This document shows positions 1 through 64,000 of a stretch of DNA of 64,000 nt, piece after piece (positions within the stretch are counted from its first letter, which is position 1; each line of letters opens with the position of its first letter). Made by a program: the position numbers and the translations under genes. Location of the stretch: the NCBI RefSeq assembly GCF_900176885.1, contig NZ_LT839648.1, positions 3,570,039 to 3,634,038 of the forward strand, given 5' to 3'. The notes below the pieces were generated by a model, which saw nothing but the letters and a program-made list of their open reading frames with translations, made no database searches and had not been told where the DNA came from. The stretch comes from Oceanobacillus senegalensis (GTDB lineage: Bacteria > Bacillota > Bacilli > Bacillales > Amphibacillaceae).

Positions 1-2
1 GG

Positions 3-1214
3 GAGAAAGACTATGATTATCCTAATTTAACCATTGGAGAGGATATTACATATATTCCTGAGAAGGTTTTTAATCCTACATATAATAATGAAAAGGTAAT
101 AGACAGATTAGAAGATGAACTCACAGTTATGGCTGAAGTGTTTGAGTTAAAAATTGGTGAAAATACAGTTGGTTATTTCCAAGATAGGGAAACAGCCAAA
201 GAGGTTATGGAAGAATATAAAACAAAATTTGTCGATAAGGAAGCACTCGAACAAGTAGAAGGCTCTGATGAAAGCAATGAGGATAGAGCACTTGAAGTGG
301 ATGAGTCTGTTATCACAGATGTAGTTCTAACCGAGGATGTCAAAATTTTAGAGGGGAAGTCACACCCTGAAGAAGTTTTAACAAAAAAAGAAGGCATCAA
401 ATTACTTGAAAAAGGTACGCGTGTAGAAAAAACGCACCAAGTTGAAGAGGGAGAAGTTTTAAGCGAAATTGCTAATAAGTATGATCTATCAATGGAAGAA
501 TTATTAGATTTAAATCCGGGTTTATCAGAGGATTCTCTCATTCAAATAGAACAGAAAATAACCGTGTTGGGTTATGAACCGTTTGTTGATGTTATCGTTA
601 CGGAAGAAAAAGTAGTAGAAGAAACCATAGAATATGATACAAAGATTGAAGAATCGGATGACATGTATAAAGGAGAAGAAAAGGTAACTCAAGAAGGACA
701 GGATGGCAAAAAGGAAGTTCATTATGTAGTTGAAAGGATAAATGGGGAACAAACCGAAAAGGAAAAATTAGATGAGAATGTAATAACGGAACCAGTTAAA
801 AAAATCGTTGTTAAAGGAACAAAGGTTATCCCATCAAGAGGGACAGGTGACTTAAGCTGGCCAGCAGTTGGTGGGTATGTATCTAGTGATATGGGCCAAC
901 GTTGGGGAAGAATGCACAAAGGAATTGATATAGCAGGTCCTAGCAATCGAAATATCTTAGCGGCAGATAATGGTGTAGTAGTATCCGCTGGCTATAACAG
1001 TGGTGGATATGGTAATAAAGTTGTTATCAATCACAATAATGGAATGAAAACGATTTATGCTCATCTTTCTTCTATTGATGTAAATGTTGGACAAACCGTA
1101 GAAAAGGGCCATAAACTAGGTGTCATGGGATCCACAGGAAATTCAACAGGGATTCATTTGCATTTTGAAGTATATAAAAATGGATCATTAGAAAACCCAC
1201 TGGATTATTTATAA
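3..1214 (+). CDS. LysM/G5/M23 peptidoglycan endopeptidase, 5' end outside window
   Basis: This is a secreted cell-wall hydrolase of the lysostaphin-like M23 zinc metallopeptidase family that should cleave peptide cross-bridges in peptidoglycan. The frame is open from base 3 to the stop, so the ATG at 129 is internal and the true start and signal peptide lie left of the window. Numbering from that ATG, a LysM wall-binding module is at about residues 103-148, a G5-like module at about 150-230, and the M23 domain at about 245-361 with HKGID (first zinc ligands) and HLHFE (second HxH motif). It sits just upstream of the WalRK operon, whose regulon is wall hydrolases in relatives. The family call is firm; the exact bond cleaved is not deducible. 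Confidence 0.93.
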   Translation, partial: EKDYDYPNLTIGEDITYIPEKVFNPTYNNEKVIDRLEDELTVMAEVFELKIGENTVGYFQDRETAKEVMEEYKTKFVDKEALEQVEGSDESNEDRALEVDESVITDVVLTEDVKILEGKSHPEEVLTKKEGIKLLEKGTRVEKTHQVEEGEVLSEIANKYDLSMEELLDLNPGLSEDSLIQIEQKITVLGYEPFVDVIVTEEKVVEETIEYDTKIEESDDMYKGEEKVTQEGQDGKKEVHYVVERINGEQTEKEKLDENVITEPVKKIVVKGTKVIPSRGTGDLSWPAVGGYVSSDMGQRWGRMHKGIDIAGPSNRNILAADNGVVVSAGYNSGGYGNKVVINHNNGMKTIYAHLSSIDVNVGQTVEKGHKLGVMGSTGNSTGIHLHFEVYKNGSLENPLDYL

Positions 1215-1222
1215 GACTTTAA

Positions 1223-1273
1223 TAAAGTAAATCTTCAATCGGTGGGGGATTACTGCCCCTTAACCTGCGATAA
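1223..1273 (-). repeat. Dispersed intergenic repeat, family 1 (short form)
   Basis: Read on the minus strand this is TTATCGCAGGTTAAGGGGCA, then GTAAT, a C-rich run, and a GATTGAAGATT tail. The same core recurs at about 20111, 30831, 39685 and 53198, with weaker copies at 50021, 55330 and 60021. It contains a GGGG...CCCC mini-hairpin and lies between a stop codon and a terminator. Confidence 0.75.
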
Positions 1274-1339
1274 AAATAGATATGAACAAAGTGACGGACG
1301 TAAAAGGAACACAATCAACGAATAACTTTAATTAGTAGA

Positions 1340-1370
1340 AAGACTGACTCTTGAAGGGTTAGTCTTTTTT
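1340..1370 (+). terminator. Intrinsic terminator of the M23 peptidase gene
   Basis: An 11-bp stem beginning AAGACTGACTC (with two GT pairs) is followed by TTTTTT. It closes the M23 gene before the wal operon. Confidence 0.8.
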
Positions 1371-1493
1371 CTTATAAAATAGTATGTAAAGAATTAATTA
1401 CCAAAATGGGAAAATGGTTCAACTCAAGACATATCGGGTAAAGTACGATAAAATAGAATAAGGCAAAAGCAATGGTAAAAGGAAGTGACGAGA

Positions 1494-2195
1494 TTGAATC
1501 AGAAAATACTTGTAGTAGATGATGAACAACCAATTGCAGATATATTAAAATTCAACTTAGAAAAAGAAGGATATCAGGTAATTTGCGCTAATGATGGAGA
1601 TGAAGCCGTTAAATTAGCAGATAGTGAAAAGCCTGATTTAATTTTACTAGATATTATGCTACCAAATAAGGATGGTAATGAAGTTTTACGTGAAGTGCGA
1701 AAAACACAGACCATGCCAATTATTATGTTAACAGCGAAGGACTCTGAAATTGATAAGGTATTGGGTCTTGAACTTGGTGCAGATGATTATGTTACCAAAC
1801 CATTTAGTAATCGCGAATTGATTGCTAGGGTGAAGGCGAATCTAAGAAGACAACAGGTGCCAGAGGAACCTGCTAAGGAATCATCTGATATTGAAATTGG
1901 TAATTTAACCATTCATCCAGATGCATATGTTGTTTCCAGAGATGGCGCTCAAATTGAACTAACGCATCGGGAATTTGAATTATTATATTATTTGGCACGC
2001 CATATTGGACAAGTCATGACGCGAGAACATCTTTTAGAAACGGTATGGGGTTATGATTATTTTGGGGATGTTAGAACTGTAGATGTTACCGTGCGAAGAC
2101 TTCGCGAAAAAATTGAGGAAAACCCAAGTAATCCTACTTGGATTGTCACCCGTAGAGGGGTAGGGTATTATTTACGTAATCCTGAACAGGAGTAG
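1494..2195 (+). CDS. walR: WalR response regulator
   Basis: DNA-binding response regulator of the essential WalRK system, which coordinates cell-wall hydrolase expression with growth in Firmicutes. The receiver domain covers residues 1-120 with the acidic pair at 9-10, the phosphoacceptor Asp at 53 (LLDIMLP) and the conserved Lys at about 102. An OmpR-type winged helix follows at about 132-230. I chose the TTG at 1494 because AGGAAGTGA sits 5 bases upstream and the resulting [11 protein letters not shown] matches the family N terminus. A GTG at 1485 would add three residues but lacks a proper ribosome binding site. It is first in the walRKHIJ-htrC cluster, 6 bases before walK. Confidence 0.97.
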
Positions 2196-2201
2196 TTTTT
2201 A

Positions 2202-4037
2202 ATGAAAAAGGTTGATTTTTTTCGTTCGATACAATTAAAGTTTATTATCATTTATATTTTGTTAATTTTATTAGCCATGCAAGTGATTGGAACCTTTTTT
2301 ATGAAAGAATTGGAGGATGACCTTTTAGAAAGCTTCACACGTTCTATTAATGATCGTATGGAGCTTCTTAGCTATAATTTAGAACAGGCTTTTAACCGTG
2401 ATCGGAGTGAAGACGTAGAAGGTCTGACATTACAACAGGAAGTTCAGCAAATTGTAGACGAGATAAATATTGATACAGCGGTAACTAGTATTCAAGTAGT
2501 GAATAATCAGGGACGGATACTTGCAACAAATGATCCAGCATACGAAAGAGACATAGGGAAAAAAACAACAGATGACATCATTGAAGATGCGCTTTTTTTT
2601 AATACATTAAAGCAGGATATATTATGGGATAAAGCATCTGGTGAGCGAATCTATGTCCAAGCAGTACCACTTTATGATAATAGCAATACAGTTATTGGGA
2701 TTATCTATGTTAAGGCATTAATCCAAAGTGTTTATGATCAATTAAATAAAATCAATGAAATTTTTGTTCAAGGGTCTATTTTGGCCATTAGTGTCTCTGC
2801 CTTTTTGGGAATTTTGGTGGCTCGTACGATAACGAAGCCGATTATGCAAATGCGCAGACAGGCACAGACAATGGCTAGAGGAGATTTCACCCAAAAGGTA
2901 AATGTTTATGGGCCTGATGAAATTGGTCAGTTAGCAGAAACTTTTAATGATTTAAATAGTAAATTAAAGCATTCTTATGCAACGATAGAGGAAGAAAGGC
3001 GTAAGTTAAGCTCTGTCTTATCCAATATGTCTGATGGTGTTATATCCATTGATAATACTGGAATCATCACGTTAATGAATGATGCTGCAGGTCGTCTGAT
3101 TGGCCAAAATCCGGATGAACTTATTGGTGAGTGCCTAATTGACGTATTACAGTTAGAGGAGAGAATTGTTGATATTACGGAATTACAAGATACCGGTACC
3201 ATGATTATTGACTTTAGTGATGATGATGAGCCTTTCCTTATTCGGGCTAATTTTTCAACCGTACTAGACGATGAGGAGCAGGTAACTGGATTCATAGCGG
3301 TTATTAGTGATGTAACGGAACAGGAAAAAGTGGAACAAGAACGCAGGGAATTTGTATCCAATGTGTCGCATGAATTAAGAACACCATTAACAACTATGAA
3401 GAGCTATATAGAGGCACTTACAGATGGGGCATGGCAGGATAAAGAAATTGCACCTAGATTCTTAAATGTTGCGCAAAATGAAACAGACCGCATGATTCGT
3501 ATGGTTAATGACCTGTTACAATTATCGAAATTGGATGCGGATGAATACCCAATCCATAAAGAACAAATTGAATTTATCAGTTTCTTTCATCAAGTTATCG
3601 ATCGATTAGAAATGAATATTCCTGAAAAGCTTGTCTTTAAACGAGAATTACCAAAGGGTAATTACCATGTTTGGATAGATAAGGATAAGATTACACAAGT
3701 TCTAGATAACATCATATCCAATGCGATTAAATATTCTCCTGAAGGCGGAGAGATTTGCTTAAAGGTTGAAAATAAACGCCATTATCTTTTAGTTAGCGTG
3801 AAGGATGATGGTATAGGAATTGCCTATGATAAGCTAGAAAAGGTATTTGAACGTTTCTATCGTGCCGACAAAGCTAGAACAAGGAAACTAGGTGGAACCG
3901 GATTAGGTTTAGCCATTACGAAAGAACTTGTCGAAGCCCATCATGGGAAAATATGGGCAACAAGCAAAGAAGGAAAAGGGACTACCGTATACTTTACACT
4001 CCCGCTGATGAGTAAGAAGCGGAGGGACAACCGATGA
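2202..4037 (+). CDS. walK: WalK sensor histidine kinase
   Basis: Membrane sensor kinase that phosphorylates WalR. At 611 residues it is the usual full length. A first membrane segment lies at about 12-33, an extracytoplasmic PAS-like region at 35-188 and a second segment at about 190-210. Then come HAMP (208-262), a cytoplasmic PAS (265-375), a HisKA domain with the phosphorylated His at 390 (SHELRTP), and a HATPase domain from about 490 to the end with N, G1 (DDGIGI) and G2 (GGTGLGL) boxes. The stop overlaps the start of walH by 4 bases, so translation is probably coupled. Confidence 0.97.
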   Translation: MKKVDFFRSIQLKFIIIYILLILLAMQVIGTFFMKELEDDLLESFTRSINDRMELLSYNLEQAFNRDRSEDVEGLTLQQEVQQIVDEINIDTAVTSIQVVNNQGRILATNDPAYERDIGKKTTDDIIEDALFFNTLKQDILWDKASGERIYVQAVPLYDNSNTVIGIIYVKALIQSVYDQLNKINEIFVQGSILAISVSAFLGILVARTITKPIMQMRRQAQTMARGDFTQKVNVYGPDEIGQLAETFNDLNSKLKHSYATIEEERRKLSSVLSNMSDGVISIDNTGIITLMNDAAGRLIGQNPDELIGECLIDVLQLEERIVDITELQDTGTMIIDFSDDDEPFLIRANFSTVLDDEEQVTGFIAVISDVTEQEKVEQERREFVSNVSHELRTPLTTMKSYIEALTDGAWQDKEIAPRFLNVAQNETDRMIRMVNDLLQLSKLDADEYPIHKEQIEFISFFHQVIDRLEMNIPEKLVFKRELPKGNYHVWIDKDKITQVLDNIISNAIKYSPEGGEICLKVENKRHYLLVSVKDDGIGIAYDKLEKVFERFYRADKARTRKLGGTGLGLAITKELVEAHHGKIWATSKEGKGTTVYFTLPLMSKKRRDNR

Positions 4038-5329
4038 AATTAGAAACTGTAAAAACAGTTATTTTAATTGTATTAATTGTTATAAGTCTGTTTTTAACAT
4101 TCGGTATGTGGAATTATCAGCCAAATTATAGTGCCCTTAATGAAGAAAGACCAGAAGATGATAGTCTTAATGGATCGGAGGAATCCATTGCTTCACTAAT
4201 AGAACCTACTCAGATTATTTTCCATCAGGGTGTAAAGGATTACGGTTTTAGTGACCCGGAGCAAAGAACCGAATTCTATCAAGAAATACAAAGATGGTCC
4301 TTAAGTAGGTTTGAAACAGCGAAAACGCAGGATGTTACAAATAGGCAATATGATTTTGAGATGATCTTTCCAACGACATTACCGATGGAGCTTTTGGATA
4401 GTATGTTTATGATGAAGTCGGCAAATTTGGAGTTGCCAAGTTGGTCTTTCCAACGCGTTTATTTTACTTTGGAACCGGAAATGGAGCAGATTCTTGTTGA
4501 ATTTGTCTCTATTGATGGTAGAGATAAGGCTAATGCTGTGATAACGGGACAACGGGAGCTTGAGTTTGTAGATTCCTTTATAGAAGAACAGGACTTGCAA
4601 GAGTTCACTGTATTTAAGGAAGGGGCTTCTAAGATTTATATTCCAAAAGGGAACATAACGATGCCTAGACAAACAAGAGCAGTAAGTTTTATTAATCCAA
4701 ATCATTTAGTCGATATTCTTTTTTCTGATCCATCTATTGTAAGGCAATCTAGTTCATCTTCTCGTGGAGTAACTTATTTTACTGACAGTAGTCAAATGCG
4801 TGTGACGCAAAATGGTATGTTATTGGAATTTGCCAATCCTGTAGTAGATAATAACAGTAATTTGTTATTTGAAGAGGATTTACTAAATCTAAGTATTTCT
4901 GATATTAACAGTTACCGAGGATGGACAGACGAATATAATTTGATGAATATTAAAGTGGATCAAAGTGAAATTACGTATCAGATGTATTATAATGGATATC
5001 CGGTATTTGATGATCGTCTAGCTGTCATTGAGCAAAGGTGGGGCAAGCGCCTGGTTGAATATATTCGGCCGCTTTTCCGTATAGACTTATTTTTAAATGA
5101 GATTAGTGTTGAGTTAGCATCAAGTGATGAGGTTATTCAATATTTAAAAGAACATCCTAATTATAATCTTGAGAATATAAAGGATATCCAAATTGGTTAT
5201 CGTTTAAATTATCAAGGTAATGACCGATATAATATTGTTTTTGAGCCGAGTTGGTTTATAAATTACAATGGGGTCTGGATGGATATTGATCCTCTTGATG
5301 AGGACTCTAGTTTACAAGGAGGGAACTAA
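4034..5329 (+). CDS. walH: WalH regulator of WalK
   Basis: YycH-family protein of 431 residues. A single membrane helix at about 7-26 is followed by a large extracytoplasmic domain. In B. subtilis, WalH and WalI form a complex that inhibits WalK through transmembrane contacts. Whether the sign of control is the same here cannot be read from sequence. It overlaps walK by ATGA and is followed 3 bases later by walI. Assignment rests on operon position, length and topology, together with YycH-like features such as a late WxKRLVEYIRP segment. Confidence 0.93.
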   Translation: MKLETVKTVILIVLIVISLFLTFGMWNYQPNYSALNEERPEDDSLNGSEESIASLIEPTQIIFHQGVKDYGFSDPEQRTEFYQEIQRWSLSRFETAKTQDVTNRQYDFEMIFPTTLPMELLDSMFMMKSANLELPSWSFQRVYFTLEPEMEQILVEFVSIDGRDKANAVITGQRELEFVDSFIEEQDLQEFTVFKEGASKIYIPKGNITMPRQTRAVSFINPNHLVDILFSDPSIVRQSSSSSRGVTYFTDSSQMRVTQNGMLLEFANPVVDNNSNLLFEEDLLNLSISDINSYRGWTDEYNLMNIKVDQSEITYQMYYNGYPVFDDRLAVIEQRWGKRLVEYIRPLFRIDLFLNEISVELASSDEVIQYLKEHPNYNLENIKDIQIGYRLNYQGNDRYNIVFEPSWFINYNGVWMDIDPLDEDSSLQGGN

Positions 5330-5332
5330 AGG

Positions 5333-6271
5333 ATGCAATGGGGACATATTAAGACACTATTTATCCTTAGTTTCCTCATTCTAAATATTTATTTGCTGGT
5401 TCAATTAATTGATAAGCAAAAAAATGGAGATTATGGAATGATAAATAGCCAAGAATCATCCATTGAGGAACGGTTAGCTGTAGAGAATATTTCTATAGAG
5501 CCTGATTTGAATATGGAAATTAGTGATGAAACATATATTCTAGCTACTCAAAAAACATTTACAGATCAGGAAGTAGAACAATTAGAAAATAAGGATAATC
5601 AGGAAATTACAATTATTGATAACAAATTGATTGTTTCCCAGCTAGATCAGCCCATTTCCCTATCCAAGGATATGCTAGAAGAAGAAGTGAATAGAAGGGT
5701 AAAAAGTGTTGTAACGTTTCCAGAGCAATTTACCTTTTGGGAGTGGAATGAGGATTTAAATATTTTAATATTTCTTCAGCAGATAGATGGCCGCCCTGTA
5801 TATTATAATAGAAATGGACCAGGTGTACTGTTGGCTTTTCTCAATGAAGAAGATGAGATAACACATTATACACAAACATTGCTTGGAGAGGCTAAGCAAC
5901 AGGGTTCAGGTGTGAACTCGTTATATCAGCCCATACAGGCAATTGAGATCTTGTACAATACCAATGAACTCATACCTAATGAAAATGTTACAGAAGTTGA
6001 TATTGGTTATTACTCTAGGCTAATCGAAGAGGGAGAGCAAATCTTTGCACCTACCTGGAACATTGTGGTAAACGGAAAGCGAAATTATTTTGTAAATGCT
6101 ATTGAAGGATTTGTGTTCTCAAGTATAGATAAATCATTTTTAAGTTCCGTTATCCAAGATACAATGTTGAAGATTCAGTCGTTAGATGATGAAAAAGAGA
6201 AGAAACTAGAATCGTTTATAAAGGTTCTCAAACAGAAGCAACAATTGGGAAATCGGAGTGAAAATGAATGA
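5333..6271 (+). CDS. walI: WalI regulator of WalK
   Basis: YycI-family protein of 312 residues with an N-terminal membrane anchor at about 7-25 ([16 protein letters not shown]) and an extracytoplasmic domain. The segment ending FAPTWNIVV near residue 240 is typical of the YycH/YycI fold. It partners with WalH in tuning WalK. The stop overlaps the start of walJ by 4 bases, keeping the cluster contiguous. Confidence 0.93.
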
Positions 6272-7053
6272 CCTTACGTTTTAGTGTATTAGCATCAGGA
6301 AGTACGGGAAATGCATTTTATATCGAATCTGAACAGGAAAAGTTCTTAGTTGACGCAGGAATGAGTGGTAAAAAGTTAACAAATTTGTTTCATAAGGTTC
6401 AGATTGATCCATCACAACTCACAGGGATTCTTGTAACTCACGAGCATAGTGACCATATAAAGGGATTAGGAATTTTTGCACGTAAGTATAATTTGCCAAT
6501 TTATGCAAACGAAAAAACATGGAAGGCGATGGAAGGCTCCATTGGAAAGCTCAGCATCGATCAAAAATTCCTATTCAATATGGAAGAAGTAATGACATTT
6601 GCAGATATGGACATTGAATCATTTGGTGTTTCACACGATGCAGCGGAACCGATGTTTTATACTTTCCGTCACGATGGAAAAAAAGTAGCCCTTGTTACAG
6701 ACCTTGGTTATGTATCAGAACGTATTAAGAAAACAGTAGAAGATGCAGATGCTTATATTTTTGAAGCAAACCACGATGTGGAAATGCTTCGTATGGGACG
6801 TTATCCATGGAGTGTTAAAAGACGTATTTTAGGTGACTCTGGTCATGTATCCAATGAAGATAGTGGACTTGCATTAGCGGATATAGTAAGTAATCGGACC
6901 AAACGTATTTATCTAGCCCATCTAAGTTTAGATAATAATATGAAGGATTTAGCCCGAATGTCTGTTCAAAACGTTCTCAGTGAACGAGGGATAGAAATAG
7001 AATTGCATGATACAGATCCAGAAGAGCCAACAGCATTATATGAAGTGAGTTAA
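6268..7053 (+). CDS. walJ: WalJ metallo-beta-lactamase-fold nuclease
   Basis: YycJ-type MBL-fold protein of 261 residues, a cytoplasmic metal-dependent 5'-3' DNA exonuclease in studied homologues. The metal motif THEHSDH is at 57-63, with later ligand histidines and acids in SHDAAEP, the EANHD motif and LAHLS. It is the last of the classical wal genes, and htrC follows after 74 bases with its own ribosome binding site. Confidence 0.95.
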
Positions 7054-7127
7054 TGTTTATAAGAGTAATTCCCCATTTATTAGGAATACTACGATAGTAG
7101 AAATCTTAATTAAATGAGGGGAAAGAA

Positions 7128-8339
7128 ATGGGTTATTATAATCAAGGTTATCCGCCAAATCCACATCGGAAAAAGCACCGCAAATTCCGTTGGTTATGGC
7201 CAATGTTAATTGGAGCAACTCTTGGTATATTATTAGTTGCAGAAGTGATACCAAGCTTTATGCAGGCAGATGATGGAAGTTCTAATCAAGCGCTTGATAT
7301 GAATAATGGATCCAGTGGAAATACTGGTAAAATCATTAATACTTCAGTAAATGTGGATGTATCTACGCAAATTACGGAAGTTGTGGAAGAAGTTACTCCT
7401 GCAGTAGTAGGAGTGACAAATCTTATGAAGCACGAGGACTATTGGCAGCAACAGGAAAGTATGGAAGCTGGTACAGGATCTGGTGTTATTTATAAGGTTG
7501 AAAATGGGAAAGCCTATGTAGTTACCAATCATCATGTTATTGAAGGCGCTGATGAAGTAGAGGTTATTCTATATAATGAAACAGCTATTCCAGCAGAGAT
7601 TGTGGGAAGCGATATTTTTACGGATTTAGCAGTGCTTAAAATGGATGCTTCTAACGTTGAAAAAGTCATTGAGATAGGGTCATCTGCTAATGTTAAAGCT
7701 GGGGAGCCTGCAGTAGCAATTGGTAATCCGCTTGGTCATATATTCTCAAGTACAATTACACAGGGAGTAATTAGTGGTACGGAGCGGACAATACCACAGG
7801 ATTTTGATCAAGATGGAAGGGCAGATTGGCAGGCTGAGGTTATCCAGACGGATGCTGCGATTAATCCAGGGAATAGTGGCGGTGCGCTAATTAATATTAA
7901 AGGTCAGCTTATCGGAATTAATTCCATGAAGGTCAATCAAGAAGCTGTAGAGGGAATTGGTTTATCTATACCAATTGATTTTGCTATGCCTGTTATAGCA
8001 GAATTAGAAGAAAAGGGTGAAATGATACGTCCATATCTAGGTGTAGAAATTTATTCGCTTGATGAAGTACCACATGCGGAATGGGACAATACATTAAATC
8101 TTCCTAGAGAAGTGGATGGAGGAGTTTATGTTTGGAGTGTCGAACCTTTTTCGCCAGCTGACCAAGCTGGTTTAGAAAAACTTGATGTTATTATTTCGCT
8201 GGATGATAAGCCAGTAAAAAATATGATTGAATTACGTAAGATTCTATATCAGGAAAAAGAAATTGGAGAAGAAGTCAACATTTCCTTTTATCGAAATGGG
8301 GAACTTCGTGAGGTAACCTTAACATTAGGTTCACAATAA
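7128..8339 (+). CDS. htrC: HtrA-type membrane-anchored serine protease (S1C)
   Basis: Trypsin-like quality-control protease facing the outside of the membrane. It has 403 residues: a basic cytoplasmic N terminus, a membrane anchor at about 22-40, a protease domain at about 85-285 with the triad His136 (TNHHV), Asp166 (TDLAVL) and Ser250 (NPGNSGG), and one C-terminal PDZ domain at about 298-395. The position after walJ matches B. subtilis yyxA (htrC/yycK). The start is preceded by GAGGGGAAAG. A strong terminator follows. Confidence 0.95.
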   Translation: MGYYNQGYPPNPHRKKHRKFRWLWPMLIGATLGILLVAEVIPSFMQADDGSSNQALDMNNGSSGNTGKIINTSVNVDVSTQITEVVEEVTPAVVGVTNLMKHEDYWQQQESMEAGTGSGVIYKVENGKAYVVTNHHVIEGADEVEVILYNETAIPAEIVGSDIFTDLAVLKMDASNVEKVIEIGSSANVKAGEPAVAIGNPLGHIFSSTITQGVISGTERTIPQDFDQDGRADWQAEVIQTDAAINPGNSGGALINIKGQLIGINSMKVNQEAVEGIGLSIPIDFAMPVIAELEEKGEMIRPYLGVEIYSLDEVPHAEWDNTLNLPREVDGGVYVWSVEPFSPADQAGLEKLDVIISLDDKPVKNMIELRKILYQEKEIGEEVNISFYRNGELREVTLTLGSQ

Positions 8340-8346
8340 TATGGTG

Positions 8347-8382
8347 AAAAGCTATCTTCAAAGTTGAGAAGATAGCTTTTTT
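8347..8382 (+). terminator. Terminator of the wal-htrC operon
   Basis: A 13-bp perfect stem (AAAAGCTATCTTC with its complement), 8-base loop and T tract. It lies directly after the htrC stop. Confidence 0.92.
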
Positions 8383-8477
8383 AGTGATAGGGGGTATAAG
8401 ATTCAACTAAAGCTACATTTAGCTCTACCTCCCAGTGACTAGGGGGTATCTAATGGGCACTTTTGTTCTAAAAAAGG

Positions 8478-8721
8478 TTATCCACATAGGTTATGCACAG
8501 GGTGTTGATAAGATTGTAGATAAATCACAATATATGGTATAGAAAGAATGTTCGCCAACAAAATAGCTACGAACACTTGTGCATATGTTAATAACTATGT
8601 GGATAACTTTTGATTTTGTGGGTTAATTTGCCTGTTATTAACTATTTATCAACAATAGAAAGACGAAAGATGTTGAAATTTGTAAGATGTTATTGACGGT
8701 AAAAGTTTAGATTGTGTATAA
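8478..8721. promoter_or_regulatory. Cluster of seven DnaA-box-like sites
   Basis: Two perfect TTATCCACA boxes lie at 8478-8486 (plus) and 8598-8606 (minus). Boxes fitting TTATNCACA lie at 8491-8499 (TTATGCACA, plus) and 8713-8721 (TTATACACA, minus). One-mismatch sites lie at 8503-8511 (TTATCAACA, minus), 8578-8586 (ATATGCACA, minus) and 8646-8654 (TTATCAACA, plus). The surrounding 8383-8789 stretch has no gene. A density of seven in 244 bases is far above chance and indicates DnaA binding outside oriC. Confidence 0.82.
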
Positions 8722-8789
8722 ATAGGATGATACGGATTGGGAAAACGCACTTGAAATTTTTTTCTGAGCATTTTAGAATATCTCAAGGT

Positions 8790-9140
8790 TTATCGATGTT
8801 TCCATAATGCTAATAAGAGAATGAGCATGACGATATCTAGCCTTATTTCAAATGCAAAGGATAAAAATCCATCGCTTGTAAGAATCGGAAGTTTTACTAA
8901 GAATATAGCTCCAACCATAATGATGACCAGTGGAGGGATAGCTTTGTTTAGATTCATTCTTGCTGCGATGAGTGTTCCGCAAGCGATTTCGATAACAGCT
9001 ATTAAAAATAACAAAAGTTCTGGATAAGGCAATCCAAGGTTCATAAATATAACCTTAAAATCATTTATTACTAACTTAGCAATACCAGAAATAATAAATA
9101 CATAGCCGATTGCATAGGGCACCCACTTAGTCAATGGCAT
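8790..9140 (-). CDS. DoxX-like small integral membrane protein
   Basis: A 116-residue, four-helix hydrophobic protein of the DoxX/DoxD type. The hydrophobic segments are at about 8-26, 42-62, 68-86 and 95-113. The opening pattern (a Tyr-rich first helix ending in SGIAKL) and an acidic residue in helix 2 (AVIEIACG) are typical. These proteins are thought to be quinone- or redox-associated, but the function of this subgroup is unknown. It stands alone between the DnaA-box cluster and a bidirectional terminator. Confidence 0.75.
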   Translation of the reverse strand: MPLTKWVPYAIGYVFIISGIAKLVINDFKVIFMNLGLPYPELLLFLIAVIEIACGTLIAARMNLNKAIPPLVIIMVGAIFLVKLPILTSDGFLSFAFEIRLDIVMLILLLALWKHR

Positions 9141-9244
9141 TTACCAAATCCCCTCCCAAAAATGTAGTTATTATCACCTTATGCAGATGTTGGGACAACA
9201 TTGACAAGCAAATGGGGAAATCTAAAATCTTTCGACTTATAAGG

Positions 9245-9296
9245 AAAATAACCCGCAGAACGGAGTGATTTTTTCATTCGTTCTACGGGTTATTTT
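9245..9296. terminator. Bidirectional terminator
   Basis: A long inverted repeat, AAAATAACCCGCAGAACG against its near-complement, is flanked by A and T runs, so it can act for either strand. On the minus strand it closes the acyl-CoA dehydrogenase gene. Confidence 0.8.
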
Positions 9297-9374
9297 GGTT
9301 GTTTTCTATAGGATGGTTGTCTACGCACAATATGACCTTCAACTGCTAATCAAACAATAAAATATATGAAAACA

Positions 9375-10532
9375 TCATTTATTTTGATCAGCAATCGATT
9401 TATCAGCTAACTTCATAATTGTCATATCGTCCATAGGTGGATTGTGGAGTCCAGCACGAACATCACGATAGTAGCGTTGTAAATCGCTTTTAATGGATAG
9501 GCTACGTGCACCGACAACACGCATTGCTAAGTCCACAATATTTACGGCTTTATTGACAACAGACAATTTTGCAGCCCCAAGCTCAGGGCCCATGGTTTGT
9601 CGGACTTCCTCATCACTTTCATCCCATTTCTTTGCTACAGAGTATAGTAAAGATTTGGATTCTAGAATAGCGAGCTCCATTTCTCCAAGTTTTTGTTTAA
9701 CATTTGGTAGGTCGGAAATGGTCCCCTGAATACTATTAGGAGAATAACTAGTTGCAAAATGAATGGCAGATTTTTGCGCGGCTTGGGCAATTCCTAGGTA
9801 GCATGCTGGAATATGCAATAACCAACCGGCCGGCTTCTTCTTACCAGGTATTACTTTTTCCACCAAATCATTTTTATTAACGCGTACATTTTCTAATACA
9901 AGGTCATGACTGCCTGTTCCACGCATAGCGATGGAATCCCACGTTTCTTCAACCTTGACTCCTTCTCTGTCCCGTTTAATTAGGAAATACCCCACATCAT
10001 CCGTACCATCAATGGAGGCAGTTACAACAAAATAACTGAGGATAGGAGAAAGTGTTGTAAATGTCTTCCTTCCATTAATAAGCCAGCCATTTCCATCCTC
10101 AACTGCAAAGGTTTCTGGTTTACCTCCACGAGTAGGACTTCCTGTAGCAGGTTCTGTTGCCGCATTATTCAACAATGCCCCTGTTTGAATAACATCTTGA
10201 GCGACGGCGGTATAAGTCTCCTCTTTCCATATTTTATTTTCTCCCAGATGTTTCATTAGCCCCATATGCCATCCAATGGAAAGTGCTGTTGAGCCATCAG
10301 CCTCTCCAATTATTTCCTGATAACGTAGCATTTCATATAAAGAGATTCCGAGCCCTCCGTATTCTTTCGGAATGGTTACAGAAGGATAACCAATCTCTGT
10401 TAAGTCCTTAAAATTTTCAAAGGGAAACGTTAAGTTTTTATCATGTTCTGGTGCACGTTTAGAAAAGGGCTTTACCGTTTTAGATAAAAGATCTATTCGT
10501 TCTTTCATGGTGTTTAAATCTAGTAAATTCAT
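9375..10532 (-). CDS. Acyl-CoA dehydrogenase family flavoprotein (YdbM-like)
   Basis: 385-residue FAD enzyme of the acyl-CoA dehydrogenase superfamily: alpha domain at about 1-115, beta barrel at about 120-230 (with the TEPATGSPTRG motif and TFTT), and C-terminal helices to 385. The closest type I recall is B. subtilis YdbM, and it also resembles the SfnB/DszC-like desulfurization monooxygenases that share the fold. It is divergent from an amino-acid ABC transporter, which suggests catabolism or salvage of the imported compound, possibly a sulfur compound. That substrate link is inference. I do not see a clear catalytic Glu, so true acyl-CoA dehydrogenation is uncertain. Confidence 0.83.
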   Translation of the reverse strand: MNLLDLNTMKERIDLLSKTVKPFSKRAPEHDKNLTFPFENFKDLTEIGYPSVTIPKEYGGLGISLYEMLRYQEIIGEADGSTALSIGWHMGLMKHLGENKIWKEETYTAVAQDVIQTGALLNNAATEPATGSPTRGGKPETFAVEDGNGWLINGRKTFTTLSPILSYFVVTASIDGTDDVGYFLIKRDREGVKVEETWDSIAMRGTGSHDLVLENVRVNKNDLVEKVIPGKKKPAGWLLHIPACYLGIAQAAQKSAIHFATSYSPNSIQGTISDLPNVKQKLGEMELAILESKSLLYSVAKKWDESDEEVRQTMGPELGAAKLSVVNKAVNIVDLAMRVVGARSLSIKSDLQRYYRDVRAGLHNPPMDDMTIMKLADKSIADQNK

Positions 10533-10625
10533 TGTATTCCTCCATCGTCTGTTCTTTAATCAATTTATTCCCAGGAAATTAGTGCGTTTTATATTTTTAT
10601 TATTTCACCATTATAGGAAAATTTC

Positions 10626-10687
10626 AATACATATGTATTAAAAGCCAACTAATCATAGTTGACAGCTGGGGATTATACATTTAAGAT
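10626..10687 (+). promoter_or_regulatory. Promoter and palindrome ahead of the ABC transporter operon
   Basis: TTGACA (10659-10664), a 17-base spacer and TAAGAT (10682-10687) form a sigma-A-type promoter. Just upstream is a perfect 14-bp palindrome, AATACATATGTATT (10626-10639), between the divergent operons, which could be an operator for both. Confidence 0.55.
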
Positions 10688-10755
10688 ATAGATTAATATA
10701 AAAATCTTAAAATTTGGGAATGTGCCAATTTGTCATCAATAGGAGAGAGTTTGAA

Positions 10756-11481
10756 ATGCTAACTTTAAAAGATTTACATGTATCGTTTAATGGCAATGAG
10801 GTTTTAAAGGGTATTGATTTAACCGTTAACAAGGGAGATGTTGTTAGCTTAATCGGACCAAGTGGGACAGGAAAGACCACTTTATTAAGATGCATCAACT
10901 ATCTGGAGAAACCAAGTAAGGGAGAAATATCGTTAGCTGATATTCATTTGAATTATCAATCAATACGGAAGAAAGATGTTCTTAATCTTCGGAGGAAGAC
11001 TGCGATGGTTTTCCAGCAGTATAACCTCTTTAAAAATAAAACGGTTGTTGAAAATGTAATGGAAGCACAAATGGTTGTTCAAAAGAAATCAAAGAAGGAA
11101 GCTTATGAAAAGGGTATAGAAGAATTAGAGAAAGTTGGTTTACAGGATAAAATAAATTCGTATCCCTCTGAGCTTTCTGGAGGACAGCAACAAAGGGTTA
11201 GTATTGCAAGGGCACTAGCTGTGGAACCAGAGGTCATACTTTTTGATGAACCGACATCTGCACTCGATCCTGAATTAGTTGGTGAGGTGTTAAAGGTTAT
11301 TGAGCATGTTGCAAAATCCGGAATGACGATTGTTCTGGTAACGCATGAGATGTCTTTTGCGCAGAAGATTTCAACAAAAGTAGCTTTTATGGATAAAGGT
11401 AGAATAGTAGAAGAAGGTCCACCTGCGCAAATTTTCACTAATTCTACCATGGAAAGAACAAAGGAATTTGTAAAGAGGTAA
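10756..11481 (+). CDS. Polar amino-acid ABC transporter, ATP-binding subunit
   Basis: 241-residue cytoplasmic ATPase that energises the importer encoded by the next three genes. Walker A GPSGTGKT is at 34-41, the Q-loop at VFQQYN (85-90), the signature SGGQQQR at 141-147 and Walker B ILFDEP at 161-166, with the switch His in VTHEM. The ATG at 10756 has AGGAGAG nine bases upstream; an in-frame ATG at 10714 has none. The family is PAO/PAAT type (GlnQ/TcyN-like). The two-permease arrangement recalls the B. subtilis TcyJKLMN cystine system. Confidence 0.95.
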   Translation: MLTLKDLHVSFNGNEVLKGIDLTVNKGDVVSLIGPSGTGKTTLLRCINYLEKPSKGEISLADIHLNYQSIRKKDVLNLRRKTAMVFQQYNLFKNKTVVENVMEAQMVVQKKSKKEAYEKGIEELEKVGLQDKINSYPSELSGGQQQRVSIARALAVEPEVILFDEPTSALDPELVGEVLKVIEHVAKSGMTIVLVTHEMSFAQKISTKVAFMDKGRIVEEGPPAQIFTNSTMERTKEFVKR

Positions 11482-11513
11482 GAAATACGAAGGAGAGGAA
11501 GGAGTTAAAAACG

Positions 11514-12344
11514 ATGAAAAAATACTTTTTAATACTTATAATATTTAGTTTTACCTTATTTTTAGCTGCCTGTGGTAGTGAGTCTACATCAAGTGAGGGG
11601 AATTCTTCGGAATCTGGTGTTCGAACCATTGATGTTGCTGTTCCTCCTGCAGCAAAACCGCTTAGTTATACAGATGAGAATGGTGAACTTACAGGATATG
11701 AAGTTGAAATTCTAAAGAGGGTTGATGAGAGATTAGAAGATTACAAGTTTGAGCTCGTAGGTGTTGGTGATAGTGCTGCTGAGCTTGGTCTTGATACTGG
11801 TAAATATGACATGATTGCACAAGGGCTATTTAAAACAGATGAGCGTGAGGAAAAATACCTTATTCCTTCTGAGAGCAATGGTTCCAGCTTAATGAAGATT
11901 TATTTGAATGAAGCAAGTAAAGAAGTGAATTCGCTTGAGGATTTAGTTGGAAAAAGCATTCTTCCACCAAACCCTACAGGAGGGGTCTTTAATTTGTTGG
12001 TACAGTATAATGAGGAAAATCCGGAAAACCAATTAGAATTTAAGCCATCTGATCAAGGTCTTTCCGTAGCAGCGAGATTAAAGGAAGTGGAATCAGGAAA
12101 ATATGATGCTTTAGTTCTTCCTTCTAACCTTGGTCAGGCTGAGATTATTGAAAAGGAAAACTTAAATATTTATACATCTGATCCAGTTGAAATTAACAAG
12201 ACTTATTTCCTTATTCATAACGCCGAGGAAAATAAACAGTTAAGTGAAGAGATTAGCACAGTATTAAAGGATTTAAAAGATGAGGGCGTACTGTCCGAAT
12301 TATCTCTAGAGTATTATGGTGAAGATGTATTTCAATATGAGTAG
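11514..12344 (+). CDS. ABC transporter substrate-binding lipoprotein
   Basis: Periplasmic-binding-protein-fold lipoprotein of 276 residues. The signal peptide ends in a lipobox, LAAC (Cys at about 20), followed by a Ser-rich linker and a family 3 solute-binding domain from about 40 (IDVAVPPAAKPLSY...GELTGYEVEI). It captures the ligand for the two permeases downstream. The ligand is not identifiable; cystine or another sulfur-containing amino acid is a reasonable guess from context only. The start is preceded by AGGAAGGAG. Confidence 0.93.
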   Translation: MKKYFLILIIFSFTLFLAACGSESTSSEGNSSESGVRTIDVAVPPAAKPLSYTDENGELTGYEVEILKRVDERLEDYKFELVGVGDSAAELGLDTGKYDMIAQGLFKTDEREEKYLIPSESNGSSLMKIYLNEASKEVNSLEDLVGKSILPPNPTGGVFNLLVQYNEENPENQLEFKPSDQGLSVAARLKEVESGKYDALVLPSNLGQAEIIEKENLNIYTSDPVEINKTYFLIHNAEENKQLSEEISTVLKDLKDEGVLSELSLEYYGEDVFQYE

Positions 12345-12394
12345 TTTTTACTATTGTAATAATAGATATAGTTAAATGAGAAAGGATTACGAAA

Positions 12395-13093
12395 ATGGAT
12401 ATCGCATTTATGCTTGAGATACTTCCGCAATTTTTAAGCGTTATCCCTATTACACTGATGATTATTGTTGTATCAGCTGTTTTGGGACTTCTATTAAGCG
12501 TTATTGTTACAACCATAAAAATACAAAAAGTGAAATATCTCAGCCCATTAATGGATGTCTATATATCTTTTACAAGAAGTACACCTATTTTGCTTCAATT
12601 ATTTTTGGTTTATTATGGTTTACCGGTACTCCTAAGTGCAGTTGGCATCAATATGAGTAACTTAAGTGCTGTATTAGCTTCCATCATTACGCTAATTGTT
12701 TATAATGGAGCCTATTTATCAGAGGTGTTGAGACCTGCCTATTTAGCCATTGACAAAGGACAGCATGAAGCCGCAGATAGTTTCGGATTCACTCCTTTTA
12801 AAAAGCTTACTAGGATAATCATTCCACAAGTAACACCAATTGCATTGCCAGGAATAGGGAATGCCATTATTTATTTAATTCATGACACTTCCCTCGTTTT
12901 TACTATTGGTATTATAGACATTATGGGACTAGCAAACATTATCATTTCAAATAATCTTGGGACAAATCAAATTGAGGTTTACTTAACTATAGCAATCATT
13001 TATTGGATGATTTGTTTAATTTCTGAGGGTATTATTAAATTTTTTGAGAACAGAACGAAAAAACTTCATTTAGACAGTGGATTTAAAAATTAG
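12395..13093 (+). CDS. ABC transporter permease (amino acid)
   Basis: 232-residue permease of the HisM/GlnP type with about five membrane helices and the cytoplasmic EAA loop (GQHEAADSFGFTPFKKLTRI, about 129-148), followed by PQVTPIALPG. It pairs with the next gene as a heterodimer. The start ATG follows GAAAGGATTACGAA. Confidence 0.93.
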   Translation: MDIAFMLEILPQFLSVIPITLMIIVVSAVLGLLLSVIVTTIKIQKVKYLSPLMDVYISFTRSTPILLQLFLVYYGLPVLLSAVGINMSNLSAVLASIITLIVYNGAYLSEVLRPAYLAIDKGQHEAADSFGFTPFKKLTRIIIPQVTPIALPGIGNAIIYLIHDTSLVFTIGIIDIMGLANIIISNNLGTNQIEVYLTIAIIYWMICLISEGIIKFFENRTKKLHLDSGFKN

Positions 13094-13107
13094 GGGGCGA
13101 CAAGAAA

Positions 13108-13800
13108 TTGTTTGACATACGTGTTTTTATAGAGGACTTTTTTAGCATTTTAACGGTCGTTCCCAAAACATTATTTTTAGCATTAATTATTTTATTGTTA
13201 TCTTTATTAATTGGAGGGTGCATTGCTTTAATTCAGCAATATAGAATTCCAATATTTTCACAGCTGTTCTTCTTGTTAAAATCTTTTTTAAGAGGAACAC
13301 CTAATGTTGTTTTATTGCTCATAGCCTATTATGCCTTACCTGAAATGGCTAGCTTTATATTATCATTGATTGGCATTGACTTTGACCCGAATAATTTATC
13401 CCCGGTTATTACAGTAATTGTAGCATTTTCCATTAGTTTTTCTGTATTCCAATCGGAAATTATTAGGGGATCCTTCTTATCTGTCCACCATGGGCAAATA
13501 GAAGCGGCGCAATCTTTAGGCTACAGTTTCTTTCAAATATTAAGGAGAGTCATTGTACCACAAGCACTTGTTGAAGCATTGCCAGATATTATGAATGCCT
13601 ATTTGGTTATTATTAAAGCTTTGTCTTTAGCATTTTTAGTTTCTGTAGTAGATATCTTTGGTCAAGCCAAAATATTGGGAGCACTTAGTTTCAGATATTT
13701 AGAAGCATTTGCGGCTGCGGCAATTGTATATTGGGTCATTTGTGGGATTTTAACATATCTAATTAATAAATATGAGCTTAGGTTGAGAAAAGGATATTGA
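13108..13800 (+). CDS. ABC transporter permease (amino acid)
   Basis: 230-residue second permease with the EAA loop GQIEAAQSLGYSFFQILRRV (about 131-150). It starts at TTG 13108 with AGGGGGCGAC upstream. Two permeases plus one binding protein and one ATPase make a complete heterodimeric importer. A terminator follows the stop. Confidence 0.93.
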   Translation: MFDIRVFIEDFFSILTVVPKTLFLALIILLLSLLIGGCIALIQQYRIPIFSQLFFLLKSFLRGTPNVVLLLIAYYALPEMASFILSLIGIDFDPNNLSPVITVIVAFSISFSVFQSEIIRGSFLSVHHGQIEAAQSLGYSFFQILRRVIVPQALVEALPDIMNAYLVIIKALSLAFLVSVVDIFGQAKILGALSFRYLEAFAAAAIVYWVICGILTYLINKYELRLRKGY

Positions 13801-13806
13801 GTGTTT

Positions 13807-13843
13807 AAGGGTAGTTTATGCATTTTGCATGCTACCCTTTTTG
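13807..13843 (+). terminator. Terminator of the ABC transporter operon
   Basis: AAGGGTAG pairs with CTACCCTT, with an additional ATGCA/TGCAT pairing in the loop, and is followed by T residues. Confidence 0.85.
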
Positions 13844-13869
13844 ATTTTTATGATTATTGCTTTGGATAT

Positions 13870-14034
13870 TAATATATATAGTTGGGGCGGAATTCCCGCT
13901 ACGAATATACATTATAGAATGATTGTTTTTATGACAAAATGGAACAATTAGTTAATCATAGTTCGACATAGTGAATGGGAAATTTCCTGGGAAATTGTCG
14001 ATATTACCTGGGAAATGACGGAATATTTCCTATG
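13870..14034. repeat. Gene-free stretch with TGGGAAAT repeats and a degenerate family 2 fragment
   Basis: Bases 13880-13915 resemble, inverted, the core of repeat family 2 (a CGTAGCGG-like string with flanks). Then TGGGAAAT occurs at 13976, 13988 and 14009, the last two within CCTGGGAAAT copies exactly 21 bp apart, with a GGAATATTTCC palindrome following at about 14020. No coding sequence is visible. The function is unknown: either an operator array for the next gene or a simple decayed repeat. Confidence 0.4.
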
Positions 14035-14120
14035 TAAATAGTACGGAGCATTATTTAATGGCCGGTGTTTGAATAGTTCTGAATGGATTAACAAAATCTA
14101 ATAGAAAGGAGGTTTGCATA

Positions 14121-14459
14121 ATGAAAAAGATAGTAGGTATCATGATGGTTTTCATGTTATTTAATGCCACGTACTATACGATTCCCCATCCACCTCTACT
14201 TCATGCACAAGAAAAGCCAATCCCCTCCTATGCTAAATGGGGGCGATTAGCGATGAAGGAAACGAAAGCTAAATACTCCAATGCGCAAATTATTGACTAT
14301 CTTCATATAGGAAGAGAAACAAAGGGTGATCATTCCATAGAGAAATTTAAACTTTGGTTAAGAGAGGGGCAGAGAGAATTTGGAGTGTTTATCGATATTG
14401 AATTTGTAACTGAATCAGAGGAAGTAATCTCTATCAACTTTGAAGAAACAGATCGGTGA
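14121..14459 (+). CDS. DUF3889 secreted protein (YqzG/YhdC family)
   Basis: 112-residue small exported protein with a signal peptide at about 1-29 (cleavage near LLHAQE). The mature part begins with PSYAKWGRLAMKET and ends with a short beta-rich segment, the DUF3889 pattern seen in B. subtilis YqzG and YhdC. The function is unknown. The ribosome binding site GAAAGGAGG is strong. It is monocistronic with a terminator behind it. Confidence 0.85.
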   Translation: MKKIVGIMMVFMLFNATYYTIPHPPLLHAQEKPIPSYAKWGRLAMKETKAKYSNAQIIDYLHIGRETKGDHSIEKFKLWLREGQREFGVFIDIEFVTESEEVISINFEETDR

Positions 14460-14463
14460 AGTT

Positions 14464-14502
14464 ATTCCTGCCATACTCTATAAAAAAGGATGGCAGGATT
14501 AT
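14464..14502 (+). terminator. Terminator of the DUF3889 gene
   Basis: TCCTGCCAT pairs with ATGGCAGGA over a 17-base loop, followed by a T-rich tract. Confidence 0.75.
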
Positions 14503-14594
14503 TTATTTTCAGGAAATAAAATACAGGGAAAATGGAAAGCATAGTAAGGTTTGGCCGATATAAAGGAATAATTACAATAAGGGTGTGGAACGGA

Positions 14595-16118
14595 ATGATT
14601 TATAGGAAATGGATAAAAGCGATATTTTATTCCCTGTTTATGATGATTATCGTAACTTTATTATTTCTAAATCAAAAAGATGGACTATTTGTTACAGCAT
14701 CTAAAGATTTAACAAAAGAACTAGACGACTCTTTACCACTAGACGAAAAGTTGAATCAGATTTTAGAAGATGAACGGCTTGATGGTTCTATAACTGGTAT
14801 TAGTATCCGAAAGGCGAATAACGGTGAAGAAGTATTTTCTCACAATGGGGACATTCGTTTGCATCCAGCATCAAACATGAAGATATTAACTGCTAGCGCT
14901 GCATTGGAAACGCTAGGATTAGATTATCGATTTACGACAGAAGTTTTAACAGACGGTAAGGTGATAGATGGAACATTACATGGCAATTTGTACATGAGAG
15001 GAAAAGGTGACCCTACGTTAATAATAGAGGATTTACAAGTATTTGCGAAACAATTAAGAAGCCAAGGTATTCGGAAAATAAAAGGAAAGTTAATAGGTGA
15101 TGATACATGGTATGATGACGTACGACTGTCACAGGACCTTAATTGGTCAGATGAGCCCTTTTATACAGGTGCACAGGTATCTGCTTTAACTCTTTCACCG
15201 GATAGAGAATATGATGCAGGTACCGTAATCATAGAAGTAGTACCTGGGGAAAAAGTAAATAGTAAGGCGAAAGTGAATATCATACCTGAAACGAATTATG
15301 TAACCATACATAACAAAACCAGTACCGGAAATAAGGAAGAAAGAAAAAAAGTCTCTATTGAGAGAGAGCATGGTACGAATGAGATTGTTGTAGAGGGTGT
15401 CATGCCTATAGATGGTAAAAAGTCAAAATCCTGGGTAGCCATTTGGGAGCCGACATTCTATGCACTCCATATATTTCAAGGAGTTTTAGAAGAGAACGGT
15501 ATTACGTTTATTGGAAATTCTACCATGGAATCGGCTGTTGTACCTCGGGATGCAACGATATTAGCATCCAAACAATCAATGCCACTTCAAGAGCTTCTCA
15601 TTCCTTTTATGAAGCTAAGTAATAATGGGCATGGAGAGATATTAACAAAAGAAATGGGAAAAGTAATTCATGGGGAAGGAAGTTGGGACAATGGGCTTAA
15701 AGTGATAAAGAATGTGGTGACAAATCTAGGTGTTTTACCTGAAACCATTCAATTACGAGACGGATCTGGTATGTCCCATAAAAACTACATTCCAGCAAGT
15801 GAGTTAACCAAATTACTCTATGAAATTCAAGATAAACCTTGGTTTCACACATTTGAGAAGTCTTTACCTGTTGCCGGTGTTTCTGAACGAATGGTAGGTG
15901 GAACATTACGGAATCGTATGACAGAAGAGCCAGTAAAGGGAAATGTCAAAGCAAAAACTGGTTCATTAAATGGGGTGGATACGTTATCCGGATATATAAG
16001 AACAGTGGATGGAGAGAAGTTAATCTTTTCTATATTAAATAATAACTACATCAGTGGTTCGATGGATGAATTACAAGACACTATCATTAAAATTCTCGCG
16101 TCACATGAGTTCAAATAA
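14595..16118 (+). CDS. dacC: D-alanyl-D-alanine carboxypeptidase/endopeptidase, PBP4 (S13) type
   Basis: Penicillin-binding protein that trims or cleaves peptidoglycan stem peptides outside the membrane. From the ATG at 14595 it has 507 residues: a membrane anchor at about 6-26, then the S13 domain with the active-site SNMK near 93-96, the SNN motif (KLSNNGHGE) near 345 and KTGS (KAKTGSLNG) near 454. The upstream ATG at 14532 would add 21 residues. I prefer 14595 because AAGGGTGTGG precedes it and the anchor then begins at once. The symbol follows B. subtilis dacC, which is of the same family; orthology is not proven. Confidence 0.88.
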   Translation: MIYRKWIKAIFYSLFMMIIVTLLFLNQKDGLFVTASKDLTKELDDSLPLDEKLNQILEDERLDGSITGISIRKANNGEEVFSHNGDIRLHPASNMKILTASAALETLGLDYRFTTEVLTDGKVIDGTLHGNLYMRGKGDPTLIIEDLQVFAKQLRSQGIRKIKGKLIGDDTWYDDVRLSQDLNWSDEPFYTGAQVSALTLSPDREYDAGTVIIEVVPGEKVNSKAKVNIIPETNYVTIHNKTSTGNKEERKKVSIEREHGTNEIVVEGVMPIDGKKSKSWVAIWEPTFYALHIFQGVLEENGITFIGNSTMESAVVPRDATILASKQSMPLQELLIPFMKLSNNGHGEILTKEMGKVIHGEGSWDNGLKVIKNVVTNLGVLPETIQLRDGSGMSHKNYIPASELTKLLYEIQDKPWFHTFEKSLPVAGVSERMVGGTLRNRMTEEPVKGNVKAKTGSLNGVDTLSGYIRTVDGEKLIFSILNNNYISGSMDELQDTIIKILASHEFK

Positions 16119-16147
16119 TAAACGAATAGAGTTTAGATATTCTTTCA

Positions 16148-16182
16148 ATAAAGAGAGCTTCTCAAGGGGTTCTCTTTTTTTC
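16148..16182 (+). terminator. Terminator of the PBP4 gene
   Basis: A 12-bp stem (AAAGAGAGCTTC with a GT-containing complement) is followed by seven T. Confidence 0.8.
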
Positions 16183-16275
16183 TTATTTGGAAGGTAATAA
16201 TATTAATTTCCATGAATCTAGTTTAAAATGATATTATATTGTAAAAGTTTTTATATATTAAAAGGAAGGTACCAA

Positions 16276-17445
16276 ATGAAGGAAGATAATATTACTCGGT
16301 TACATATCAACAATAAAGAATTAATTCTTATTGGGACAGCACATGTATCGAAGCATAGTGCAGAGCAGGTTAAAGAAGTAATTGAAAGAGAGAATCCTGA
16401 TTCCGTTTGTATTGAATTGGACGAGCAGAGATTTCAATCCATTCAAGAGGGAAATAAATGGAAGGATATGGATATATTTGAGGTGATAAAGGGGAAAAAG
16501 GCTACGCTACTGCTTATGAATCTTGCTATCTCCTCCTTCCAAAAGCGGATGGCCAAGCAGTTTGGAATTAATGCGGGACAGGAAATGATTCAAGGGATAG
16601 AGTCAGCTAGGGATGTAGGGGCTGAATTAGTTCTTGCTGACCGTAATATCCAAATCACCTTTTCAAGAATATGGGGGAACTTAGGATTAAAAGGAAAATC
16701 CATACTTCTTACACAAATCATTGCAAGTATTTTCAGTAAAGAGGAAATCTCAGAAGAAGAATTAGAAAAAATGAAGCAGCAGGATACAATAAATGCCATG
16801 CTACAGGAATTTACGGAGCATTTCCCAAAGTTAAAGAAGCCACTTATTGATGAAAGGGACCAATATCTTTCACAGAAAATTAAACATGCCCCAGGAGAAA
16901 AGGTTGTTGCTGTTTTAGGTGCAGCCCACGTACCGGGTATTACAAATGTGATTAAAAAGGATCATGATTTAAATAGGCTTTCAAGTCGCCCTCCAAAGTC
17001 AAAGGCACCAAAGATTATTGGTTGGTCCATTCCTATTCTCATCCTTGCTATGATTGCTTATACCTTTATCACCAATCCTGCAGCCGGCTGGCAGCAGACG
17101 ATTAGTTGGGTAATATGGAATGGCTCTTTTTCAGCGTTAGGAACGCTGATGGCATTGGGACATCCTTTGGCAATAATAACTGCCTTTATTGCAGCACCGA
17201 TTACTTCTCTTAATCCTTTGTTAGCTGCCGGATGGTTCGCAGGGATTGTTCAGGCTTATATTAGTAAGCCAAAGGTAAGGGACTTTGAAAGTTTGGCCGA
17301 GGACATATATACAGTCAAAGGATTTTGGAGAAATAAAGTAACCCGAGTTTTATTAGTAGTTGTACTAGCTAATGTAGGTTCCTCAATAGGAACGCTTATA
17401 GGCGGTGCGGATGTGATACGACTATTCTTAAATAATTTGGCATAA
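16276..17445 (+). CDS. TraB/PrgY family membrane protein
   Basis: 389-residue TraB-family protein, related to enterococcal PrgY (pheromone shutdown) and to the TIKI/ChaN-like fold. The N-terminal domain (1-235) has the conserved GTAHVS near residue 18, an E-rich VCIELDEQRF motif and GAAHVPGI near 216. C-terminal hydrophobic helices follow at about 258-278, 288-340 and 362-384. Fold relatives are metalloproteases, so a proteolytic role is possible but unproven here. The start at 16276 has AAGGAAGGT upstream; the in-frame ATG at 16228 has no ribosome binding site. Confidence 0.88.
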   Translation: MKEDNITRLHINNKELILIGTAHVSKHSAEQVKEVIERENPDSVCIELDEQRFQSIQEGNKWKDMDIFEVIKGKKATLLLMNLAISSFQKRMAKQFGINAGQEMIQGIESARDVGAELVLADRNIQITFSRIWGNLGLKGKSILLTQIIASIFSKEEISEEELEKMKQQDTINAMLQEFTEHFPKLKKPLIDERDQYLSQKIKHAPGEKVVAVLGAAHVPGITNVIKKDHDLNRLSSRPPKSKAPKIIGWSIPILILAMIAYTFITNPAAGWQQTISWVIWNGSFSALGTLMALGHPLAIITAFIAAPITSLNPLLAAGWFAGIVQAYISKPKVRDFESLAEDIYTVKGFWRNKVTRVLLVVVLANVGSSIGTLIGGADVIRLFLNNLA

Positions 17446-17462
17446 TTTAAAGAAGGGATTGA

Positions 17463-17494
17463 GGGTGGCTTTTTGATGAAAAAGCCACCCTTTT
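17463..17494 (+). terminator. Terminator of the TraB-family gene
   Basis: Perfect 12-bp stem GGGTGGCTTTTT with GATG loop, then TTTT. Confidence 0.93.
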
Positions 17495-17598
17495 GTTTAA
17501 TATATCCGTTCTTTGGAATACTATTTTTTACACGGTAATTCCTACTAAATTTCTTACTCATTTCGTTATTTTGATTGATATAAGGAGGAAACCAGCTC

Positions 17599-18819
17599 GT
17601 GATCATCGCGATCATTTTTTTAATATTTGTTTCATTTTTCTTTTCAGGAAGTGAAACGGCACTGACAGCTACGAATAAAATGAGACTTCAGACCAAAGCA
17701 AATAATGGGGATAAAAGGTCTGAGAAAATATTAAATTTAGTGTCAAGACCAAGTGAATTTATTACCACTATTCTTATTGGTAATAATATTGCCAATATCT
17801 TATTACCAACCTTAGTGACCACATTGGCCATTCAATATGGCTTTAATGTGGGACTTGCTTCTGCAATATTGACCATTGTTATTATTATTTTTGCTGAAGT
17901 CATTCCAAAATCTGTATCAGCAGCATTTCCTAATCGCATTTCTACTATTGTTTATCCGGTTATTCGCTTTTTTGTAATCATTTTTAAGCCAGTCACTGTT
18001 ATTCTGAATGGTCTAACAGGATTTATTACGAGGACACTATCAAAAGGTGAAGAGACGGATGTATCAATTTCTAAGGAAGAATTTCGGACAATGATTGATA
18101 TTGCTGATTCGGAGGGAACCTTTAGAAAAGACGAATCATCACGTATCAAAGGGGTTTTAGACTTCCAAAATTTAAATGTAAAGGATGTTCTAAAGACCCC
18201 ACGTGTCGACCTTGTAGCACTTCCCAACACCGCAACCTTTGAGGAAGTTAGGGAAGTTGTGATACAGAATCCTTTTACCAGATATCCGATTTATAGAGAG
18301 GATATTGATAATATTGTAGGGGTTTTCCATTCCAAGTACTTGATACAATGGTCATTGGAACCTGATAAGCCCTTAAAAGCATTTAGTGACATTGATCCGT
18401 TGCTTGTCTATGAGTTTCATTCCGTGGAGTGGGTTTTTTTAAAAATGACCAAAGAGAAAAAGCATATGGCTATTGTCTTGGATGAATATGGTGGTACAGA
18501 AGGAATCCTCACACATGAGGATGTGATTGAATCCATGATTGGGCTAGAAATTGTGGATGAAATGGACCTTGAGAGTGATACCTTAGTTGAAAAGTTAACA
18601 GAAACAGAAATTATCTGTGATGGTAAAATCACCTTACACCGCTTGAATACCATTTTCCATACAGACATTCCTGAGGAAGAGGACGTACTGGCTGGGTACC
18701 TATTAAAGGAAGTTACAGATTTTCCAGAAGAGGATAAGGTTATCGAACGGGATAATTTGACTTTTAAAATACTGGAGATTGATGGTCGGACCATTAAGAA
18801 GGTACAGATCGTAAAGTAG
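17599..18819 (+). CDS. CNNM/CorC-type (HlyC) membrane protein
   Basis: 406-residue member of the CNNM (DUF21)-CBS-CorC family, thought to move or sense divalent cations such as magnesium. The CNNM membrane domain covers about 1-150 with the FSGSETALTA motif near residue 11 and a GNNIANIL motif near 62. Two CBS domains lie at about 185-310, and the C-terminal CorC/HlyC domain covers about 325-405. The start is GTG at 17599, with TAAGGAGGAA upstream. It is a little short at the N terminus compared with some homologues but retains the first helix. Confidence 0.92.
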   Translation: MIIAIIFLIFVSFFFSGSETALTATNKMRLQTKANNGDKRSEKILNLVSRPSEFITTILIGNNIANILLPTLVTTLAIQYGFNVGLASAILTIVIIIFAEVIPKSVSAAFPNRISTIVYPVIRFFVIIFKPVTVILNGLTGFITRTLSKGEETDVSISKEEFRTMIDIADSEGTFRKDESSRIKGVLDFQNLNVKDVLKTPRVDLVALPNTATFEEVREVVIQNPFTRYPIYREDIDNIVGVFHSKYLIQWSLEPDKPLKAFSDIDPLLVYEFHSVEWVFLKMTKEKKHMAIVLDEYGGTEGILTHEDVIESMIGLEIVDEMDLESDTLVEKLTETEIICDGKITLHRLNTIFHTDIPEEEDVLAGYLLKEVTDFPEEDKVIERDNLTFKILEIDGRTIKKVQIVK

Positions 18820-18826
18820 AAACTGA

Positions 18827-18871
18827 GGGGGACAGTTCTCTAGTTTCATTATCCGAATTGCCCCCCTTTTT
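18827..18871 (+). terminator. Terminator of the CNNM/CorC gene
   Basis: GGGGGACAGTTC pairs with GAATTGCCCCCC with one mismatch, and is followed by TTTTT. Confidence 0.85.
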
Positions 18872-18895
18872 AATAGTAGGCCAGTAAGGAGTCTA

Positions 18896-19087
18896 TCATT
18901 TCTGTACTTCTATATATTTATTTAAGCACTTTAGACAGATACAGTGTTTTCTTTTACTATCTTCAGGAACTAATTCAAATATTTCTCTAGGGAATTTCTG
19001 CGTGTCACACCAGCAGTTGTTATTCCCCTTACCTCGACTCATGCATTTATTTACCTCTCCACAAATCGGACAATACGTATTAGCCAA
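18896..19087 (-). CDS. Small cysteine-rich CWC-type protein
   Basis: 63-residue cytoplasmic protein with paired cysteines (CPIC, C at 15, CWC at 25-27, CICLKC near 49-54), the pattern of the Cys-rich CWC family that likely binds zinc. It starts at TTG with GGAGGG eight bases upstream. It stands alone on the minus strand, and the function of the family is unknown. Confidence 0.8.
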   Translation of the reverse strand: MANTYCPICGEVNKCMSRGKGNNNCWCDTQKFPREIFELVPEDSKRKHCICLKCLNKYIEVQK

Positions 19088-19267
19088 TTAGGATCCCTCC
19101 ATATTATTATAATGTTTTAATTTATCAGTTAATTGTAACATAGAGTCACTTCTGATCGGGGATAGATTCTAACGTACTTTGGCTAGGTAGAGCTGGGTAG
19201 CTTTAATTTATCTATTATAAGTCGTTTGGTAAAATAATTGTTGGATTATGTGGGAAAGGAATGGAAT

Positions 19268-19747
19268 ATGAAAATAACTATTGTATCGGTAGGGAAATTG
19301 AAGGAAAAATATTTAAAACAGGGGATACAGGAATATCTAAAGCGATTAACACCCTATGCGAAAGTAGAGATTAAAGAAGTAGCGGATGAAAAGGCTCCGG
19401 AAAACTTAAGTGAGGCGGAAATGCATAACGTAAAATTAAAAGAAGGGGAGAGAATCCTGTCTCACATTCGTTCTGATACCTATGTGATCACCTTGGAGAT
19501 TCAAGGGAAAATGCTTAGTTCTGAACAACTTGCTAGCAAGCTGGATAAGCTTGCAACATATGGAAAGAGTAAGGTTGCTTTTGTAATAGGCGGCTCTCTT
19601 GGTATCAGTGAAGCAGTCCAACAACGAAGCGACATGGCGATATCCTTCTCAAAAATGACGTTCCCACACCAGCTTATGCGGTTAATATTGTTGGAGCAAG
19701 TGTATCGGGGATTTAAAATCAATAGGAATGAACCATATCATAAATAG
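19268..19747 (+). CDS. rlmH: 23S rRNA pseudouridine-1915 N3-methyltransferase
   Basis: SPOUT-class methyltransferase that modifies pseudouridine 1915 in 23S rRNA on 70S ribosomes. It has 159 residues, exactly the B. subtilis length (YydA), with the SAM-binding trefoil segment FVIGGSLG near 103-110 and the C-terminal [13 protein letters not shown]. The ATG at 19268 follows GGAAAGGAA; an in-frame TTG at 19238 is upstream but unnecessary. In B. subtilis this gene lies close to htrC, whereas here about 11 kb separates them. Confidence 0.97.
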
Positions 19748-19864
19748 TGGTAAAACAGTTGTGGGGGTGGTGTGGAAAAGAACGGTTCGGAAAGTTAAGA
19801 TAATTTCATAATAGTGTGGACTGGAAAACCCGCCTTTTTCTTCATCTAATATTGTTTTGGTAGA

Positions 19865-19894
19865 GGAAGAATTAGTGATGCTTCTAATTCTTCC
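19865..19894 (-). terminator. Hairpin 3' of the 46-residue gene
   Basis: Perfect 11-bp stem GGAAGAATTAG with an 8-base loop, 14 bases beyond the stop of the small minus-strand gene. There is no T run, so termination is uncertain. Confidence 0.4.
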
Positions 19895-19907
19895 CCAAGG
19901 CAATATC

Positions 19908-20048
19908 CTAACTTTCGGAGAGTTCAATCCGTTTTACTTTTCCGATTACAAAGATATAAGACATTGTACTCGAACCACTTTCCTTCTTTTCCTCGGTTAT
20001 TTCTATTAAATCTGGTTGCATCCTCATTTCTCTTAACTCGTTACTCAT
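19908..20048 (-). CDS. Uncharacterised 46-residue protein
   Basis: I do not recognise this protein. The frame encodes 46 residues: an acidic N-terminal half (MSNELREMRM, then a D/E/K-rich stretch), a GSSTMS linker and a hydrophobic/basic end (YIFVIGKVKRIEL). AAGGAGAG lies seven bases before the ATG at 20048, a very good start signal. A stable hairpin follows the stop. It sits directly after rlmH, facing it. A peptide-encoding locus (yydF) occurs near this place in B. subtilis, but I see no sequence resemblance to YydF and no radical-SAM partner. Confidence 0.55.
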   Translation of the reverse strand: MSNELREMRMQPDLIEITEEKKESGSSTMSYIFVIGKVKRIELSES

Positions 20049-20110
20049 CTAATTTCTCTCCTTATTAACTTTCCAGCTTTTAATATTTTTTAATAATTCC
20101 TTTAATTTGT

Positions 20111-20150
20111 ATTGCAGGTTAAGAGGCAGTAATACCCCACCATTAGAAGT
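20111..20150 (+). repeat. Dispersed intergenic repeat, family 1 (short form)
   Basis: ATTGCAGGTTAAGAGGCAGT followed by AATACCCCAC. Same core as the copies at 1223 (inverted), 30831 and 39685. Confidence 0.75.
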
Positions 20151-20207
20151 CACGGAGGAAACAATTAACGGTTGAGTGCGTAAGGGGGAGAAAAAGTAAC
20201 GTATCTG

Positions 20208-20245
20208 TCCTACATCATATTCATTGATGTTAGGATCATTTTTAA
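20208..20245 (+). terminator. Terminator-like hairpin with no obvious upstream gene
   Basis: TCCTACATCA pairs with TGATGTTAGGA with a single bulge, followed by TCATTTTT. On the plus strand no gene ends nearby except rlmH, 460 bases upstream. Confidence 0.5.
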
Positions 20246-20267
20246 AAGAATAGGTATGTATTTAAAT

Positions 20268-20312
20268 AAAACCATTGACCTCTCATAAAGAGTGTCAATG
20301 GTTCTATTTTTT
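20268..20312. terminator. Bidirectional terminator for the HAD phosphatase gene
   Basis: AAACCATTGAC and GTCAATGGTT form a stem extended by CTCT/AGAG, with T-rich tracts on both outer sides. On the minus strand it closes the HAD gene. Confidence 0.8.
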
Positions 20313-20433
20313 GAATGAATCCCAAGTGGAATAATAGCTGGAATCGTAGCATATAGGAAGGAAAGATAAGAGGGATTCAACTATCCCCCTTATCTTTATC
20401 AATCCATTTTGCTTCGTTTTATCATTCTATGAG

Positions 20434-21267
20434 CTATTTTAGTTTGTTTGGTAGAGTGTCTTTTGCGGTTGTTAATTGAAGCTGTTCACACATAGCATAA
20501 GCAAATCCATCTTCATCATTTGTCTTTGTAATAAAATCAGCTTGTTTTTGTATAGCAAGAGGGGCATTTCCCATTGCAATCGACGTAGTTGCTACTTCGA
20601 ATTGTCCGAGGTCATTACCTCCATCACCGATCGCAATAATCTCTTTGAAAGATAGATTCATCATCTGCTGGTAACGTAATATAGCCTTTCCTTTATGAGA
20701 ATCACTAGAGGTGATCTCTAGATTATTAGGAAAAGAGGATGACATGGAAATATCGAATTTATTTGCTAAGGACGTTTTTACTTCTTCTATTTTTTCTAAT
20801 TGGTCATTCGGAACCAATGCTATTAATTTATATATTTTTAGACAATCCTTTATTAATATTTCGTCATAATTGTATTCTTGAAATAGCATGGTGAGCTCTT
20901 CTTTACTTTTATCATGTAATAAAGGCAAAGTGGAAGGAAACCCGCCATAATTGGTATAAACAAGAATACCTACACCCATTTCGTTTAATATCGAAAATAT
21001 CCTTTTATAAACGGAAATAGGGATTGTTGCCTCATACAGTAACTCTCTTTTTTTTGAATATAAAATAGAGCCATTTATACAAAAAATAGGGATTTCTATA
21101 TTTTGTACAGCTTTTAGTTTTATCACATCTCTAAAGGCGCGACCTGTGTTCAAAATAACGCAGTGCCCCTGTTCCTTTAATTCGTTTAAGGCTTTTAAAT
21201 TTCCATCCGATATTTCTTGTTGAGAGTTTAATAATGTACCGTCTAAATCAATGGAAATACATTTCAT
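20434..21267 (-). CDS. Cof-type HAD-IIB phosphatase
   Basis: 277-residue cytoplasmic phosphatase of the Cof/YidA class, probably acting on sugar phosphates or flavin/cofactor phosphates. Motif I is SIDLDGTLL (nucleophile Asp at 7), motif II is LNTGR near 40, and motif III/IV is IAIGDGGNDLGQF near 213. The C2 cap lies between. It is monocistronic, with AGGAAGGAAAAT ahead of the ATG. Confidence 0.92.
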   Translation of the reverse strand: MKCISIDLDGTLLNSQQEISDGNLKALNELKEQGHCVILNTGRAFRDVIKLKAVQNIEIPIFCINGSILYSKKRELLYEATIPISVYKRIFSILNEMGVGILVYTNYGGFPSTLPLLHDKSKEELTMLFQEYNYDEILIKDCLKIYKLIALVPNDQLEKIEEVKTSLANKFDISMSSSFPNNLEITSSDSHKGKAILRYQQMMNLSFKEIIAIGDGGNDLGQFEVATTSIAMGNAPLAIQKQADFITKTNDEDGFAYAMCEQLQLTTAKDTLPNKLK

Positions 21268-21575
21268 TGGATTATTTTCCTTCCTTTCTATGCTTTAGAC
21301 TTATTGGAACTAAGTGATATTATAGTTCTTTTGTTGACAGATTGCTAGAACTCAGGCAGCCTTGACCCCTTTCTTTACCAGGAATTCCTGGGTTTTACAG
21401 GAATGGCAATGATCGGAGCCCTCGATTTCTATTATAAAAGCGATAAGAAAGCCCAATTTCAGAGGATATGTTAGTATATCAAACTTTCCATGAGGATATG
21501 TACAAAATCTCTTCCCTACTAACATTAATCTATAAAAATATAAAAATAACATCATAAACCAGCATTAATCCAATT

Positions 21576-21603
21576 TTGAAATGTCGGAATATATCGATAT
21601 AAT
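21576..21603 (+). promoter_or_regulatory. Sigma-A promoter of the glutamine-type ABC operon
   Basis: TTGAAA, a 16-base spacer and a perfect TATAAT, 51 bases before the binding-protein gene. The stretch 21268-21575 has no convincing gene. Confidence 0.7.
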
Positions 21604-21653
21604 GGAAAATGTCGTTTTAAAATTAAATCAATTTTACAGGGGGATTATTCTTA

Positions 21654-22460
21654 ATGAATATACAACAAAAGAAAGTGCCATTTGTTAGTAAATGGCTAAT
21701 GATTACCTTAGTTGGTCTCATTACATTGGCATTAGCAGGATGTGGAACTGATGAAGTAAATAGTGAATCTTCAGGTGAAACAAAAGAAGAAATCACAGTT
21801 GCAGTAGTGCAAGACTATCCACCATTTGAATATAAAGTAGATGAGGAATTGACTGGTTTTGATGTGGAGTTAGTTGAAGCTGTTGCAGAGAAGGTAGACT
21901 TAACTGTTGACTGGAAAATTATGAAATTCGATGGTATTATCCCGGCACTTCAGGCTAATCAAGTAGATGCAGCTGTATCAGCGATTGGAATAAGAGAGGA
22001 TCGTTTAGAAGTAGTAAATTTCTCCGACCCATATTTTGAATCTGGTCTATCTTTAGTTACGTTAAAAGGTAGTGATATAGAATCAGAAGCAGATTTAGAA
22101 GGAAAGACAATTGTTGCCAAACAAGGGACATCTAGCTTAAAACTAGCTAATGAACTTGCTGAAAAATATAATGGTGAAGTTACTAAACTTCAAGACGATG
22201 CCACTATGTATATGGAATTAGAAAACGGTAATGCCGATGCTGTCATCAATGATTATCCTAGTGTTGCCTATAAAATCAACCAAGATAGTGAGGAATCTCC
22301 ACTTCGATTAGTTGGCGATAAGTATCCAAGTGAAGACTATGGAATTGCCATTTCTAAGGGGAGTGAAGGTTTAGTAGAAAAAATGAATACGGGGCTACAG
22401 GAACTAAAAGATAGTGGTGAATTTGACGAAATTTATAGCCGATATTTTTCAGAAAAATAA
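21654..22460 (+). CDS. Amino-acid ABC transporter substrate-binding lipoprotein (GlnH-like)
   Basis: 268-residue family 3 solute-binding lipoprotein. The signal peptide (about 14-30) ends in the lipobox LAGC. The mature domain starts EEITVAVVQDYPPFEY and has the ligand-carboxylate binding region around AIGIREDRLEVVNFSDPY. AGGGGGA precedes the ATG. It leads a complete three-gene importer of the GlnHPQ arrangement; glutamine, arginine or another polar amino acid is possible. Confidence 0.93.
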   Translation: MNIQQKKVPFVSKWLMITLVGLITLALAGCGTDEVNSESSGETKEEITVAVVQDYPPFEYKVDEELTGFDVELVEAVAEKVDLTVDWKIMKFDGIIPALQANQVDAAVSAIGIREDRLEVVNFSDPYFESGLSLVTLKGSDIESEADLEGKTIVAKQGTSSLKLANELAEKYNGEVTKLQDDATMYMELENGNADAVINDYPSVAYKINQDSEESPLRLVGDKYPSEDYGIAISKGSEGLVEKMNTGLQELKDSGEFDEIYSRYFSEK

Positions 22461-22533
22461 TAAATAAAAATGAAATCAATAAGGTGTGGCACAGTTTGTC
22501 ACATCTTATCCAAAAGAAAGAGGGAAACCAAGT

Positions 22534-23190
22534 ATGATGGAAACAATCAACATTATCCTTGAAGCATTACCTACTCTATTAAAAGGAATGGGTTTAACAA
22601 TAGAAATAACAGTCATATCACTTATTCTTGCAATGTTTATTGGACTGATACTCGGTGTATTTAGTATAACAAAGAGTAAAATATTAAGGGCAATTTCAAC
22701 TGCCTTTGTTGATATTATTCGAGGGACCCCGTTACTCGTTCAAATATTATTTATTTATTTCGGTTTGCCAAGTGTCATTGATATTAGCTTAACAGCATTT
22801 TCCGCAGGTGTGATTGCAATTACGGTCAATGCTGCAGCCTATTTAGTAGAAATCTTCCGGGCTGGAATAAATTCTATCGATAAAGGGCAAATGGAAGCCG
22901 GTAGAACGATTGGTTTTTCTTATGGCCAAACGATGCGTTTAATTATATTACCTCAAGCAATACGTCGCATGATTCCCGCATTCGTCAACCAATTTATTGT
23001 AAGCATTAAAGATACTTCACTCCTTTCCGCTATTGGATTGGCTGAGCTAACATTGTCTGGGCAATCCATCTATGCAGCTAATTTCCGTGCTTTTGAAATA
23101 TTATTTGCTGTTGGGGTTCTGTACTTTATCATTATTTACTCATTAAGCTTATTCTCACGCTGGCTTGAAAGGAGATTAGATGTAGCATGA
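22534..23190 (+). CDS. Amino-acid ABC transporter permease (GlnP-like)
   Basis: 218-residue permease from the ATG at 22534 (a second ATG follows at once). It has about five helices and the EAA loop [20 protein letters not shown] near 131-150. AGAGGG is upstream; an in-frame ATG at 22486 has no support. It overlaps the ATPase gene by ATGA. Confidence 0.93.
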
Positions 23191-23915
23191 AAATGATTGA
23201 AGTAAATAATCTAAAAAAGTCATTCGGTAAATTAGAGGTTCTTAAAGATATCAATATAGATGTTCATTCGCAGGAAGTAGTTTGTGTCATTGGCCCTTCA
23301 GGTTCAGGAAAAAGTACACTTTTACGTTGTATGAATTTATTGGAAGAACCGACTGGTGGAGAAATCTTTATTGAGGGAGATAATCTCACCGCAACCAAAA
23401 CGAATATTAATCAATTGCGTCAAAGAATGGGAATGGTATTCCAACAGTTTAATTTGTTTCCCCACATGACGGTAATAGAAAACATTACTCTTGGACCAAA
23501 ACGATTAAAAGGGAAATCACAAGCAGAAGCAAATAAATTAGGAACAAAGTTACTTGATAAAGTAGGATTAGTAGACAAGGCAGAGGTGTATCCTGATAAT
23601 TTATCTGGTGGACAAAAACAACGGGTAGCCATGGCTCGTGCGTTAGCCATGGAACCAAACATTATGTTGTTTGACGAGCCCACATCAGCCCTAGACCCAG
23701 AAATGGTTGGAGAAGTACTTCAAGTTATGAAGGATTTAGCTGAAGAAGGTATGACGATGGCGATTGTGACACATGAAATGGGATTTGCCAAAGAAGTCGC
23801 CGATCGTGTTATCTTTATGGATGAAGGCTTTATTGTAGAACAAGGTACACCAGATGAACTATTTAATCACCCAAAAAATGAAAGAACGAAAAGCTTTTTA
23901 TCGAAAGTATTATAA
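23187..23915 (+). CDS. Amino-acid ABC transporter ATPase (GlnQ-like)
   Basis: 242-residue ATPase with Walker [10 protein letters not shown] near 34-42, Q-loop VFQQFN, signature LSGGQKQR, Walker B IMLFDEP and switch VTHEM. It is third in the importer operon, translationally coupled to the permease, with a terminator after the stop. Confidence 0.95.
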
Positions 23916-23934
23916 TCAGTAACTGTTGCATCAT

Positions 23935-23966
23935 AAGGCTTAGAGGTTTTCTCTAGGTCTTTTTTA
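23935..23966 (+). terminator. Terminator of the GlnHPQ-like operon
   Basis: AAGGCTTAGAG pairs with CTCTAGGTCTT (two GT pairs), then T residues. Confidence 0.8.
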
Positions 23967-24006
23967 AAATATAACCTGACATATTACTTCTAATGGGGGT
24001 GCATAA

Positions 24007-24153
24007 ATGGTACAGGGGAATAACAGGAATAAGAAAATTACCTTAGCAGTATTTTTCGTCGTTGCTGGTATATTGGATATTAAATATAAAGGATTATTCT
24101 ATAAACTATTACCTTCTTCCATTCAAATGTACTTAACTAATTCTTTTAAGTAA
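24007..24153 (+). CDS. Small hydrophobic protein, 48 residues
   Basis: I do not recognise this protein. It has a basic N terminus (NNRNKK), one hydrophobic stretch at about 11-24 (ITLAVFFVVAGIL) and a short polar tail. GGGGGTG lies six bases before the ATG. It lies between a terminator and sfsA, and a membrane location is likely. It is probably a real small gene, but coding is supported only by the start signal and composition. Confidence 0.5.
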   Translation: MVQGNNRNKKITLAVFFVVAGILDIKYKGLFYKLLPSSIQMYLTNSFK

Positions 24154-24224
24154 ACAAAAGGAATGTTTCCTTTTGAGTTTGAATGAAAGATTAATAACGT
24201 AATGATAAATACGTTGGATGTGAA

Positions 24225-24912
24225 ATGATGAAGTACGGAAAAGTAGTACATGGAAGGTTTGAAAAAAGACTAAACAGGTTTATTGCTGAAGTCTGGATAA
24301 ATGGGAGAATAGATAGGGCACATATAAAAAATACGGGTCGCTTAACTGAATTGTTTCAGCCAGATAGGAAAGTACTCTTGGAAGTTAGTGATAATCCAAA
24401 TAGAAAGACAAGATTCTCGCTTATAGCAATTGATAAAAATGGAACATGGGTAAATATTGATTCTCAAGCACCAAATAAGGTTGCCATGGAGGCACTGAAG
24501 ATAGGGAAATTAGCTGAGTTTGGATCGGTTGACTTCGCTAAAAAAGAGGTTACTTATGGAAAATCTCGATTCGACCTTTATTATGAAAAGGATGATAAAA
24601 AGGGATTTATTGAAGTAAAAGGTGTAACATTAGGAGAATGGAATAGCTTTATTTCCGGATGCTCCGACCGCCAGAGGGACGAAGCATGTATTAGAATTAA
24701 TAAAGGCATCTCAATATGGATATAATGCTGCAATCCTCTTTGTTCTGCAAATGAAAGGTTGTCATGCCTTTTCCCCTAATATAAAAATGGATAGGAACTT
24801 TACAGATTCATTATTAAAGGCATCAAGACAGGGTATACAAATTTTAGCTTATGATTCCATTGTCAAAAGGGATGGATTGACTCTTAATCAACCAGTACCA
24901 GTCATTATATAA
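24225..24912 (+). pseudogene. sfsA: sfsA, frameshifted sugar fermentation stimulation protein homologue
   Basis: SfsA-family protein, a predicted nucleic-acid-binding, PD-(D/E)XK-fold protein. The first frame gives 138 good residues up to FIEVKGVTLGE near 24638, then drifts and stops at 24725. Reading on in the +1-shifted frame from 24640 restores the family sequence: GIALFPDAPTARGTKHVLEL, then ...GYNAAILFVLQMKG, and a stop at 24912. Together the pieces give about 228 residues, the normal SfsA length. The break looks like loss of two A from an A-rich run (family consensus GEN-G). It could be a true mutation or a sequencing error. Confidence 0.88.
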
Positions 24913-25016
24913 TGGATGTACGTATATGTTTTTGCTTCGAATCGATTAGTTAGCATTCCTCCGGGTAAAATACTACAAAAAGGGTATTTGAATAATAAAG
25001 GAGGAATTTGCTTAAC

Positions 25017-26606
25017 ATGGCAGATATATTTACTATTATCGCCTTTCTTTTTGGAGCTTTCATTTTTGCGGTACTGATAATAACGGGCTTATCTTTATAT
25101 TTCGTAGATCGGAATCAAAGGCAGCATCCTGTTTTACGTAATTATCCGGTCTTAGGTAGAATACGATACTTTCTAGAACAAATCGGTCCTGAACTTAGAC
25201 AGTATTTATTTAATAGTGATTTAGAAGGGAAGCCTTTTTCTCGGATTGAATATCAGCAAGTTGTTAAGAAGGCAAAATATAAACGAGATGTTCTTGGTTT
25301 TGGCTCGCTAAGGGATTTTGATTCGCCGGGTTTCTATATTCGAAATGCAATGTTTCCAAAGATAACAGAGGAATTGAAAATGGACAATGATATAAAGGTG
25401 AAGACAAAGAGATATTTATTATTAAATGATCCGTTGTTTACCCAAAGGAAAGAGAAGTGGGAAGTGCATGAGTCGGGAGCATATTTACTTCAGGACGAAG
25501 ATGCAATTGTGATCGGAAAGGATTGCAAGTATCCTTTTATTCTTAAGGGACAAATTGGGATGTCGGCTATGAGTTATGGCTCCCTTGGAAGCAGAGCAAT
25601 TACTGCCCTATCAGAAGGGTTGGGCAAGGCAAAAGGTACATGGATGAACACAGGAGAAGGCGGTATTTCAGATTACCACTTAAAAGGTGGTGTGGACCTC
25701 GTGATGCAAATTGGCCCCGGGCTTTTCGGCGTAAGGGATAGGGCTGGGAATTTTAGTTGGGATGCTTTAAAGGAAAAATCTCAGATACCTCAAGTAAAGG
25801 CGTTCGAGCTGAAACTGGGACAAGGTGCAAAAACACGCGGTGGTCATATTGATGCGGAAAAGGTAACCGAGGAAATTGCGAGAATAAGAATGGTTGAGCC
25901 ATTTAAGTCAATAGATAGTCCAAACCGCTTTAAGGAATTTAGTGATTTACCATCGTTGTTTTCGTTTATGGAACGCATTCGTGAATGTACTGGAAAACCT
26001 GTAGGAATGAAGGTTGTGATTGGAAGTAGTAAGGAAGCGGAAGAATTAGCAAACCAGATCAAGGAAACTGGAAAAGGTCCCGACTTTATTACAGTAGATG
26101 GTGGAGAGGGTGGAACAGGTGCATCCTATCAAGAATTGGCGGATAGTGTTGGGTTGCCAATTAAATCCGCTTTACCATTAGTTCATCAAGCTTTGTTGAA
26201 ATTAGGTGTACGTGACAAAGTAAAAATAATTGCGTCGGGCAAACTCGTTTCTCCAGATCGAATTGCGGTTGCCCTAGCTATGGGGGCAGATTTAGTAAAT
26301 ATTGCACGGGGATTTATGATAACAGTAGGATGTATTCAAGCACTAAAATGCCAATCAAATGCCTGTCCAGTTGGTGTGGCCACGACAGACCCTGACCTGC
26401 AAAAGGCTTTGGTAATTGATGAAAAGAAATATCGAACTGCAAACTATGTCATAACAATGCGTAAAGGGCTATTTCGAATTGCTGCAGCTGCTGGATTGGA
26501 GTCACCGATTAAATTTAGTGCGGAACATGTGATTTACAAAGATGAAAGAGGAGACGTTTATACACTAGATGGAAAGAAACAAGGTGGAAGTTTTTCTGTA
26601 TCCTAA
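25017..26606 (+). CDS. FMN-binding GltB-like protein (YerD family)
   Basis: 529-residue protein with an N-terminal membrane helix (about 5-28) and a glutamate-synthase-type TIM barrel that binds FMN. Visible motifs include SAMSYGSLGSRA, NTGEGG, the ELKLGQGAKTRGG segment, DGGEGGTGA and the cysteine motif CQSNACPVGVATTD that could hold an iron-sulfur cluster. It resembles the synthase domain of glutamate synthase without the amidotransferase part; the reaction is unknown. The ATG at 25017 is 12 bases after AAAGGAGG; a TTG at 25008 is only three bases after it, so I chose the ATG. Confidence 0.88.
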   Translation: MADIFTIIAFLFGAFIFAVLIITGLSLYFVDRNQRQHPVLRNYPVLGRIRYFLEQIGPELRQYLFNSDLEGKPFSRIEYQQVVKKAKYKRDVLGFGSLRDFDSPGFYIRNAMFPKITEELKMDNDIKVKTKRYLLLNDPLFTQRKEKWEVHESGAYLLQDEDAIVIGKDCKYPFILKGQIGMSAMSYGSLGSRAITALSEGLGKAKGTWMNTGEGGISDYHLKGGVDLVMQIGPGLFGVRDRAGNFSWDALKEKSQIPQVKAFELKLGQGAKTRGGHIDAEKVTEEIARIRMVEPFKSIDSPNRFKEFSDLPSLFSFMERIRECTGKPVGMKVVIGSSKEAEELANQIKETGKGPDFITVDGGEGGTGASYQELADSVGLPIKSALPLVHQALLKLGVRDKVKIIASGKLVSPDRIAVALAMGADLVNIARGFMITVGCIQALKCQSNACPVGVATTDPDLQKALVIDEKKYRTANYVITMRKGLFRIAAAAGLESPIKFSAEHVIYKDERGDVYTLDGKKQGGSFSVS

Positions 26607-26682
26607 ACTATTAGGGACTAAAAGTACGGTAGTAACCAATAACGGTTGCATCTTTCCACTATGTGTGGTTTTCTCTAATCAT

Positions 26683-26716
26683 AAAAAGACTTGCAGTTCA
26701 AAAGTGAGTCTTTTTA
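26683..26716 (+). terminator. Terminator of the GltB-like gene
   Basis: AAAAAGACT pairs with AGTCTTTTT. The rest of the 26607-26966 gap is AT-rich upstream DNA of mqo with no further gene. Confidence 0.8.
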
Positions 26717-26975
26717 TTGTTTCTTTACTAGCTCGATTAACGATTTAGTACATTAATAATTTGATAGTTTATGTAATCATTACCTATTGATTTGTTAGCT
26801 TTTGATTGGACAGGAATAATCAATATATAAATATATATTTTAATCCATCAAAGATTCTGATAAACTATAAGTAGATTATAATATATTCAGATTAGGGTGT
26901 GATTGGATTTCTTGCTTTTAATAAGCGGGTGTTCAACAATTTTCTGAAAAAATTTATAAGATAGGGATGGGACAA

Positions 26976-28496
26976 ATGAGCAACAAACAGACTAAAACAG
27001 AAGTTATCTTAATCGGTGCCGGTATCATGAGTGCAACATTAGGAGCACTTTTAAAAGAATTGGTACCGGAATGGGAAATTACAGTGTTTGAGAAGCTCGA
27101 AAGCGCAGGGGAAGAAAGTTCCAATGAGTGGAATAATGCTGGAACGGGGCATTCAGCGCTATGCGAACTTAATTATACCAAAGAAAAGCCAGACGGCACT
27201 ATAGATACGAAGAAAGCAATAAAAATTAATGAACAGTTTCAAGTATCAAAGCAATTTTGGTCTTATCTAGTAAATAGTAATCTCATAAATAATCCTCAGG
27301 ACTTTATCATGCCATTACCTCATATGAGTATGGTTCAAGGGGAAGATAATGTCTCTTTTTTAAAGAAACGTTTTGAAGCGCTATCAAAAAATCCATTATT
27401 TGAAGGAATGGATTTTTCTGACGACCCAGAAAAATTAAAGGAATGGATACCACTAATCATGGAAGGCCGTACGTCAGATGAACCGATAGCAGCAACAAAA
27501 ATAGACTCTGGAACAGATGTTAATTTTGGCGCTTTAACGCGTAGATTATTTGAACATTTACAGAGTCGAGATGTTGCGGTTAACTATAAGCACAGTGTGG
27601 AGAATATTCAACGTATGCGTGATGGTTCATGGGAAGTTAAAGTACACGACATGGATGGCGATAAGTTGGAATACCATACTGCTGATTTTGTTTTTATTGG
27701 TGCTGGTGGGGGAAGTCTACCTCTATTACAGAAAACTGGTATTCCTGAATCAAAACATATTGGTGGATTCCCAGTTAGTGGGCTATTTTTAGTATGTAAC
27801 AATCCAGAGGTGGTTGAGAAGCATCATGCAAAAGTATACGGTAAGGCTAAGGTCGGTGCGCCACCAATGTCTGTACCACATTTGGATACTAGATTTATAG
27901 ACGGCAAAAAGTCCTTGCTATTTGGTCCATTTGCCGGCTTCTCACCAAAATTCCTAAAAACAGGTTCAAATTTAGATTTAATAGAGTCTGTTAAACCGAA
28001 TAATGTCTTCACCATGCTGTCAGCTGGTGCAAAAGAAATGAAACTTACAAAGTATCTCATTCAGCAAGTTATGTTATCCAATGATAAGCGGATAGAAGAA
28101 TTACGTGAGTTCATTCCGGATGCTAACAAAGAGGATTGGGAAGTTGTTGTGGCCGGTCAGCGTGTGCAGGTAATTAAGGATACAGAAAATGGAGGGAAAG
28201 GAACCCTACAATTTGGTACAGAAGTAGTAAGTTCAGATGATGGGTCTGTAGCTGCACTACTTGGAGCTTCTCCAGGTGCTTCTACATCTGTTACCGTTAT
28301 GCTGGATGTCTTGAAGCGATGTTTCCCAGAATATATGAAGGAATGGGAGCAAAAATTAAAAGAAATGATTCCTTCTTATGGAAAATTACTGAGTGAAAAT
28401 CCAAGACTTTTCCGTGAAATTCATGCTTCAACATCTAAAACACTTGGCTTAGATAAACAATACGGTGAAAAAAGCCGTATATTACAACAAGTATAA
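26976..28496 (+). CDS. mqo: Malate:quinone oxidoreductase
   Basis: Membrane-associated FAD enzyme that oxidises malate to oxaloacetate and passes electrons to the quinone pool, replacing or complementing malate dehydrogenase in the TCA cycle. It has 506 residues: the FAD-binding [13 protein letters not shown]-type motif near 9-21, [19 protein letters not shown] near 45-63, and the conserved C-terminal [10 protein letters not shown]. The ATG at 26976 is preceded by AGGGATGGG; the ATG at 26967 overlaps that site and is less likely. It is monocistronic with a strong terminator. Confidence 0.95.
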
Positions 28497-28499
28497 ATG

Positions 28500-28535
28500 A
28501 AAGAGCCTCCTCAGAATACTGAGGGGGCTCTTTTT
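28500..28535 (+). terminator. Terminator of mqo
   Basis: AAGAGCCTCCTCAG pairs with CTGAGGGGGCTCTT, followed by T residues. Confidence 0.9.
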
Positions 28536-28590
28536 GGATGGTTCATCTTTGTATAAGCTGCTATTAGACAATTTAATACATTTTTATTAA

Positions 28591-29781
28591 TTATTTCGTA
28601 TAGTTATCAAAATAACCTTGTATATAGATAATGGGTGTACCCTTATCTCCACTTCCTGAAGTTAAATCAGACAGAGATCCAATTAGGTCCGTAAGTTTTC
28701 TAGGTGTCGTTCCTTGTGCTTCCATCGAACCTACAAGGTCTTCCTCTTTATTATTGATATATTGAGAAATAGCTTCTTGTAGCTCTTCTCCTTTTAAATC
28801 AGCAAAGTTATTATCAGCTAGATATTTTAATTTTACTTCATTCGGTGTACCATCTAGGCCTGAGGTGTATGCTGGGGATACAACTGGATCGGCAAGTTCC
28901 CAAATCTTCCCTACAGGATCTTTGAATGCTCCATCTCCATAAACCATGGCCTCTACATTTTTCCCAGTTTTTTCCTTCAGCTTTTGTTGAATGTTATTAA
29001 CAATAGGCTGACAGTTACGAGGGAAAAGTTTCACACTATCCTCTGTTGCTTTATTGGAACCTAATAGACCATATTCCTCATTATATCCACTACCATCGAT
29101 GGATTCTGACAAAATGTTATCAAGGCTGTAGATTATTTCTCCACCATTTTCTTTTATTATTCTTTTCGTTCTTTGTCTTGAATGGATATCACAAGCTAGT
29201 ACATTTTTTGTGTATTCTAAAATGGACTTTGGATTATTGGAGAAAATGATTTCACATTCAACACCATTCTCTTCCACAACGGATTTATAGTATTCAATAT
29301 AATCCACACCAGTAAAGGTATGTTTATGATGACCAAAATATTCACGGAATTGTTTCTCTGTTAAAACATCTGTCCAGGGATTCACACCCTTTTCATCAAG
29401 TTGATCAAGACTGACCAAGTGATTCCCAACCTCGTCAGCTGGATAGCTAAGCATTAAGACGATTTTTTTTGCTCCTTTTGCAATCCCACGAAGAACGGTA
29501 GCAAAACGGTTTCGGCTTAAGATAGGGAATATAACACCGATTGTTTCTTCACCAAACTTTGAACGGACATCTTGAGCGATATGATCCACTGTCGCATAAT
29601 TTCCTTGTGCACGAGCTACAACGGATTCTGTTACTGTTACGATATCTTTATCACGAATAGCAAACCCTTCTACTTCAGCGGCTTTTAATACACTATCTAC
29701 TACAATTTCCTCTATTTGGTCCCCTTGATTGATGATAGGGCAACGTAATCCTCTGGCAACTGTTCCAACTACTCTTTCCAC
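28591..29781 (-). CDS. F420-0:glutamate ligase (CofE)-like protein
   Basis: 396-residue protein whose N-terminal 240 residues match the F420-ligase family (COG1478): ESVVARAQGNYAT near 51-63, IFPILSRNRF near 84-93, MLSYPADEVGN and the VLACDIHSRQRTKR segment. Members of this longer type occur in Firmicutes that have no known F420 pathway, so gamma-glutamyl ligation to another acceptor is possible. The window shows no other cofactor F420 gene. It is divergent from a LysR regulator with 108 bases between, which suggests control by that regulator. The substrate is unknown. Confidence 0.75.
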   Translation of the reverse strand: MERVVGTVARGLRCPIINQGDQIEEIVVDSVLKAAEVEGFAIRDKDIVTVTESVVARAQGNYATVDHIAQDVRSKFGEETIGVIFPILSRNRFATVLRGIAKGAKKIVLMLSYPADEVGNHLVSLDQLDEKGVNPWTDVLTEKQFREYFGHHKHTFTGVDYIEYYKSVVEENGVECEIIFSNNPKSILEYTKNVLACDIHSRQRTKRIIKENGGEIIYSLDNILSESIDGSGYNEEYGLLGSNKATEDSVKLFPRNCQPIVNNIQQKLKEKTGKNVEAMVYGDGAFKDPVGKIWELADPVVSPAYTSGLDGTPNEVKLKYLADNNFADLKGEELQEAISQYINNKEEDLVGSMEAQGTTPRKLTDLIGSLSDLTSGSGDKGTPIIYIQGYFDNYTK

Positions 29782-29889
29782 AACACTCGCTCCTTAAAAT
29801 GGTGTAAATTATTTTCTACAATTACTATACAATTATATTTTATATAAGTAAAATTAATATATGTAATAATGAATATAAGGAGGGTTTAT

Positions 29890-30795
29890 ATGATAGGCAA
29901 GTTAGATTTATATAGAATTTTTTGGACGGTTGGAAAAAATCAAAGCTTCTCTAAGGCAGCAAAGAGTTTATACATGACACAGCCGGCTATCAGCCAAGCA
30001 ATAAGGCAATTAGAGAGAGAGTTAGGGACACGCTTATTTCATAGAACACCTAAAGGGGTATCACTAACAAACGAGGGAAGCCTCCTATTTGAGTATGTCC
30101 ATTCTTCCCTTAATTTAATTGATGCTGGGGAAGAAAAAATACTGGAATTTAAAAATTTAACAGCTGGCGAATTAAAAATTGGTGTAGGTGACACGATATC
30201 TAGACATTTCCTCCTACCATATTTAGAGGATTTTCATAACAAATATCCCAAGATTAAATTTAAAATTGTGAATGGGACGACATTAGAGATTGTTACTCAT
30301 TTAAAATCAGGAGAAGTGGATATAGCAGTTTGTAATTTTCCAATCAATGACCCATCACTAGAATTAATACCATGTATCGAAGTACAGGATACTTTTGTTT
30401 GTGGGGAAAAGTATAAAACACTCTCATCTAAGCCACTAGAACTGGAAGAATTAACTAAACTGCCATTAATTTTCCTTGAACCTAATTCAAATTCTAGAAA
30501 ATATGTGGAGGAATATCTATTTGCGAAGGGAATTTTTATTTCCCCAGAATTTGAGTTAGGCTCCCATGATTTACTACTAGACTTTGCGAAAATTAACCTA
30601 GGTATTGCATGTGTAACAAGGGAATTCTCTATAGACTACTTGAATAGGGGATTTGTATATGAAGTACAACTTGAAGATGAGATACCTAAGAGAAACATTG
30701 GTATAGGCTATTTAAAAAGTGTTCCATTATCACCAGCATCAACAAGATTTGTAGAAATTATAGAAAAGGGACAGTCACGATTTAAATTTAATTAA
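29890..30795 (+). CDS. LysR-family transcriptional regulator
   Basis: 302-residue LysR-type regulator with an N-terminal winged helix-turn-helix at about 4-62 (FSKAAKSLYMTQPAISQAIR) and an effector-binding domain at about 90-295. The ATG at 29890 has AAGGAGGG upstream; an ATG at 29869 overlaps that site. It is transcribed away from the CofE-like gene, and in such pairs the LysR protein usually controls its divergent neighbour in response to a metabolite. The effector is unknown. Confidence 0.93.
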   Translation: MIGKLDLYRIFWTVGKNQSFSKAAKSLYMTQPAISQAIRQLERELGTRLFHRTPKGVSLTNEGSLLFEYVHSSLNLIDAGEEKILEFKNLTAGELKIGVGDTISRHFLLPYLEDFHNKYPKIKFKIVNGTTLEIVTHLKSGEVDIAVCNFPINDPSLELIPCIEVQDTFVCGEKYKTLSSKPLELEELTKLPLIFLEPNSNSRKYVEEYLFAKGIFISPEFELGSHDLLLDFAKINLGIACVTREFSIDYLNRGFVYEVQLEDEIPKRNIGIGYLKSVPLSPASTRFVEIIEKGQSRFKFN

Positions 30796-30830
30796 AAAAG
30801 TTGTGATGGTGTTTTTTAATAATCATGTAT

Positions 30831-30880
30831 ATCACAGGTTAAGGGGCAGTAATACCCCACTGATGGAAGATTTAATTTAT
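30831..30880 (+). repeat. Dispersed intergenic repeat, family 1 (short form)
   Basis: ATCACAGGTTAAGGGGCAGT then AATACCCCACTGATGGAAGA. Cleanest short copy in the window. It lies in the 30796-31114 gap, which otherwise shows only a bulged GGTGGG/CCTACC hairpin near 30942-30978. Confidence 0.8.
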
Positions 30881-31114
30881 GATGAGATTGCTTAACTTTG
30901 TTGTGACAAGAGGTATGAATAGGTCGTAGGGGGAGATGCATAGGTGGGTGGATGAAAAAATAGTCCAACCTACCTGCTAAGGTAATTTACACAGGATAAA
31001 AAATTTTAAAATAAAAAGAAGGATTATGGAGATCCTTGTCGAATTCTTAATGTTAAGCAAACTAAAAAGAAATAGACAAGGAAAGGTTTGTTGTTATGAA
31101 AGGATGGAAAACAA

Positions 31115-31834
31115 ATGAATAAAAAGTTGCTAGAATTTACGCAGTCAGAAACAAAAGCAAAGCAATTCAGGCATGATTATCCTATTTCAGAAGAGTCAAG
31201 AGAGAAGTTGCTACAAAAGGTTTATCCGGATTTTGCTAAGTATATATTCCATCGCCGTTACTCCACAAATTTCCCACTACTTGAAGAATTCATGAATGAA
31301 CACCACATAAGAGAAGAAAAAAAAGAGACACTAGAACATAATATGTTTTGGTGGCAGGTCCTATATGAAGCCAGAAAAAACCCAGAAAACAATGCTATAG
31401 AAGACTATATTGAGAAAGACCCATTGAAAGAAAACTTAATGACATCTTGGTTAAGAGAGTGGAAAAAGGCTGTTCCTAAATTTTATTATGTGGGTTATAA
31501 GTATAATGATCGAATCCTTGTTATGGTTGATATTCTGACACAGGAGACATTAGATGTCATTGTATATGATCCAACTGCTATTCCATCTGAAAAAGGTGAA
31601 ATCGTTATGGGAACCTTAATTCCAATAGGAGATGCATTATATTTTCCTATTATTGATTTTTACCATTTTGATTTTGCCGCCAGAGAAGACTTAGCAGGAA
31701 ATCTAACCCACTTTTATAATAAATATTTAGAAACATCTACATTACATGAGGCATTTATTCATGTCCTTTCTGCTGCATTGCAAATAGAAAGAATTAACTT
31801 CTTGGAAAACCAAAATACATCGTATAAAAACTAA
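31115..31834 (+). CDS. Uncharacterised 239-residue protein
   Basis: I do not recognise the family. It is a soluble protein without signal peptide or membrane segments, rich in Trp, Tyr, Glu and Lys. Its N-terminal helical half includes HNMFWWQVLYEARKN near 70-84. Its second half is beta-rich (RILVMVDILTQETLDVIVYD near 129-148), followed by a GTLIPIGDALYFPIIDFYHF stretch. The start follows AAGGATGGAAAACAA. It precedes the uracil-DNA glycosylase gene in the same direction, but the 109-base gap argues against tight coupling. Confidence 0.75.
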   Translation: MNKKLLEFTQSETKAKQFRHDYPISEESREKLLQKVYPDFAKYIFHRRYSTNFPLLEEFMNEHHIREEKKETLEHNMFWWQVLYEARKNPENNAIEDYIEKDPLKENLMTSWLREWKKAVPKFYYVGYKYNDRILVMVDILTQETLDVIVYDPTAIPSEKGEIVMGTLIPIGDALYFPIIDFYHFDFAAREDLAGNLTHFYNKYLETSTLHEAFIHVLSAALQIERINFLENQNTSYKN

Positions 31835-31982
31835 GATTTTCTATAAAACCTAGTTTTAAGTACGATAATCTAAATTCCCCCCATTTACTCCTTTTTAAAA
31901 AAGTACCCATTTTTAATTTATAGCTGCTCAGCTCATTAGTAGAGTGACAAATGGTTATTCTAGTAGGAGGAGCGTGATAATA

Positions 31983-32555
31983 TTGAATTCATTTTGTCCA
32001 GAGGCCTGGCCGGAGGATATGACTCCAGAGGCACAGAAGGATTGCAAGAAGTGTGGTTTGTATCAACAAGGATCGCGGATGATTTGGGGGGAGGGAAATC
32101 CCAAGGCACCTATTATGCTTATTTTGGATAATCCAGGTGCCCGTGAGGATCGTGAAGGAAACCCGATGGTCTGTGGAACAAGGCAGACATTGCAAAAAGC
32201 TACTTTAGAAGCAGGGCTAGATAAAGATCAGATATATGTTACTTATATTTTAAAAAGACGACCAGTACGGGCGTATGATAAGGAAAAAACACGGAATATA
32301 TGTATACAGCATTTGCAGGAACAATTGGAACATCAAAAACCAGATATAATTGTTTGCCTTGGGAATGTTGCAGTACAGTCCTTTTTTCAGGACTTGGAGG
32401 TAGATGTTAAGGGGTTAAGAGGGTCATGGCATCAAATAAACGGCTATCAAACGACCGTAGCATACCACCCACTTGCAGCAAGGCGACGTCCTAATTTATA
32501 TCCTCTTTTATTAGAAGACATGCAGCTTGTTGCTGAAAGAATGGAGAAAATGTAA
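31983..32555 (+). CDS. Uracil-DNA glycosylase family protein (family 4/5 type)
   Basis: DNA-repair protein of the uracil-DNA glycosylase superfamily, 190 residues from the TTG at 31983 (AGGAGG 12 bases upstream; a GTG at 31974 sits too close). The CKKCGLYQQG motif near 16-25 and a later Cys in VCLGNVA fit the iron-sulfur ligands of family 4/5. The first catalytic motif reads LDNPGARED instead of the usual GEAPG..ED, and the second is YHPLAARRRPN, so substrate preference may differ from classical UDGs. Activity on uracil is therefore likely but not certain. Confidence 0.8.
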   Translation: MNSFCPEAWPEDMTPEAQKDCKKCGLYQQGSRMIWGEGNPKAPIMLILDNPGAREDREGNPMVCGTRQTLQKATLEAGLDKDQIYVTYILKRRPVRAYDKEKTRNICIQHLQEQLEHQKPDIIVCLGNVAVQSFFQDLEVDVKGLRGSWHQINGYQTTVAYHPLAARRRPNLYPLLLEDMQLVAERMEKM

Positions 32556-32561
32556 TTAAAT

Positions 32562-32609
32562 AGAGGCTGGCACAAGTTAAACACTTTAGTTATGTGCCAG
32601 CCTCTTACA
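32562..32609. terminator. Bidirectional terminator between the UDG gene and serA
   Basis: AGAGGCTGGCACA pairs with TGTGCCAGCCTCT around an 18-base loop. It serves two convergent genes. The GAGGCTGG...CCAGCCTC ends resemble the ends of repeat family 2. Confidence 0.85.
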
Positions 32610-32617
32610 TATTCCTC

Positions 32618-33823
32618 TTATTGTGAGATGATTCGAACGCTAACCATCCCTGCAATTTGATTGATTTGTTTTTCTAATTCAGGTAACGTTTCTGTAGTCG
32701 TTTCATTATCAACATCAATCATGGTATACGCATATTCCCCGCGGCTCCGATTGATCATATCAGCAATGTTCAGGTTGTTTTCAGAAATGGCTGATGTAAT
32801 TTGTCCCACCATGTTTGGAATATTATGGTGAAATGCTGTGACCCGTGTTTTTCCAGTGTAAGGGAGTGATGCATTAGGGAAGTTAACAGAGTTTTTAATG
32901 TTCCCTGTTTCCAAAAATTCCCTCACTTGACGAGTAGCCATTACTGCACAGTTTTCTTCTGATTCCTTTGTAGATGCCCCAAGATGTGGAATTGGTACTG
33001 CATTTTTCATCTTTAACACATTTTCATTAGGAAAGTCTGTAATATATTTACCTACTTTGCCACCCTCTAGAGCTTCTGCCATATCCTTATCATTCACTAA
33101 CTCACCCCTAGAGAAATTGAAAATATGAGCACCTGGTTTCATTAGTTTAAATGTCTTCTCATTAAATAGTCCACGGGTATCATCAGTTAGAGGAACATGT
33201 ACAGTAATATAATCTGATTTTGTTATAAGCTCTTCCAATGTCATGGCGCGCTGCACATTACGAGATAGATTCCAAGCAGTGTTGACAGAAATAAAAGGGT
33301 CAAAACCGATAACATTCATATCCAAATGAAGTGCATCGTTAGCTACAAGAGCTCCAACATTACCTAAACCTATAACGCCGAGGGTTTTACCTTTGATTTC
33401 TTTCCCTAAAAACTGTTTTTTACCAGCTTCAACAAGACTTGGTATCTCTTCTCCTTTGTCTTCAAGTGATTTGATCCACTCTACACCATCAAATAGATTA
33501 CGAGAAGAAGCCATAAGTGCAGTTAATACGATTTCTTTTACTGCATTTGCGTTTGCACCAGGTGTATTAAAAACGGTAATTCCTAATTCTGTACATTTTT
33601 CAATAGGAATGTTATTGACACCAGCACCCGCACGTGCAATAGCTTTTAAGTTACTATTAAACTCATAATCATGCATTTTATAGCTTCGTAATACGATAGC
33701 ATCAGGGTTATTACTATCATTATCAATCGTATAATTATCTTCGTTCAATACTTCTAGTCCACGGCTTGCAATATTATTCAGTGTCTTAATAGTTTTTGTT
33801 TTATTAATCGTTACTGTGCTCAA
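32618..33823 (-). CDS. serA: D-3-phosphoglycerate dehydrogenase
   Basis: First enzyme of phosphorylated serine synthesis: oxidation of 3-phosphoglycerate to 3-phosphohydroxypyruvate with NAD. It has 401 residues, the short form. The catalytic/substrate halves flank a Rossmann domain with LGVIGLGNVGALVAND near 148-163, the catalytic Arg in FSRGELV, an acidic residue in the following helix, and His in PHLGAST. A C-terminal ACT domain (about 330-400) may bind serine. It starts at TTG with AGAAGGAAG upstream, 15 bases after serC, so they form one operon behind the ZTP riboswitch. Confidence 0.95.
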   Translation of the reverse strand: MSTVTINKTKTIKTLNNIASRGLEVLNEDNYTIDNDSNNPDAIVLRSYKMHDYEFNSNLKAIARAGAGVNNIPIEKCTELGITVFNTPGANANAVKEIVLTALMASSRNLFDGVEWIKSLEDKGEEIPSLVEAGKKQFLGKEIKGKTLGVIGLGNVGALVANDALHLDMNVIGFDPFISVNTAWNLSRNVQRAMTLEELITKSDYITVHVPLTDDTRGLFNEKTFKLMKPGAHIFNFSRGELVNDKDMAEALEGGKVGKYITDFPNENVLKMKNAVPIPHLGASTKESEENCAVMATRQVREFLETGNIKNSVNFPNASLPYTGKTRVTAFHHNIPNMVGQITSAISENNLNIADMINRSRGEYAYTMIDVDNETTTETLPELEKQINQIAGMVSVRIISQ

Positions 33824-33838
33824 TTTGCTTCCTTCTTT

Positions 33839-34918
33839 CTAGTTATGGTTTTTTTCAAATTCCTTCATAAATGTAACTAATGATTGAACACCTTCTAAGG
33901 GCATTGCATTATAAATACTTGCACGCATACCACCTACAGAACGATGGCCTTTCAATGTCTCAAGTCCTGCCTCTTGTGCTTCTTTAATAAATGCAGCATC
34001 TAGTTCCGGTGAGGAAGAGACAAATGGAATGTTCATAATGGATCTACTATCTTTTTGAACAGGAGATGAAAACATAGTTGACGCTTCAATAGCATCATAG
34101 ATTAATTGAGATTTCTCCAGATTTCTTTTTTCCATTTCCTTCAGTCCTCCAAGGTCCTTTAGCCATTCAAAAACTAGCTTAGCCATATAGATACTATAGG
34201 TTGGAGGTGTATTATATAATGATTCCTTATCACTATGGGTCTTATAATTTAACATGGTTGGGCAGCTTTCTGGTGCATTCCCAATTAAGTCTTCACGAAT
34301 AATTACAACCGTTAATCCGGCTGGACCAATATTTTTTTGTGCTCCAGCATAAATAATACCGAATTTAGAAACGTCTATTTCCTCTGATAGTATATTAGAA
34401 GACATATCAGCAACAAGTGGCACATCACCTGTGTCTGGAATGTTTGTAAATGCAGTACCTTCGATTGTATTATTAGTCGTGATGTGTACATAGTCTGCTT
34501 CCGGGTCAATCAAATGTTGATCAACGTTTGGAATATAGGTGAAGCCTTCATTCTCTGATGAGGCAATCACGCGAACGTCACCAAATCTTTTGGCCTCTTT
34601 AATCGCCTTTTGGGACCAAGAGCCTGTATGAACATAATCTGCTTTTCCATTAGTCAATAGATTCATAGGTACCATCGCAAATTGTTGCGATGCTCCCCCT
34701 TGAACAAACAGAACCTTATATTCCTCAGGGATATTCATTAATTCTCTTAAGAGTTGTTCCGCCTCTTTAATTATTTCACTAAATAACCCGGAGCGGTGAC
34801 TTAATTCCATAACAGACATGCCGGAGTCCTTATAATTAACCAATTCTTTTTGTGCTTTCTCTAATACTGGTAAGGGAAGCATAGAAGGACCAGCAGAGAA
34901 ATTATACACCCTATTCAT
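33839..34918 (-). CDS. serC: Phosphoserine aminotransferase
   Basis: PLP enzyme converting 3-phosphohydroxypyruvate and glutamate to phosphoserine. It has 359 residues and is full length. It opens with [12 protein letters not shown] and has the PLP lysine in [15 protein letters not shown] near 189-203 and a C-terminal [14 protein letters not shown] segment. It is first of the serC-serA operon. The 361-base region upstream holds a riboswitch and terminator, so serine synthesis is controlled at transcription elongation. Confidence 0.96.
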
Positions 34919-34977
34919 TTCTTACACCCTCATTCTTTTGTAGTCTATATATTTAATGGTTTCTGACGATAACACAA

Positions 34978-35005
34978 AGAGGTAAGGAAAATTTTCCTTA
35001 CCTCT
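34978..35005 (-). terminator. Attenuator terminator of the ZTP riboswitch
   Basis: A 28-base perfect inverted repeat (AGAGGTAAGGAAAA and its complement), followed on the minus strand by TTTGTGTT. It directly follows the TGGGCA end of the aptamer, so formation can compete with the ligand-bound aptamer. Confidence 0.85.
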
Positions 35006-35074
35006 GCCCAGGCGAACGGCATAATTCTATCCATGTGCTCCCTCGCGGTTATCCGCGTCTCGCCAGTTACACAT
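35005..35074 (-). ncRNA. ZTP (pfl) riboswitch upstream of serC
   Basis: The minus strand shows the hallmarks of the pfl/ZTP motif. P1 is ATGTG...CACAT (35074-35070 with 35037-35033), and ACTGGCGAGA follows the 5' arm. P2 is CGCGG-ATAA-CCGCG, followed by AGGGAGC. The conserved 3' part is TGCCGTTCGCCTGGGCA. GGCG of the first strand can pair with CGCC of the last as the known pseudoknot. ZTP and ZMP signal folate shortage, and serine is the main one-carbon donor, so control of serCA makes metabolic sense. Assignment is from memory of the consensus; covariance-model scoring was not possible. Confidence 0.87.
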
Positions 35075-35279
35075 AGCACTTAAATTTTATTTAACCGTAA
35101 CAAATTTTCTAATTATTTTCAACCTCTAATTAGAAATTAATTTAAACTTATTAATACGAAAGTACTTTTTAGACTTTAATTATATAGTTGATAGAATTGC
35201 TTAATAATTAAAATAGTGGCAAATGGTTTATTACTTTATTATAGTGAAGGTAAATATGAAAATAAATGAGGTACTGTAA

Positions 35280-36146
35280 ATGAAAATGATAGCTTCCGAT
35301 ATGGATGGCACACTTCTTAATGAAAAAGGTAAAATTAGTAAGGAAAATGAGCTAGCAATTAAGAAGGCAATGGAGAAAGGGATAACCTTTGTAGCAGCAA
35401 CTGGTAGGGGGTTCGAATCAGCAAATAAACCACTACAGGCAAAAGGAATAACTAGTCCAATTATTTCACTAAACGGGGCAAAAACTTACGATCAAAACCA
35501 TCAATTAATTCATGAAGTATCTATGGACTTTTCTATAAGTAAAAAGATTTTATCGGTTTGTCAACAAAAAGAGATGTACATTGAATTATTTACAAATCAT
35601 GGGATCTACTCACTTGCTCAAGGTGATTATATGGATATTATTATAACCATCATGAAAATGGTACGAAAGGATGCTCATGAAGATGAAATCCGCCATATGA
35701 TGGAGCAACGCTTTAAATTAGAGAAGGTTCATTTTATTCGACATTATGAGGAATTAGCTTCCATTAGCGACTTAAAAGTTTATAAAATTCTATGTTTTTC
35801 AGATAATGACGAAGTATTAAATCAAGCCTTTAATACGCTAGAAAATGCACCGGGGATGGTTATAACCTCGTCAGGAACCTGGAACCTTGAATTTAATCAT
35901 CCAGATGCTCAGAAAGATATAGCTTTAAAGTTCTTAGCTAATCGTATGGGGATTCGTATGGAGGATATCATGACAATAGGCGATAATCTAAATGATAAAA
36001 GTATGCTAAGTAAGGCTGGACGAGGTGTTGCAATGGGAAATGCATTAGATGAGATTAAAGAAATATGTAAGTACACAACCAAAACAAATAATGAAAATGG
36101 TGTTGCTTTCGCTATTGAAGAAATGCTGGAGGATTATAATTTGTAA
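35280..36146 (+). CDS. Cof-type HAD-IIB phosphatase
   Basis: 288-residue sugar-phosphatase-like HAD protein with motif I ASDMDGTLLNE (Asp at about 6), VAATGRG near 41, and MTIGDNLNDKSML near 231. The C2 cap domain lies between. GAGGT precedes the ATG. It is the second HAD-IIB protein in the window; substrates of such paralogues are broad. It stands alone between the ser regulatory region and an aldo/keto reductase gene. Confidence 0.93.
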   Translation: MKMIASDMDGTLLNEKGKISKENELAIKKAMEKGITFVAATGRGFESANKPLQAKGITSPIISLNGAKTYDQNHQLIHEVSMDFSISKKILSVCQQKEMYIELFTNHGIYSLAQGDYMDIIITIMKMVRKDAHEDEIRHMMEQRFKLEKVHFIRHYEELASISDLKVYKILCFSDNDEVLNQAFNTLENAPGMVITSSGTWNLEFNHPDAQKDIALKFLANRMGIRMEDIMTIGDNLNDKSMLSKAGRGVAMGNALDEIKEICKYTTKTNNENGVAFAIEEMLEDYNL

Positions 36147-36265
36147 TGGTTATCCCTAGTTCATTAACTTCATGCGAAATGGGGCGTAATCACTGTTATG
36201 AGAATACACTACGCTTTCCATGGGAGGCTTGTAATAAATATTTTTTAAGGAGGAGACTTTTCACT

Positions 36266-37108
36266 ATGAGTCAATGGATACCAGAAGTGACCTTAAATGA
36301 TGGATTAACCTTGCCAGCAGTTGGATTAGGTACATATAAATTGAATGGAAATGAGGGGGCCAATGCCATAAGAAATGCCGTTCGTTTGGGTTACAGGCTA
36401 ATTGATTCTGCGTATAACTACGAAAATGAAGGAACAGTTGGGGAAGCGATTAGACGTAGTTCTGTTCCTAGACAGGATTTGATAGTTACTTCGAAGTTAC
36501 CTGGTCGTTATCAAAGTTATGATAAGGCTGTTTCAACAATCCAAGAATCTCTCTATCGTGCCAATTTGGATTATTACGACTTATATCTTATTCATTGGCC
36601 GAATCCGAAGCAGGATACCTATGTGGAGGCATGGGAAGCATTAATTGATGCAAAGAAATGGGGACTTATTCGTTCTATCGGTGTTTGCAATTTTCTACCT
36701 GAGCACCTCAAACGATTAGAAAAGGAAACTGGGGTCAAGCCAAGTATCAACCAAATTGAATTACATCCATTTTTTAATCAAGAGAACCAACGAAAATGGC
36801 ATGAAGAAAATAATATTATAACGGAATCATGGAGTCCATTAGGTAGAGCCAATGCCGTTTTACATAACGAAGCGATTCAAAAAATTGCCGAACATCATCA
36901 AAAAAACGTTGCACAGGTTATTTTACGTTGGCATTATCAACTTGGAGCCATTACCATTCCTAAATCTGCGTCACCTAAGCGTCAATTAGAGAATATATCT
37001 ATCTTTGATTTCTCATTAGATGAAACGGAGATGGGTATGATTTCAGAGTTAACCCGTCCTGATGGTAGACTAAAGAACCAAGATCCCGCTACCTATGAGG
37101 AGTTTTAA
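36266..37108 (+). CDS. Aldo/keto reductase
   Basis: 280-residue NADPH-dependent (beta/alpha)8 reductase of carbonyl compounds. The family motifs are GLGTYKL, DSAYNYENE (catalytic Asp and Tyr near 46-51), SKLPG with the catalytic Lys near 75, LIHWPNP (catalytic His near 109), and a C-terminal IPKSASPKR for NADPH binding. The ATG at 36266 has AAGGAGGAG upstream; the frame is open back to 36146 but without a start signal. It is monocistronic. Confidence 0.94.
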   Translation: MSQWIPEVTLNDGLTLPAVGLGTYKLNGNEGANAIRNAVRLGYRLIDSAYNYENEGTVGEAIRRSSVPRQDLIVTSKLPGRYQSYDKAVSTIQESLYRANLDYYDLYLIHWPNPKQDTYVEAWEALIDAKKWGLIRSIGVCNFLPEHLKRLEKETGVKPSINQIELHPFFNQENQRKWHEENNIITESWSPLGRANAVLHNEAIQKIAEHHQKNVAQVILRWHYQLGAITIPKSASPKRQLENISIFDFSLDETEMGMISELTRPDGRLKNQDPATYEEF

Positions 37109-37140
37109 ATTCAATACCTCTTTTATTAACCTAAAACACA

Positions 37141-37183
37141 AAAAACTACTTATTCCTATTTTGTCTTGGAATAAGTAGTTTTT
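37141..37183. terminator. Bidirectional terminator between convergent genes
   Basis: Perfect 16-bp stem AAAAACTACTTATTCC with an 11-base loop. It also overlaps the last codons of brnQ. Confidence 0.92.
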
Positions 37184-38484
37184 AAATGATTTGCTCTTAA
37201 TTTTATTCGATCTATCGTGTATCCAATTACAGCTCCAATAAATGCCGGTAATACCCATCCCAATCCATTCTCGAAAAATGGCATGACCCCAATCCACTTT
37301 TCAAGTATTATTGGGTCAAATCCTATGCTTACTAGAACATCATATAAAGCATAAAATGATGTTAGCAGGATGGAAAACTGGTACATTTTTTTACTGTATC
37401 CAATGAATGGCTGGAATAAAGAAAGGATAATTAACACGATAGCAAAAGGATAAACTAGAATTAATAAAGGCGTAGCGATAGCTATTACTAATTCTAAACC
37501 TAGATTGGAAACCAGCAATCCGATCAAAACAAAAATTCCTACATACGTTTTATAACTAATCCTCGGGTAAATCTCATTAAAAAATCTAGAGCATGCATTT
37601 GTCAGTCCGATGGTTGTAGTTAAACAAGCCAATATAACAATCGCACCGAATAATAGACTACCTCCATTACCAAACAATGTGTTTGAGGCTACGACCAATA
37701 TTTCCGCTCCAGATGTTAGTGGCATTTCTTTTGGTATGACAACACCCATCCAGCCCAGCGATACATAGACAATGGCTAATCCCGTACAAGCAAGTATTCC
37801 TGCTCCCAGTGTTCCTTTTACGATGGATTGTTTACTTTTGGCTCCTTTATCCTTTAACCCATTAATAATAACAATTCCAAAGGCTAAGGCTGCGATGGCA
37901 TCCATTGTAAAATAGCCTTCTAAAAATCCATTAATAAATGGAGAGGTTGCATACTTTTCAACGGGTGACGTCGCTGGGCTATGGAATTGAAGAAATGCTT
38001 GGATAAAGAGAATGGATAAAACCACCAATAAGACCGGAGTTAGAATTTGCCCAACACGGTCTATCATTTTCTTTGGATTTAAGCTTATTAGATAGGTAGC
38101 AGCAAAAAACACAAAAGAAAAAAAGAATAAGGAAAAACGGTTATCTAATGGAATAATCTGAATAAAGCCTAGTTCATATGCGACATTAGATGCTCGTGGA
38201 ATTCCATAAAGTGCCCCAATTGACATATAAATGAGTATTGCGAAAATTAATCCAAAAATACGGTGTACTCGATTACCGATGGAAATTAACCCACTTTCTG
38301 AAAGAGAGACAGAAATAATTGCCATGAATGGGAGTAATACACCGGTAATGAGAAAACCTGTTATAGCAGGGCCGAAGCTACTTCCAGATTCCAGACCTAA
38401 AAAAGGTGGGAAAATAAGATTGCCTGCTCCGAAAAACAAAGAAAATAGCATAAGGCCAGAAAGTAGAATATATTTCTTGTTCAT
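37156..38484 (-). CDS. brnQ: Branched-chain amino acid:cation symporter
   Basis: LIVCS-family carrier that imports leucine, isoleucine or valine with sodium or protons. It has 442 residues with about 12 hydrophobic helices, opening with the family signature FSLFFGAGNLIFPP near 14-27. GGGGGA precedes the ATG. It starts 16 bases after the YitT-type gene, so both share the promoter and attenuator at about 39335-39436. The stop lies inside the convergent terminator. Confidence 0.95.
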   Translation of the reverse strand: MNKKYILLSGLMLFSLFFGAGNLIFPPFLGLESGSSFGPAITGFLITGVLLPFMAIISVSLSESGLISIGNRVHRIFGLIFAILIYMSIGALYGIPRASNVAYELGFIQIIPLDNRFSLFFFSFVFFAATYLISLNPKKMIDRVGQILTPVLLVVLSILFIQAFLQFHSPATSPVEKYATSPFINGFLEGYFTMDAIAALAFGIVIINGLKDKGAKSKQSIVKGTLGAGILACTGLAIVYVSLGWMGVVIPKEMPLTSGAEILVVASNTLFGNGGSLLFGAIVILACLTTTIGLTNACSRFFNEIYPRISYKTYVGIFVLIGLLVSNLGLELVIAIATPLLILVYPFAIVLIILSLFQPFIGYSKKMYQFSILLTSFYALYDVLVSIGFDPIILEKWIGVMPFFENGLGWVLPAFIGAVIGYTIDRIKLRANHLKTTYSKTK

Positions 38485-38500
38485 TGGTTAAATAGTCCCC

Positions 38501-39307
38501 CTAATTTTTAGCGAATTCGCCATCAACTTCGATGGTTTCGAATATATTAATAAATGCCTTTTCATCATGTTTCCGGACGATTTCTTTCACTTTGATTGTT
38601 TCATAACGAGTAAGTACCATCATAAGTATTTGCTTATTCTCCATGGTATATCCTCCGTAGCCATCTGTAATCGTTATTCCACGATAGATGGAGTCTAACA
38701 GTTCTTTGCGAATGACCTCTCCTTTTGTCGTAATAATCTGCATGGTTAATTTAATATGATTCGTATGAATCGTGTCAATTAATTTACCTGTTATAAAAAT
38801 AGATAGGAGCGTATAAAGTGCAAGATTCCAGCCAAATATAGCACCGGAGAAAAGCACGATAATACCGTTCATTGCCGTTAGCAGTAAACCAACGCTTATA
38901 TTACTGGAACGAGAGATAATGATCGCGATAATATCCAGACCACCAGAGGTTCCAGAAAATTTTAAAATAATGCCGATCCCAATCCCACTGATAACCCCAC
39001 CAAAAATAGAAGAAAGCAGGGTGTTATCTGATACTTGGACAATGGGAAGAACATATAAAAATACCGATAATGATAGTACGGAAATAAGCGTATTAAAGGT
39101 AATTTCCTTTCCTAGCTTATAATATCCGAATAATAAAATTGGTAAGTTTAATACAAAGTTCAATACCCCAGTATCAAAGGGAGTGAGTATACCGAGTAAA
39201 ATAGCAATCCCACTGATTCCACTACTTAGAATTTCATAAGGAACCAGGAAGAAATTAAAGGCAAACGCAATGATTAATGAACCGAAAATGACAATGAGAT
39301 TTTTCAT
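38501..39307 (-). CDS. YitT family membrane protein
   Basis: 268-residue YitT-type protein (DUF161 plus C-terminal DUF2179). About five or six membrane helices cover residues 5-180 and end in a soluble domain (IHTNHIKLTMQIITTKGEVI onward). The function is unknown, and paralogues are numerous in Bacillaceae. I chose the ATG at 39307 because AGGAGATA lies upstream; the open frame runs further upstream through the leader, but that part is an RNA structure rather than coding. It is co-transcribed with brnQ. Confidence 0.88.
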   Translation of the reverse strand: MKNLIVIFGSLIIAFAFNFFLVPYEILSSGISGIAILLGILTPFDTGVLNFVLNLPILLFGYYKLGKEITFNTLISVLSLSVFLYVLPIVQVSDNTLLSSIFGGVISGIGIGIILKFSGTSGGLDIIAIIISRSSNISVGLLLTAMNGIIVLFSGAIFGWNLALYTLLSIFITGKLIDTIHTNHIKLTMQIITTKGEVIRKELLDSIYRGITITDGYGGYTMENKQILMMVLTRYETIKVKEIVRKHDEKAFINIFETIEVDGEFAKN

Positions 39308-39334
39308 TTCAATATCTCCTCTATTCGTTGCACG

Positions 39335-39436
39335 AAAAAAACTCGTTCCCTGTTCTAGGGACGAGTTTGCGTCCGTATCTGCCACGATATGAAACCATTC
39401 AAAAATTAATCTATCAGAGCGGGAAAACAGAGTCAA
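39335..39436 (-). promoter_or_regulatory. Promoter and attenuator leader of the yitT-like/brnQ operon
   Basis: On the minus strand, TTGACT (39436-39431), a 17-base spacer and TAGATT (39413-39408) form a promoter. The roughly 95-base leader contains a TATC/GATA hairpin, then GGACG-CAAACT-CGTCC, and then a terminator formed by AACTCGTCCCT with AGGGAACGAGTT followed by seven T (39367-39335). CGTCC belongs to both stems, so they exclude each other. No T-box or known riboswitch signature is evident. Confidence 0.7.
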
Positions 39437-39634
39437 TACATTTCACGAATTAAACATATTTTTCTTTTGTAAGATTATTATTTCCAAGGATTGTAATCTT
39501 AAACAAAAAAATAAGCTGCTATTGAATTTTTAATAGCCAGATAAAATGGAGTGTCCAATAGAAAGTTTGTACGGTTCCATGAAGTAATAAATGACTGTAC
39601 AAGGTGGGCATAATGAAAGTACTTTGATAGCACT

Positions 39635-39667
39635 AAAAAAACCCCCTAATCCATAAATTTAGAGGGA
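39635..39667 (-). terminator. Terminator downstream of the heme monooxygenase gene
   Basis: On the minus strand CCCTCTAA pairs with TTAGGGGG, then seven T. It lies 118 bases beyond the stop. A second hairpin with a T tract follows at about 39508-39540. Confidence 0.7.
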
Positions 39668-39684
39668 ATTCCTTTATTGCTCCT

Positions 39685-39792
39685 TTATCGCAGGTTAAGG
39701 GGCAGTTTATTCCCCATCTTAAAAAATGGAGGAAAAAATGAACCCTTTTAGGTTGGGATGAAAGAATCCCTACTGATTGAAGATTCACTGTA
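39685..39792 (+). repeat. Dispersed intergenic repeat, family 1 (long form)
   Basis: TTATCGCAGGTTAAGGGGCA at the left and GATTGAAGATTCACT at the right, with about 65 bases between. It overlaps the last codons of the heme monooxygenase gene. Confidence 0.75.
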
Positions 39793-40105
39793 TAGATTTT
39801 AGTGTAGATACTACTTTTGATATAATGATTTCACTATCTATAATAGGGGATTCGGAAGCGTTCTTGTTTTCTGATCCCTGATGTGCTCGCTTGAATATAT
39901 CACTATCTCGCCATGCTTGGAAATCCTCGTGGCTTTCCCAATACATACTTACATTTAGTATGTCACATTCTTGCTTTTCCGTTACGGTAACTTCAACCTT
40001 ATGAAAACCCTGCATTTCTTGAAGTGGTCCAGCCTTTGTGAATCGATCGGCCATTTTTTCCGCATACCCTTTTATGGTCTTCATTTTATTCGTCACGATA
40101 ATCAT
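39785..40105 (-). CDS. IsdG/HmoA-type heme-degrading monooxygenase
   Basis: 106-residue dimeric ferredoxin-fold monooxygenase that opens heme to release iron. It has the IsdG-class features: Asn6 in IIVTNKMK, Trp in SMYWESHEDFQAWRDSD, and His in FKRAHQG followed by the SESPII segment, which together supply the heme-distorting and ligand residues. No heme transport or Fur box is visible nearby. The last few codons lie in a family 1 repeat. The start has AGGAGG close upstream. Confidence 0.9.
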   Translation of the reverse strand: MIIVTNKMKTIKGYAEKMADRFTKAGPLQEMQGFHKVEVTVTEKQECDILNVSMYWESHEDFQAWRDSDIFKRAHQGSENKNASESPIIDSEIIISKVVSTLKSIQ

Positions 40106-40266
40106 ATAGAATCCTCCTATTATTTAAACATTTCTATTAAAATAATTGTAACATGTTATCTTTAAATCATAAAAACTCCTTGTCACCAAATGATGAAATC
40201 GATTTTAAATACCAAAAAATACGGAAGTTATTGCTGGATATCCATATGATGGAATCCAGATTTGAA

Positions 40267-40295
40267 TTGACCAAATACATAATAATTGGTATCCT
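40267..40295 (+). promoter_or_regulatory. Promoter of the glycine riboswitch transcript
   Basis: TTGACC, a 17-base spacer and TATCCT, about 75 bases before the aptamer. The -10 match is moderate. Confidence 0.5.
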
Positions 40296-40369
40296 ATATT
40301 TGTTCTTTTTTAAAAAAATAATAATATTAATAGCTATGAATCTTGTGGGTAAAACTACAAAAGGAGCAG

Positions 40370-40455
40370 CTTCTGGAGAGACCGAATGATTTCGGCGCCG
40401 AAGGATTCACAATCTCAGGCAAAAGGACAGAAGAGTATACATTTAAATACTCTTG
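40370..40455 (+). ncRNA. Glycine riboswitch, single aptamer with 3' ghost-like hairpin
   Basis: P1 CTTCTG/CAGAAG (40370-40375 with 40428-40433) encloses the glycine-aptamer consensus elements GGAGAGACC, GGCGCCGAAGGA and CTCAGGCAAAAGGACAG. Only one full aptamer is present. A separate 8-bp hairpin (AAGAGTAT/ATACTCTT, to about 40455) follows, as in singlet glycine riboswitches that keep a ghost aptamer stem. It controls the UPF0237-UPF0210 operon. Confidence 0.93.
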
Positions 40456-40463
40456 TTCTATTT

Positions 40464-40498
40464 GAGATTGGTAGCTAAGACCAATCTCTTTTATTTTC
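40464..40498 (+). terminator. Terminator of the glycine riboswitch expression platform
   Basis: GAGATTGGT pairs with ACCAATCTC, then TTTTATTTT. Its 5' arm (TGAGATTG, 40463-40470) is perfectly complementary to CAATCTCA inside the aptamer (40410-40417), which predicts that glycine binding frees the arm and favours termination. Confidence 0.85.
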
Positions 40499-40521
40499 TA
40501 ATATTTGAAGAGGTGACAAAC

Positions 40522-40797
40522 GTGAAGAATAAACGTGCAGTAGTAAGTGTTATAGGAAAAGACCAGGTAGGTATCATTGCAAATGTAACGAATGTATTAT
40601 CCAGTAATGAAGTAAACATTTTAGATATAAGTCAGACCATCATGCAAGACTTTTTTACGATGACGATGATAGTTGACGTCACTGAAATACAAGATTTAGG
40701 TCATTTACAGCAGCAATTTGATGAGGTAAGTGAGGAAATAGGATTGGAAATAAACATTCAGTTAGAAGAAATCTTTCAAGCCATGCATCGAGTATAG
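40522..40797 (+). CDS. UPF0237 ACT-domain protein
   Basis: 91-residue single ACT domain, a fold that binds amino acids. VSVIGKDQVGIIANVTNVLS near 7-26 is the ligand-binding ACT loop. Its partner in many bacteria is the UPF0210 gene that follows here after 27 bases. It starts at GTG 40522 with AGAGGTGA upstream; the open frame extends back into the riboswitch terminator but that is not coding. With a glycine riboswitch ahead, glycine or a relative is a plausible ACT ligand (inference). Confidence 0.92.
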   Translation: MKNKRAVVSVIGKDQVGIIANVTNVLSSNEVNILDISQTIMQDFFTMTMIVDVTEIQDLGHLQQQFDEVSEEIGLEINIQLEEIFQAMHRV

Positions 40798-40824
40798 AGC
40801 TATTTTAGATAAGGAGAAGGCATA

Positions 40825-42186
40825 ATGAATATGGAATTAAATGAAATGATGGAAACGATACGAATGATCCAATTGGAAAACTTGGATATTCGTACGGTTA
40901 CAATGGGGATTAGTTTAGATGATTGTGCAGATTCTGATTTCAACCAACAAAAGGTGAAGGTTTACAATAAAATTGTTAACTATGCTGGTAACTTAAGAGA
41001 GGTAGCAGAAACTGTTGAAAAGGAATATGGAATTCCCATTATCAATAAACGTATATCCATCACTCCTATTGCGAATATATTAGGAGAGGCTACAAAAGAG
41101 CAAGCCATTGAATTGGCAAAAACATTGGATCAAGCAGCAATGACGCTTGGTGTGGACTTTATCGGTGGTTATTCCGCACTCGTGCATAAAGGAATGACAA
41201 AAGGGGAAGAAACACTGCTTGATGCACTTCCGGAGGCCTTAAGTCAAACGGAGAGGGTTTGTGCTTCTGTTTCTGTTGCTACGACGAGAACAGGGATTAA
41301 TATGGATGCAGTCCGCAGAATGGGGACTATTATTAAGAAGGCAGCAGAGCTTAGCAAGGATCAAAATGGTCTAGCTTGTGCAAAGCTTGTTGTCTTTTGT
41401 AATCCAGTAGAAGATAATCCGTTTATGGCAGGTGCCTTTCATGGAACAGGTGAAGGAGAAGTAGTCCTAAATGTGGGTGTCAGTGGTCCTGGTGTGGTTT
41501 TAAATGCATTGAAAAGGCATCATGAGGCCGATTTGGGAGAGGTTTCAGATGTTATTAAGAAAACAGCCTTTAAAATTACCAGAGCTGGTGAATTTATAGG
41601 TAGAGAAGTTGCTAAACGACTTCATGTTCCTTTTGGTATTATGGATCTTTCTCTCGCACCAACAAATGCAATGAATGATAGTGTTGCGGAAATTTTAGAG
41701 GAGATAGGGCTAGAGCGCGTCGGAACACATGGTACGATTGCCGCTCTTGCTTTGATGAATGATGCAGTGAAAAAAGGTGGTGCCATGGCGAGCTCGTATG
41801 TTGGTGGTCTAAGTGGTGCATTCATTCCGGTGAGTGAGGATAACGGGATGATCAAAGGGATTACGGATCATGCGTTAACATTGCCAAAACTAGAGGCGAT
41901 GACCTGCGTATGCTCTGTTGGCTTGGATATGATTGCTGTAACAGGCGATGCCTCAGCTTCCACACTTTCAGCATTAATTGCTGATGAGGCAGCTATTGGG
42001 ATGATTAACAAAAAGACAACAGCAGTCAGAGTTATTCCTGTTATAGGAAAAGAAAAGGGCGATATGGTAGAATTCGGTGGATTATTAGGTCGTGCCCCTG
42101 TGATGGGTGTTAATGGCTTTAGCTCCGAAAAACTAATCTCGCGTGGCGGACGAATTCCAGCGCCATTGCAAGCACTTATTAATTAA
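40825..42186 (+). CDS. UPF0210 (DUF711) family protein
   Basis: 453-residue protein of the UPF0210/DUF711 family, whose fold is related to glycyl-radical enzymes such as pyruvate formate-lyase but whose reaction is unknown. Features include [13 protein letters not shown] near the N terminus, [12 protein letters not shown] near 74, a [12 protein letters not shown] segment near 114, and a C-terminal [24 protein letters not shown] precedes the ATG. It is second gene of the glycine-riboswitch operon. Confidence 0.92.
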
Positions 42187-42283
42187 AGGAATAGATGTAA
42201 TGGCTTAAAAGGTGATGAGACTAAAAAGCTCTTGAAGAAAGGGAAACCTGTGACTTAATACCATCTGAAAAACTGATAAAAAG

Positions 42284-42344
42284 AAAAATCCGAACTAATT
42301 CGAATTCGAACGCAAGGATTTCGAATCGTAGTCCGGATTTTTTT
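42284..42344. terminator. Large terminator hairpin after the UPF0210 gene
   Basis: AAAAATCCG with CGGATTTTT at the base and ACTA/TAGT and CGAAT/ATTCG-like pairs inside, flanked by A and T runs. It probably serves both UPF0210 (plus) and the small lipoprotein gene (minus). Confidence 0.8.
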
Positions 42345-42462
42345 ATAAACGTCCTTTTGCTTCAGTCTCATTTTGTCTTGGAAGATTGTTAAATTGCCAA
42401 AGGTTACGGTCGAAGTTAATACTACCCATATCTTCCTTCGGTGCCACAAGGTAAGTTCATTT

Positions 42463-42627
42463 TTATTCTTGCTCTTGTTCTGGTGCCCCTTCTGTTTCAT
42501 TCTCCTGTTGCTCTGTAGGCTCCTCATTCGTCGCCGGATCTTCTTCATCTTCAGCGGAGCATCCAAATAATAGTCCGATAGAGATCATTCCTGAAAGTAA
42601 TAATACATTTAATTTTTTACGTTCCAA
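42463..42627 (-). CDS. Small putative lipoprotein, 54 residues
   Basis: A start at TTG 42627 with AAGGAGATGA upstream gives 54 residues. The N terminus is basic (ERKK), then a hydrophobic stretch (LNVLLLSGMISIGLLFGC) ends in the lipobox LFGC (Cys23). An extremely acidic Glu/Gln-rich tail follows (SAEDEEDPATNEEPTEQQEN and on). This is the layout of tiny exported lipoproteins seen in Bacillaceae. The function is unknown. Coding is well supported by the start signal plus the lipobox. Confidence 0.72.
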   Translation of the reverse strand: MERKKLNVLLLSGMISIGLLFGCSAEDEEDPATNEEPTEQQENETEGAPEQEQE

Positions 42628-42810
42628 ATTATCATCTCCTTACCAATATTTATGGTACATGTCTTATTGTATAATTTAATGTTTAAGACAGTATGAATGC
42701 AATGTTAATAATTTGAAAAGTTTTATTATTTAAATTAATTTGGGATGAATGGGATAAAATGGTCAAGAGTATAGGTGAAAGATGATAACTTTTTAATACC
42801 TAATAAAAAT

Positions 42811-42951
42811 GAGGCTGAGACATAACTTAAGTATTTAATTCAAAAGAAGAATAACGCACTAATTAGCGAAGTATATTTCCGTAGCGGTTTTTATCCACCA
42901 ATAACGTTCGGTTTTGCTTAGAGAAAATACTTTTGTCCCAGTCTCACATGC
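42811..42951. repeat. Dispersed repeat, family 2 (short form)
   Basis: Begins GAGGCTGAGACATAACTTAA and ends with GAAAATACTTTTGTCCCAGTCTC, which are inverted with respect to each other. The middle contains GCGAAGTATATTTCCGTAGC. Near-identical ends and middle occur in the long copy at 52760-53110. Confidence 0.8.
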
Positions 42952-43284
42952 TTAAGCTATCGGTGTTCCATTTTTAACAGGTTCATCTGGTTTTAATAGT
43001 ACGACATCATCTTCTTCTGGGATTCCACCAATGATTAAAGCCTCTGATTTAAATCCTGCAATCCTTAGGGGAGGAAAATTAACCACTCCAACAACTTGTT
43101 CTCCTATTAATTTATCTTGATTGTATCTCTTTGTAATTTGTGCGGATGATTGTTTAATCCCTATCTCTTCTCCAAAATCAATCGTAAGTTTAATTGCTGG
43201 TTTCCTTGCCTCCGGAAAAGGCTCTGCCTTTATCACAGTGCCGATTCTCATATCTAGTTTCTGAAAGTCCTTTATATCTGCCAT
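42952..43284 (-). CDS. csaA: CsaA tRNA-binding-domain chaperone
   Basis: 110-residue dimeric OB-fold (EMAP/tRNA-binding domain) protein described in B. subtilis as a chaperone with export-related activity. It shows [20 protein letters not shown], the [11 protein letters not shown] motif and [11 protein letters not shown]. The ATG at 43284 follows AGGAGGTAAC; the frame is open further upstream but without a start signal. The stop abuts a family 2 repeat that may provide its terminator. Confidence 0.94.
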
Positions 43285-43616
43285 TATAGTTACCTCCTGA
43301 ATAAATAAGATGTTGATCATTGTATCGTTATTTTTATTATTTCCATCTAACCGCATTTTAACATTTATAGGTAATTTATAGTATATAGTGATTTGACTAT
43401 TTCAAAAATGGGGAATTATTCATGATATGAAAGTTGGTGGATGTTCTACTCAAAATATTTATTAGTGGGAATAAATACCGCTACGAAAATACACCATAGC
43501 CTAATTTACCATTTGGTATTTTGCGAATCCCTTTTGATAGCAGAGTCAAAAATTTAAATTTCCGTTCACAATCGATATAATGGATATAAAGACTATAAAT
43601 TAGGAGAGGAACTTCG

Positions 43617-44852
43617 ATGAAGAGGGTTGTTGTTACTGGAATAGGGGCTGTTACACCGTTGGGAAATGATGCTTTTACGAGCTGGGAGAACGCCAAAAAG
43701 GGAATATCGGGTATTGCCGAGTCCACTAGACTGGATAAGGAAAAGGTGGATATCTCTATTGTTGGAGAAGTAAAAGGCTTTGAACCACAGAACTATATGG
43801 ATAAAAGAGAAGCTAGGAGAATGGGACGTTTTAGCCAATTTGCTGTTGCGGCAAGTAAAATGGCGATGGAGGATGCGGCAGTAACAGTAGGTGAAAACGT
43901 TGAGGCGGAACGTGTTGGGGTATGGATTGGTTCAGGTATTGGCGGATTAGGTGAGTTTGAAGAGCAATACCAGAAATTTTTAGATAAGGGGCAGCGAAGG
44001 GTTAGTCCTTTTACCATACCTATGTTTATACCAGATATGGCTTCAGGAAGAGTGTCGATAGAATTAGGGGCAAAGGGAGTAAATAATTGCTCTGTTACCG
44101 CTTGTGCTTCTGGTAGTAATTCTATAGGTGATGCTTTCCGGGTCATTCAGCAAAATAAGGCAGATATGATGGTCACTGGTGGTGCGGAAGCTTGTATTAC
44201 AGAAATGACTATAGCTGGTTTTTCTAATATGACAGCTTTATCTAAAAATTCTAACCCTAATCAGGCAAGTCGTCCATTTGATAAAGGTCGTGATGGATTT
44301 GTTCTAGGAGAAGGAAGCGGAGTGCTTGTTTTAGAAGAATTGGAGCATGCTAAAGCTCGTGGTGCAAAAATATATGGAGAATTAATCGGATATGGAGCAA
44401 CAGGAGATGCCTATCATATAACAACACCAGCACCAGATGGCGAGGGTGCTCAGCGTTCGATGAATGAAGCGTTAGAGGATGCAAATATTTCCTCTAATGA
44501 GGTAGACTATATCAATGCTCATGGAACATCCACTGCATATAATGACCTTTATGAAACGAATGCAATTAAAGCCGTTTTCCAAGAACATGCATATAAGCTT
44601 GCAGTTAGTTCTACCAAATCCATGACAGGTCATCTATTAGGTGGTGCTGGAGCGGTGGAGGCTGTTTTCTCCTTATTGGCCATTCGGGATTCTGTAATGC
44701 CACCAACCATTAATTATGAAACACCTGATGAGGAATTAGATTTAGATTATGTTCCAAATGTCGCGAAAGAAAAGAAACTAGACATTGTGATGTCCAATTC
44801 ATTAGGGTTTGGTGGTCATAATGCAACATTGGTATTTAGGAAATACATCTAA
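43617..44852 (+). CDS. fabF: Beta-ketoacyl-ACP synthase II
   Basis: Condensing enzyme of fatty-acid elongation (malonyl-ACP plus acyl-ACP). It has 411 residues with the Cys-His-His triad: Cys in [10 protein letters not shown] near 163, His in [11 protein letters not shown] near 302 and His in SMTGHLLGG near 338. A C-terminal GFGGHNA loop is present. No fabH precedes it here, unlike the B. subtilis fabHA-fabF pair, so this is a separate locus. GGAGAGG precedes the ATG. Confidence 0.96.
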
Positions 44853-44865
44853 TAGGATAAATAAG

Positions 44866-44910
44866 TTAGTGAACAGATAGCCTTTCTGATTTCTGTTCAC
44901 TAATTTTTTT
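44866..44910 (+). terminator. Terminator of fabF
   Basis: TTAGTGAACAGA pairs with TCTGTTCACTAA, then seven T. Confidence 0.9.
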
Positions 44911-44919
44911 CTCCCATTT

Positions 44920-45276
44920 TTATTCCCAGTGACACACCTTCAGCCGATTGTGATCCAAATCATAAACATCAAGAGATTTACTTATACCGTTGTCTAGTAT
45001 TGTGCTCGTTTTTACATTATCCCTTTGGAGTTTTTCATATGTCTTTTCTATATTTCTAGTAAAAAAGATAGGATATACTTGATTAATGCTTCTTACCTCT
45101 TTTCCTAAGTCCTTTTCAAGAATTAAAGGTATCTCACTACTACCAACCCCTAAAATAAGATAATCCGTTCCACGAAAAATCTCCTTGAATCCTAAAACTT
45201 CCTGATACCAATAACTCGCTTGCTCGATGTTATTGACCTGTAGACAGATGGAATCAATTCGGTCAATCAGGCTCAT
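44920..45276 (-). CDS. VOC superfamily (glyoxalase-like) protein
   Basis: 118-residue vicinal-oxygen-chelate fold protein: a betaalphabetabetabeta unit from SICLQVNNIEQASYWYQEVL and a second unit ending in VYDLDHNRLKVCHWE, where acidic and His residues could bind metal. It could be a lyase, dioxygenase or resistance-type protein; no specific activity can be assigned. It is monocistronic on the minus strand. The 45277-45633 region upstream has no other gene. Confidence 0.85.
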   Translation of the reverse strand: MSLIDRIDSICLQVNNIEQASYWYQEVLGFKEIFRGTDYLILGVGSSEIPLILEKDLGKEVRSINQVYPIFFTRNIEKTYEKLQRDNVKTSTILDNGISKSLDVYDLDHNRLKVCHWE

Positions 45277-45633
45277 GTTTATTCCCCCATTTTATCTGAC
45301 ATGTGTGTTCCCTTAAATGATGAGTATATTCAAGAATCAATTTTAAAATTTCCCGACACCTTATACTCCACCTGGTTTTAAGCATTCAGGGGATTACTTC
45401 CTTGTATTCATGTTTGCAAAGGGTATGATTGAATGTCGAATTTTGTTTAATTAATACTATATTCGCTATGTATATCTAAAATCCTTTTATTTATAGAAAA
45501 AATTTACTAAAAACATTGTTTAAGATTGTGGAGGAATTGTGGAAAGTATAAAATTCTTATTAATACTTTTTAAAATTACACAAATAACCTATACACATGA
45601 TAAAATTGAAATATAAATAGTAGGTGATTTAAA

Positions 45634-46236
45634 ATGAAATTATGGATGAGAAAGCTAGCAGTTGCACTAGTAACAATTGCCACATTAGGAATGTATACCC
45701 CTACGGCACTATTAGAAGTTCATGCAGATGAAGCGGAAGGTCAGCTTTCTAAATCAGATGTAAATCAGGAACCATCTGTTAAACAAGAAGTTCTTGAACA
45801 TACGGATTTAATTCTGGATAAAAAGGATAATGAGGAAGAGTCCTATTATCAAGAAATGAATGAGCATATCAAAATGCTATCTATGGAGAAATTCGGTCCA
45901 AGAATTAGTAATCAAGTAGAAGATGAATTTACTACGACGATTTTACCAGCAATGGAATATGTTATCCGGACTACAATAGAGAAAAATGGTAATGAAGTAG
46001 AAAATTACGGGATTACGGAATCTCCTACGAGTGGATATGGAGAGAGAATCTTCCATGTTTATGATTATCAGAACGAAAGAGATTTGGCTAGATTCCATGT
46101 TCGTCGTGATAATCGACCAATGGAAGGGTATTATTTCAATTTTCACTATCACCTCAGCGAGGATGGATTTAAGGATCATCATGAAATTGGTGAGATTTAT
46201 TGGGATAAAAATACACCACCAAAATGGATGGCATAA
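45634..46236 (+). CDS. ypjP: YpjP family secreted protein
   Basis: 200-residue protein with a signal peptide at about 1-31 (KLWMRKLAVALVTIATLGMY, cleavage near VHADEA). The conserved second half (FHVRRDNRPMEGYYFNFHYH near 154-173 and IYWDKNTPPKWM at the end) matches B. subtilis YpjP closely as I recall it. The function is unknown. The ribosome binding site is weak (TAGGTGATTTAAA). Possible readthrough into the rhodanese gene 59 bases later. Confidence 0.9.
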   Translation: MKLWMRKLAVALVTIATLGMYTPTALLEVHADEAEGQLSKSDVNQEPSVKQEVLEHTDLILDKKDNEEESYYQEMNEHIKMLSMEKFGPRISNQVEDEFTTTILPAMEYVIRTTIEKNGNEVENYGITESPTSGYGERIFHVYDYQNERDLARFHVRRDNRPMEGYYFNFHYHLSEDGFKDHHEIGEIYWDKNTPPKWMA

Positions 46237-46295
46237 TTTACTTAGAGCAAGCACATAGGTTAAACTAGAAGAAAATGGTCTGGAGGTAATTTATA

Positions 46296-46595
46296 ATGGA
46301 AGAAATATCAGCAAAGGATTTACAAACAAAGCTTGAAAATGGAGAAAAATTAAATATGGTTGATGTACGCGAGGATGAAGAAGTAGCACAAGGGATGATT
46401 CCTGGTGCAAAGCATATACGTCTTGGTGAACTTCCTGAGCGTCTAGAAGAGCTAGAAAAGGACAAGCATTACTATATGGTTTGTCGATCTGGTGGAAGAA
46501 GCGGAAGAGCAACAGAATTCCTCAAGGAAAAAGGCTATGATGTAACCAACATGGCAGGCGGTATGTTAGCATGGGAAGGCGAAGTAGAAGCTTAA
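46296..46595 (+). CDS. Single-domain rhodanese-like protein
   Basis: 99-residue rhodanese domain, a sulfane-sulfur carrier or sulfurtransferase of the cytoplasm. It has the active-site loop VCRSGGRSGRA (Cys near 66), the N-terminal DVREDEE and the C-terminal NMAGGMLAWEG. GGAGGTAATTTATA precedes the ATG. No persulfide dioxygenase or CsoR-like regulator is adjacent. Confidence 0.93.
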   Translation: MEEISAKDLQTKLENGEKLNMVDVREDEEVAQGMIPGAKHIRLGELPERLEELEKDKHYYMVCRSGGRSGRATEFLKEKGYDVTNMAGGMLAWEGEVEA

Positions 46596-46604
46596 AAAGT
46601 AGAG

Positions 46605-46641
46605 AGGGGTGCGCGCACCATTAACATGGCGCACCTTTTTT
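46605..46641 (+). terminator. Terminator of the rhodanese gene
   Basis: GGTGCGC pairs with GCGCACC, followed by six T. Confidence 0.85.
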
Positions 46642-46694
46642 GCTTCACTCACCTGTTTTTTTGTAATTGAAGGATAATACGACGTAACTCGGTA

Positions 46695-47165
46695 AAGTTT
46701 GCCGGTGCACGTTGATTTCCACTGCAAGCAGTCGCTTTCCGTGGGCACGGCTTCGGCCTTCGTATCTGAAGACTACCGCTTCGTAGTCTTCAGATACGTG
46801 CTATTCCCACAAGACAAGAAAGGCTTCGGTAGCGTTACATCTTCGTGAGAAAAAGTGGTCTTCTTTTTCAAGGAGTCGACTGCCCTTCGTTCCAATCCAC
46901 ATTATTATAGCTAAAATAATAATAGAAGATTATGCTCAAAAATAGCGGAGGAAATACACGAAGACTCCTCGAAAATACAAACCGATTTTCTTCGTGCGAT
47001 GCGTTGCTGCCGTAGTATTCCTTGTCCTGTGGGATGAAAAGCCTAGGTGAGACTCTGGAGAGCGTTAGCTCGGAGGAGGCTCAGCAGCGCCACGGAAAGC
47101 GTAGTGTATTTCCGTAGCGGTATTAATGCACCGATTATCTTCGTCTGGTTACTGCGCATTCTAAA
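46695..47165. repeat. Composite non-coding region with family 2 repeat segments and a 16-bp hairpin
   Basis: This 470-base stretch has no gene. Its left part (46710-46760) carries a CACTGCAAGCAGTCGCTTTC string. A perfect hairpin with 16-bp arms (CGTATCTGAAGACTAC) and a 6-base loop lies at 46761-46798. The right part (46945-47130) contains GGAAATACACGAAGACTCCT, TTCCTTGTCCTGTGGGATGA, CTCGGAGGAGGCTCAGCAGC and a GTGTATTTCCGTAGCGGTAT end, shared with the copy at 52760-53110. It looks like two inverted copies of one element. Confidence 0.7.
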
Positions 47166-47207
47166 TAAAATGTGCATGACAAATTACGCTTAAAAACGTA
47201 TATTCTC

Positions 47208-47927
47208 TTATTTCACACGTATCTCCTGATCTAATTCCTGCAGTAGCTCGCCAATCTTTTTATTACGAATAACCTTATCCGCATAAAGGTCCATTTGTGT
47301 TTCCTCTTGGTTAACAATAACAAGCTTTGCCCCATTTTCCTTAGCGATTAGTGGGAATTGGTTCGCGGGTGTTACACTAAGTGATGACCCAAGTACGATG
47401 AATAAATCGGATTTCTCTGTGTCCTGTAAAGCTAACTGAAATGCTTCTTCCGGTAAGCTTTCCCCAAACAACACTACATTCGGTCGCAATATGCCTCCAC
47501 ATTCACAATGATAATCTTTATGTACATATTCCGTACTATCATACTCTCTCCCACATACCTGACAATGCAATTTCTGCAATGTACCATGAAGCTCAGCCAC
47601 TCTTGCACTACCTGCTAACTGATGGAATCCATCTACATTTTGTGTAATGATGGATTGGATGATACCTTTCCTTTCCCAGTCCGCGAGAATATGATGTCCT
47701 TTATGTGGTTTATATTCCTTCACACCAAGAACACGTTGACGGTAAAAGGCGATGAACTCCTCGACATTATTATTGAGAGCATCTGTGCTTGCAATTTTAC
47801 TTGGATTCTTCTTCCTCCAAAGCCCCTGATTAGCAGAGCGAAAGTCAGGTAAACCACTCTCTGTTGACATCCCAGCCCCTGTAAAGATAACAGTATGTTT
47901 TGCCTCCTGTATCCATTGTTTTAGCAC
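47208..47927 (-). CDS. cobB: SIR2-family NAD-dependent protein deacylase
   Basis: 239-residue sirtuin removing acyl groups from lysine with NAD. It has GAGMSTESGLPDFRS near 18-32, TQNVDGFHQLAG with the catalytic His near 106, four zinc cysteines (CQVC near 127 and CECG near 145), and VLGSSLSVTPAN near 184. It is monocistronic and divergent from htpG. Confidence 0.94.
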   Translation of the reverse strand: MLKQWIQEAKHTVIFTGAGMSTESGLPDFRSANQGLWRKKNPSKIASTDALNNNVEEFIAFYRQRVLGVKEYKPHKGHHILADWERKGIIQSIITQNVDGFHQLAGSARVAELHGTLQKLHCQVCGREYDSTEYVHKDYHCECGGILRPNVVLFGESLPEEAFQLALQDTEKSDLFIVLGSSLSVTPANQFPLIAKENGAKLVIVNQEETQMDLYADKVIRNKKIGELLQELDQEIRVK

Positions 47928-47994
47928 TGAAATCCCTCCATTATTAAAGTCTATTACTTCATTATAACCTCTTCTAGTATGATTAGTAATTTAA

Positions 47995-48061
47995 TTGACA
48001 GGTCAAAATGGATGTGGTATTACAATTATAGGAATTATCACTCACTCATATAGAGTGCTAA
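47995..48061 (+). promoter_or_regulatory. htpG promoter with CIRCE (HrcA) operator
   Basis: TTGACA (47995-48000), a 17-base spacer and TATTAC (48018-48023) form the promoter. TTATCACTC, exactly 9 bases, then GAGTGCTAA (48035-48061) match the CIRCE inverted repeat with one mismatch in the left half. The operator covers the start of the transcript, so HrcA should repress it. Confidence 0.85.
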
Positions 48062-48087
48062 TAATATCGGAAGAAGGAGAGATTATC

Positions 48088-49968
48088 TTGGCCAAGAAAG
48101 AGTTTAAAGCAGAATCAAAAAAATTATTGGATATGGTTATTAATTCCATTTATTCGAAGCGTGAAGTATTTCTTCGTGAGCTTATTTCTAATGCAAGTGA
48201 TGCAATCGATAAAATTTACTATCGTGCATTGACGGATGATAATCTAACATTTAACCCAAGTGATTATTATATAAAAATCGAACCAAATAAAGACAAACGG
48301 ACATTAAAGGTCATCGATACCGGGATTGGGATGACAAAGGACGAGCTGGAATCAAATTTAGGAACAATTGCTAGAAGTGGATCCTTTAACTTTAAAAACG
48401 AAAATGAGATTAAGGATGGCTATGATATTATTGGTCAATTTGGTGTTGGCTTCTATGCTGCTTTTATGGTTGCTGATACAGTGACTGTCATCAGTAAATC
48501 TCTTGATGGTGAGGAAGCGTACAAATGGGAGTCCCAAGGTTCGGATGGCTATACGATTGAAAGTGTAGAAAAGGATGATGTTGGTACAGAAATTATCCTT
48601 CAAGTAAAGGACAATACGGAAGAAGAAAACTATGATGAATATCTAGAGGAGTACCGATTAAAACAAATTATTAAAAAGTACTCTGATTTTATTCGCTATC
48701 CAATTAAAATGGATATTACAGAAAGTAAGCTTAAAGAAGGATCCGAGGATGAGTATGAGGACGTTATTGAAGAGCAAACCATTAATTCCATGGTTCCGAT
48801 TTGGAAAAAGAACAAAAGCGAGTTGACAAATGAGGACTATGAGAACTTCTACAATGAAAAACATTATGGTTATGATAAACCATTAAAACACTTGCATATT
48901 AATGTGGATGGAACCGTTCGTTATAATGCGATTCTTTATATCCCAGAAAGTGCTCCATTTAATTACTACACCAAAGAGTATGAGAAAGGATTAGAGCTAT
49001 ATTCTAATGGCGTTTTAATTATGGAAAAATGTGCTGATTTGCTCCCAGACCATTTTAGTTTTGTAAAAGGAATGGTAGATTCCGAAGACCTTTCCTTAAA
49101 TATTTCTAGAGAAATGCTTCAGCATGATCGCCAGCTCAAGGTAATTGCAAAAAATATCAATAAAAAAATTAAGAATCAACTTTTAAGTCTATTAAGGGAT
49201 GACCGCGAAAAATATGAGAAGTTTTATAATTCCTTTGGTCAGCAAATAAAATTTGGTGTTTATAATGACTTTGGTGCGAATAAGGAATTACTTCAGGATC
49301 TTCTTTTATTCTACTCCTCCAAAGAGAAGAAACTAGTAACATTAGAGGAATATGTGTCTAGAATGCCTGAAGATCAAAAATATATTTATTATGCTACTGG
49401 AGAGTCTAATGAGCGAATTGAAAAGCTTCCACAAACGGAAATCGTTGCTGAAAAAGGCTATGAAATCCTATACTTAACAGATCAAATTGATGAGTTTGCC
49501 ATTAAAATGCTCATGAAGTATCAAGATAAAGAATTTAGATCCGTATCAAGTGAAGACCTAGGCATTGAGGATGAAAACAATGAAGAAGCGAAAGAGCAAG
49601 CAGAAGAGAACAAAGACCTCTTTGCAGCAATGAAGGATATTTTATCTGGCAAGGTAGTTGATGTACGAGTTTCCAAACGGCTGAAGTCCCACCCTGTTTG
49701 TTTAACAGCTGAAGGGGAAATATCCATTGAGATGGAAAAGGTTATTAATGCCATGCCAGATAATCAGCATATCGAGGCCAATAAGGTACTAGAAATTAAC
49801 GTGGATCATGATGTTTTTAAATCTTTAAAAGCAGCCTATGATAATGACAAAGAAAAGCTAGGTCTCTATACGAATTTACTTTATAATCAAGCATTGCTTA
49901 TTGAAGGATTACCTGTTAATGATCCAGTGGAATTTACAAATGACATTTGCAAAGTGATGACAAATTAA
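48088..49968 (+). CDS. htpG: HtpG (Hsp90) chaperone
   Basis: Cytosolic Hsp90-family ATP-dependent chaperone of 626 residues, the B. subtilis length. An N-terminal GHKL ATPase domain is at about 1-215 ([24 protein letters not shown] and [11 protein letters not shown]), then middle and C-terminal dimerisation domains. I place the start at TTG 48088 (AAGGAGAG eight bases upstream); the frame is open to 47995 but that region is promoter and operator. A terminator follows. Confidence 0.96.
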
Positions 49969-49978
49969 GTTTTTAAAG

Positions 49979-50008
49979 GACCTCTATCAGAATTTGGTAG
50001 AGGTTTTT
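49979..50008 (+). terminator. Terminator of htpG
   Basis: ACCTCTATC pairs with GGTAGAGGT, then T residues. Confidence 0.8.
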
Positions 50009-50020
50009 GCTTTGGGATTT

Positions 50021-50062
50021 TATAAAATGAATCTTCAATCAATCAGTGGGGCGCCTTTTATC
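50021..50062 (-). repeat. Degenerate family 1 repeat
   Basis: On the minus strand, GGCGCCCCACTGATTGATTG then AAGATTCATTTTAT: the right half of the family 1 element. Confidence 0.5.
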
Positions 50063-50154
50063 TCCTACTGAAACAAAGGAAATAACCTTATTTTGTAAAA
50101 TCAATTCCATTTATTTGCCACATTTCCATGTTAGATTATAATTATCAGGTAAAA

Positions 50155-50237
50155 GTGACACATTGTCACTAGAAATGATTGACATGTGACACGATGTCAT
50201 AATAAAATAGTATTGTAGATATATGACACTGTGTCAC
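50155..50237 (+). promoter_or_regulatory. Promoter with three TetR-type operators
   Basis: Three 15-bp palindromes of the form GTGACA-N3-TGTCAC lie at 50155-50169 (perfect), 50186-50200 and 50223-50237 (one imperfect position each). TTGACA (50179-50184) and TAAAAT (50203-50208) bracket the second, and the third lies just past the expected start point. This layout indicates strong autorepression of the TetR gene. Confidence 0.82.
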
Positions 50238-50261
50238 AAACGGGAATTGGAGGAAGAAAAA

Positions 50262-50876
50262 TTGCCGAAGCAAACATTTTTTAATTTACCTGAACAAAAG
50301 AGGCAAAATCTCATGAAAGCAGCAGAAGAGGAATTTGCTAGAGTACCATTATACGAAGCCTCCATTTCGAATATTATAAAAGTCGCGGGGATACCTAGAG
50401 GTAGTTTTTATCAGTACTTTGAAGGTAAAGAAGATGTTTACTTTTATTTGTTAGCGGAAGAAACAAAAACAAGAAAGACTGAATTTATTCAGAAGCTTAA
50501 GAAGTATGATGGGGATATTATTGAGGCCATTACAGAATTGTATTATGATTTTCTGGTCTATTTACCAGACGATCAAGAGAAGAATTTCTTGAAAAATGCT
50601 TTACTAAATGTCACCCATAAAATAGAAAATGTTTTTACGTCCATGTTTGATGGAACGCACTCCACTGGCTATATGGATGACATTATAAATTTAATTGATA
50701 AAAAGCGGTTAAATATTGAATCAGATCATGAGATTTTTCATATTATGCAGATTATCATAGCGGTAGCTTTCCGTAACTTCGTTGAAAAGTTTTCACGGGA
50801 GTTATCCGACCAGGAAGCCATTGAAAATTTTAAAATTGAGATGAATTTACTAAAAAATGGACTTTATAGGAAATAA
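50262..50876 (+). CDS. TetR/AcrR family regulator
   Basis: 204-residue one-component repressor with a helix-turn-helix near 25-47 (ASISNIIKVAGIPRGSFYQY) and an all-helical ligand domain. It starts at TTG 50262 (GGAGGAAG upstream); the open frame reaches back into the third operator. No efflux pump or enzyme gene is adjacent, so its other targets lie elsewhere or are lost. Confidence 0.92.
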   Translation: MPKQTFFNLPEQKRQNLMKAAEEEFARVPLYEASISNIIKVAGIPRGSFYQYFEGKEDVYFYLLAEETKTRKTEFIQKLKKYDGDIIEAITELYYDFLVYLPDDQEKNFLKNALLNVTHKIENVFTSMFDGTHSTGYMDDIINLIDKKRLNIESDHEIFHIMQIIIAVAFRNFVEKFSRELSDQEAIENFKIEMNLLKNGLYRK

Positions 50877-50949
50877 TTGAATCTAAAAGCTATCTTTATT
50901 CGTAACATTATTTAAATACTAAATTTAACTAAAGAATGGGGAATGATAA

Positions 50950-51360
50950 ATGACAGTTACAATTTATGGCGCAGCATGTTCATCGACCAGGAAAGCAAGA
51001 AAATGGTTTAATAATCAGGAAATTCCATTTGTGGAAAGAAATATATTAAAGGACCCTTTAACGGTTGACGAGCTTCAAGAAATCCTTCGTATGACAGTAG
51101 ATGGGACAGATGAAATTATTTCCACTCGATCAAAGATTTATAAAGACTTAAATCTCGATATGGATGCAATACCACTACAGGAGTTATTAGAACTCATCCA
51201 TAAGCACCCTCGTTTACTCCGTAGTCCAATAATCATTGATGAAAAAAGACTTCAGGTGGGCTATCACGAGGATGATATCCGACAATTTTTACCTAGGAAA
51301 ACTCGTCAGTATCAGTGGTTAAAATGGAGAATGAATAATCTTCAATTTGCTGAAGGATAA
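50950..51360 (+). CDS. Spx/MgsR-type RNA polymerase-binding regulator, one-cysteine variant
   Basis: 136-residue ArsC-fold protein of the Spx family, which binds the RNA polymerase alpha C-terminal domain and redirects transcription in thiol stress. The family core is intact (ILRMTVDGTDEIISTRSKI near 45-63, SPIIIDEKRLQVGYHEDDIR near 92-111), but the redox motif reads C-S-S-T instead of C-x-x-C. The N-terminal Cys is kept and the second is Thr. The usual Gly at the alpha-binding site is not obvious. It should therefore not form the internal disulfide. Confidence 0.92.
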   Translation: MTVTIYGAACSSTRKARKWFNNQEIPFVERNILKDPLTVDELQEILRMTVDGTDEIISTRSKIYKDLNLDMDAIPLQELLELIHKHPRLLRSPIIIDEKRLQVGYHEDDIRQFLPRKTRQYQWLKWRMNNLQFAEG

Positions 51361-51414
51361 TGGTACAAAAGGTGCGTCACGTTTAATTTGTTAAAACGCT
51401 TTGGAGGGAATGAC

Positions 51415-51717
51415 ATGCATTTAGTCGCTGAACAGCCTTATGTGAAGATTGAGAGGCAAGTTAGCAGCATAGACCAAAAAAATATTGAACATCAGCGCAC
51501 CATTTACCTATATACCAATAAGATTGTAACCAAGCATCGTGAATTTGCTATAAGGGATGTAATGGATATCTCTTATCGGCTGATTGGCGATAAAGGTGGC
51601 CTCCTCTATATACATACCCTTCGCGGGGTATATTCCTACATTGTAAAATCATCACCAATAGAATTCGTTCAAAAGTATAAAAGTCACTTTAAAAACAAAC
51701 CTCAGCATGAAAAGTGA
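51415..51717 (+). CDS. Uncharacterised 100-residue protein
   Basis: I do not recognise the family by name. It is a soluble, beta-rich small protein: IERQVSSIDQKNIEHQRTIY, then ITNKIVTKHREFAIRDVMDI-like strands and GGLLYIHTLRGVYSYIVK, ending in a helix. This resembles a PH-like fold. The ATG at 51415 has TGGAGGGAATGAC upstream; a TTG at 51388 is possible. It follows the Spx-like gene by 54 bases and may be co-transcribed. Confidence 0.75.
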   Translation: MHLVAEQPYVKIERQVSSIDQKNIEHQRTIYLYTNKIVTKHREFAIRDVMDISYRLIGDKGGLLYIHTLRGVYSYIVKSSPIEFVQKYKSHFKNKPQHEK

Positions 51718-51758
51718 AGAGGATGGAGAGGTAACCTGTACTCTCCATCCTCTTCATC
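51716..51758 (+). terminator. Terminator after the Spx-like unit
   Basis: Perfect 15-bp stem GAAGAGGATGGAGAG with a 10-base loop, weak T tract. The following 51759-52042 holds no gene I can support. Confidence 0.75.
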
Positions 51759-52042
51759 ATTTCAAATGTACTTTTTGAATGTTAATAAAACCATAAATAC
51801 ATACTTACCAACGTTTCTCTCTATTTATTACGCTCCCCCTCTAATGGAAGTTCATTACCACTTTAGGAAAAAGACCGCAAGCATTTGCGCATCTTATTTC
51901 AACGGTGACATTCAAATAGTTTCAGATATGAGGGATATCTGTAGCAAATGGGAGAGAGGTATTTTATGTCATTGTACCGCTTATCCGCTAAACACATAGA
52001 ATAGTATAGTAACCGTACTACCATGTGATAAGGGGTGATGAT

Positions 52043-52753
52043 ATGAGCTTGTATATTAATCCTCACCATCATCAAGAGATTTATAAAAGTAATAATATGA
52101 TACAGGAACCGAATCAAGGCTTTTTTATAAAAAATCATACGGAAGAAATGGTGAAGGAGCAAAAGCAAGTAAATGATTCATTAAGTAAATCTCTTAATGA
52201 ATTAAAGGAAATATATAAGCAGCAGGAAAAAAGATGGTCTCAATATGATAATGAGAACGTAAGGCAAAAGGCGGTTGAAAATAAGGTGTTGGATCAATTG
52301 CAGAAAATCGATTCTAGCTATGAGAATCTTGATTATACTGTTCAAAGTCAACAAATTAATCAAAATGAGCTTATGGATGAGTTAAAAAACGTATCGATTA
52401 TTCAAGAAAACATACAAAAGCAATTGAAGGAATATAGTAAACTAAGCGAGGAATGGAATAAGCAGTTAACGGATCATATGGAATTTCAATCGGAACTATC
52501 AGAACAAATAAAAGACCAAGATAAAAATCAGCAGGAGATTGTAAAGAGACTTAACAATCAAGAGGCCTTAACTCAAAAAATAACAAGACAGCTCGAGCAT
52601 CTACGTACGATTCTATTTGAACGAACGAGTCATTTATCCGACAAAATGGAGGATATATCCTCTTTTGTTTTACAGTCCTTAAAGAAGGAGTATCTGGACT
52701 CTGGTTTTTATATTCAGCAAAAACAGAAGGAAAAGGAAGTAAGCCATAAATGA
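52043..52753 (+). CDS. Coiled-coil protein of unknown function
   Basis: 236 residues, almost entirely predicted coiled coil from about 30 to 215, with Gln/Glu/Lys/Asn-rich heptads (for example QEIVKRLNNQEALTQKITRQ). There is no signal peptide or membrane segment. The N terminus is distinctive (MSLYINPHHHQEIYKSNN). GGGGTGATGAT precedes the ATG at 52043. No partner gene is adjacent. A structural or scaffold role is possible but cannot be assigned. Confidence 0.78.
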   Translation: MSLYINPHHHQEIYKSNNMIQEPNQGFFIKNHTEEMVKEQKQVNDSLSKSLNELKEIYKQQEKRWSQYDNENVRQKAVENKVLDQLQKIDSSYENLDYTVQSQQINQNELMDELKNVSIIQENIQKQLKEYSKLSEEWNKQLTDHMEFQSELSEQIKDQDKNQQEIVKRLNNQEALTQKITRQLEHLRTILFERTSHLSDKMEDISSFVLQSLKKEYLDSGFYIQQKQKEKEVSHK

Positions 52754-52759
52754 TAATAA

Positions 52760-53110
52760 GAGGCTGGAACAAAACTAAAGTATTTAACTCAAAAGAAGAA
52801 CAACGCACAATTTAGCGGGGGAAATATACGTAGACTCCTTGAAAATAAAAACCAATTTTCTGCATGCGATGTTTCGCTGCCGAAGCGTTCCTTGTCCTGC
52901 GGGATGAGAGGCCTAGGTAAGACACCGTAGTGCGATAAGGAGCAAAGGCTAAGAACGGCCACGTCCTGTGGCAACGCCTTCATGACCAACATCGTGTTGG
53001 CCTGAAGGGGGATCATCAGCCACCCTAAGGTGCGCGAAGTATATTTCCGGAGCGGTTTTTATCCACCAATCGCGTTCGACTTAGGGAAAATACTTTTGTC
53101 CCAGTCTCAG
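52760..53110. repeat. Dispersed repeat, family 2 (long form)
   Basis: 351 bases bounded by GAGGCTGGAACAAAACTAAA and its rough inverse TACTTTTGTCCCAGTCTC. The interior includes GGGGAAATATACGTAGACTC, TTCCTTGTCCTGCGGGATGA and GCGCGAAGTATATTTCCGGA. The ends alone match the short copy at 42811-42951. Non-coding. Confidence 0.85.
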
Positions 53111-53195
53111 TAATGTGCTTGCTTTAAATAAGTTTTTCTCGTTTGTACATTAGAACGAAACGTGGAATAATTAATGGTAACTTATGTTAATTTGG

Positions 53196-53308
53196 CTTTA
53201 TCGCAGCATAAAAGGCAGTAATACGCACATTACAAAAATGAAGGAAAGACGAATCATTTTAAGTGGGGGATGAAGGAATCCCTCACTTATTGAAAATTCA
53301 CTTTATGA
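53196..53308 (+). repeat. Dispersed intergenic repeat, family 1 (long form)
   Basis: CTTTATCGCAGCATAAAAGG at the left and CACTTATTGAAAATTCACTT at the right, with the same internal arrangement (a ...ATGAA.GAATCCCT... segment) as the copy at 39685. It lies just upstream of the alr ribosome binding site. Confidence 0.7.
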
Positions 53309-53340
53309 CCCCTATATAGATTAGGAGGGAGAATTTTTTC

Positions 53341-54522
53341 ATGATGTTAAATGGAAGCTATCGTGATTCATGGGTGGAAATATCCCTAGATGCTGTTCAG
53401 GAAAATGTGAAGGCCTTTAAACGACATGTTCATCCGAATAGTAAGTTTATGGCGGTAATAAAGGCAGACGGATATGGACATGGGGCAAAGGAAATAGCTG
53501 ATGCGGCAATAGAAGCTGGTGCGGATTATTTAGGTGTTGCCTTACTAGATGAGGCGATACAACTCCGGCATGCCGATATAGATGCTCCTATATTGGTGCT
53601 CGGTTATACTGGTATAAGTACTTCTAGTGCATTAGAGACAGCCATAAACGAGAACATCACACTCACTGTTTTTACGGAATCTATAGCTGAACAAGTGGTT
53701 CATAAGGCTGAAAAGCTAAAAAAGATGGCACGTGTACATATTAAGGTCGATAGTGGTATGCATCGAGTGGGATTGAAGGATAAGGAAAAAGTCCTCGCGT
53801 TAGTAGGGCGATTAAAGTCACCTTATGTTCACATAGAAGGAATCTTTACTCACTTTGCTGATGCAGATAATACGGATTCCACATACACTGAAAAACAATA
53901 TCATCATTTTAAAGATGTCATTGATTACTTGGAGAAAAATAGCATTAATATTCCCATTAAACACTGTTGTAATAGCGCGGGGACTATTGCGTATCCCAAT
54001 ATGCATATGGACATGGTACGTGTAGGTATAAGCTTGTATGGATTGTATCCTAGTGAACATTTAAGAGAAACGATTCCTTTAACTCAAGCCATGAGCTTTA
54101 AGACGAAGCCAGTCATGATTAAAACCGTTGAATGTGGAGAACCTATTAGCTATGGTTGTACATTTGCGCCGGAAAGGAACTCCATCATTGCTACTATTCC
54201 GGTTGGTTATGCGGATGGATTTACCCGTGCATTATCCAACAAGGGGAATGTTACGGTAAAAGGAGAAAGAGCCCCAATTGTAGGAAGAATATGTATGGAT
54301 CAATCTATGATTGACGTTTCTCATATAAAGGATGTAGATGAAGATGATGTCTTTACGATTTTCGGGGAACCTAGTGAAGGCTTTATTGGTTTAGCGGAAG
54401 TGGCAGATCAACTACAAACCATTCATTATGAAATTGTTTGTTTAATTGGAAAAAGAGTACCACGAATATATATTAAAAATGGGGAAACGATGAAGGTAAA
54501 AGGACTATTAGAATCATACTAA
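53341..54522 (+). CDS. alr: Alanine racemase
   Basis: PLP enzyme making D-alanine for peptidoglycan. It has 393 residues: the PLP Lys in MAVIKADGYGHGAKE near 41, an N-terminal barrel, the second catalytic Tyr region in ISYGCTFAPERN near 267-278, and CMDQSMIDVSH near 319. AGGAGGGAG precedes two adjacent ATGs; the first is used. It is not followed by the MazEF-type antitoxin genes found after B. subtilis alr, so this may be a second racemase gene. Confidence 0.94.
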   Translation: MMLNGSYRDSWVEISLDAVQENVKAFKRHVHPNSKFMAVIKADGYGHGAKEIADAAIEAGADYLGVALLDEAIQLRHADIDAPILVLGYTGISTSSALETAINENITLTVFTESIAEQVVHKAEKLKKMARVHIKVDSGMHRVGLKDKEKVLALVGRLKSPYVHIEGIFTHFADADNTDSTYTEKQYHHFKDVIDYLEKNSINIPIKHCCNSAGTIAYPNMHMDMVRVGISLYGLYPSEHLRETIPLTQAMSFKTKPVMIKTVECGEPISYGCTFAPERNSIIATIPVGYADGFTRALSNKGNVTVKGERAPIVGRICMDQSMIDVSHIKDVDEDDVFTIFGEPSEGFIGLAEVADQLQTIHYEIVCLIGKRVPRIYIKNGETMKVKGLLESY

Positions 54523-54542
54523 CGGTAGCTAAGAAGAATTTG

Positions 54543-54639
54543 TAGAGGTTGGGACTGAACAATATATCCGAAGCAATTTTTATGCACCCATCATCTTCCT
54601 AGTTTTGCTTTGGAAAAATACTCTTGTCCCAGCCTCTAC
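54543..54639. repeat. Dispersed repeat, family 2 (short form)
   Basis: TAGAGGTTGGGACTGAACAA at the left and CTTGTCCCAGCCTCTA at the right, with an ATTTTTATGCACCC-like interior shared with the other copies. It probably doubles as a terminator after alr. Confidence 0.75.
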
Positions 54640-54670
54640 TTACTGTATCCTAAATTGAATGCAAGCTTTT

Positions 54671-54865
54671 CTAATGATTCGTTATATTCACTTCATTTAA
54701 GCCATTTAAATCAACTTTCTGTTCATGATCCATATCATCAAGTGGAAAAACAGTAGCTGTTCCTTGTTGTTCATGAACTTCTTGAATATATACGGGAATT
54801 CCGAAATAGTTTACATTAATCATTGCAATGGAATCGATAATATCTTGTGCTCGTTTACTATCCAT
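54671..54865 (-). CDS. sspH: H-type small acid-soluble spore protein
   Basis: 64-residue minor spore protein of the SspH type, expected in the forespore. It starts SKRAQDIIDSIAMINVNYFG, followed by the IPVYIQEVHEQQGTATVFPL core, as in the SspH family. The ATG at 54865 follows AAGGAGGTAACC. It is the first of three H-type paralogues in the window. Confidence 0.9.
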   Translation of the reverse strand: MDSKRAQDIIDSIAMINVNYFGIPVYIQEVHEQQGTATVFPLDDMDHEQKVDLNGLNEVNITNH

Positions 54866-54958
54866 GGTTACCTCCTTTACAATGGCAGTTTTATTTTTAG
54901 TAATCCCATGGTTTAATATACAAAGGTGAACGGTCCATTTTTTTCTATACAAAACAAA

Positions 54959-54991
54959 AGCTTCTAGGAACCCTTTGTTTTCCTAGAAGCT
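54959..54991 (-). terminator. Terminator of the charged 100-residue protein gene
   Basis: Perfect 12-bp stem AGCTTCTAGGAA, followed on the minus strand by TTTGTTTTG. Confidence 0.85.
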
Positions 54992-55002
54992 CATTCATAC
55001 GC

Positions 55003-55305
55003 TTATATCCAGAACCAATTCCAAGGGTCTCTTCTTTCTCGTCTACGATTTGATTCGTCATCATCATGTTTAGGTTCATGGTCACGATTGAATTCTTCTA
55101 CATCATCATCTACACGCTTTTCGTCTTTTTTGTTTTCTCGTCGTTCCCAATCAGGTCGATCATGATCCTTATGATGGTGGTTACCTTCATCTATTACTTT
55201 TACTTCGTCAGCATGAATAACTACTTTACCAACTTTTAGTTTTAGTTCATCCACATTCTCTAAAGCATCCTTTTTGTCTTCTTGTTTTCTCCTTCTTCTT
55301 GCCAA
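55003..55305 (-). CDS. Highly charged protein of unknown function
   Basis: 100 residues, nearly all Arg, Lys, Asp, Glu and His apart from a short strand-like KLKVGKVVIHADEVKVID near 22-39 and a tryptophan-rich tail ending WNWFWI. It starts at TTG with AAGGAGAG upstream. I do not recognise the family. The location beside a spore-protein gene and the low-complexity His/Asp/Arg composition recall spore-coat-associated proteins, but that is inference. Confidence 0.72.
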   Translation of the reverse strand: MARRRRKQEDKKDALENVDELKLKVGKVVIHADEVKVIDEGNHHHKDHDRPDWERRENKKDEKRVDDDVEEFNRDHEPKHDDDESNRRRERRDPWNWFWI

Positions 55306-55329
55306 AATCTAATCTCTCCTTTGTAAGTT

Positions 55330-55430
55330 TGTCGCAAGGTTCAGAGGCAGAAGAAATCCACATATTGTTGTAGCACTTTAACTACCTACCTCTTATGATT
55401 TCGCCCTCACCAATCAAAGATTCAGTTTAT
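55330..55430 (+). repeat. Diverged family 1 repeat
   Basis: GTCGCAAGGTTCAGAGGCAG at the left and CAATCAAAGATTCAGTTTAT at the right, about 100 bases apart as in the other long copies. Confidence 0.5.
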
Positions 55431-55528
55431 ACTAAGATATGCACGTATCTACATACTGCTTAGGCATACACATAATTTGAGTTAAATTTATGTGGAATAT
55501 AAAAAAAGATAAAGAATGAGGATTCACC

Positions 55529-56278
55529 TCACTCTTCATCTTTTTTTCTTTTGTTCCACTCTTCGTTTACTAATTGATTCAATTGATGATTGATTCCAAC
55601 AGTTTTTTCAACTTCAAGTACAAAGGCGATACCTTTACCGGGCTTATTTAAATGTGCATCTTCTTCAATGGTATGAAGCACTTGTTCTGTTTTTTCTCTG
55701 CTAACTAACGTAAGGATGAGTTCTTTTTCTGGCTCGATAAGAATATTAAAGAGTTTAGCTTTTTCATGGATACCAGTTCCTCGTCCGTGGAGGATAGTAC
55801 CACCTTCTGCTCCTGCCTTTTTAGAGGCATCGACAACCTTATCCGATTCCCCCCTGTTAACGATGGTTAAGATTAGGTCATATAAGATATCTTGTTTTTT
55901 CATTATGTCATACCCACCCTCGTCATTAAAATCATCGTGATTCATTTCAATTCCCAACATATGAGAAATTCCACTGATATGCTTGGTGTCAATGACAAAG
56001 CCGATTCCTTGTCTCGGTTTATTTAAATTAACTGAATTTACAATGGCATTCATTACATCAGGAAAGATTTTATTTGGAACAAGTGTTAAAATAATTTCTC
56101 GTTCACGTTCAACAGGGATACCTAAAAAATGTGTTTTTTCATCAATACGAAATCCTTTACCAAGAAGTGTGGTACCTCCTCTGGCACCAGCCTTTTTAGA
56201 AGCCTGTATGACCTTCTTCGCTTTCTCTTTTTTTACGATGGTCACGATTAACTTTTGTTTCGTTTGCTTCTTTATCAT
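55529..56278 (-). CDS. Tandem PII-like (GlnB-fold) regulator
   Basis: 249 residues with two PII-type domains, at about 8-105 and 130-230. Each has the pattern LIVTIVKKEKAKKVIQASKK / LILTIVNRGESDKVVDASKK, then GARGGTTLLGKG / GAEGGTILHGRG and a late IGFVID / IAFVLE strand. PII proteins sense nucleotides and small metabolites and clamp transporters or enzymes. Here the partners are presumably the two DUF1538 membrane proteins directly upstream. The ATG at 56278 has AAGGAGAAGG upstream; an ATG at 56302 is less well placed. It overlaps the upstream gene by 83 bases. Confidence 0.88.
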   Translation of the reverse strand: MIKKQTKQKLIVTIVKKEKAKKVIQASKKAGARGGTTLLGKGFRIDEKTHFLGIPVEREREIILTLVPNKIFPDVMNAIVNSVNLNKPRQGIGFVIDTKHISGISHMLGIEMNHDDFNDEGGYDIMKKQDILYDLILTIVNRGESDKVVDASKKAGAEGGTILHGRGTGIHEKAKLFNILIEPEKELILTLVSREKTEQVLHTIEEDAHLNKPGKGIAFVLEVEKTVGINHQLNQLVNEEWNKRKKDEE

Positions 56279-56999
56279 CCTGTGCCTTCTCCTTTCTTCC
56301 ATATAGGATTCCCAGGGTAAGAACGGATAGAATGGGTGCTAGTGCTACTAATGCTACCATTCCAAATCCGTCAAGAAGTGGGTCTCTCCCCTCTGTGACA
56401 GAGGCAATCCCAACAAACATGGCTAACATAAATGTTGCTGTCATTGGACCTGTTGCAACTCCACCTGAGTCAAAAGCAATGGATGTAAATGTTTTGGATG
56501 TAAACCTTATCATAACTAATGCGATTATATAACCTGGAAGGATAAAATACCATAGGGAAATGCCCCATATTATTCGGAACATCGATAATGCAATCGCAAG
56601 GCCTACTCCAATGGATAAGGTATAAAGCAATACTTTTTGAGGAATATAACCACTAGATACTTCATCCACCTGATGTAGCAATACACTGACGGCGGGTTCT
56701 GCAAATATAGCGAAGAACCCAAGAATAAACCCAATTACCATTAGTAACCAAAGACTTCTTCTACCCATTTCTTGACCGATTAATTCACCAATCGGCATAA
56801 ACCCAATATGAACGCCTTGGAGAAAAAACGATAGACCAAAAAATGTAAGAATAAATCCAACAATAATATCCTTTACTTTATTTATTGGTAATTTGAGGAG
56901 AAATAGTTGACAAATGGAAAATAGAATAAGCAATGGAACTAAGGCGGTGACAACTTCTATCATGGTACCTCCAAAGCCCTCGAATATGTGTAAGTTCAT
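56196..56999 (-). CDS. DUF1538 membrane protein
   Basis: 267 residues with about seven hydrophobic helices and the DUF1538 hallmarks: FFAIFAEPAVSVLLHQVDEV near 91-110 and FTSIAFDSGGVATGPMTATF near 171-190. Predicted transporter-like protein of unknown substrate. It overlaps the preceding DUF1538 gene by ATGA. Its last 37 or so residues (after GILYG) are charged and run into the PII gene in another frame, whereas its paralogue stops at GVIYG. Confidence 0.85.
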   Translation of the reverse strand: MNLHIFEGFGGTMIEVVTALVPLLILFSICQLFLLKLPINKVKDIIVGFILTFFGLSFFLQGVHIGFMPIGELIGQEMGRRSLWLLMVIGFILGFFAIFAEPAVSVLLHQVDEVSSGYIPQKVLLYTLSIGVGLAIALSMFRIIWGISLWYFILPGYIIALVMIRFTSKTFTSIAFDSGGVATGPMTATFMLAMFVGIASVTEGRDPLLDGFGMVALVALAPILSVLTLGILYGRKEKAQDDKEANETKVNRDHRKKRESEEGHTGF

Positions 57000-57688
57000 C
57001 CGTAAATCACCCCTAATATGAGCACGGATAGGATAGGTCCTATGGATGCAAGAGCAATGAGTCCGAATCCGTCTGTAGAGGCAGTCTTCCCTCTGATGAC
57101 ACCTGCAACACCAACTCCTAGTGCCATAATAAAGGGAACGGTTAAAGGCCCTGTGGTAACTCCACCAGAGTCAAAAGAGATTGGAACGTATGCAGAGGGG
57201 GTAAATGCAGCTAGTAAAAAGATAAGTCCATATCCCGCTGCTAAGATATAAACAATGCTGAAGTTGAAAATAATACGTACCATGGATAGGGCTACAAAAA
57301 TGGCCACACCGAGTGCAACAGAAAGAATTAAAATACTTTTTGGAATGGCGCCATCTGATACTTGATCAACCTGAGTAGAGAGAACGCGAACATCTGGTTC
57401 AGCAAACGTAACAACTAGCCCTAGTATAAATCCAAAGAAGATAACAAGCCAAAGTTTCTTTGTCTTAGGCAGAGCAGCTCCAATCATTTCACCAACAGGC
57501 AGTAAGCCGACAGTAACACCTAATAAAAATAGTATAAGTCCAATGCCAACGAATAAAACACCCATGAGAAACTGTATAAATGTCTCTAGAGGAAGCCAAA
57601 TAATCGTAAACTGTAAAATGGTAATGACAATAGTAATAGGTAAAATGGATTTAATAACCTCGATAATCGTCTCTTTAATATTGTCCAT
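56996..57688 (-). CDS. DUF1538 membrane protein
   Basis: 230 residues, paralogue of the next gene. Helices cover most of the length, with LVVTFAEPDVRVLSTQVDQV near 89-108 and VPISFDSGGVTTGPLTVPFI near 170-189. The FDSGGVTTGP motif repeats between paralogues and may form a symmetrical pore or active centre in a heterodimer (inference). It is first gene of the DUF1538-DUF1538-PII operon; AAGGTGGG precedes the ATG. Confidence 0.87.
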   Translation of the reverse strand: MDNIKETIIEVIKSILPITIVITILQFTIIWLPLETFIQFLMGVLFVGIGLILFLLGVTVGLLPVGEMIGAALPKTKKLWLVIFFGFILGLVVTFAEPDVRVLSTQVDQVSDGAIPKSILILSVALGVAIFVALSMVRIIFNFSIVYILAAGYGLIFLLAAFTPSAYVPISFDSGGVTTGPLTVPFIMALGVGVAGVIRGKTASTDGFGLIALASIGPILSVLILGVIYG

Positions 57689-57969
57689 AGCAACCCACCT
57701 TTTTAAATGATGATTATTTTAAAGAGTCGGATAATTACATCTATTATAATAATAACAAAAAATTAAAGTTGTGTATATTCTGTTTTATTAATACTCCAAT
57801 AATTACTTTTAGTAATCTTGTAATTAAAAGTTGCAATCACTTAAAAATGGTGGTATATTTAGATTAAATTAAAGTATGTTGAATTAAGAATAAAGAGATA
57901 AATATCATTGAGTGATATTCAATATACGTAGAAATAACATTAGAAAAATACAGTAGGAGGAACATAATT

Positions 57970-58533
57970 ATGTTAAAAATAGGTATTGTTTTAGGTAGTG
58001 TACGTCAGGGACGAAATGCGGAGGCAGTTGCAAACTGGACATTAGATTTTGCTAATAAGCGTAATGATGCAAACGTAGAATACGAGATCATTGATTTAGC
58101 AGATTATAACCTTCCATTTTTAGGAGCAGCTATTCCAGAAGCACAACAAGCAGAAGCTGAAAAAACAATTAAAGCATGGTCAGAAAAAATGGCATCATTT
58201 GATGGATATATTTTTGTAACTCCTGAATATAACCATGCTATTGGTGGAGCATTGAAAAATGCATTAGACTATTTAAAACCAGAAGTGAATAATAAAGCTG
58301 CAGGATTTGTAGGTTACGGCAGTCTTGGTGGCGTGCGTGCTCATGAAAACTTGCGTCTAATCTTAGGAGAATTGCAAGTTGCTGATGTTCGTACAGCAGT
58401 AACGTTCTCATTAATTACAGACTTTGAGAACATGAGTGTATTTAAACCAGCAGACTATCATGAAGCAAATGCAAATGAAATGTTAGACCAAGTTATTGCT
58501 TGGAGTAATGCTTTAAAAACGACTAGACAATAG
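57970..58533 (+). CDS. NAD(P)H-dependent FMN reductase
   Basis: 187-residue flavodoxin-fold reductase reducing FMN, quinones or azo compounds. The FMN phosphate loop is GSVRQGRNAEAVANW near 9-23, with TPEYNHAIGGALKNALDYL near 78-96 and YGSLGGVRAHENLR near 114-127. AGTAGGAGG precedes the ATG. It is 14 bases ahead of a close paralogue, and the pair form one operon. Confidence 0.92.
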   Translation: MLKIGIVLGSVRQGRNAEAVANWTLDFANKRNDANVEYEIIDLADYNLPFLGAAIPEAQQAEAEKTIKAWSEKMASFDGYIFVTPEYNHAIGGALKNALDYLKPEVNNKAAGFVGYGSLGGVRAHENLRLILGELQVADVRTAVTFSLITDFENMSVFKPADYHEANANEMLDQVIAWSNALKTTRQ

Positions 58534-58547
58534 AAAGGGTTGCAATA

Positions 58548-59186
58548 ATGGGATTCTTTAGTAAGTTATTTGGTAAGTCAACAACAGAGGAAAAGGCAGT
58601 AGAAAAAAAGGTAGAAGAATCATTAAAGATTGGTATTGTTATTGGTAGTGTACGTCAAGACCGAAATGCGGAAGCAGTTGCAAATTGGATGTTGGATTTT
58701 GCAAGAAAACGTAATGATAGTCAGGTAGAGTATGAACTAGTCGATTTAGCAAACTATGATCTACCAATGCTTGGCCTACCTCTTCCTGAAGAGCAGCAAG
58801 AAGAATCAGCAAAGACCATTAAAGCGTGGTCAGAAAAAATGGCAACCTATGACGCGTATATTTTTGTAACTCCTGAGTACAATCACGCAACAGGTGGAGC
58901 ATTAAAAAATGCTCTTGATTACGTTAATCCAGAGGTAAATAACAAAGTGGCAGGGTTTGTTGGATATGGTAGCCTTGGAGGTGTTCGTGCTCATGAAAAT
59001 CTACGTCTAATTTTAGGTGAATTGCAGGTTGCTGATGTTCGTACAGCAGTAACATTCTCCTTAATGACAGACTTTGAAAACATGAGTGAATTCAAACCAG
59101 CTGATTACCATGAAGCAAATGCAAATGAAATGTTAGATCAGATTATTAGCTGGAGTAAAGCCTTTAAACCATTGAGAGATAAATAA
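58548..59186 (+). CDS. NAD(P)H-dependent FMN reductase with N-terminal extension
   Basis: 212 residues. From about residue 28 it is a close copy of the preceding gene (GSVRQDRNAEAVANW, TPEYNHATGGALKNALDY, YGSLGGVRAHENLRLILGEL). It has an added N-terminal piece, MGFFSKLFGKS, followed by a Glu/Lys-rich linker, that could be an amphipathic membrane- or partner-binding helix. Tandem duplication is evident; the last 70 residues are almost identical. Confidence 0.92.
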   Translation: MGFFSKLFGKSTTEEKAVEKKVEESLKIGIVIGSVRQDRNAEAVANWMLDFARKRNDSQVEYELVDLANYDLPMLGLPLPEEQQEESAKTIKAWSEKMATYDAYIFVTPEYNHATGGALKNALDYVNPEVNNKVAGFVGYGSLGGVRAHENLRLILGELQVADVRTAVTFSLMTDFENMSEFKPADYHEANANEMLDQIISWSKAFKPLRDK

Positions 59187-59229
59187 TGGATAAACGAAGT
59201 ATCCACAATCCTTTTATATAGATGATTAG

Positions 59230-59260
59230 AAACAAGCGATGATTACGTCGCTTGTTTTTT
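59230..59260 (+). terminator. Terminator of the flavin reductase pair
   Basis: AAACAAGCGA pairs with TCGCTTGTTT over 8 bases, followed by TTT. Confidence 0.92.
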
Positions 59261-59295
59261 ATTGCTTGAGTGACCATCATGCTACAGACTAGGTA

Positions 59296-59478
59296 TTACG
59301 ACTCTACATCTAACAAAGATAATTCAACACTTAATTCACTATTAAGATTGTCTAACGGAAAAACACGTGCGATGTCTTGTTGTTCATCTACTTGCTTGAT
59401 AACAACAGATCTACCTTTGTATGTAACAGGGATTAATTTGTTTGATTGGGCGATTTGCTTTGCTTTGTTCCTGTCCAT
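59296..59478 (-). CDS. sspH: H-type small acid-soluble spore protein
   Basis: 60-residue SspH-type spore protein (MDRNKAKQIAQSNKLIPVTY then the VVIKQVDEQQDIARVFPLDN core). AGGATATGG-type start signal. It is followed 100 bases upstream by another paralogue; each appears to be its own small unit expressed in the forespore. Confidence 0.92.
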   Translation of the reverse strand: MDRNKAKQIAQSNKLIPVTYKGRSVVIKQVDEQQDIARVFPLDNLNSELSVELSLLDVES

Positions 59479-59578
59479 ATCCTATCCTCCGAATTGTCTT
59501 ATATATTCTAAAAAGTGTTTTTGGTGTGCTGCAAGTGGTTATGGGCGCAAGGCAAGTGGATTGCCTTGCACCAACTAT

Positions 59579-59761
59579 TTATTTTAATTCTTCTAATTGA
59601 TCTAGGTGAACATTAAATTCGTTTTGTGGGTCATCTAATTGGTATACTCTTGCGGTAGGAGTATTGTTATCAACATGTTGGATGTAAATTTGCTTTCCAT
59701 TGTACATAACGTTTATTAAATCAGCTGATTCAGTAATCTCTTTTGCCCGTTGCTTATTCAT
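59579..59761 (-). CDS. sspH: H-type small acid-soluble spore protein
   Basis: 60-residue SspH paralogue (MNKQRAKEITESADLINVMY then IYIQHVDNNTPTARVYQLDD). GGAGGGCTAAT precedes the ATG. Third H-type protein in the window. The three share the IQ.VDE/N...AR/TV core but differ at both ends. Confidence 0.92.
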   Translation of the reverse strand: MNKQRAKEITESADLINVMYNGKQIYIQHVDNNTPTARVYQLDDPQNEFNVHLDQLEELK

Positions 59762-59793
59762 ATTAGCCCTCCATATTTAAAAATCTCGTAAAC

Positions 59794-59913
59794 TTAATGC
59801 TTTTTGTTCGGTAACCTTTGTTCTGGATGACCTCTACCTTGTCGTTTCTTATTTTTCAAATCCTTTTTTTAATTGCGTTTAATCTTTTCTACAAACTCAT
59901 TTGTATCTTCCAT
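59794..59913 (-). pseudogene. DUF4023-like small protein gene interrupted by a stop codon
   Basis: With AGGAGG upstream, the ATG at 59913 opens MEDTNEFVEKIKRN, then an in-frame TAA (59871-59869). The same frame continues KKDLKNKKRQGRGHPEQRLP and NKKH to a second TAA at 59794. As I recall, DUF4023 proteins of Bacillaceae are about 40 residues of the form EFVEKL.E.Q..., QGKG.P, LPNK.H. A single CAA-to-TAA change would explain the gap. Only a 14-residue peptide would now be made. Confidence 0.65.
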
Positions 59914-60020
59914 CATTTTTCCTCCTATATATATCTTTCTATAAGTAGGGTATCCAATATGTAGGGAAAAATGTAATACAGAAGCAAATAGGTCGTGATG
60001 ATTTGAAACAGATGGTTATT

Positions 60021-60070
60021 GGTATAAAGTGAATATTCAATCAATAGGGGTCCCTACACCCTTACTGATT
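60021..60070 (-). repeat. Degenerate family 1 repeat
   Basis: GTATAAAGTGAATATTCAAT at the left end mirrors the ATTGAAGATTCACTTTAT tail of the family, followed by a CCCTA/TACTGATTG segment. It lies in the 59914-60530 gene-free stretch. Confidence 0.45.
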
Positions 60071-60226
60071 GTTCGATGAATGAATCAGGAGTTTACTGGC
60101 TGCCTGACCCCCATTTATCGTTCTAAAGGTATCTCGGATTCTTCTCGTTAAGGGTCTTACAGCCAGTTAATCACGAGATAAAAGCCGGCGATTACATGAG
60201 AGCATATTACAATTATAATATCCTTA

Positions 60227-60293
60227 TTTCCGGAAATGCGGAAAAATAGCGTTATAAGTTCCGGTAAAACGGAACTTTCCGGTTATCTGGAAT
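60227..60293 (+). promoter_or_regulatory. Three TTCCG-N6-CGGAA palindromes (candidate enhancer sites)
   Basis: TTTCCG-N6-CGGAAA is at 60227-60244, AAGTTCCG-N6-CGGAACTT at 60256-60277, and TTTCCG-N6-TGGAAT (two mismatches) at 60276-60293. The first two centres are 31 bp apart, close to three helical turns. They lie 155-220 bases upstream of the sigma-54 promoter, the usual distance for an activator of that class. Confidence 0.55.
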
Positions 60294-60346
60294 TTTCAAG
60301 GTGGATGAAACATACGATAGAAATTGGTATTATTTCCCGTATTAAA

Positions 60347-60360
60347 TGAAAACGTTTTCC
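60347..60360 (+). promoter_or_regulatory. cre site (CcpA operator)
   Basis: TGAAAACGTTTTCC, with a perfect 12-bp palindrome GAAAACGTTTTC, fits the catabolite-responsive element consensus. It suggests glucose repression of the ato operon. Confidence 0.75.
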
Positions 60361-60445
60361 CGAGGATCTTTATCGATAGGCGTTCCAGAAATAAACAGAA
60401 AATTAAAAGGATAGCACTTATGGGGCGGCAAAGGATTTTTTGTAG

Positions 60446-60463
60446 TTGGCATGAATTTTGCAT
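60446..60463 (+). promoter_or_regulatory. Sigma-54 (SigL) promoter
   Basis: TTGGCATGAATTTTGCAT has GG and GC separated by exactly 10 bases, the -24/-12 architecture. It lies about 70 bases before atoD. I see no competing good sigma-A promoter in this interval. Confidence 0.8.
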
Positions 60464-60530
60464 AAGAATAGGTGATGAGGAGATAAAATCACAAATAAAT
60501 TATTCAACTAACTCAGGAGGTGCTTGTATA

Positions 60531-61175
60531 ATGAATAAAGTAATTACAATGAAAGATGCAATAAATACTTTCAAAGATAGCATGACAATCATGTGTGGTG
60601 GATTCATGGGCGTTGGTGCGTCTGAGAAACTTGTTTCCGCTATATTGGAATCCAATGCAAAAGATCTCACATTAATATCTAGTGATACAGCATATGAGGA
60701 AACAGGAGTAGGACCACTGGTGGCCAATAATCGAATTAAAAGACTTATTGCTTCACATATAGGGACAAATCCAATGACCGGGAAAAAAATGATTGCTGGG
60801 GAAATTGATGTGGAGCTTGTTCCACAAGGTACATTAGCGGAGAGATTACATGCTGGTGGTGCGGGCCTTGGTGGTGTCTTAACCCCAACAGGTGTGGGAA
60901 CGGTTGTGGAAGAAGGAAAAGCGACAATTGAAGTAGATGGTAAAGTATATTTGTTAGAAAAACCATTAAAAGCAGATGTGGCAATCATTAAGGCTCATAA
61001 AGCTGATAAAGCAGGTAATTTAGTATACCACCAATCAGCAAGGAACTTTAATCCAATGATGGCTTTAGCTGCAGATTTAGTAGTAGTTGAAGTGGAGGAA
61101 ATTGTTGAAATCGGTGAACTTGATCCGAATACAGTTGTTACTCCTGGTGTTGTTGTCGATAAAATCTTAGTATAA
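60531..61175 (+). CDS. atoD: Acetoacetate/short-chain acyl CoA-transferase, alpha subunit (AtoD-like)
   Basis: 214-residue alpha subunit of a family I CoA-transferase that moves CoA from acetyl- or succinyl-CoA to acetoacetate or another short acid. It has [18 protein letters not shown] near 18-35, [30 protein letters not shown] and [12 protein letters not shown], very like E. coli AtoD. The ATG at 60531 follows AGGAGGTG; the frame is open back to 60324 through promoter elements that are not coding. First gene of the operon. Confidence 0.92.
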
Positions 61176-61190
61176 AAGGAGGTAATTAGG

Positions 61191-61856
61191 ATGACAGAAA
61201 CAGTGAAAACTTCGAAAGAGATTATTGCAGCACGTGTAGCAAAGGAATTACATGATGGTGATTTAGTAAATCTGGGGATTGGACTCCCAACGATGATTCC
61301 TAACTACTTACCTGAAGGGGTGGATGTGATCCTTCAATCCGAAAATGGATTTACTGGGTTAGGGCCGATAAAAGGAGAAGCAAGCAAGGATTTAGTAAAT
61401 GCAGGTGGTCAACCGATTGGTATAAACTCAGGTGGTGCTTTCTTTGATAGCCAAACATCTTTTGCATTAATTCGTGGTGGACACGTAGATGTAACTGTAC
61501 TTGGTGGACTTGAAGTAGACCAGCACGGTAATCTTGCAAACTGGATTATCCCTGGAAAAATGGTGCCAGGAATGGGCGGTGCGATGGATTTAGTGACAGG
61601 TGCGAAGAAGGTTATTGTTGCGATGGAACACTGCTCTAAAAAAGGGGCTTCCAAGATTTTGGAAGAATGTAAGTTACCACTAACAGGAAAAGCTGTTGTA
61701 GATTTAATTGTAACGGAATTGGCTGTATTCCGTGTAACAGAAGAAGGTCTTGTACTAGAAGAACTTCAAGAAGGTGTAGACCTTGAAACAGTTAAGGAGA
61801 AGACAGAAGCACCATTTACAATTGGTCTAAGAGTAAATGAAGTGCAATTTAATTAA
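61191..61856 (+). CDS. atoA: Acetoacetate/short-chain acyl CoA-transferase, beta subunit (AtoA-like)
   Basis: 221-residue beta subunit with the catalytic glutamate in ILQSENGFTGLGP near 50. It also has NLGIGLPTMIPNYLPEG near 27-43, GGHVDVTVLGGLEVD, and the conserved GKMVPGMGGAMDLVTGAKKV. It is 15 bases after atoD with AGGAGGTAATT upstream and forms the heterotetramer with AtoD. Confidence 0.93.
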   Translation: MTETVKTSKEIIAARVAKELHDGDLVNLGIGLPTMIPNYLPEGVDVILQSENGFTGLGPIKGEASKDLVNAGGQPIGINSGGAFFDSQTSFALIRGGHVDVTVLGGLEVDQHGNLANWIIPGKMVPGMGGAMDLVTGAKKVIVAMEHCSKKGASKILEECKLPLTGKAVVDLIVTELAVFRVTEEGLVLEELQEGVDLETVKEKTEAPFTIGLRVNEVQFN

Positions 61857-61880
61857 TATTTTATTATGGAGGTTTGTATC

Positions 61881-63065
61881 ATGCGGGACGTAGTTATCGT
61901 TAGTGCTGTAAGAACAGCGATTGGAACATTTATGGGTACATTGAGCAATACCCCAGCAACAGAATTGGGTGCAACGGTTATGACAGAAGCACTTCGTCGT
62001 GCTGGTGTCCAAGGAAATCAAGTGGATGAAGTCATCATGGGGAATGTATTACAAGCAGGTTTAGGACAAGGACCGGCACGTCAAGCAGCACTAAAAGCAG
62101 GTATTCCAATGGAAGTACCTGCAACAACCATTAATAAACTGTGCGGATCAGGACTAAAAGCAGTTCACCTTGCTTCTCAGGCAATTCAACTAGGAGATGC
62201 AGACGTTGTCGTAGCAGGTGGAATGGAAAATATGAGTCAAGCACCTTATCTTCTACCTAAGGGCAGAACAGGTTACCGTATGGGTGATGGTAAAGTCGAG
62301 GACAGTATGATTAAAGATGGATTACAGTGTGCCATGAATGACTACCATATGGGAATCACTGCTGAAAATATAGCAGAAAAATACAGCTTAACCCGCGAGG
62401 AACAGGATGAGTTTTCTGCATGGAGTCAGCAAAAAGCTGAGGAAGCAATCAACGAGGGAAAATTCAAAGACGAAATCGTTCCAATAGAAATTCCGCAACG
62501 TAAAGGGGAGCCAGTTGTATTTGATACAGATGAATTCCCGCGTGCAGGTGTAACAACCGAAAAGCTTGGTAAATTAAAACCTGCATTTAAAAAAGAGGGG
62601 ACGGTTACTGCAGGAAATGCTTCTGGTATTAATGATGGTGCTGCAGCATTGCTTCTTATGAGTCGTGAAAAGGCAGAAGAGCTTGGGGTTAAACCAATGG
62701 CAGTATTACGCGGTAATAGTGCTCGAGGTGTGGATCCTTCCATTATGGGAATTGGCCCAGTACCTGCAACGAAAAAGGTATTGAAAAAAGTAGGTCTTTC
62801 TATTGCTGACATGGATTTAATTGAAGCAAACGAAGCTTTTGCTGCACAGTCATTAGCTGTTGGAAGAGAGCTTGAAATACCAAATAATAAATTAAATGTT
62901 AATGGTGGGGCAATTGCTCTAGGACATCCAATCGGAGCCAGTGGTGCTAGAATTCTAGTAACATTACTTCATGAATTGAAAAAACAAGATTTACATCTCG
63001 GATTAGCTACGCTTTGTATCGGTGGCGGTATGGGAGTTGCTAGTGTAGTAGAAATGGAAAAGTAA
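61881..63065 (+). CDS. Acetyl-CoA C-acetyltransferase (thiolase)
   Basis: 394-residue degradative/biosynthetic thiolase that interconverts acetoacetyl-CoA and two acetyl-CoA. The nucleophile Cys is in [13 protein letters not shown] near 88, with [19 protein letters not shown] (His near 350) and the second Cys in TLCIGGGMG near 380. I chose the ATG at 61881 because GGAGG precedes it; an ATG at 61866 overlaps that site. Third gene of the ato operon, completing acetoacetate to acetyl-CoA conversion. Confidence 0.94.
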
Positions 63066-63099
63066 TATCATCCTGTGCATTTGCTTACTATGCTAATTT

Positions 63100-63240
63100 G
63101 TGCGTCATTACCGCTCTGTAAATACACGACACTTTATGTGATCTTAGCTCCCATAGGAAAGGTTTGCTACGGGCCTAAGCATCACAGTCAAGAAGTCTCC
63201 GTGTATTTCCTTTGCCGGTATTGTACGATGTAATCTTAAT
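63100..63240 (-). repeat. Diverged family 2 repeat
   Basis: Read on the minus strand, GGAAATACACGGAGACTTCT, then a GCTTAGGCCC / ...GGGAGCTAAG middle and a GTGTATTTACAGAGCGGTAA end, parallel to the right part of the 46945-47130 copy. It interrupts the 438-base gap between the thiolase and dehydrogenase genes. Confidence 0.6.
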
Positions 63241-63503
63241 ATATAAAAAACATACGCTTGCTTTAATATTCTCGACTTGACTGGTGCAAGGGGCAATTGA
63301 ATCCTTGAAAAAAGTAGTCCCTTTTTCAGTATGCGGTGTAATCGTGGGTGAAAGATTGACCTAATGTTTGAAACTGCTTGGAGTGGAATGAAAGCATACC
63401 ATATTTTAAACATATTCTTTACACTTTAGAGATTAAAAGCCAATAGGATATAATAGAATGGCCTAAATTAAAAAAATATTATAGCAATTAGGAGGAATAA
63501 TAG

Positions 63504-64000
63504 ATGGTTGAAAATAAAGTAGTTTTTGTTACAGGTGCAGCTAGCGGAATCGGGCGTCAAATTGGTATTGAGTTTCTAGAAAATGGTGCAAAGGTCATTT
63601 TCACCGATGTTAATGAGGAAAAGTTAAATGAAACAGTAGACGAGCTGAAGGCAAATGGTTATGACTGCTTAGGTATTAAAGTAGACGTTACAAAAGAAGA
63701 GGAAATTAAAAAAGCTATTGAACAAACTATTGAAAACTATGGAAGATTAGATGTGCTTTTCAATAACGCAGGTTTGCAACATGTTTCTCCAATTGAAGAT
63801 TTTCCAACAGATAAATATCAATTTATGATCAATGTTATGTTAGTTGCTCCATTTGTAGCAATCAAGCATGCCTTACCAATCATGAAAAAACAAGGATTTG
63901 GTCGTATTCTAAACATGGCCTCTATCAATGGACTAATCGGTTTTGCTGGTAAAGCTGCATATAACAGTGCAAAACATGGAGTAATTGGTTTAACAAAAGT
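63504..64000 (+). CDS. 3-hydroxybutyrate dehydrogenase (SDR), 3' end outside window
   Basis: NAD-dependent short-chain dehydrogenase oxidising 3-hydroxybutyrate to acetoacetate. The frame opens at ATG 63504 after TTAGGAGGAAT and stays open to the window edge (165 codons). It has TGAASGIGRQ near 10-19, NNAG near 87-90, the catalytic Ser in NMASING, and YNSAKHG (Tyr and Lys). The LQHVSPIEDFPTDKY segment is typical of 3-hydroxybutyrate dehydrogenases. It feeds the AtoDA/thiolase genes upstream. A TATAAT-like string at 63449 hints at its own promoter. Confidence 0.92.
   Translation, partial: MVENKVVFVTGAASGIGRQIGIEFLENGAKVIFTDVNEEKLNETVDELKANGYDCLGIKVDVTKEEEIKKAIEQTIENYGRLDVLFNNAGLQHVSPIEDFPTDKYQFMINVMLVAPFVAIKHALPIMKKQGFGRILNMASINGLIGFAGKAAYNSAKHGVIGLTK

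Follow-up and report, generated by a model that had tools for sequence, protein, structure and literature searches.

A conserved glycine riboswitch, probably a type-2 singlet and predicted to be an OFF switch, in front of the UPF0237-UPF0210 gene pair of Oceanobacillus senegalensis

The glycine riboswitches closest to the element described here are the type-2 singlets, which likewise possess one Rfam-scored aptamer and a structured hairpin, the ghost, directly 5' of it; according to the excerpts at hand, 90% of them are located in front of transport genes (PMC6944388). For Streptococcus pyogenes, the available parts of the report describe the glycine riboswitch preceding a sodium:alanine symporter gene as an OFF switch, with glycine lowering expression through premature termination (PMC5829553), and glycine OFF switches of transporters are already known (PMC5829553, PMC11477304, both in excerpt). 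The glycine riboswitches of gcvT operons belong to the same aptamer family but carry the 3' strand of P1 within the terminator, which represents an ON design. In contrast to the type-2 singlets as excerpted, the leader presented here would control UPF0237-UPF0210 and not a transporter, and its P3 is very short, nearly invariant and predicted to double as an antiterminator strand. It further differs from the S. pyogenes switch, as far as excerpted, in the gene that follows and in its polarity, which is OFF by prediction here and by experiment there.

The leader is situated in a 64,000-nucleotide stretch of the Oceanobacillus senegalensis genome, hereafter the window, to which all coordinates refer; the leader and its genes lie on the + strand. 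The Rfam model RF00504 matches positions 40363-40440 at E 1.1e-7, its 51.5 bits exceeding the gathering score of 32, in agreement with the glycine aptamer claimed in a preceding sequence-only reading. It is a single aptamer, with one RF00504 match at the locus and no second within 100 nt in the Rfam searches of the window and of the organism's own genome. The aptamer is composed of P1 (40370-40375 with 40428-40433), P2 (40382-40385 with 40392-40395) and a short P3 (40397-40420), the helix pairs of which were counted in the leader alignment described below. Downstream, the terminator scan and the fold reveal one intrinsic terminator at 40464-40488, with 9 bp followed by TTTTATTTT, compared with an average of 0.1 in shuffled sequence. 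The P3 strand CAATCTCA (40410-40417) and TGAGATTG (40463-40470), which overlaps the 5' arm of the terminator, are exact 8-nt complements, as had been noticed from the letters alone. Complements of at least 8 nt arise by chance in 0.8% of 20,000 trials when the 10-nt arm is shuffled and in 0.1% of 20,000 trials when the aptamer is shuffled. Upstream, a consensus scan finds the promoter-like site TTGACC-17-TATCCT at 40267-40295 (9 of 12 matches, TG before the -10 element), which begins at the same position as the segment singled out by the sequence-only reading; shuffled sequence contains 2.6 such sites on average, a frequency that makes the site weak when taken alone. The window also contains a ZMP/ZTP riboswitch at 34999-35080 (- strand, 61.2 bits), about 5 kb from the glycine leader, and a Bacillaceae-1 RNA at 52933-53000 (+ strand, 74 bits).

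Directly in front of the aptamer lies a hairpin with a kink-turn-like base (40333-40367). This base is formed by GC...GC (40333-40334 with 40366-40367), and in the alignment of 77 leaders GC on both sides encloses ATGA and GGA. Kink-turns have been reported for glycine riboswitches, and the base of the hairpin resembles this motif. The stem (40342-40348 with 40355-40361) is 99.6% paired, with four of the seven pairs changed on both sides. Since the 5' hairpin is kept in all 73 relatives' loci that bear the P3 motif and its stem covaries, the ghost is placed upstream of the aptamer, a position that matches the ghost of type-2 singlets in the accessible parts of PMC6944388. By hairpin position and covarying stem, the leader can probably be assigned to this class. 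A ghost-like hairpin had originally been proposed between aptamer and terminator. This candidate was rejected, because the hairpin found there (40425-40462) differs between species in length and sequence, whereas the 5' hairpin is conserved and covarying. According to the folds, the variable hairpin is predicted to belong to the antiterminator structure, in which it absorbs part of the 3' strand of P1.

When the UPF0210 protein was used to scan named genome contigs, 156 relatives were obtained, the best 80 of which (79-89% identity) were kept and represent the nearer relatives. The leader is conserved in front of UPF0237-UPF0210 in this sample, a comparison that the sequence-only reading had suggested: a motif search finds the short P3 in 73 of the best 80 loci. 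Among the first 30 of the 80, a whole-genome search places an Rfam match at the corresponding coordinate in 28 and misses L058 (Schinkia) and L066 (a MAG), the other 50 loci being judged by the P3 motif alone. The motif is absent from seven of the 80, namely L058, L066, L084, where the contig begins inside the leader, and four Gracilibacillus loci (L098, L104, L112, L116); in Gracilibacillus and a few other cases the gene pair is present without the switch. Within the same family as O. senegalensis, UPF0210 is present in 42 of 159 genomes, and 26 of the 41 loci examined carry the motif. The 15 loci lacking it belong to one genus (g15) in 14 cases and to another (g32) in one; this sample and that of the best 80 overlap.

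The window, the 73 motif-bearing loci and three loci of a wider sample (L187, L188 and L190) were combined into an alignment of 77 leaders. Here the 34 pairs of kink-turn, ghost, P1, P2, P3 and terminator are paired in 98.8% of cells, and 12 of them display changes on both sides; 500 shuffles never attain these values, a significance that relatedness alone can inflate. Judged from comparative sequence data, the leader can be regarded as a genuine and conserved glycine riboswitch, with glycine as the presumed ligand, and the gene pair behind it is itself widely conserved. Around the 80 loci, no cluster of frames of at least 110 aa recurs in more than 19, apart from UPF0210, its antisense frame and frames spanning the leader; no constant neighbour points to a function, and no transporter gene is constant. 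Because the neighbourhood is otherwise unconserved while a UPF0237 match accompanies UPF0210 in all 192 stretches carrying it (overlapping sets), the switch is tied to the gene pair rather than to the genomic position.

Some leaders deviate from the common outline. In three loci of the Oceanobacillus group (L022, L031 and L068), several hundred bases separate the terminator from UPF0237; these intervening stretches are similar to each other and look like a dispersed repeat, and GAAGAG replaces GGAGAG in the aptamer. The leader L114:431-555, which belongs to the 73 motif-bearing loci, keeps ghost, P3 and terminator and displays a degenerate P1 and GGAGAG core, perhaps representing a decaying switch.

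When the window RNA is folded before the 3' arm of the terminator is made, CAATCTCAGG pairs with TTTGAGATTG, enclosing the variable hairpin and disrupting P1; this structure includes the pairing of CAATCTCA with the 5' arm of the terminator. Of the 77 leaders truncated in this way, 75 favour the antiterminator over the aptamer fold, by a mean of 11.4 kcal/mol (the exceptions are L089 and L096). At full length, 73 of 77 still favour the antiterminator over the combination of aptamer and terminator, with a mean difference of 5.5. Readthrough is predicted to be the default, the OFF state being left to ligand binding and timing, which are absent from fold energies. The antiterminator is 95.3% paired, compared with 21-43% when slid, and all seven Watson-Crick pairs are formed in 51 of 76 distinct leaders and at least six in 70. 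No compensatory change is seen among the antiterminator pairs of the leader alignment, since the aptamer side hardly varies. The 5' arm of the terminator, GAGATTGG, is nearly invariant and matches the aptamer strand CAATCTC. Identity amounts to 94% in this arm and 53% in the linker, and the 94% of the 3' arm goes along with the former, as the two arms must pair. At the first base of the 5' arm, where the partner is T in 53 leaders, G is found in 40 of these and A in 8. As the terminator alone accepts A and the C of the aptamer asks for G, the retention of G is in line with the antiterminator, an argument which is weakened but not removed by G-T wobble.

The terminator has no nucleotide in common with P1 and is predicted to be able to form beside the folded aptamer, while the antiterminator would compete with the aptamer and break it. 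The coupling between P1 and terminator on full-length RNA is near zero (median -0.08; 7 of 76 below -2), a measure that does not separate the designs. Three leaders appear as exclusive in it (L086, L187 and L190), the terminator finder having picked an upstream hairpin in each; the GAGATTGG terminator is visible in their sequences. The aptamer of L114 escaped the pattern of the coupling script. In the proposed mechanism, the P3 strand CAATCTCA would pair downstream with the 5' arm of the terminator in the absence of glycine, part of the 3' strand of P1 would also be taken up and RNA polymerase would read through. With glycine, the folded aptamer would retain the P3 strand and free the 5' arm, upon which the terminator would form and UPF0237-UPF0210 would not be made. 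This is the direction which the sequence-only reading had predicted, and the computed preference for the antiterminator in truncated leaders supports it.

In the other five glycine switches of the same genome, 5-6 nt are common to P1 and terminator, which is the ON design, compared with none in the leader described here. Four of the five precede genes which we take, from their sequences, to be gcvT, glyA (with two switches in series) and an MFS-like gene. The fifth precedes a gene weakly matching PRK10578, and the one before the gcvT-like gene is a two-aptamer switch. The two serial switches before the glyA-like gene lie at locus L002 (G000:C4, about 3278.5-3279.1 kb), and each has an ON-type terminator of its own; one aptamer per switch is scored by Rfam, and the second was recognized by eye. 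One genome appears to use both ON and OFF glycine designs. The earlier description of the present polarity as opposite to the usual ON behaviour holds with respect to gcv switches and has to be narrowed with respect to transporter glycine switches, for which OFF behaviour is known. The preference for the antiterminator in 75 of 77 leaders, the conserved GAGATTGG arm and the ON design of the other five switches support the assignment as an OFF switch. On the strength of these computations, the leader is very probably a single-aptamer type-2 singlet glycine riboswitch and is predicted to switch off with glycine by transcription termination. That the leader RNA binds glycine, that it switches, and which way it does so in vivo are our inferences.

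The same design is found elsewhere. Six other short singlets, picked for shortness from the glycine riboswitch matches in relatives' genomes, all display by eye a 5' hairpin, the core TTCACAATCTCAGG and a terminator arm containing GAG(A/G)TTGG, and Rfam confirms the six aptamers. Each of them precedes a permease-like frame, again as judged by eye. One of these permeases was compared with NCBIfam and matches best the D-serine/D-alanine/glycine transporter model (603.6 bits, below the cut-off of 732), which suggests that it is CycA-like.

Beyond the nearer relatives, RF00504 matches are found in 6 of 29 loci drawn from 299 sampled genomes of the class. Four of the six are L187, L188, L190 and L200, the last of which probably comes from the same genome as L097. 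The leaders of L187, L188 and L190 are the same as at the window locus, and that of L190 is by eye alike the Ureibacillus leader L086. In two other families the same gene pair is preceded by glycine aptamers with a longer P3 and other expression platforms: L194 and L195 (f157) score 65-67 bits, and strong matches of 72-73 bits are present at L201 (f157) and at L203 and L204 (f176), three of four further loci; in the fourth, L202, a motif search detects no glycine aptamer. By eye and fold these five leaders contain pairings that are merely suggestive of OFF polarity; the automatic test misread P1 in two of the five. At the 30 best-scoring UPF0210 loci of the phylum-wide sample, all from outside the class, there is no RF00504 match. 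On the sampled genomes, aptamer and gene pair appear to be associated only within part of the Bacilli. A pattern built from the aptamer strand and the terminator arm occurs at 17 places in 16 of 398 genomes of the phylum, and two of these places resemble the window leader by eye (in the organism's own genome and in G545); a reversed control pattern also matches a few genomes. A THF riboswitch located close to a clostridial UPF0210 gene was considered and gives no clue, as by eye it precedes a divergent transporter-like gene.

In Bacillus methanolicus PB1 (L097), the UPF0237 gene with its switch lies beside divergent frames which we assume to be thiM-thiD-thiE-like, and a TPP riboswitch is located there (L200, probably the same genome as L097). 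For strain MGA3, a putative glycine riboswitch, listed as a 5'-UTR cis-element identified by RNA-seq, is recorded before BMMGA3_03000, whose function is given as unknown and whose number adjoins that of a (TPP)-thiD-thiE operon; the passages on this gene in the available parts of the report leave its family unnamed and contain nothing on polarity or conservation (PMC4342826). Since the pair of PB1 likewise adjoins thi-like genes and a TPP riboswitch, the BMMGA3_03000 entry very likely is this gene pair, the locus of which would already be in print under 'unknown function'. In the excerpts of PMC6944388, switches of Bacilli outside the gcv and transport groups are labelled glycine metabolism or Other, and the UPF0237-UPF0210 loci may sit unnamed in these classes. 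Our literature search found no paper joining a glycine riboswitch with UPF0210, UPF0237 or DUF711 and, in titles and the starts of abstracts, no functional study of the pair.

As the sequence-only reading had stated, the terminator is followed by an ACT-domain gene and a DUF711/UPF0210 gene, and the corresponding models score above their cut-offs. The first gene (40522-40797) starts with GTG after GAGGTGA and encodes a protein of 91 aa matching ACT_6 (PF13740, 1.8e-13) and PRK00194 (9e-34; 115.7 bits, cut-off 74), which we take to correspond to UPF0237. The second (40825-42186) encodes the UPF0210/DUF711 protein of 453 aa, with matches to PF05167 (7.5e-188; 624.9 bits, cut-off 25), PRK05313 (1.1e-219; 729.5 bits, cut-off 440) and the structure 2ha9 (4.1e-164). 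Clear relatives of the two proteins are the ACT domain protein 1zpv and SP0239 (2ha9), respectively, and the literature yielded no reaction for either. No Pfam match besides DUF711, and so no C-terminal radical-glycine domain, was obtained for UPF0210 at E up to 10, in a search whose HMMER filters drop most weak matches. An AlphaFold model of UPF0210, built from 21 sequences and of moderate confidence (pLDDT 63.5), matches 2ha9 with Z 33.2, followed by ranks 2-31 with Z 7.4-10.4 and a next match at 5.8. All of ranks 2-31 are ribonucleotide reductases or glycyl-radical enzymes, that is, members of the ten-stranded barrel superfamily; a few of these titles are ones that we take to denote glycyl-radical enzymes. 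The model supports a relation of UPF0210 to the ribonucleotide-reductase/glycyl-radical superfamily at the level of the fold, in keeping with the earlier suggestion, and does not support glycyl-radical chemistry. The excerpted part of PMC4390871 reports that no radical glycine was found in SP0239, and describes the protein as most likely not a glycyl-radical enzyme and as having no known function.

Two other readings of the switch have to be weighed. An ON switch like those of gcv operons, in which folding would block the terminator and the genes would be induced to remove glycine, could be expected from the description of glycine riboswitches before glycine catabolism genes as ON switches and from the ON design of the five other switches in the genome. 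It is extremely unlikely here, as P1 and the terminator do not overlap and the terminator can coexist with the folded aptamer, whereas an aptamer strand competes with the terminator via the antiterminator, with which the conservation of the GAGATTGG arm agrees. Alternatively, the RNA might have retained the glycine scaffold and come to bind another ligand, such as a glycine analogue or a product of UPF0210; the very short, almost invariant P3 would fit this reading, and so would the score of 51.5 bits when compared with 73 for the best aptamer of the genome. We consider this very improbable: conservation extends to the core columns, and the score lies far above the cut-off. Moreover, aptamers of this type are found in front of permease genes, the tested one of which is closest to the D-serine/D-alanine/glycine transporter, and in two other families UPF0237-UPF0210 follows aptamers that score higher.

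Given the preferred OFF switch, the pair could form a metabolic unit supplying glycine, or a one-carbon unit derived from it, and the ACT protein might act as a second sensor of glycine; this is a tentative proposal, separate from the confidence placed in the switch. Such a role, which the sequence-only reading had already suggested, may gain some weight from the permease genes found under the same switch design. A more specific version is rather doubtful: UPF0210 might be a non-radical member of the ribonucleotide-reductase/pyruvate-formate-lyase superfamily which makes glycine or the one-carbon unit under double glycine feedback, exerted by the OFF riboswitch and by a glycine-binding UPF0237 ACT domain. 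The permease genes can also be read differently, namely that the shared switch reflects uptake control and that the pair is a regulator or accessory of glycine uptake instead of a biosynthetic unit. This alternative is compatible with the OFF mechanism, and the ACT protein has weak similarity, far below cut-offs, to the ACT domains of GcvR, the glycine cleavage repressor, and PurU, a formyltetrahydrofolate deformylase. It nevertheless seems rather unlikely, as UPF0210 has the fold of an enzyme superfamily, 160 of its 453 positions are at least 98% conserved across 164 sequences (all from the phylum), which fits catalysis, and no transporter gene is a constant neighbour.

UPF0210 is widespread, being present in 234 of the 398 sampled genomes of the phylum, rigidly conserved and enzyme-like in its fold, and is without a known reaction. 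A conserved glycine switch of predicted OFF polarity, kept while the neighbouring genes change, points experiments to the metabolite that should be varied and to the direction of the change. The design of this switch would group the pair with glycine uptake, opposite to glycine breakdown.
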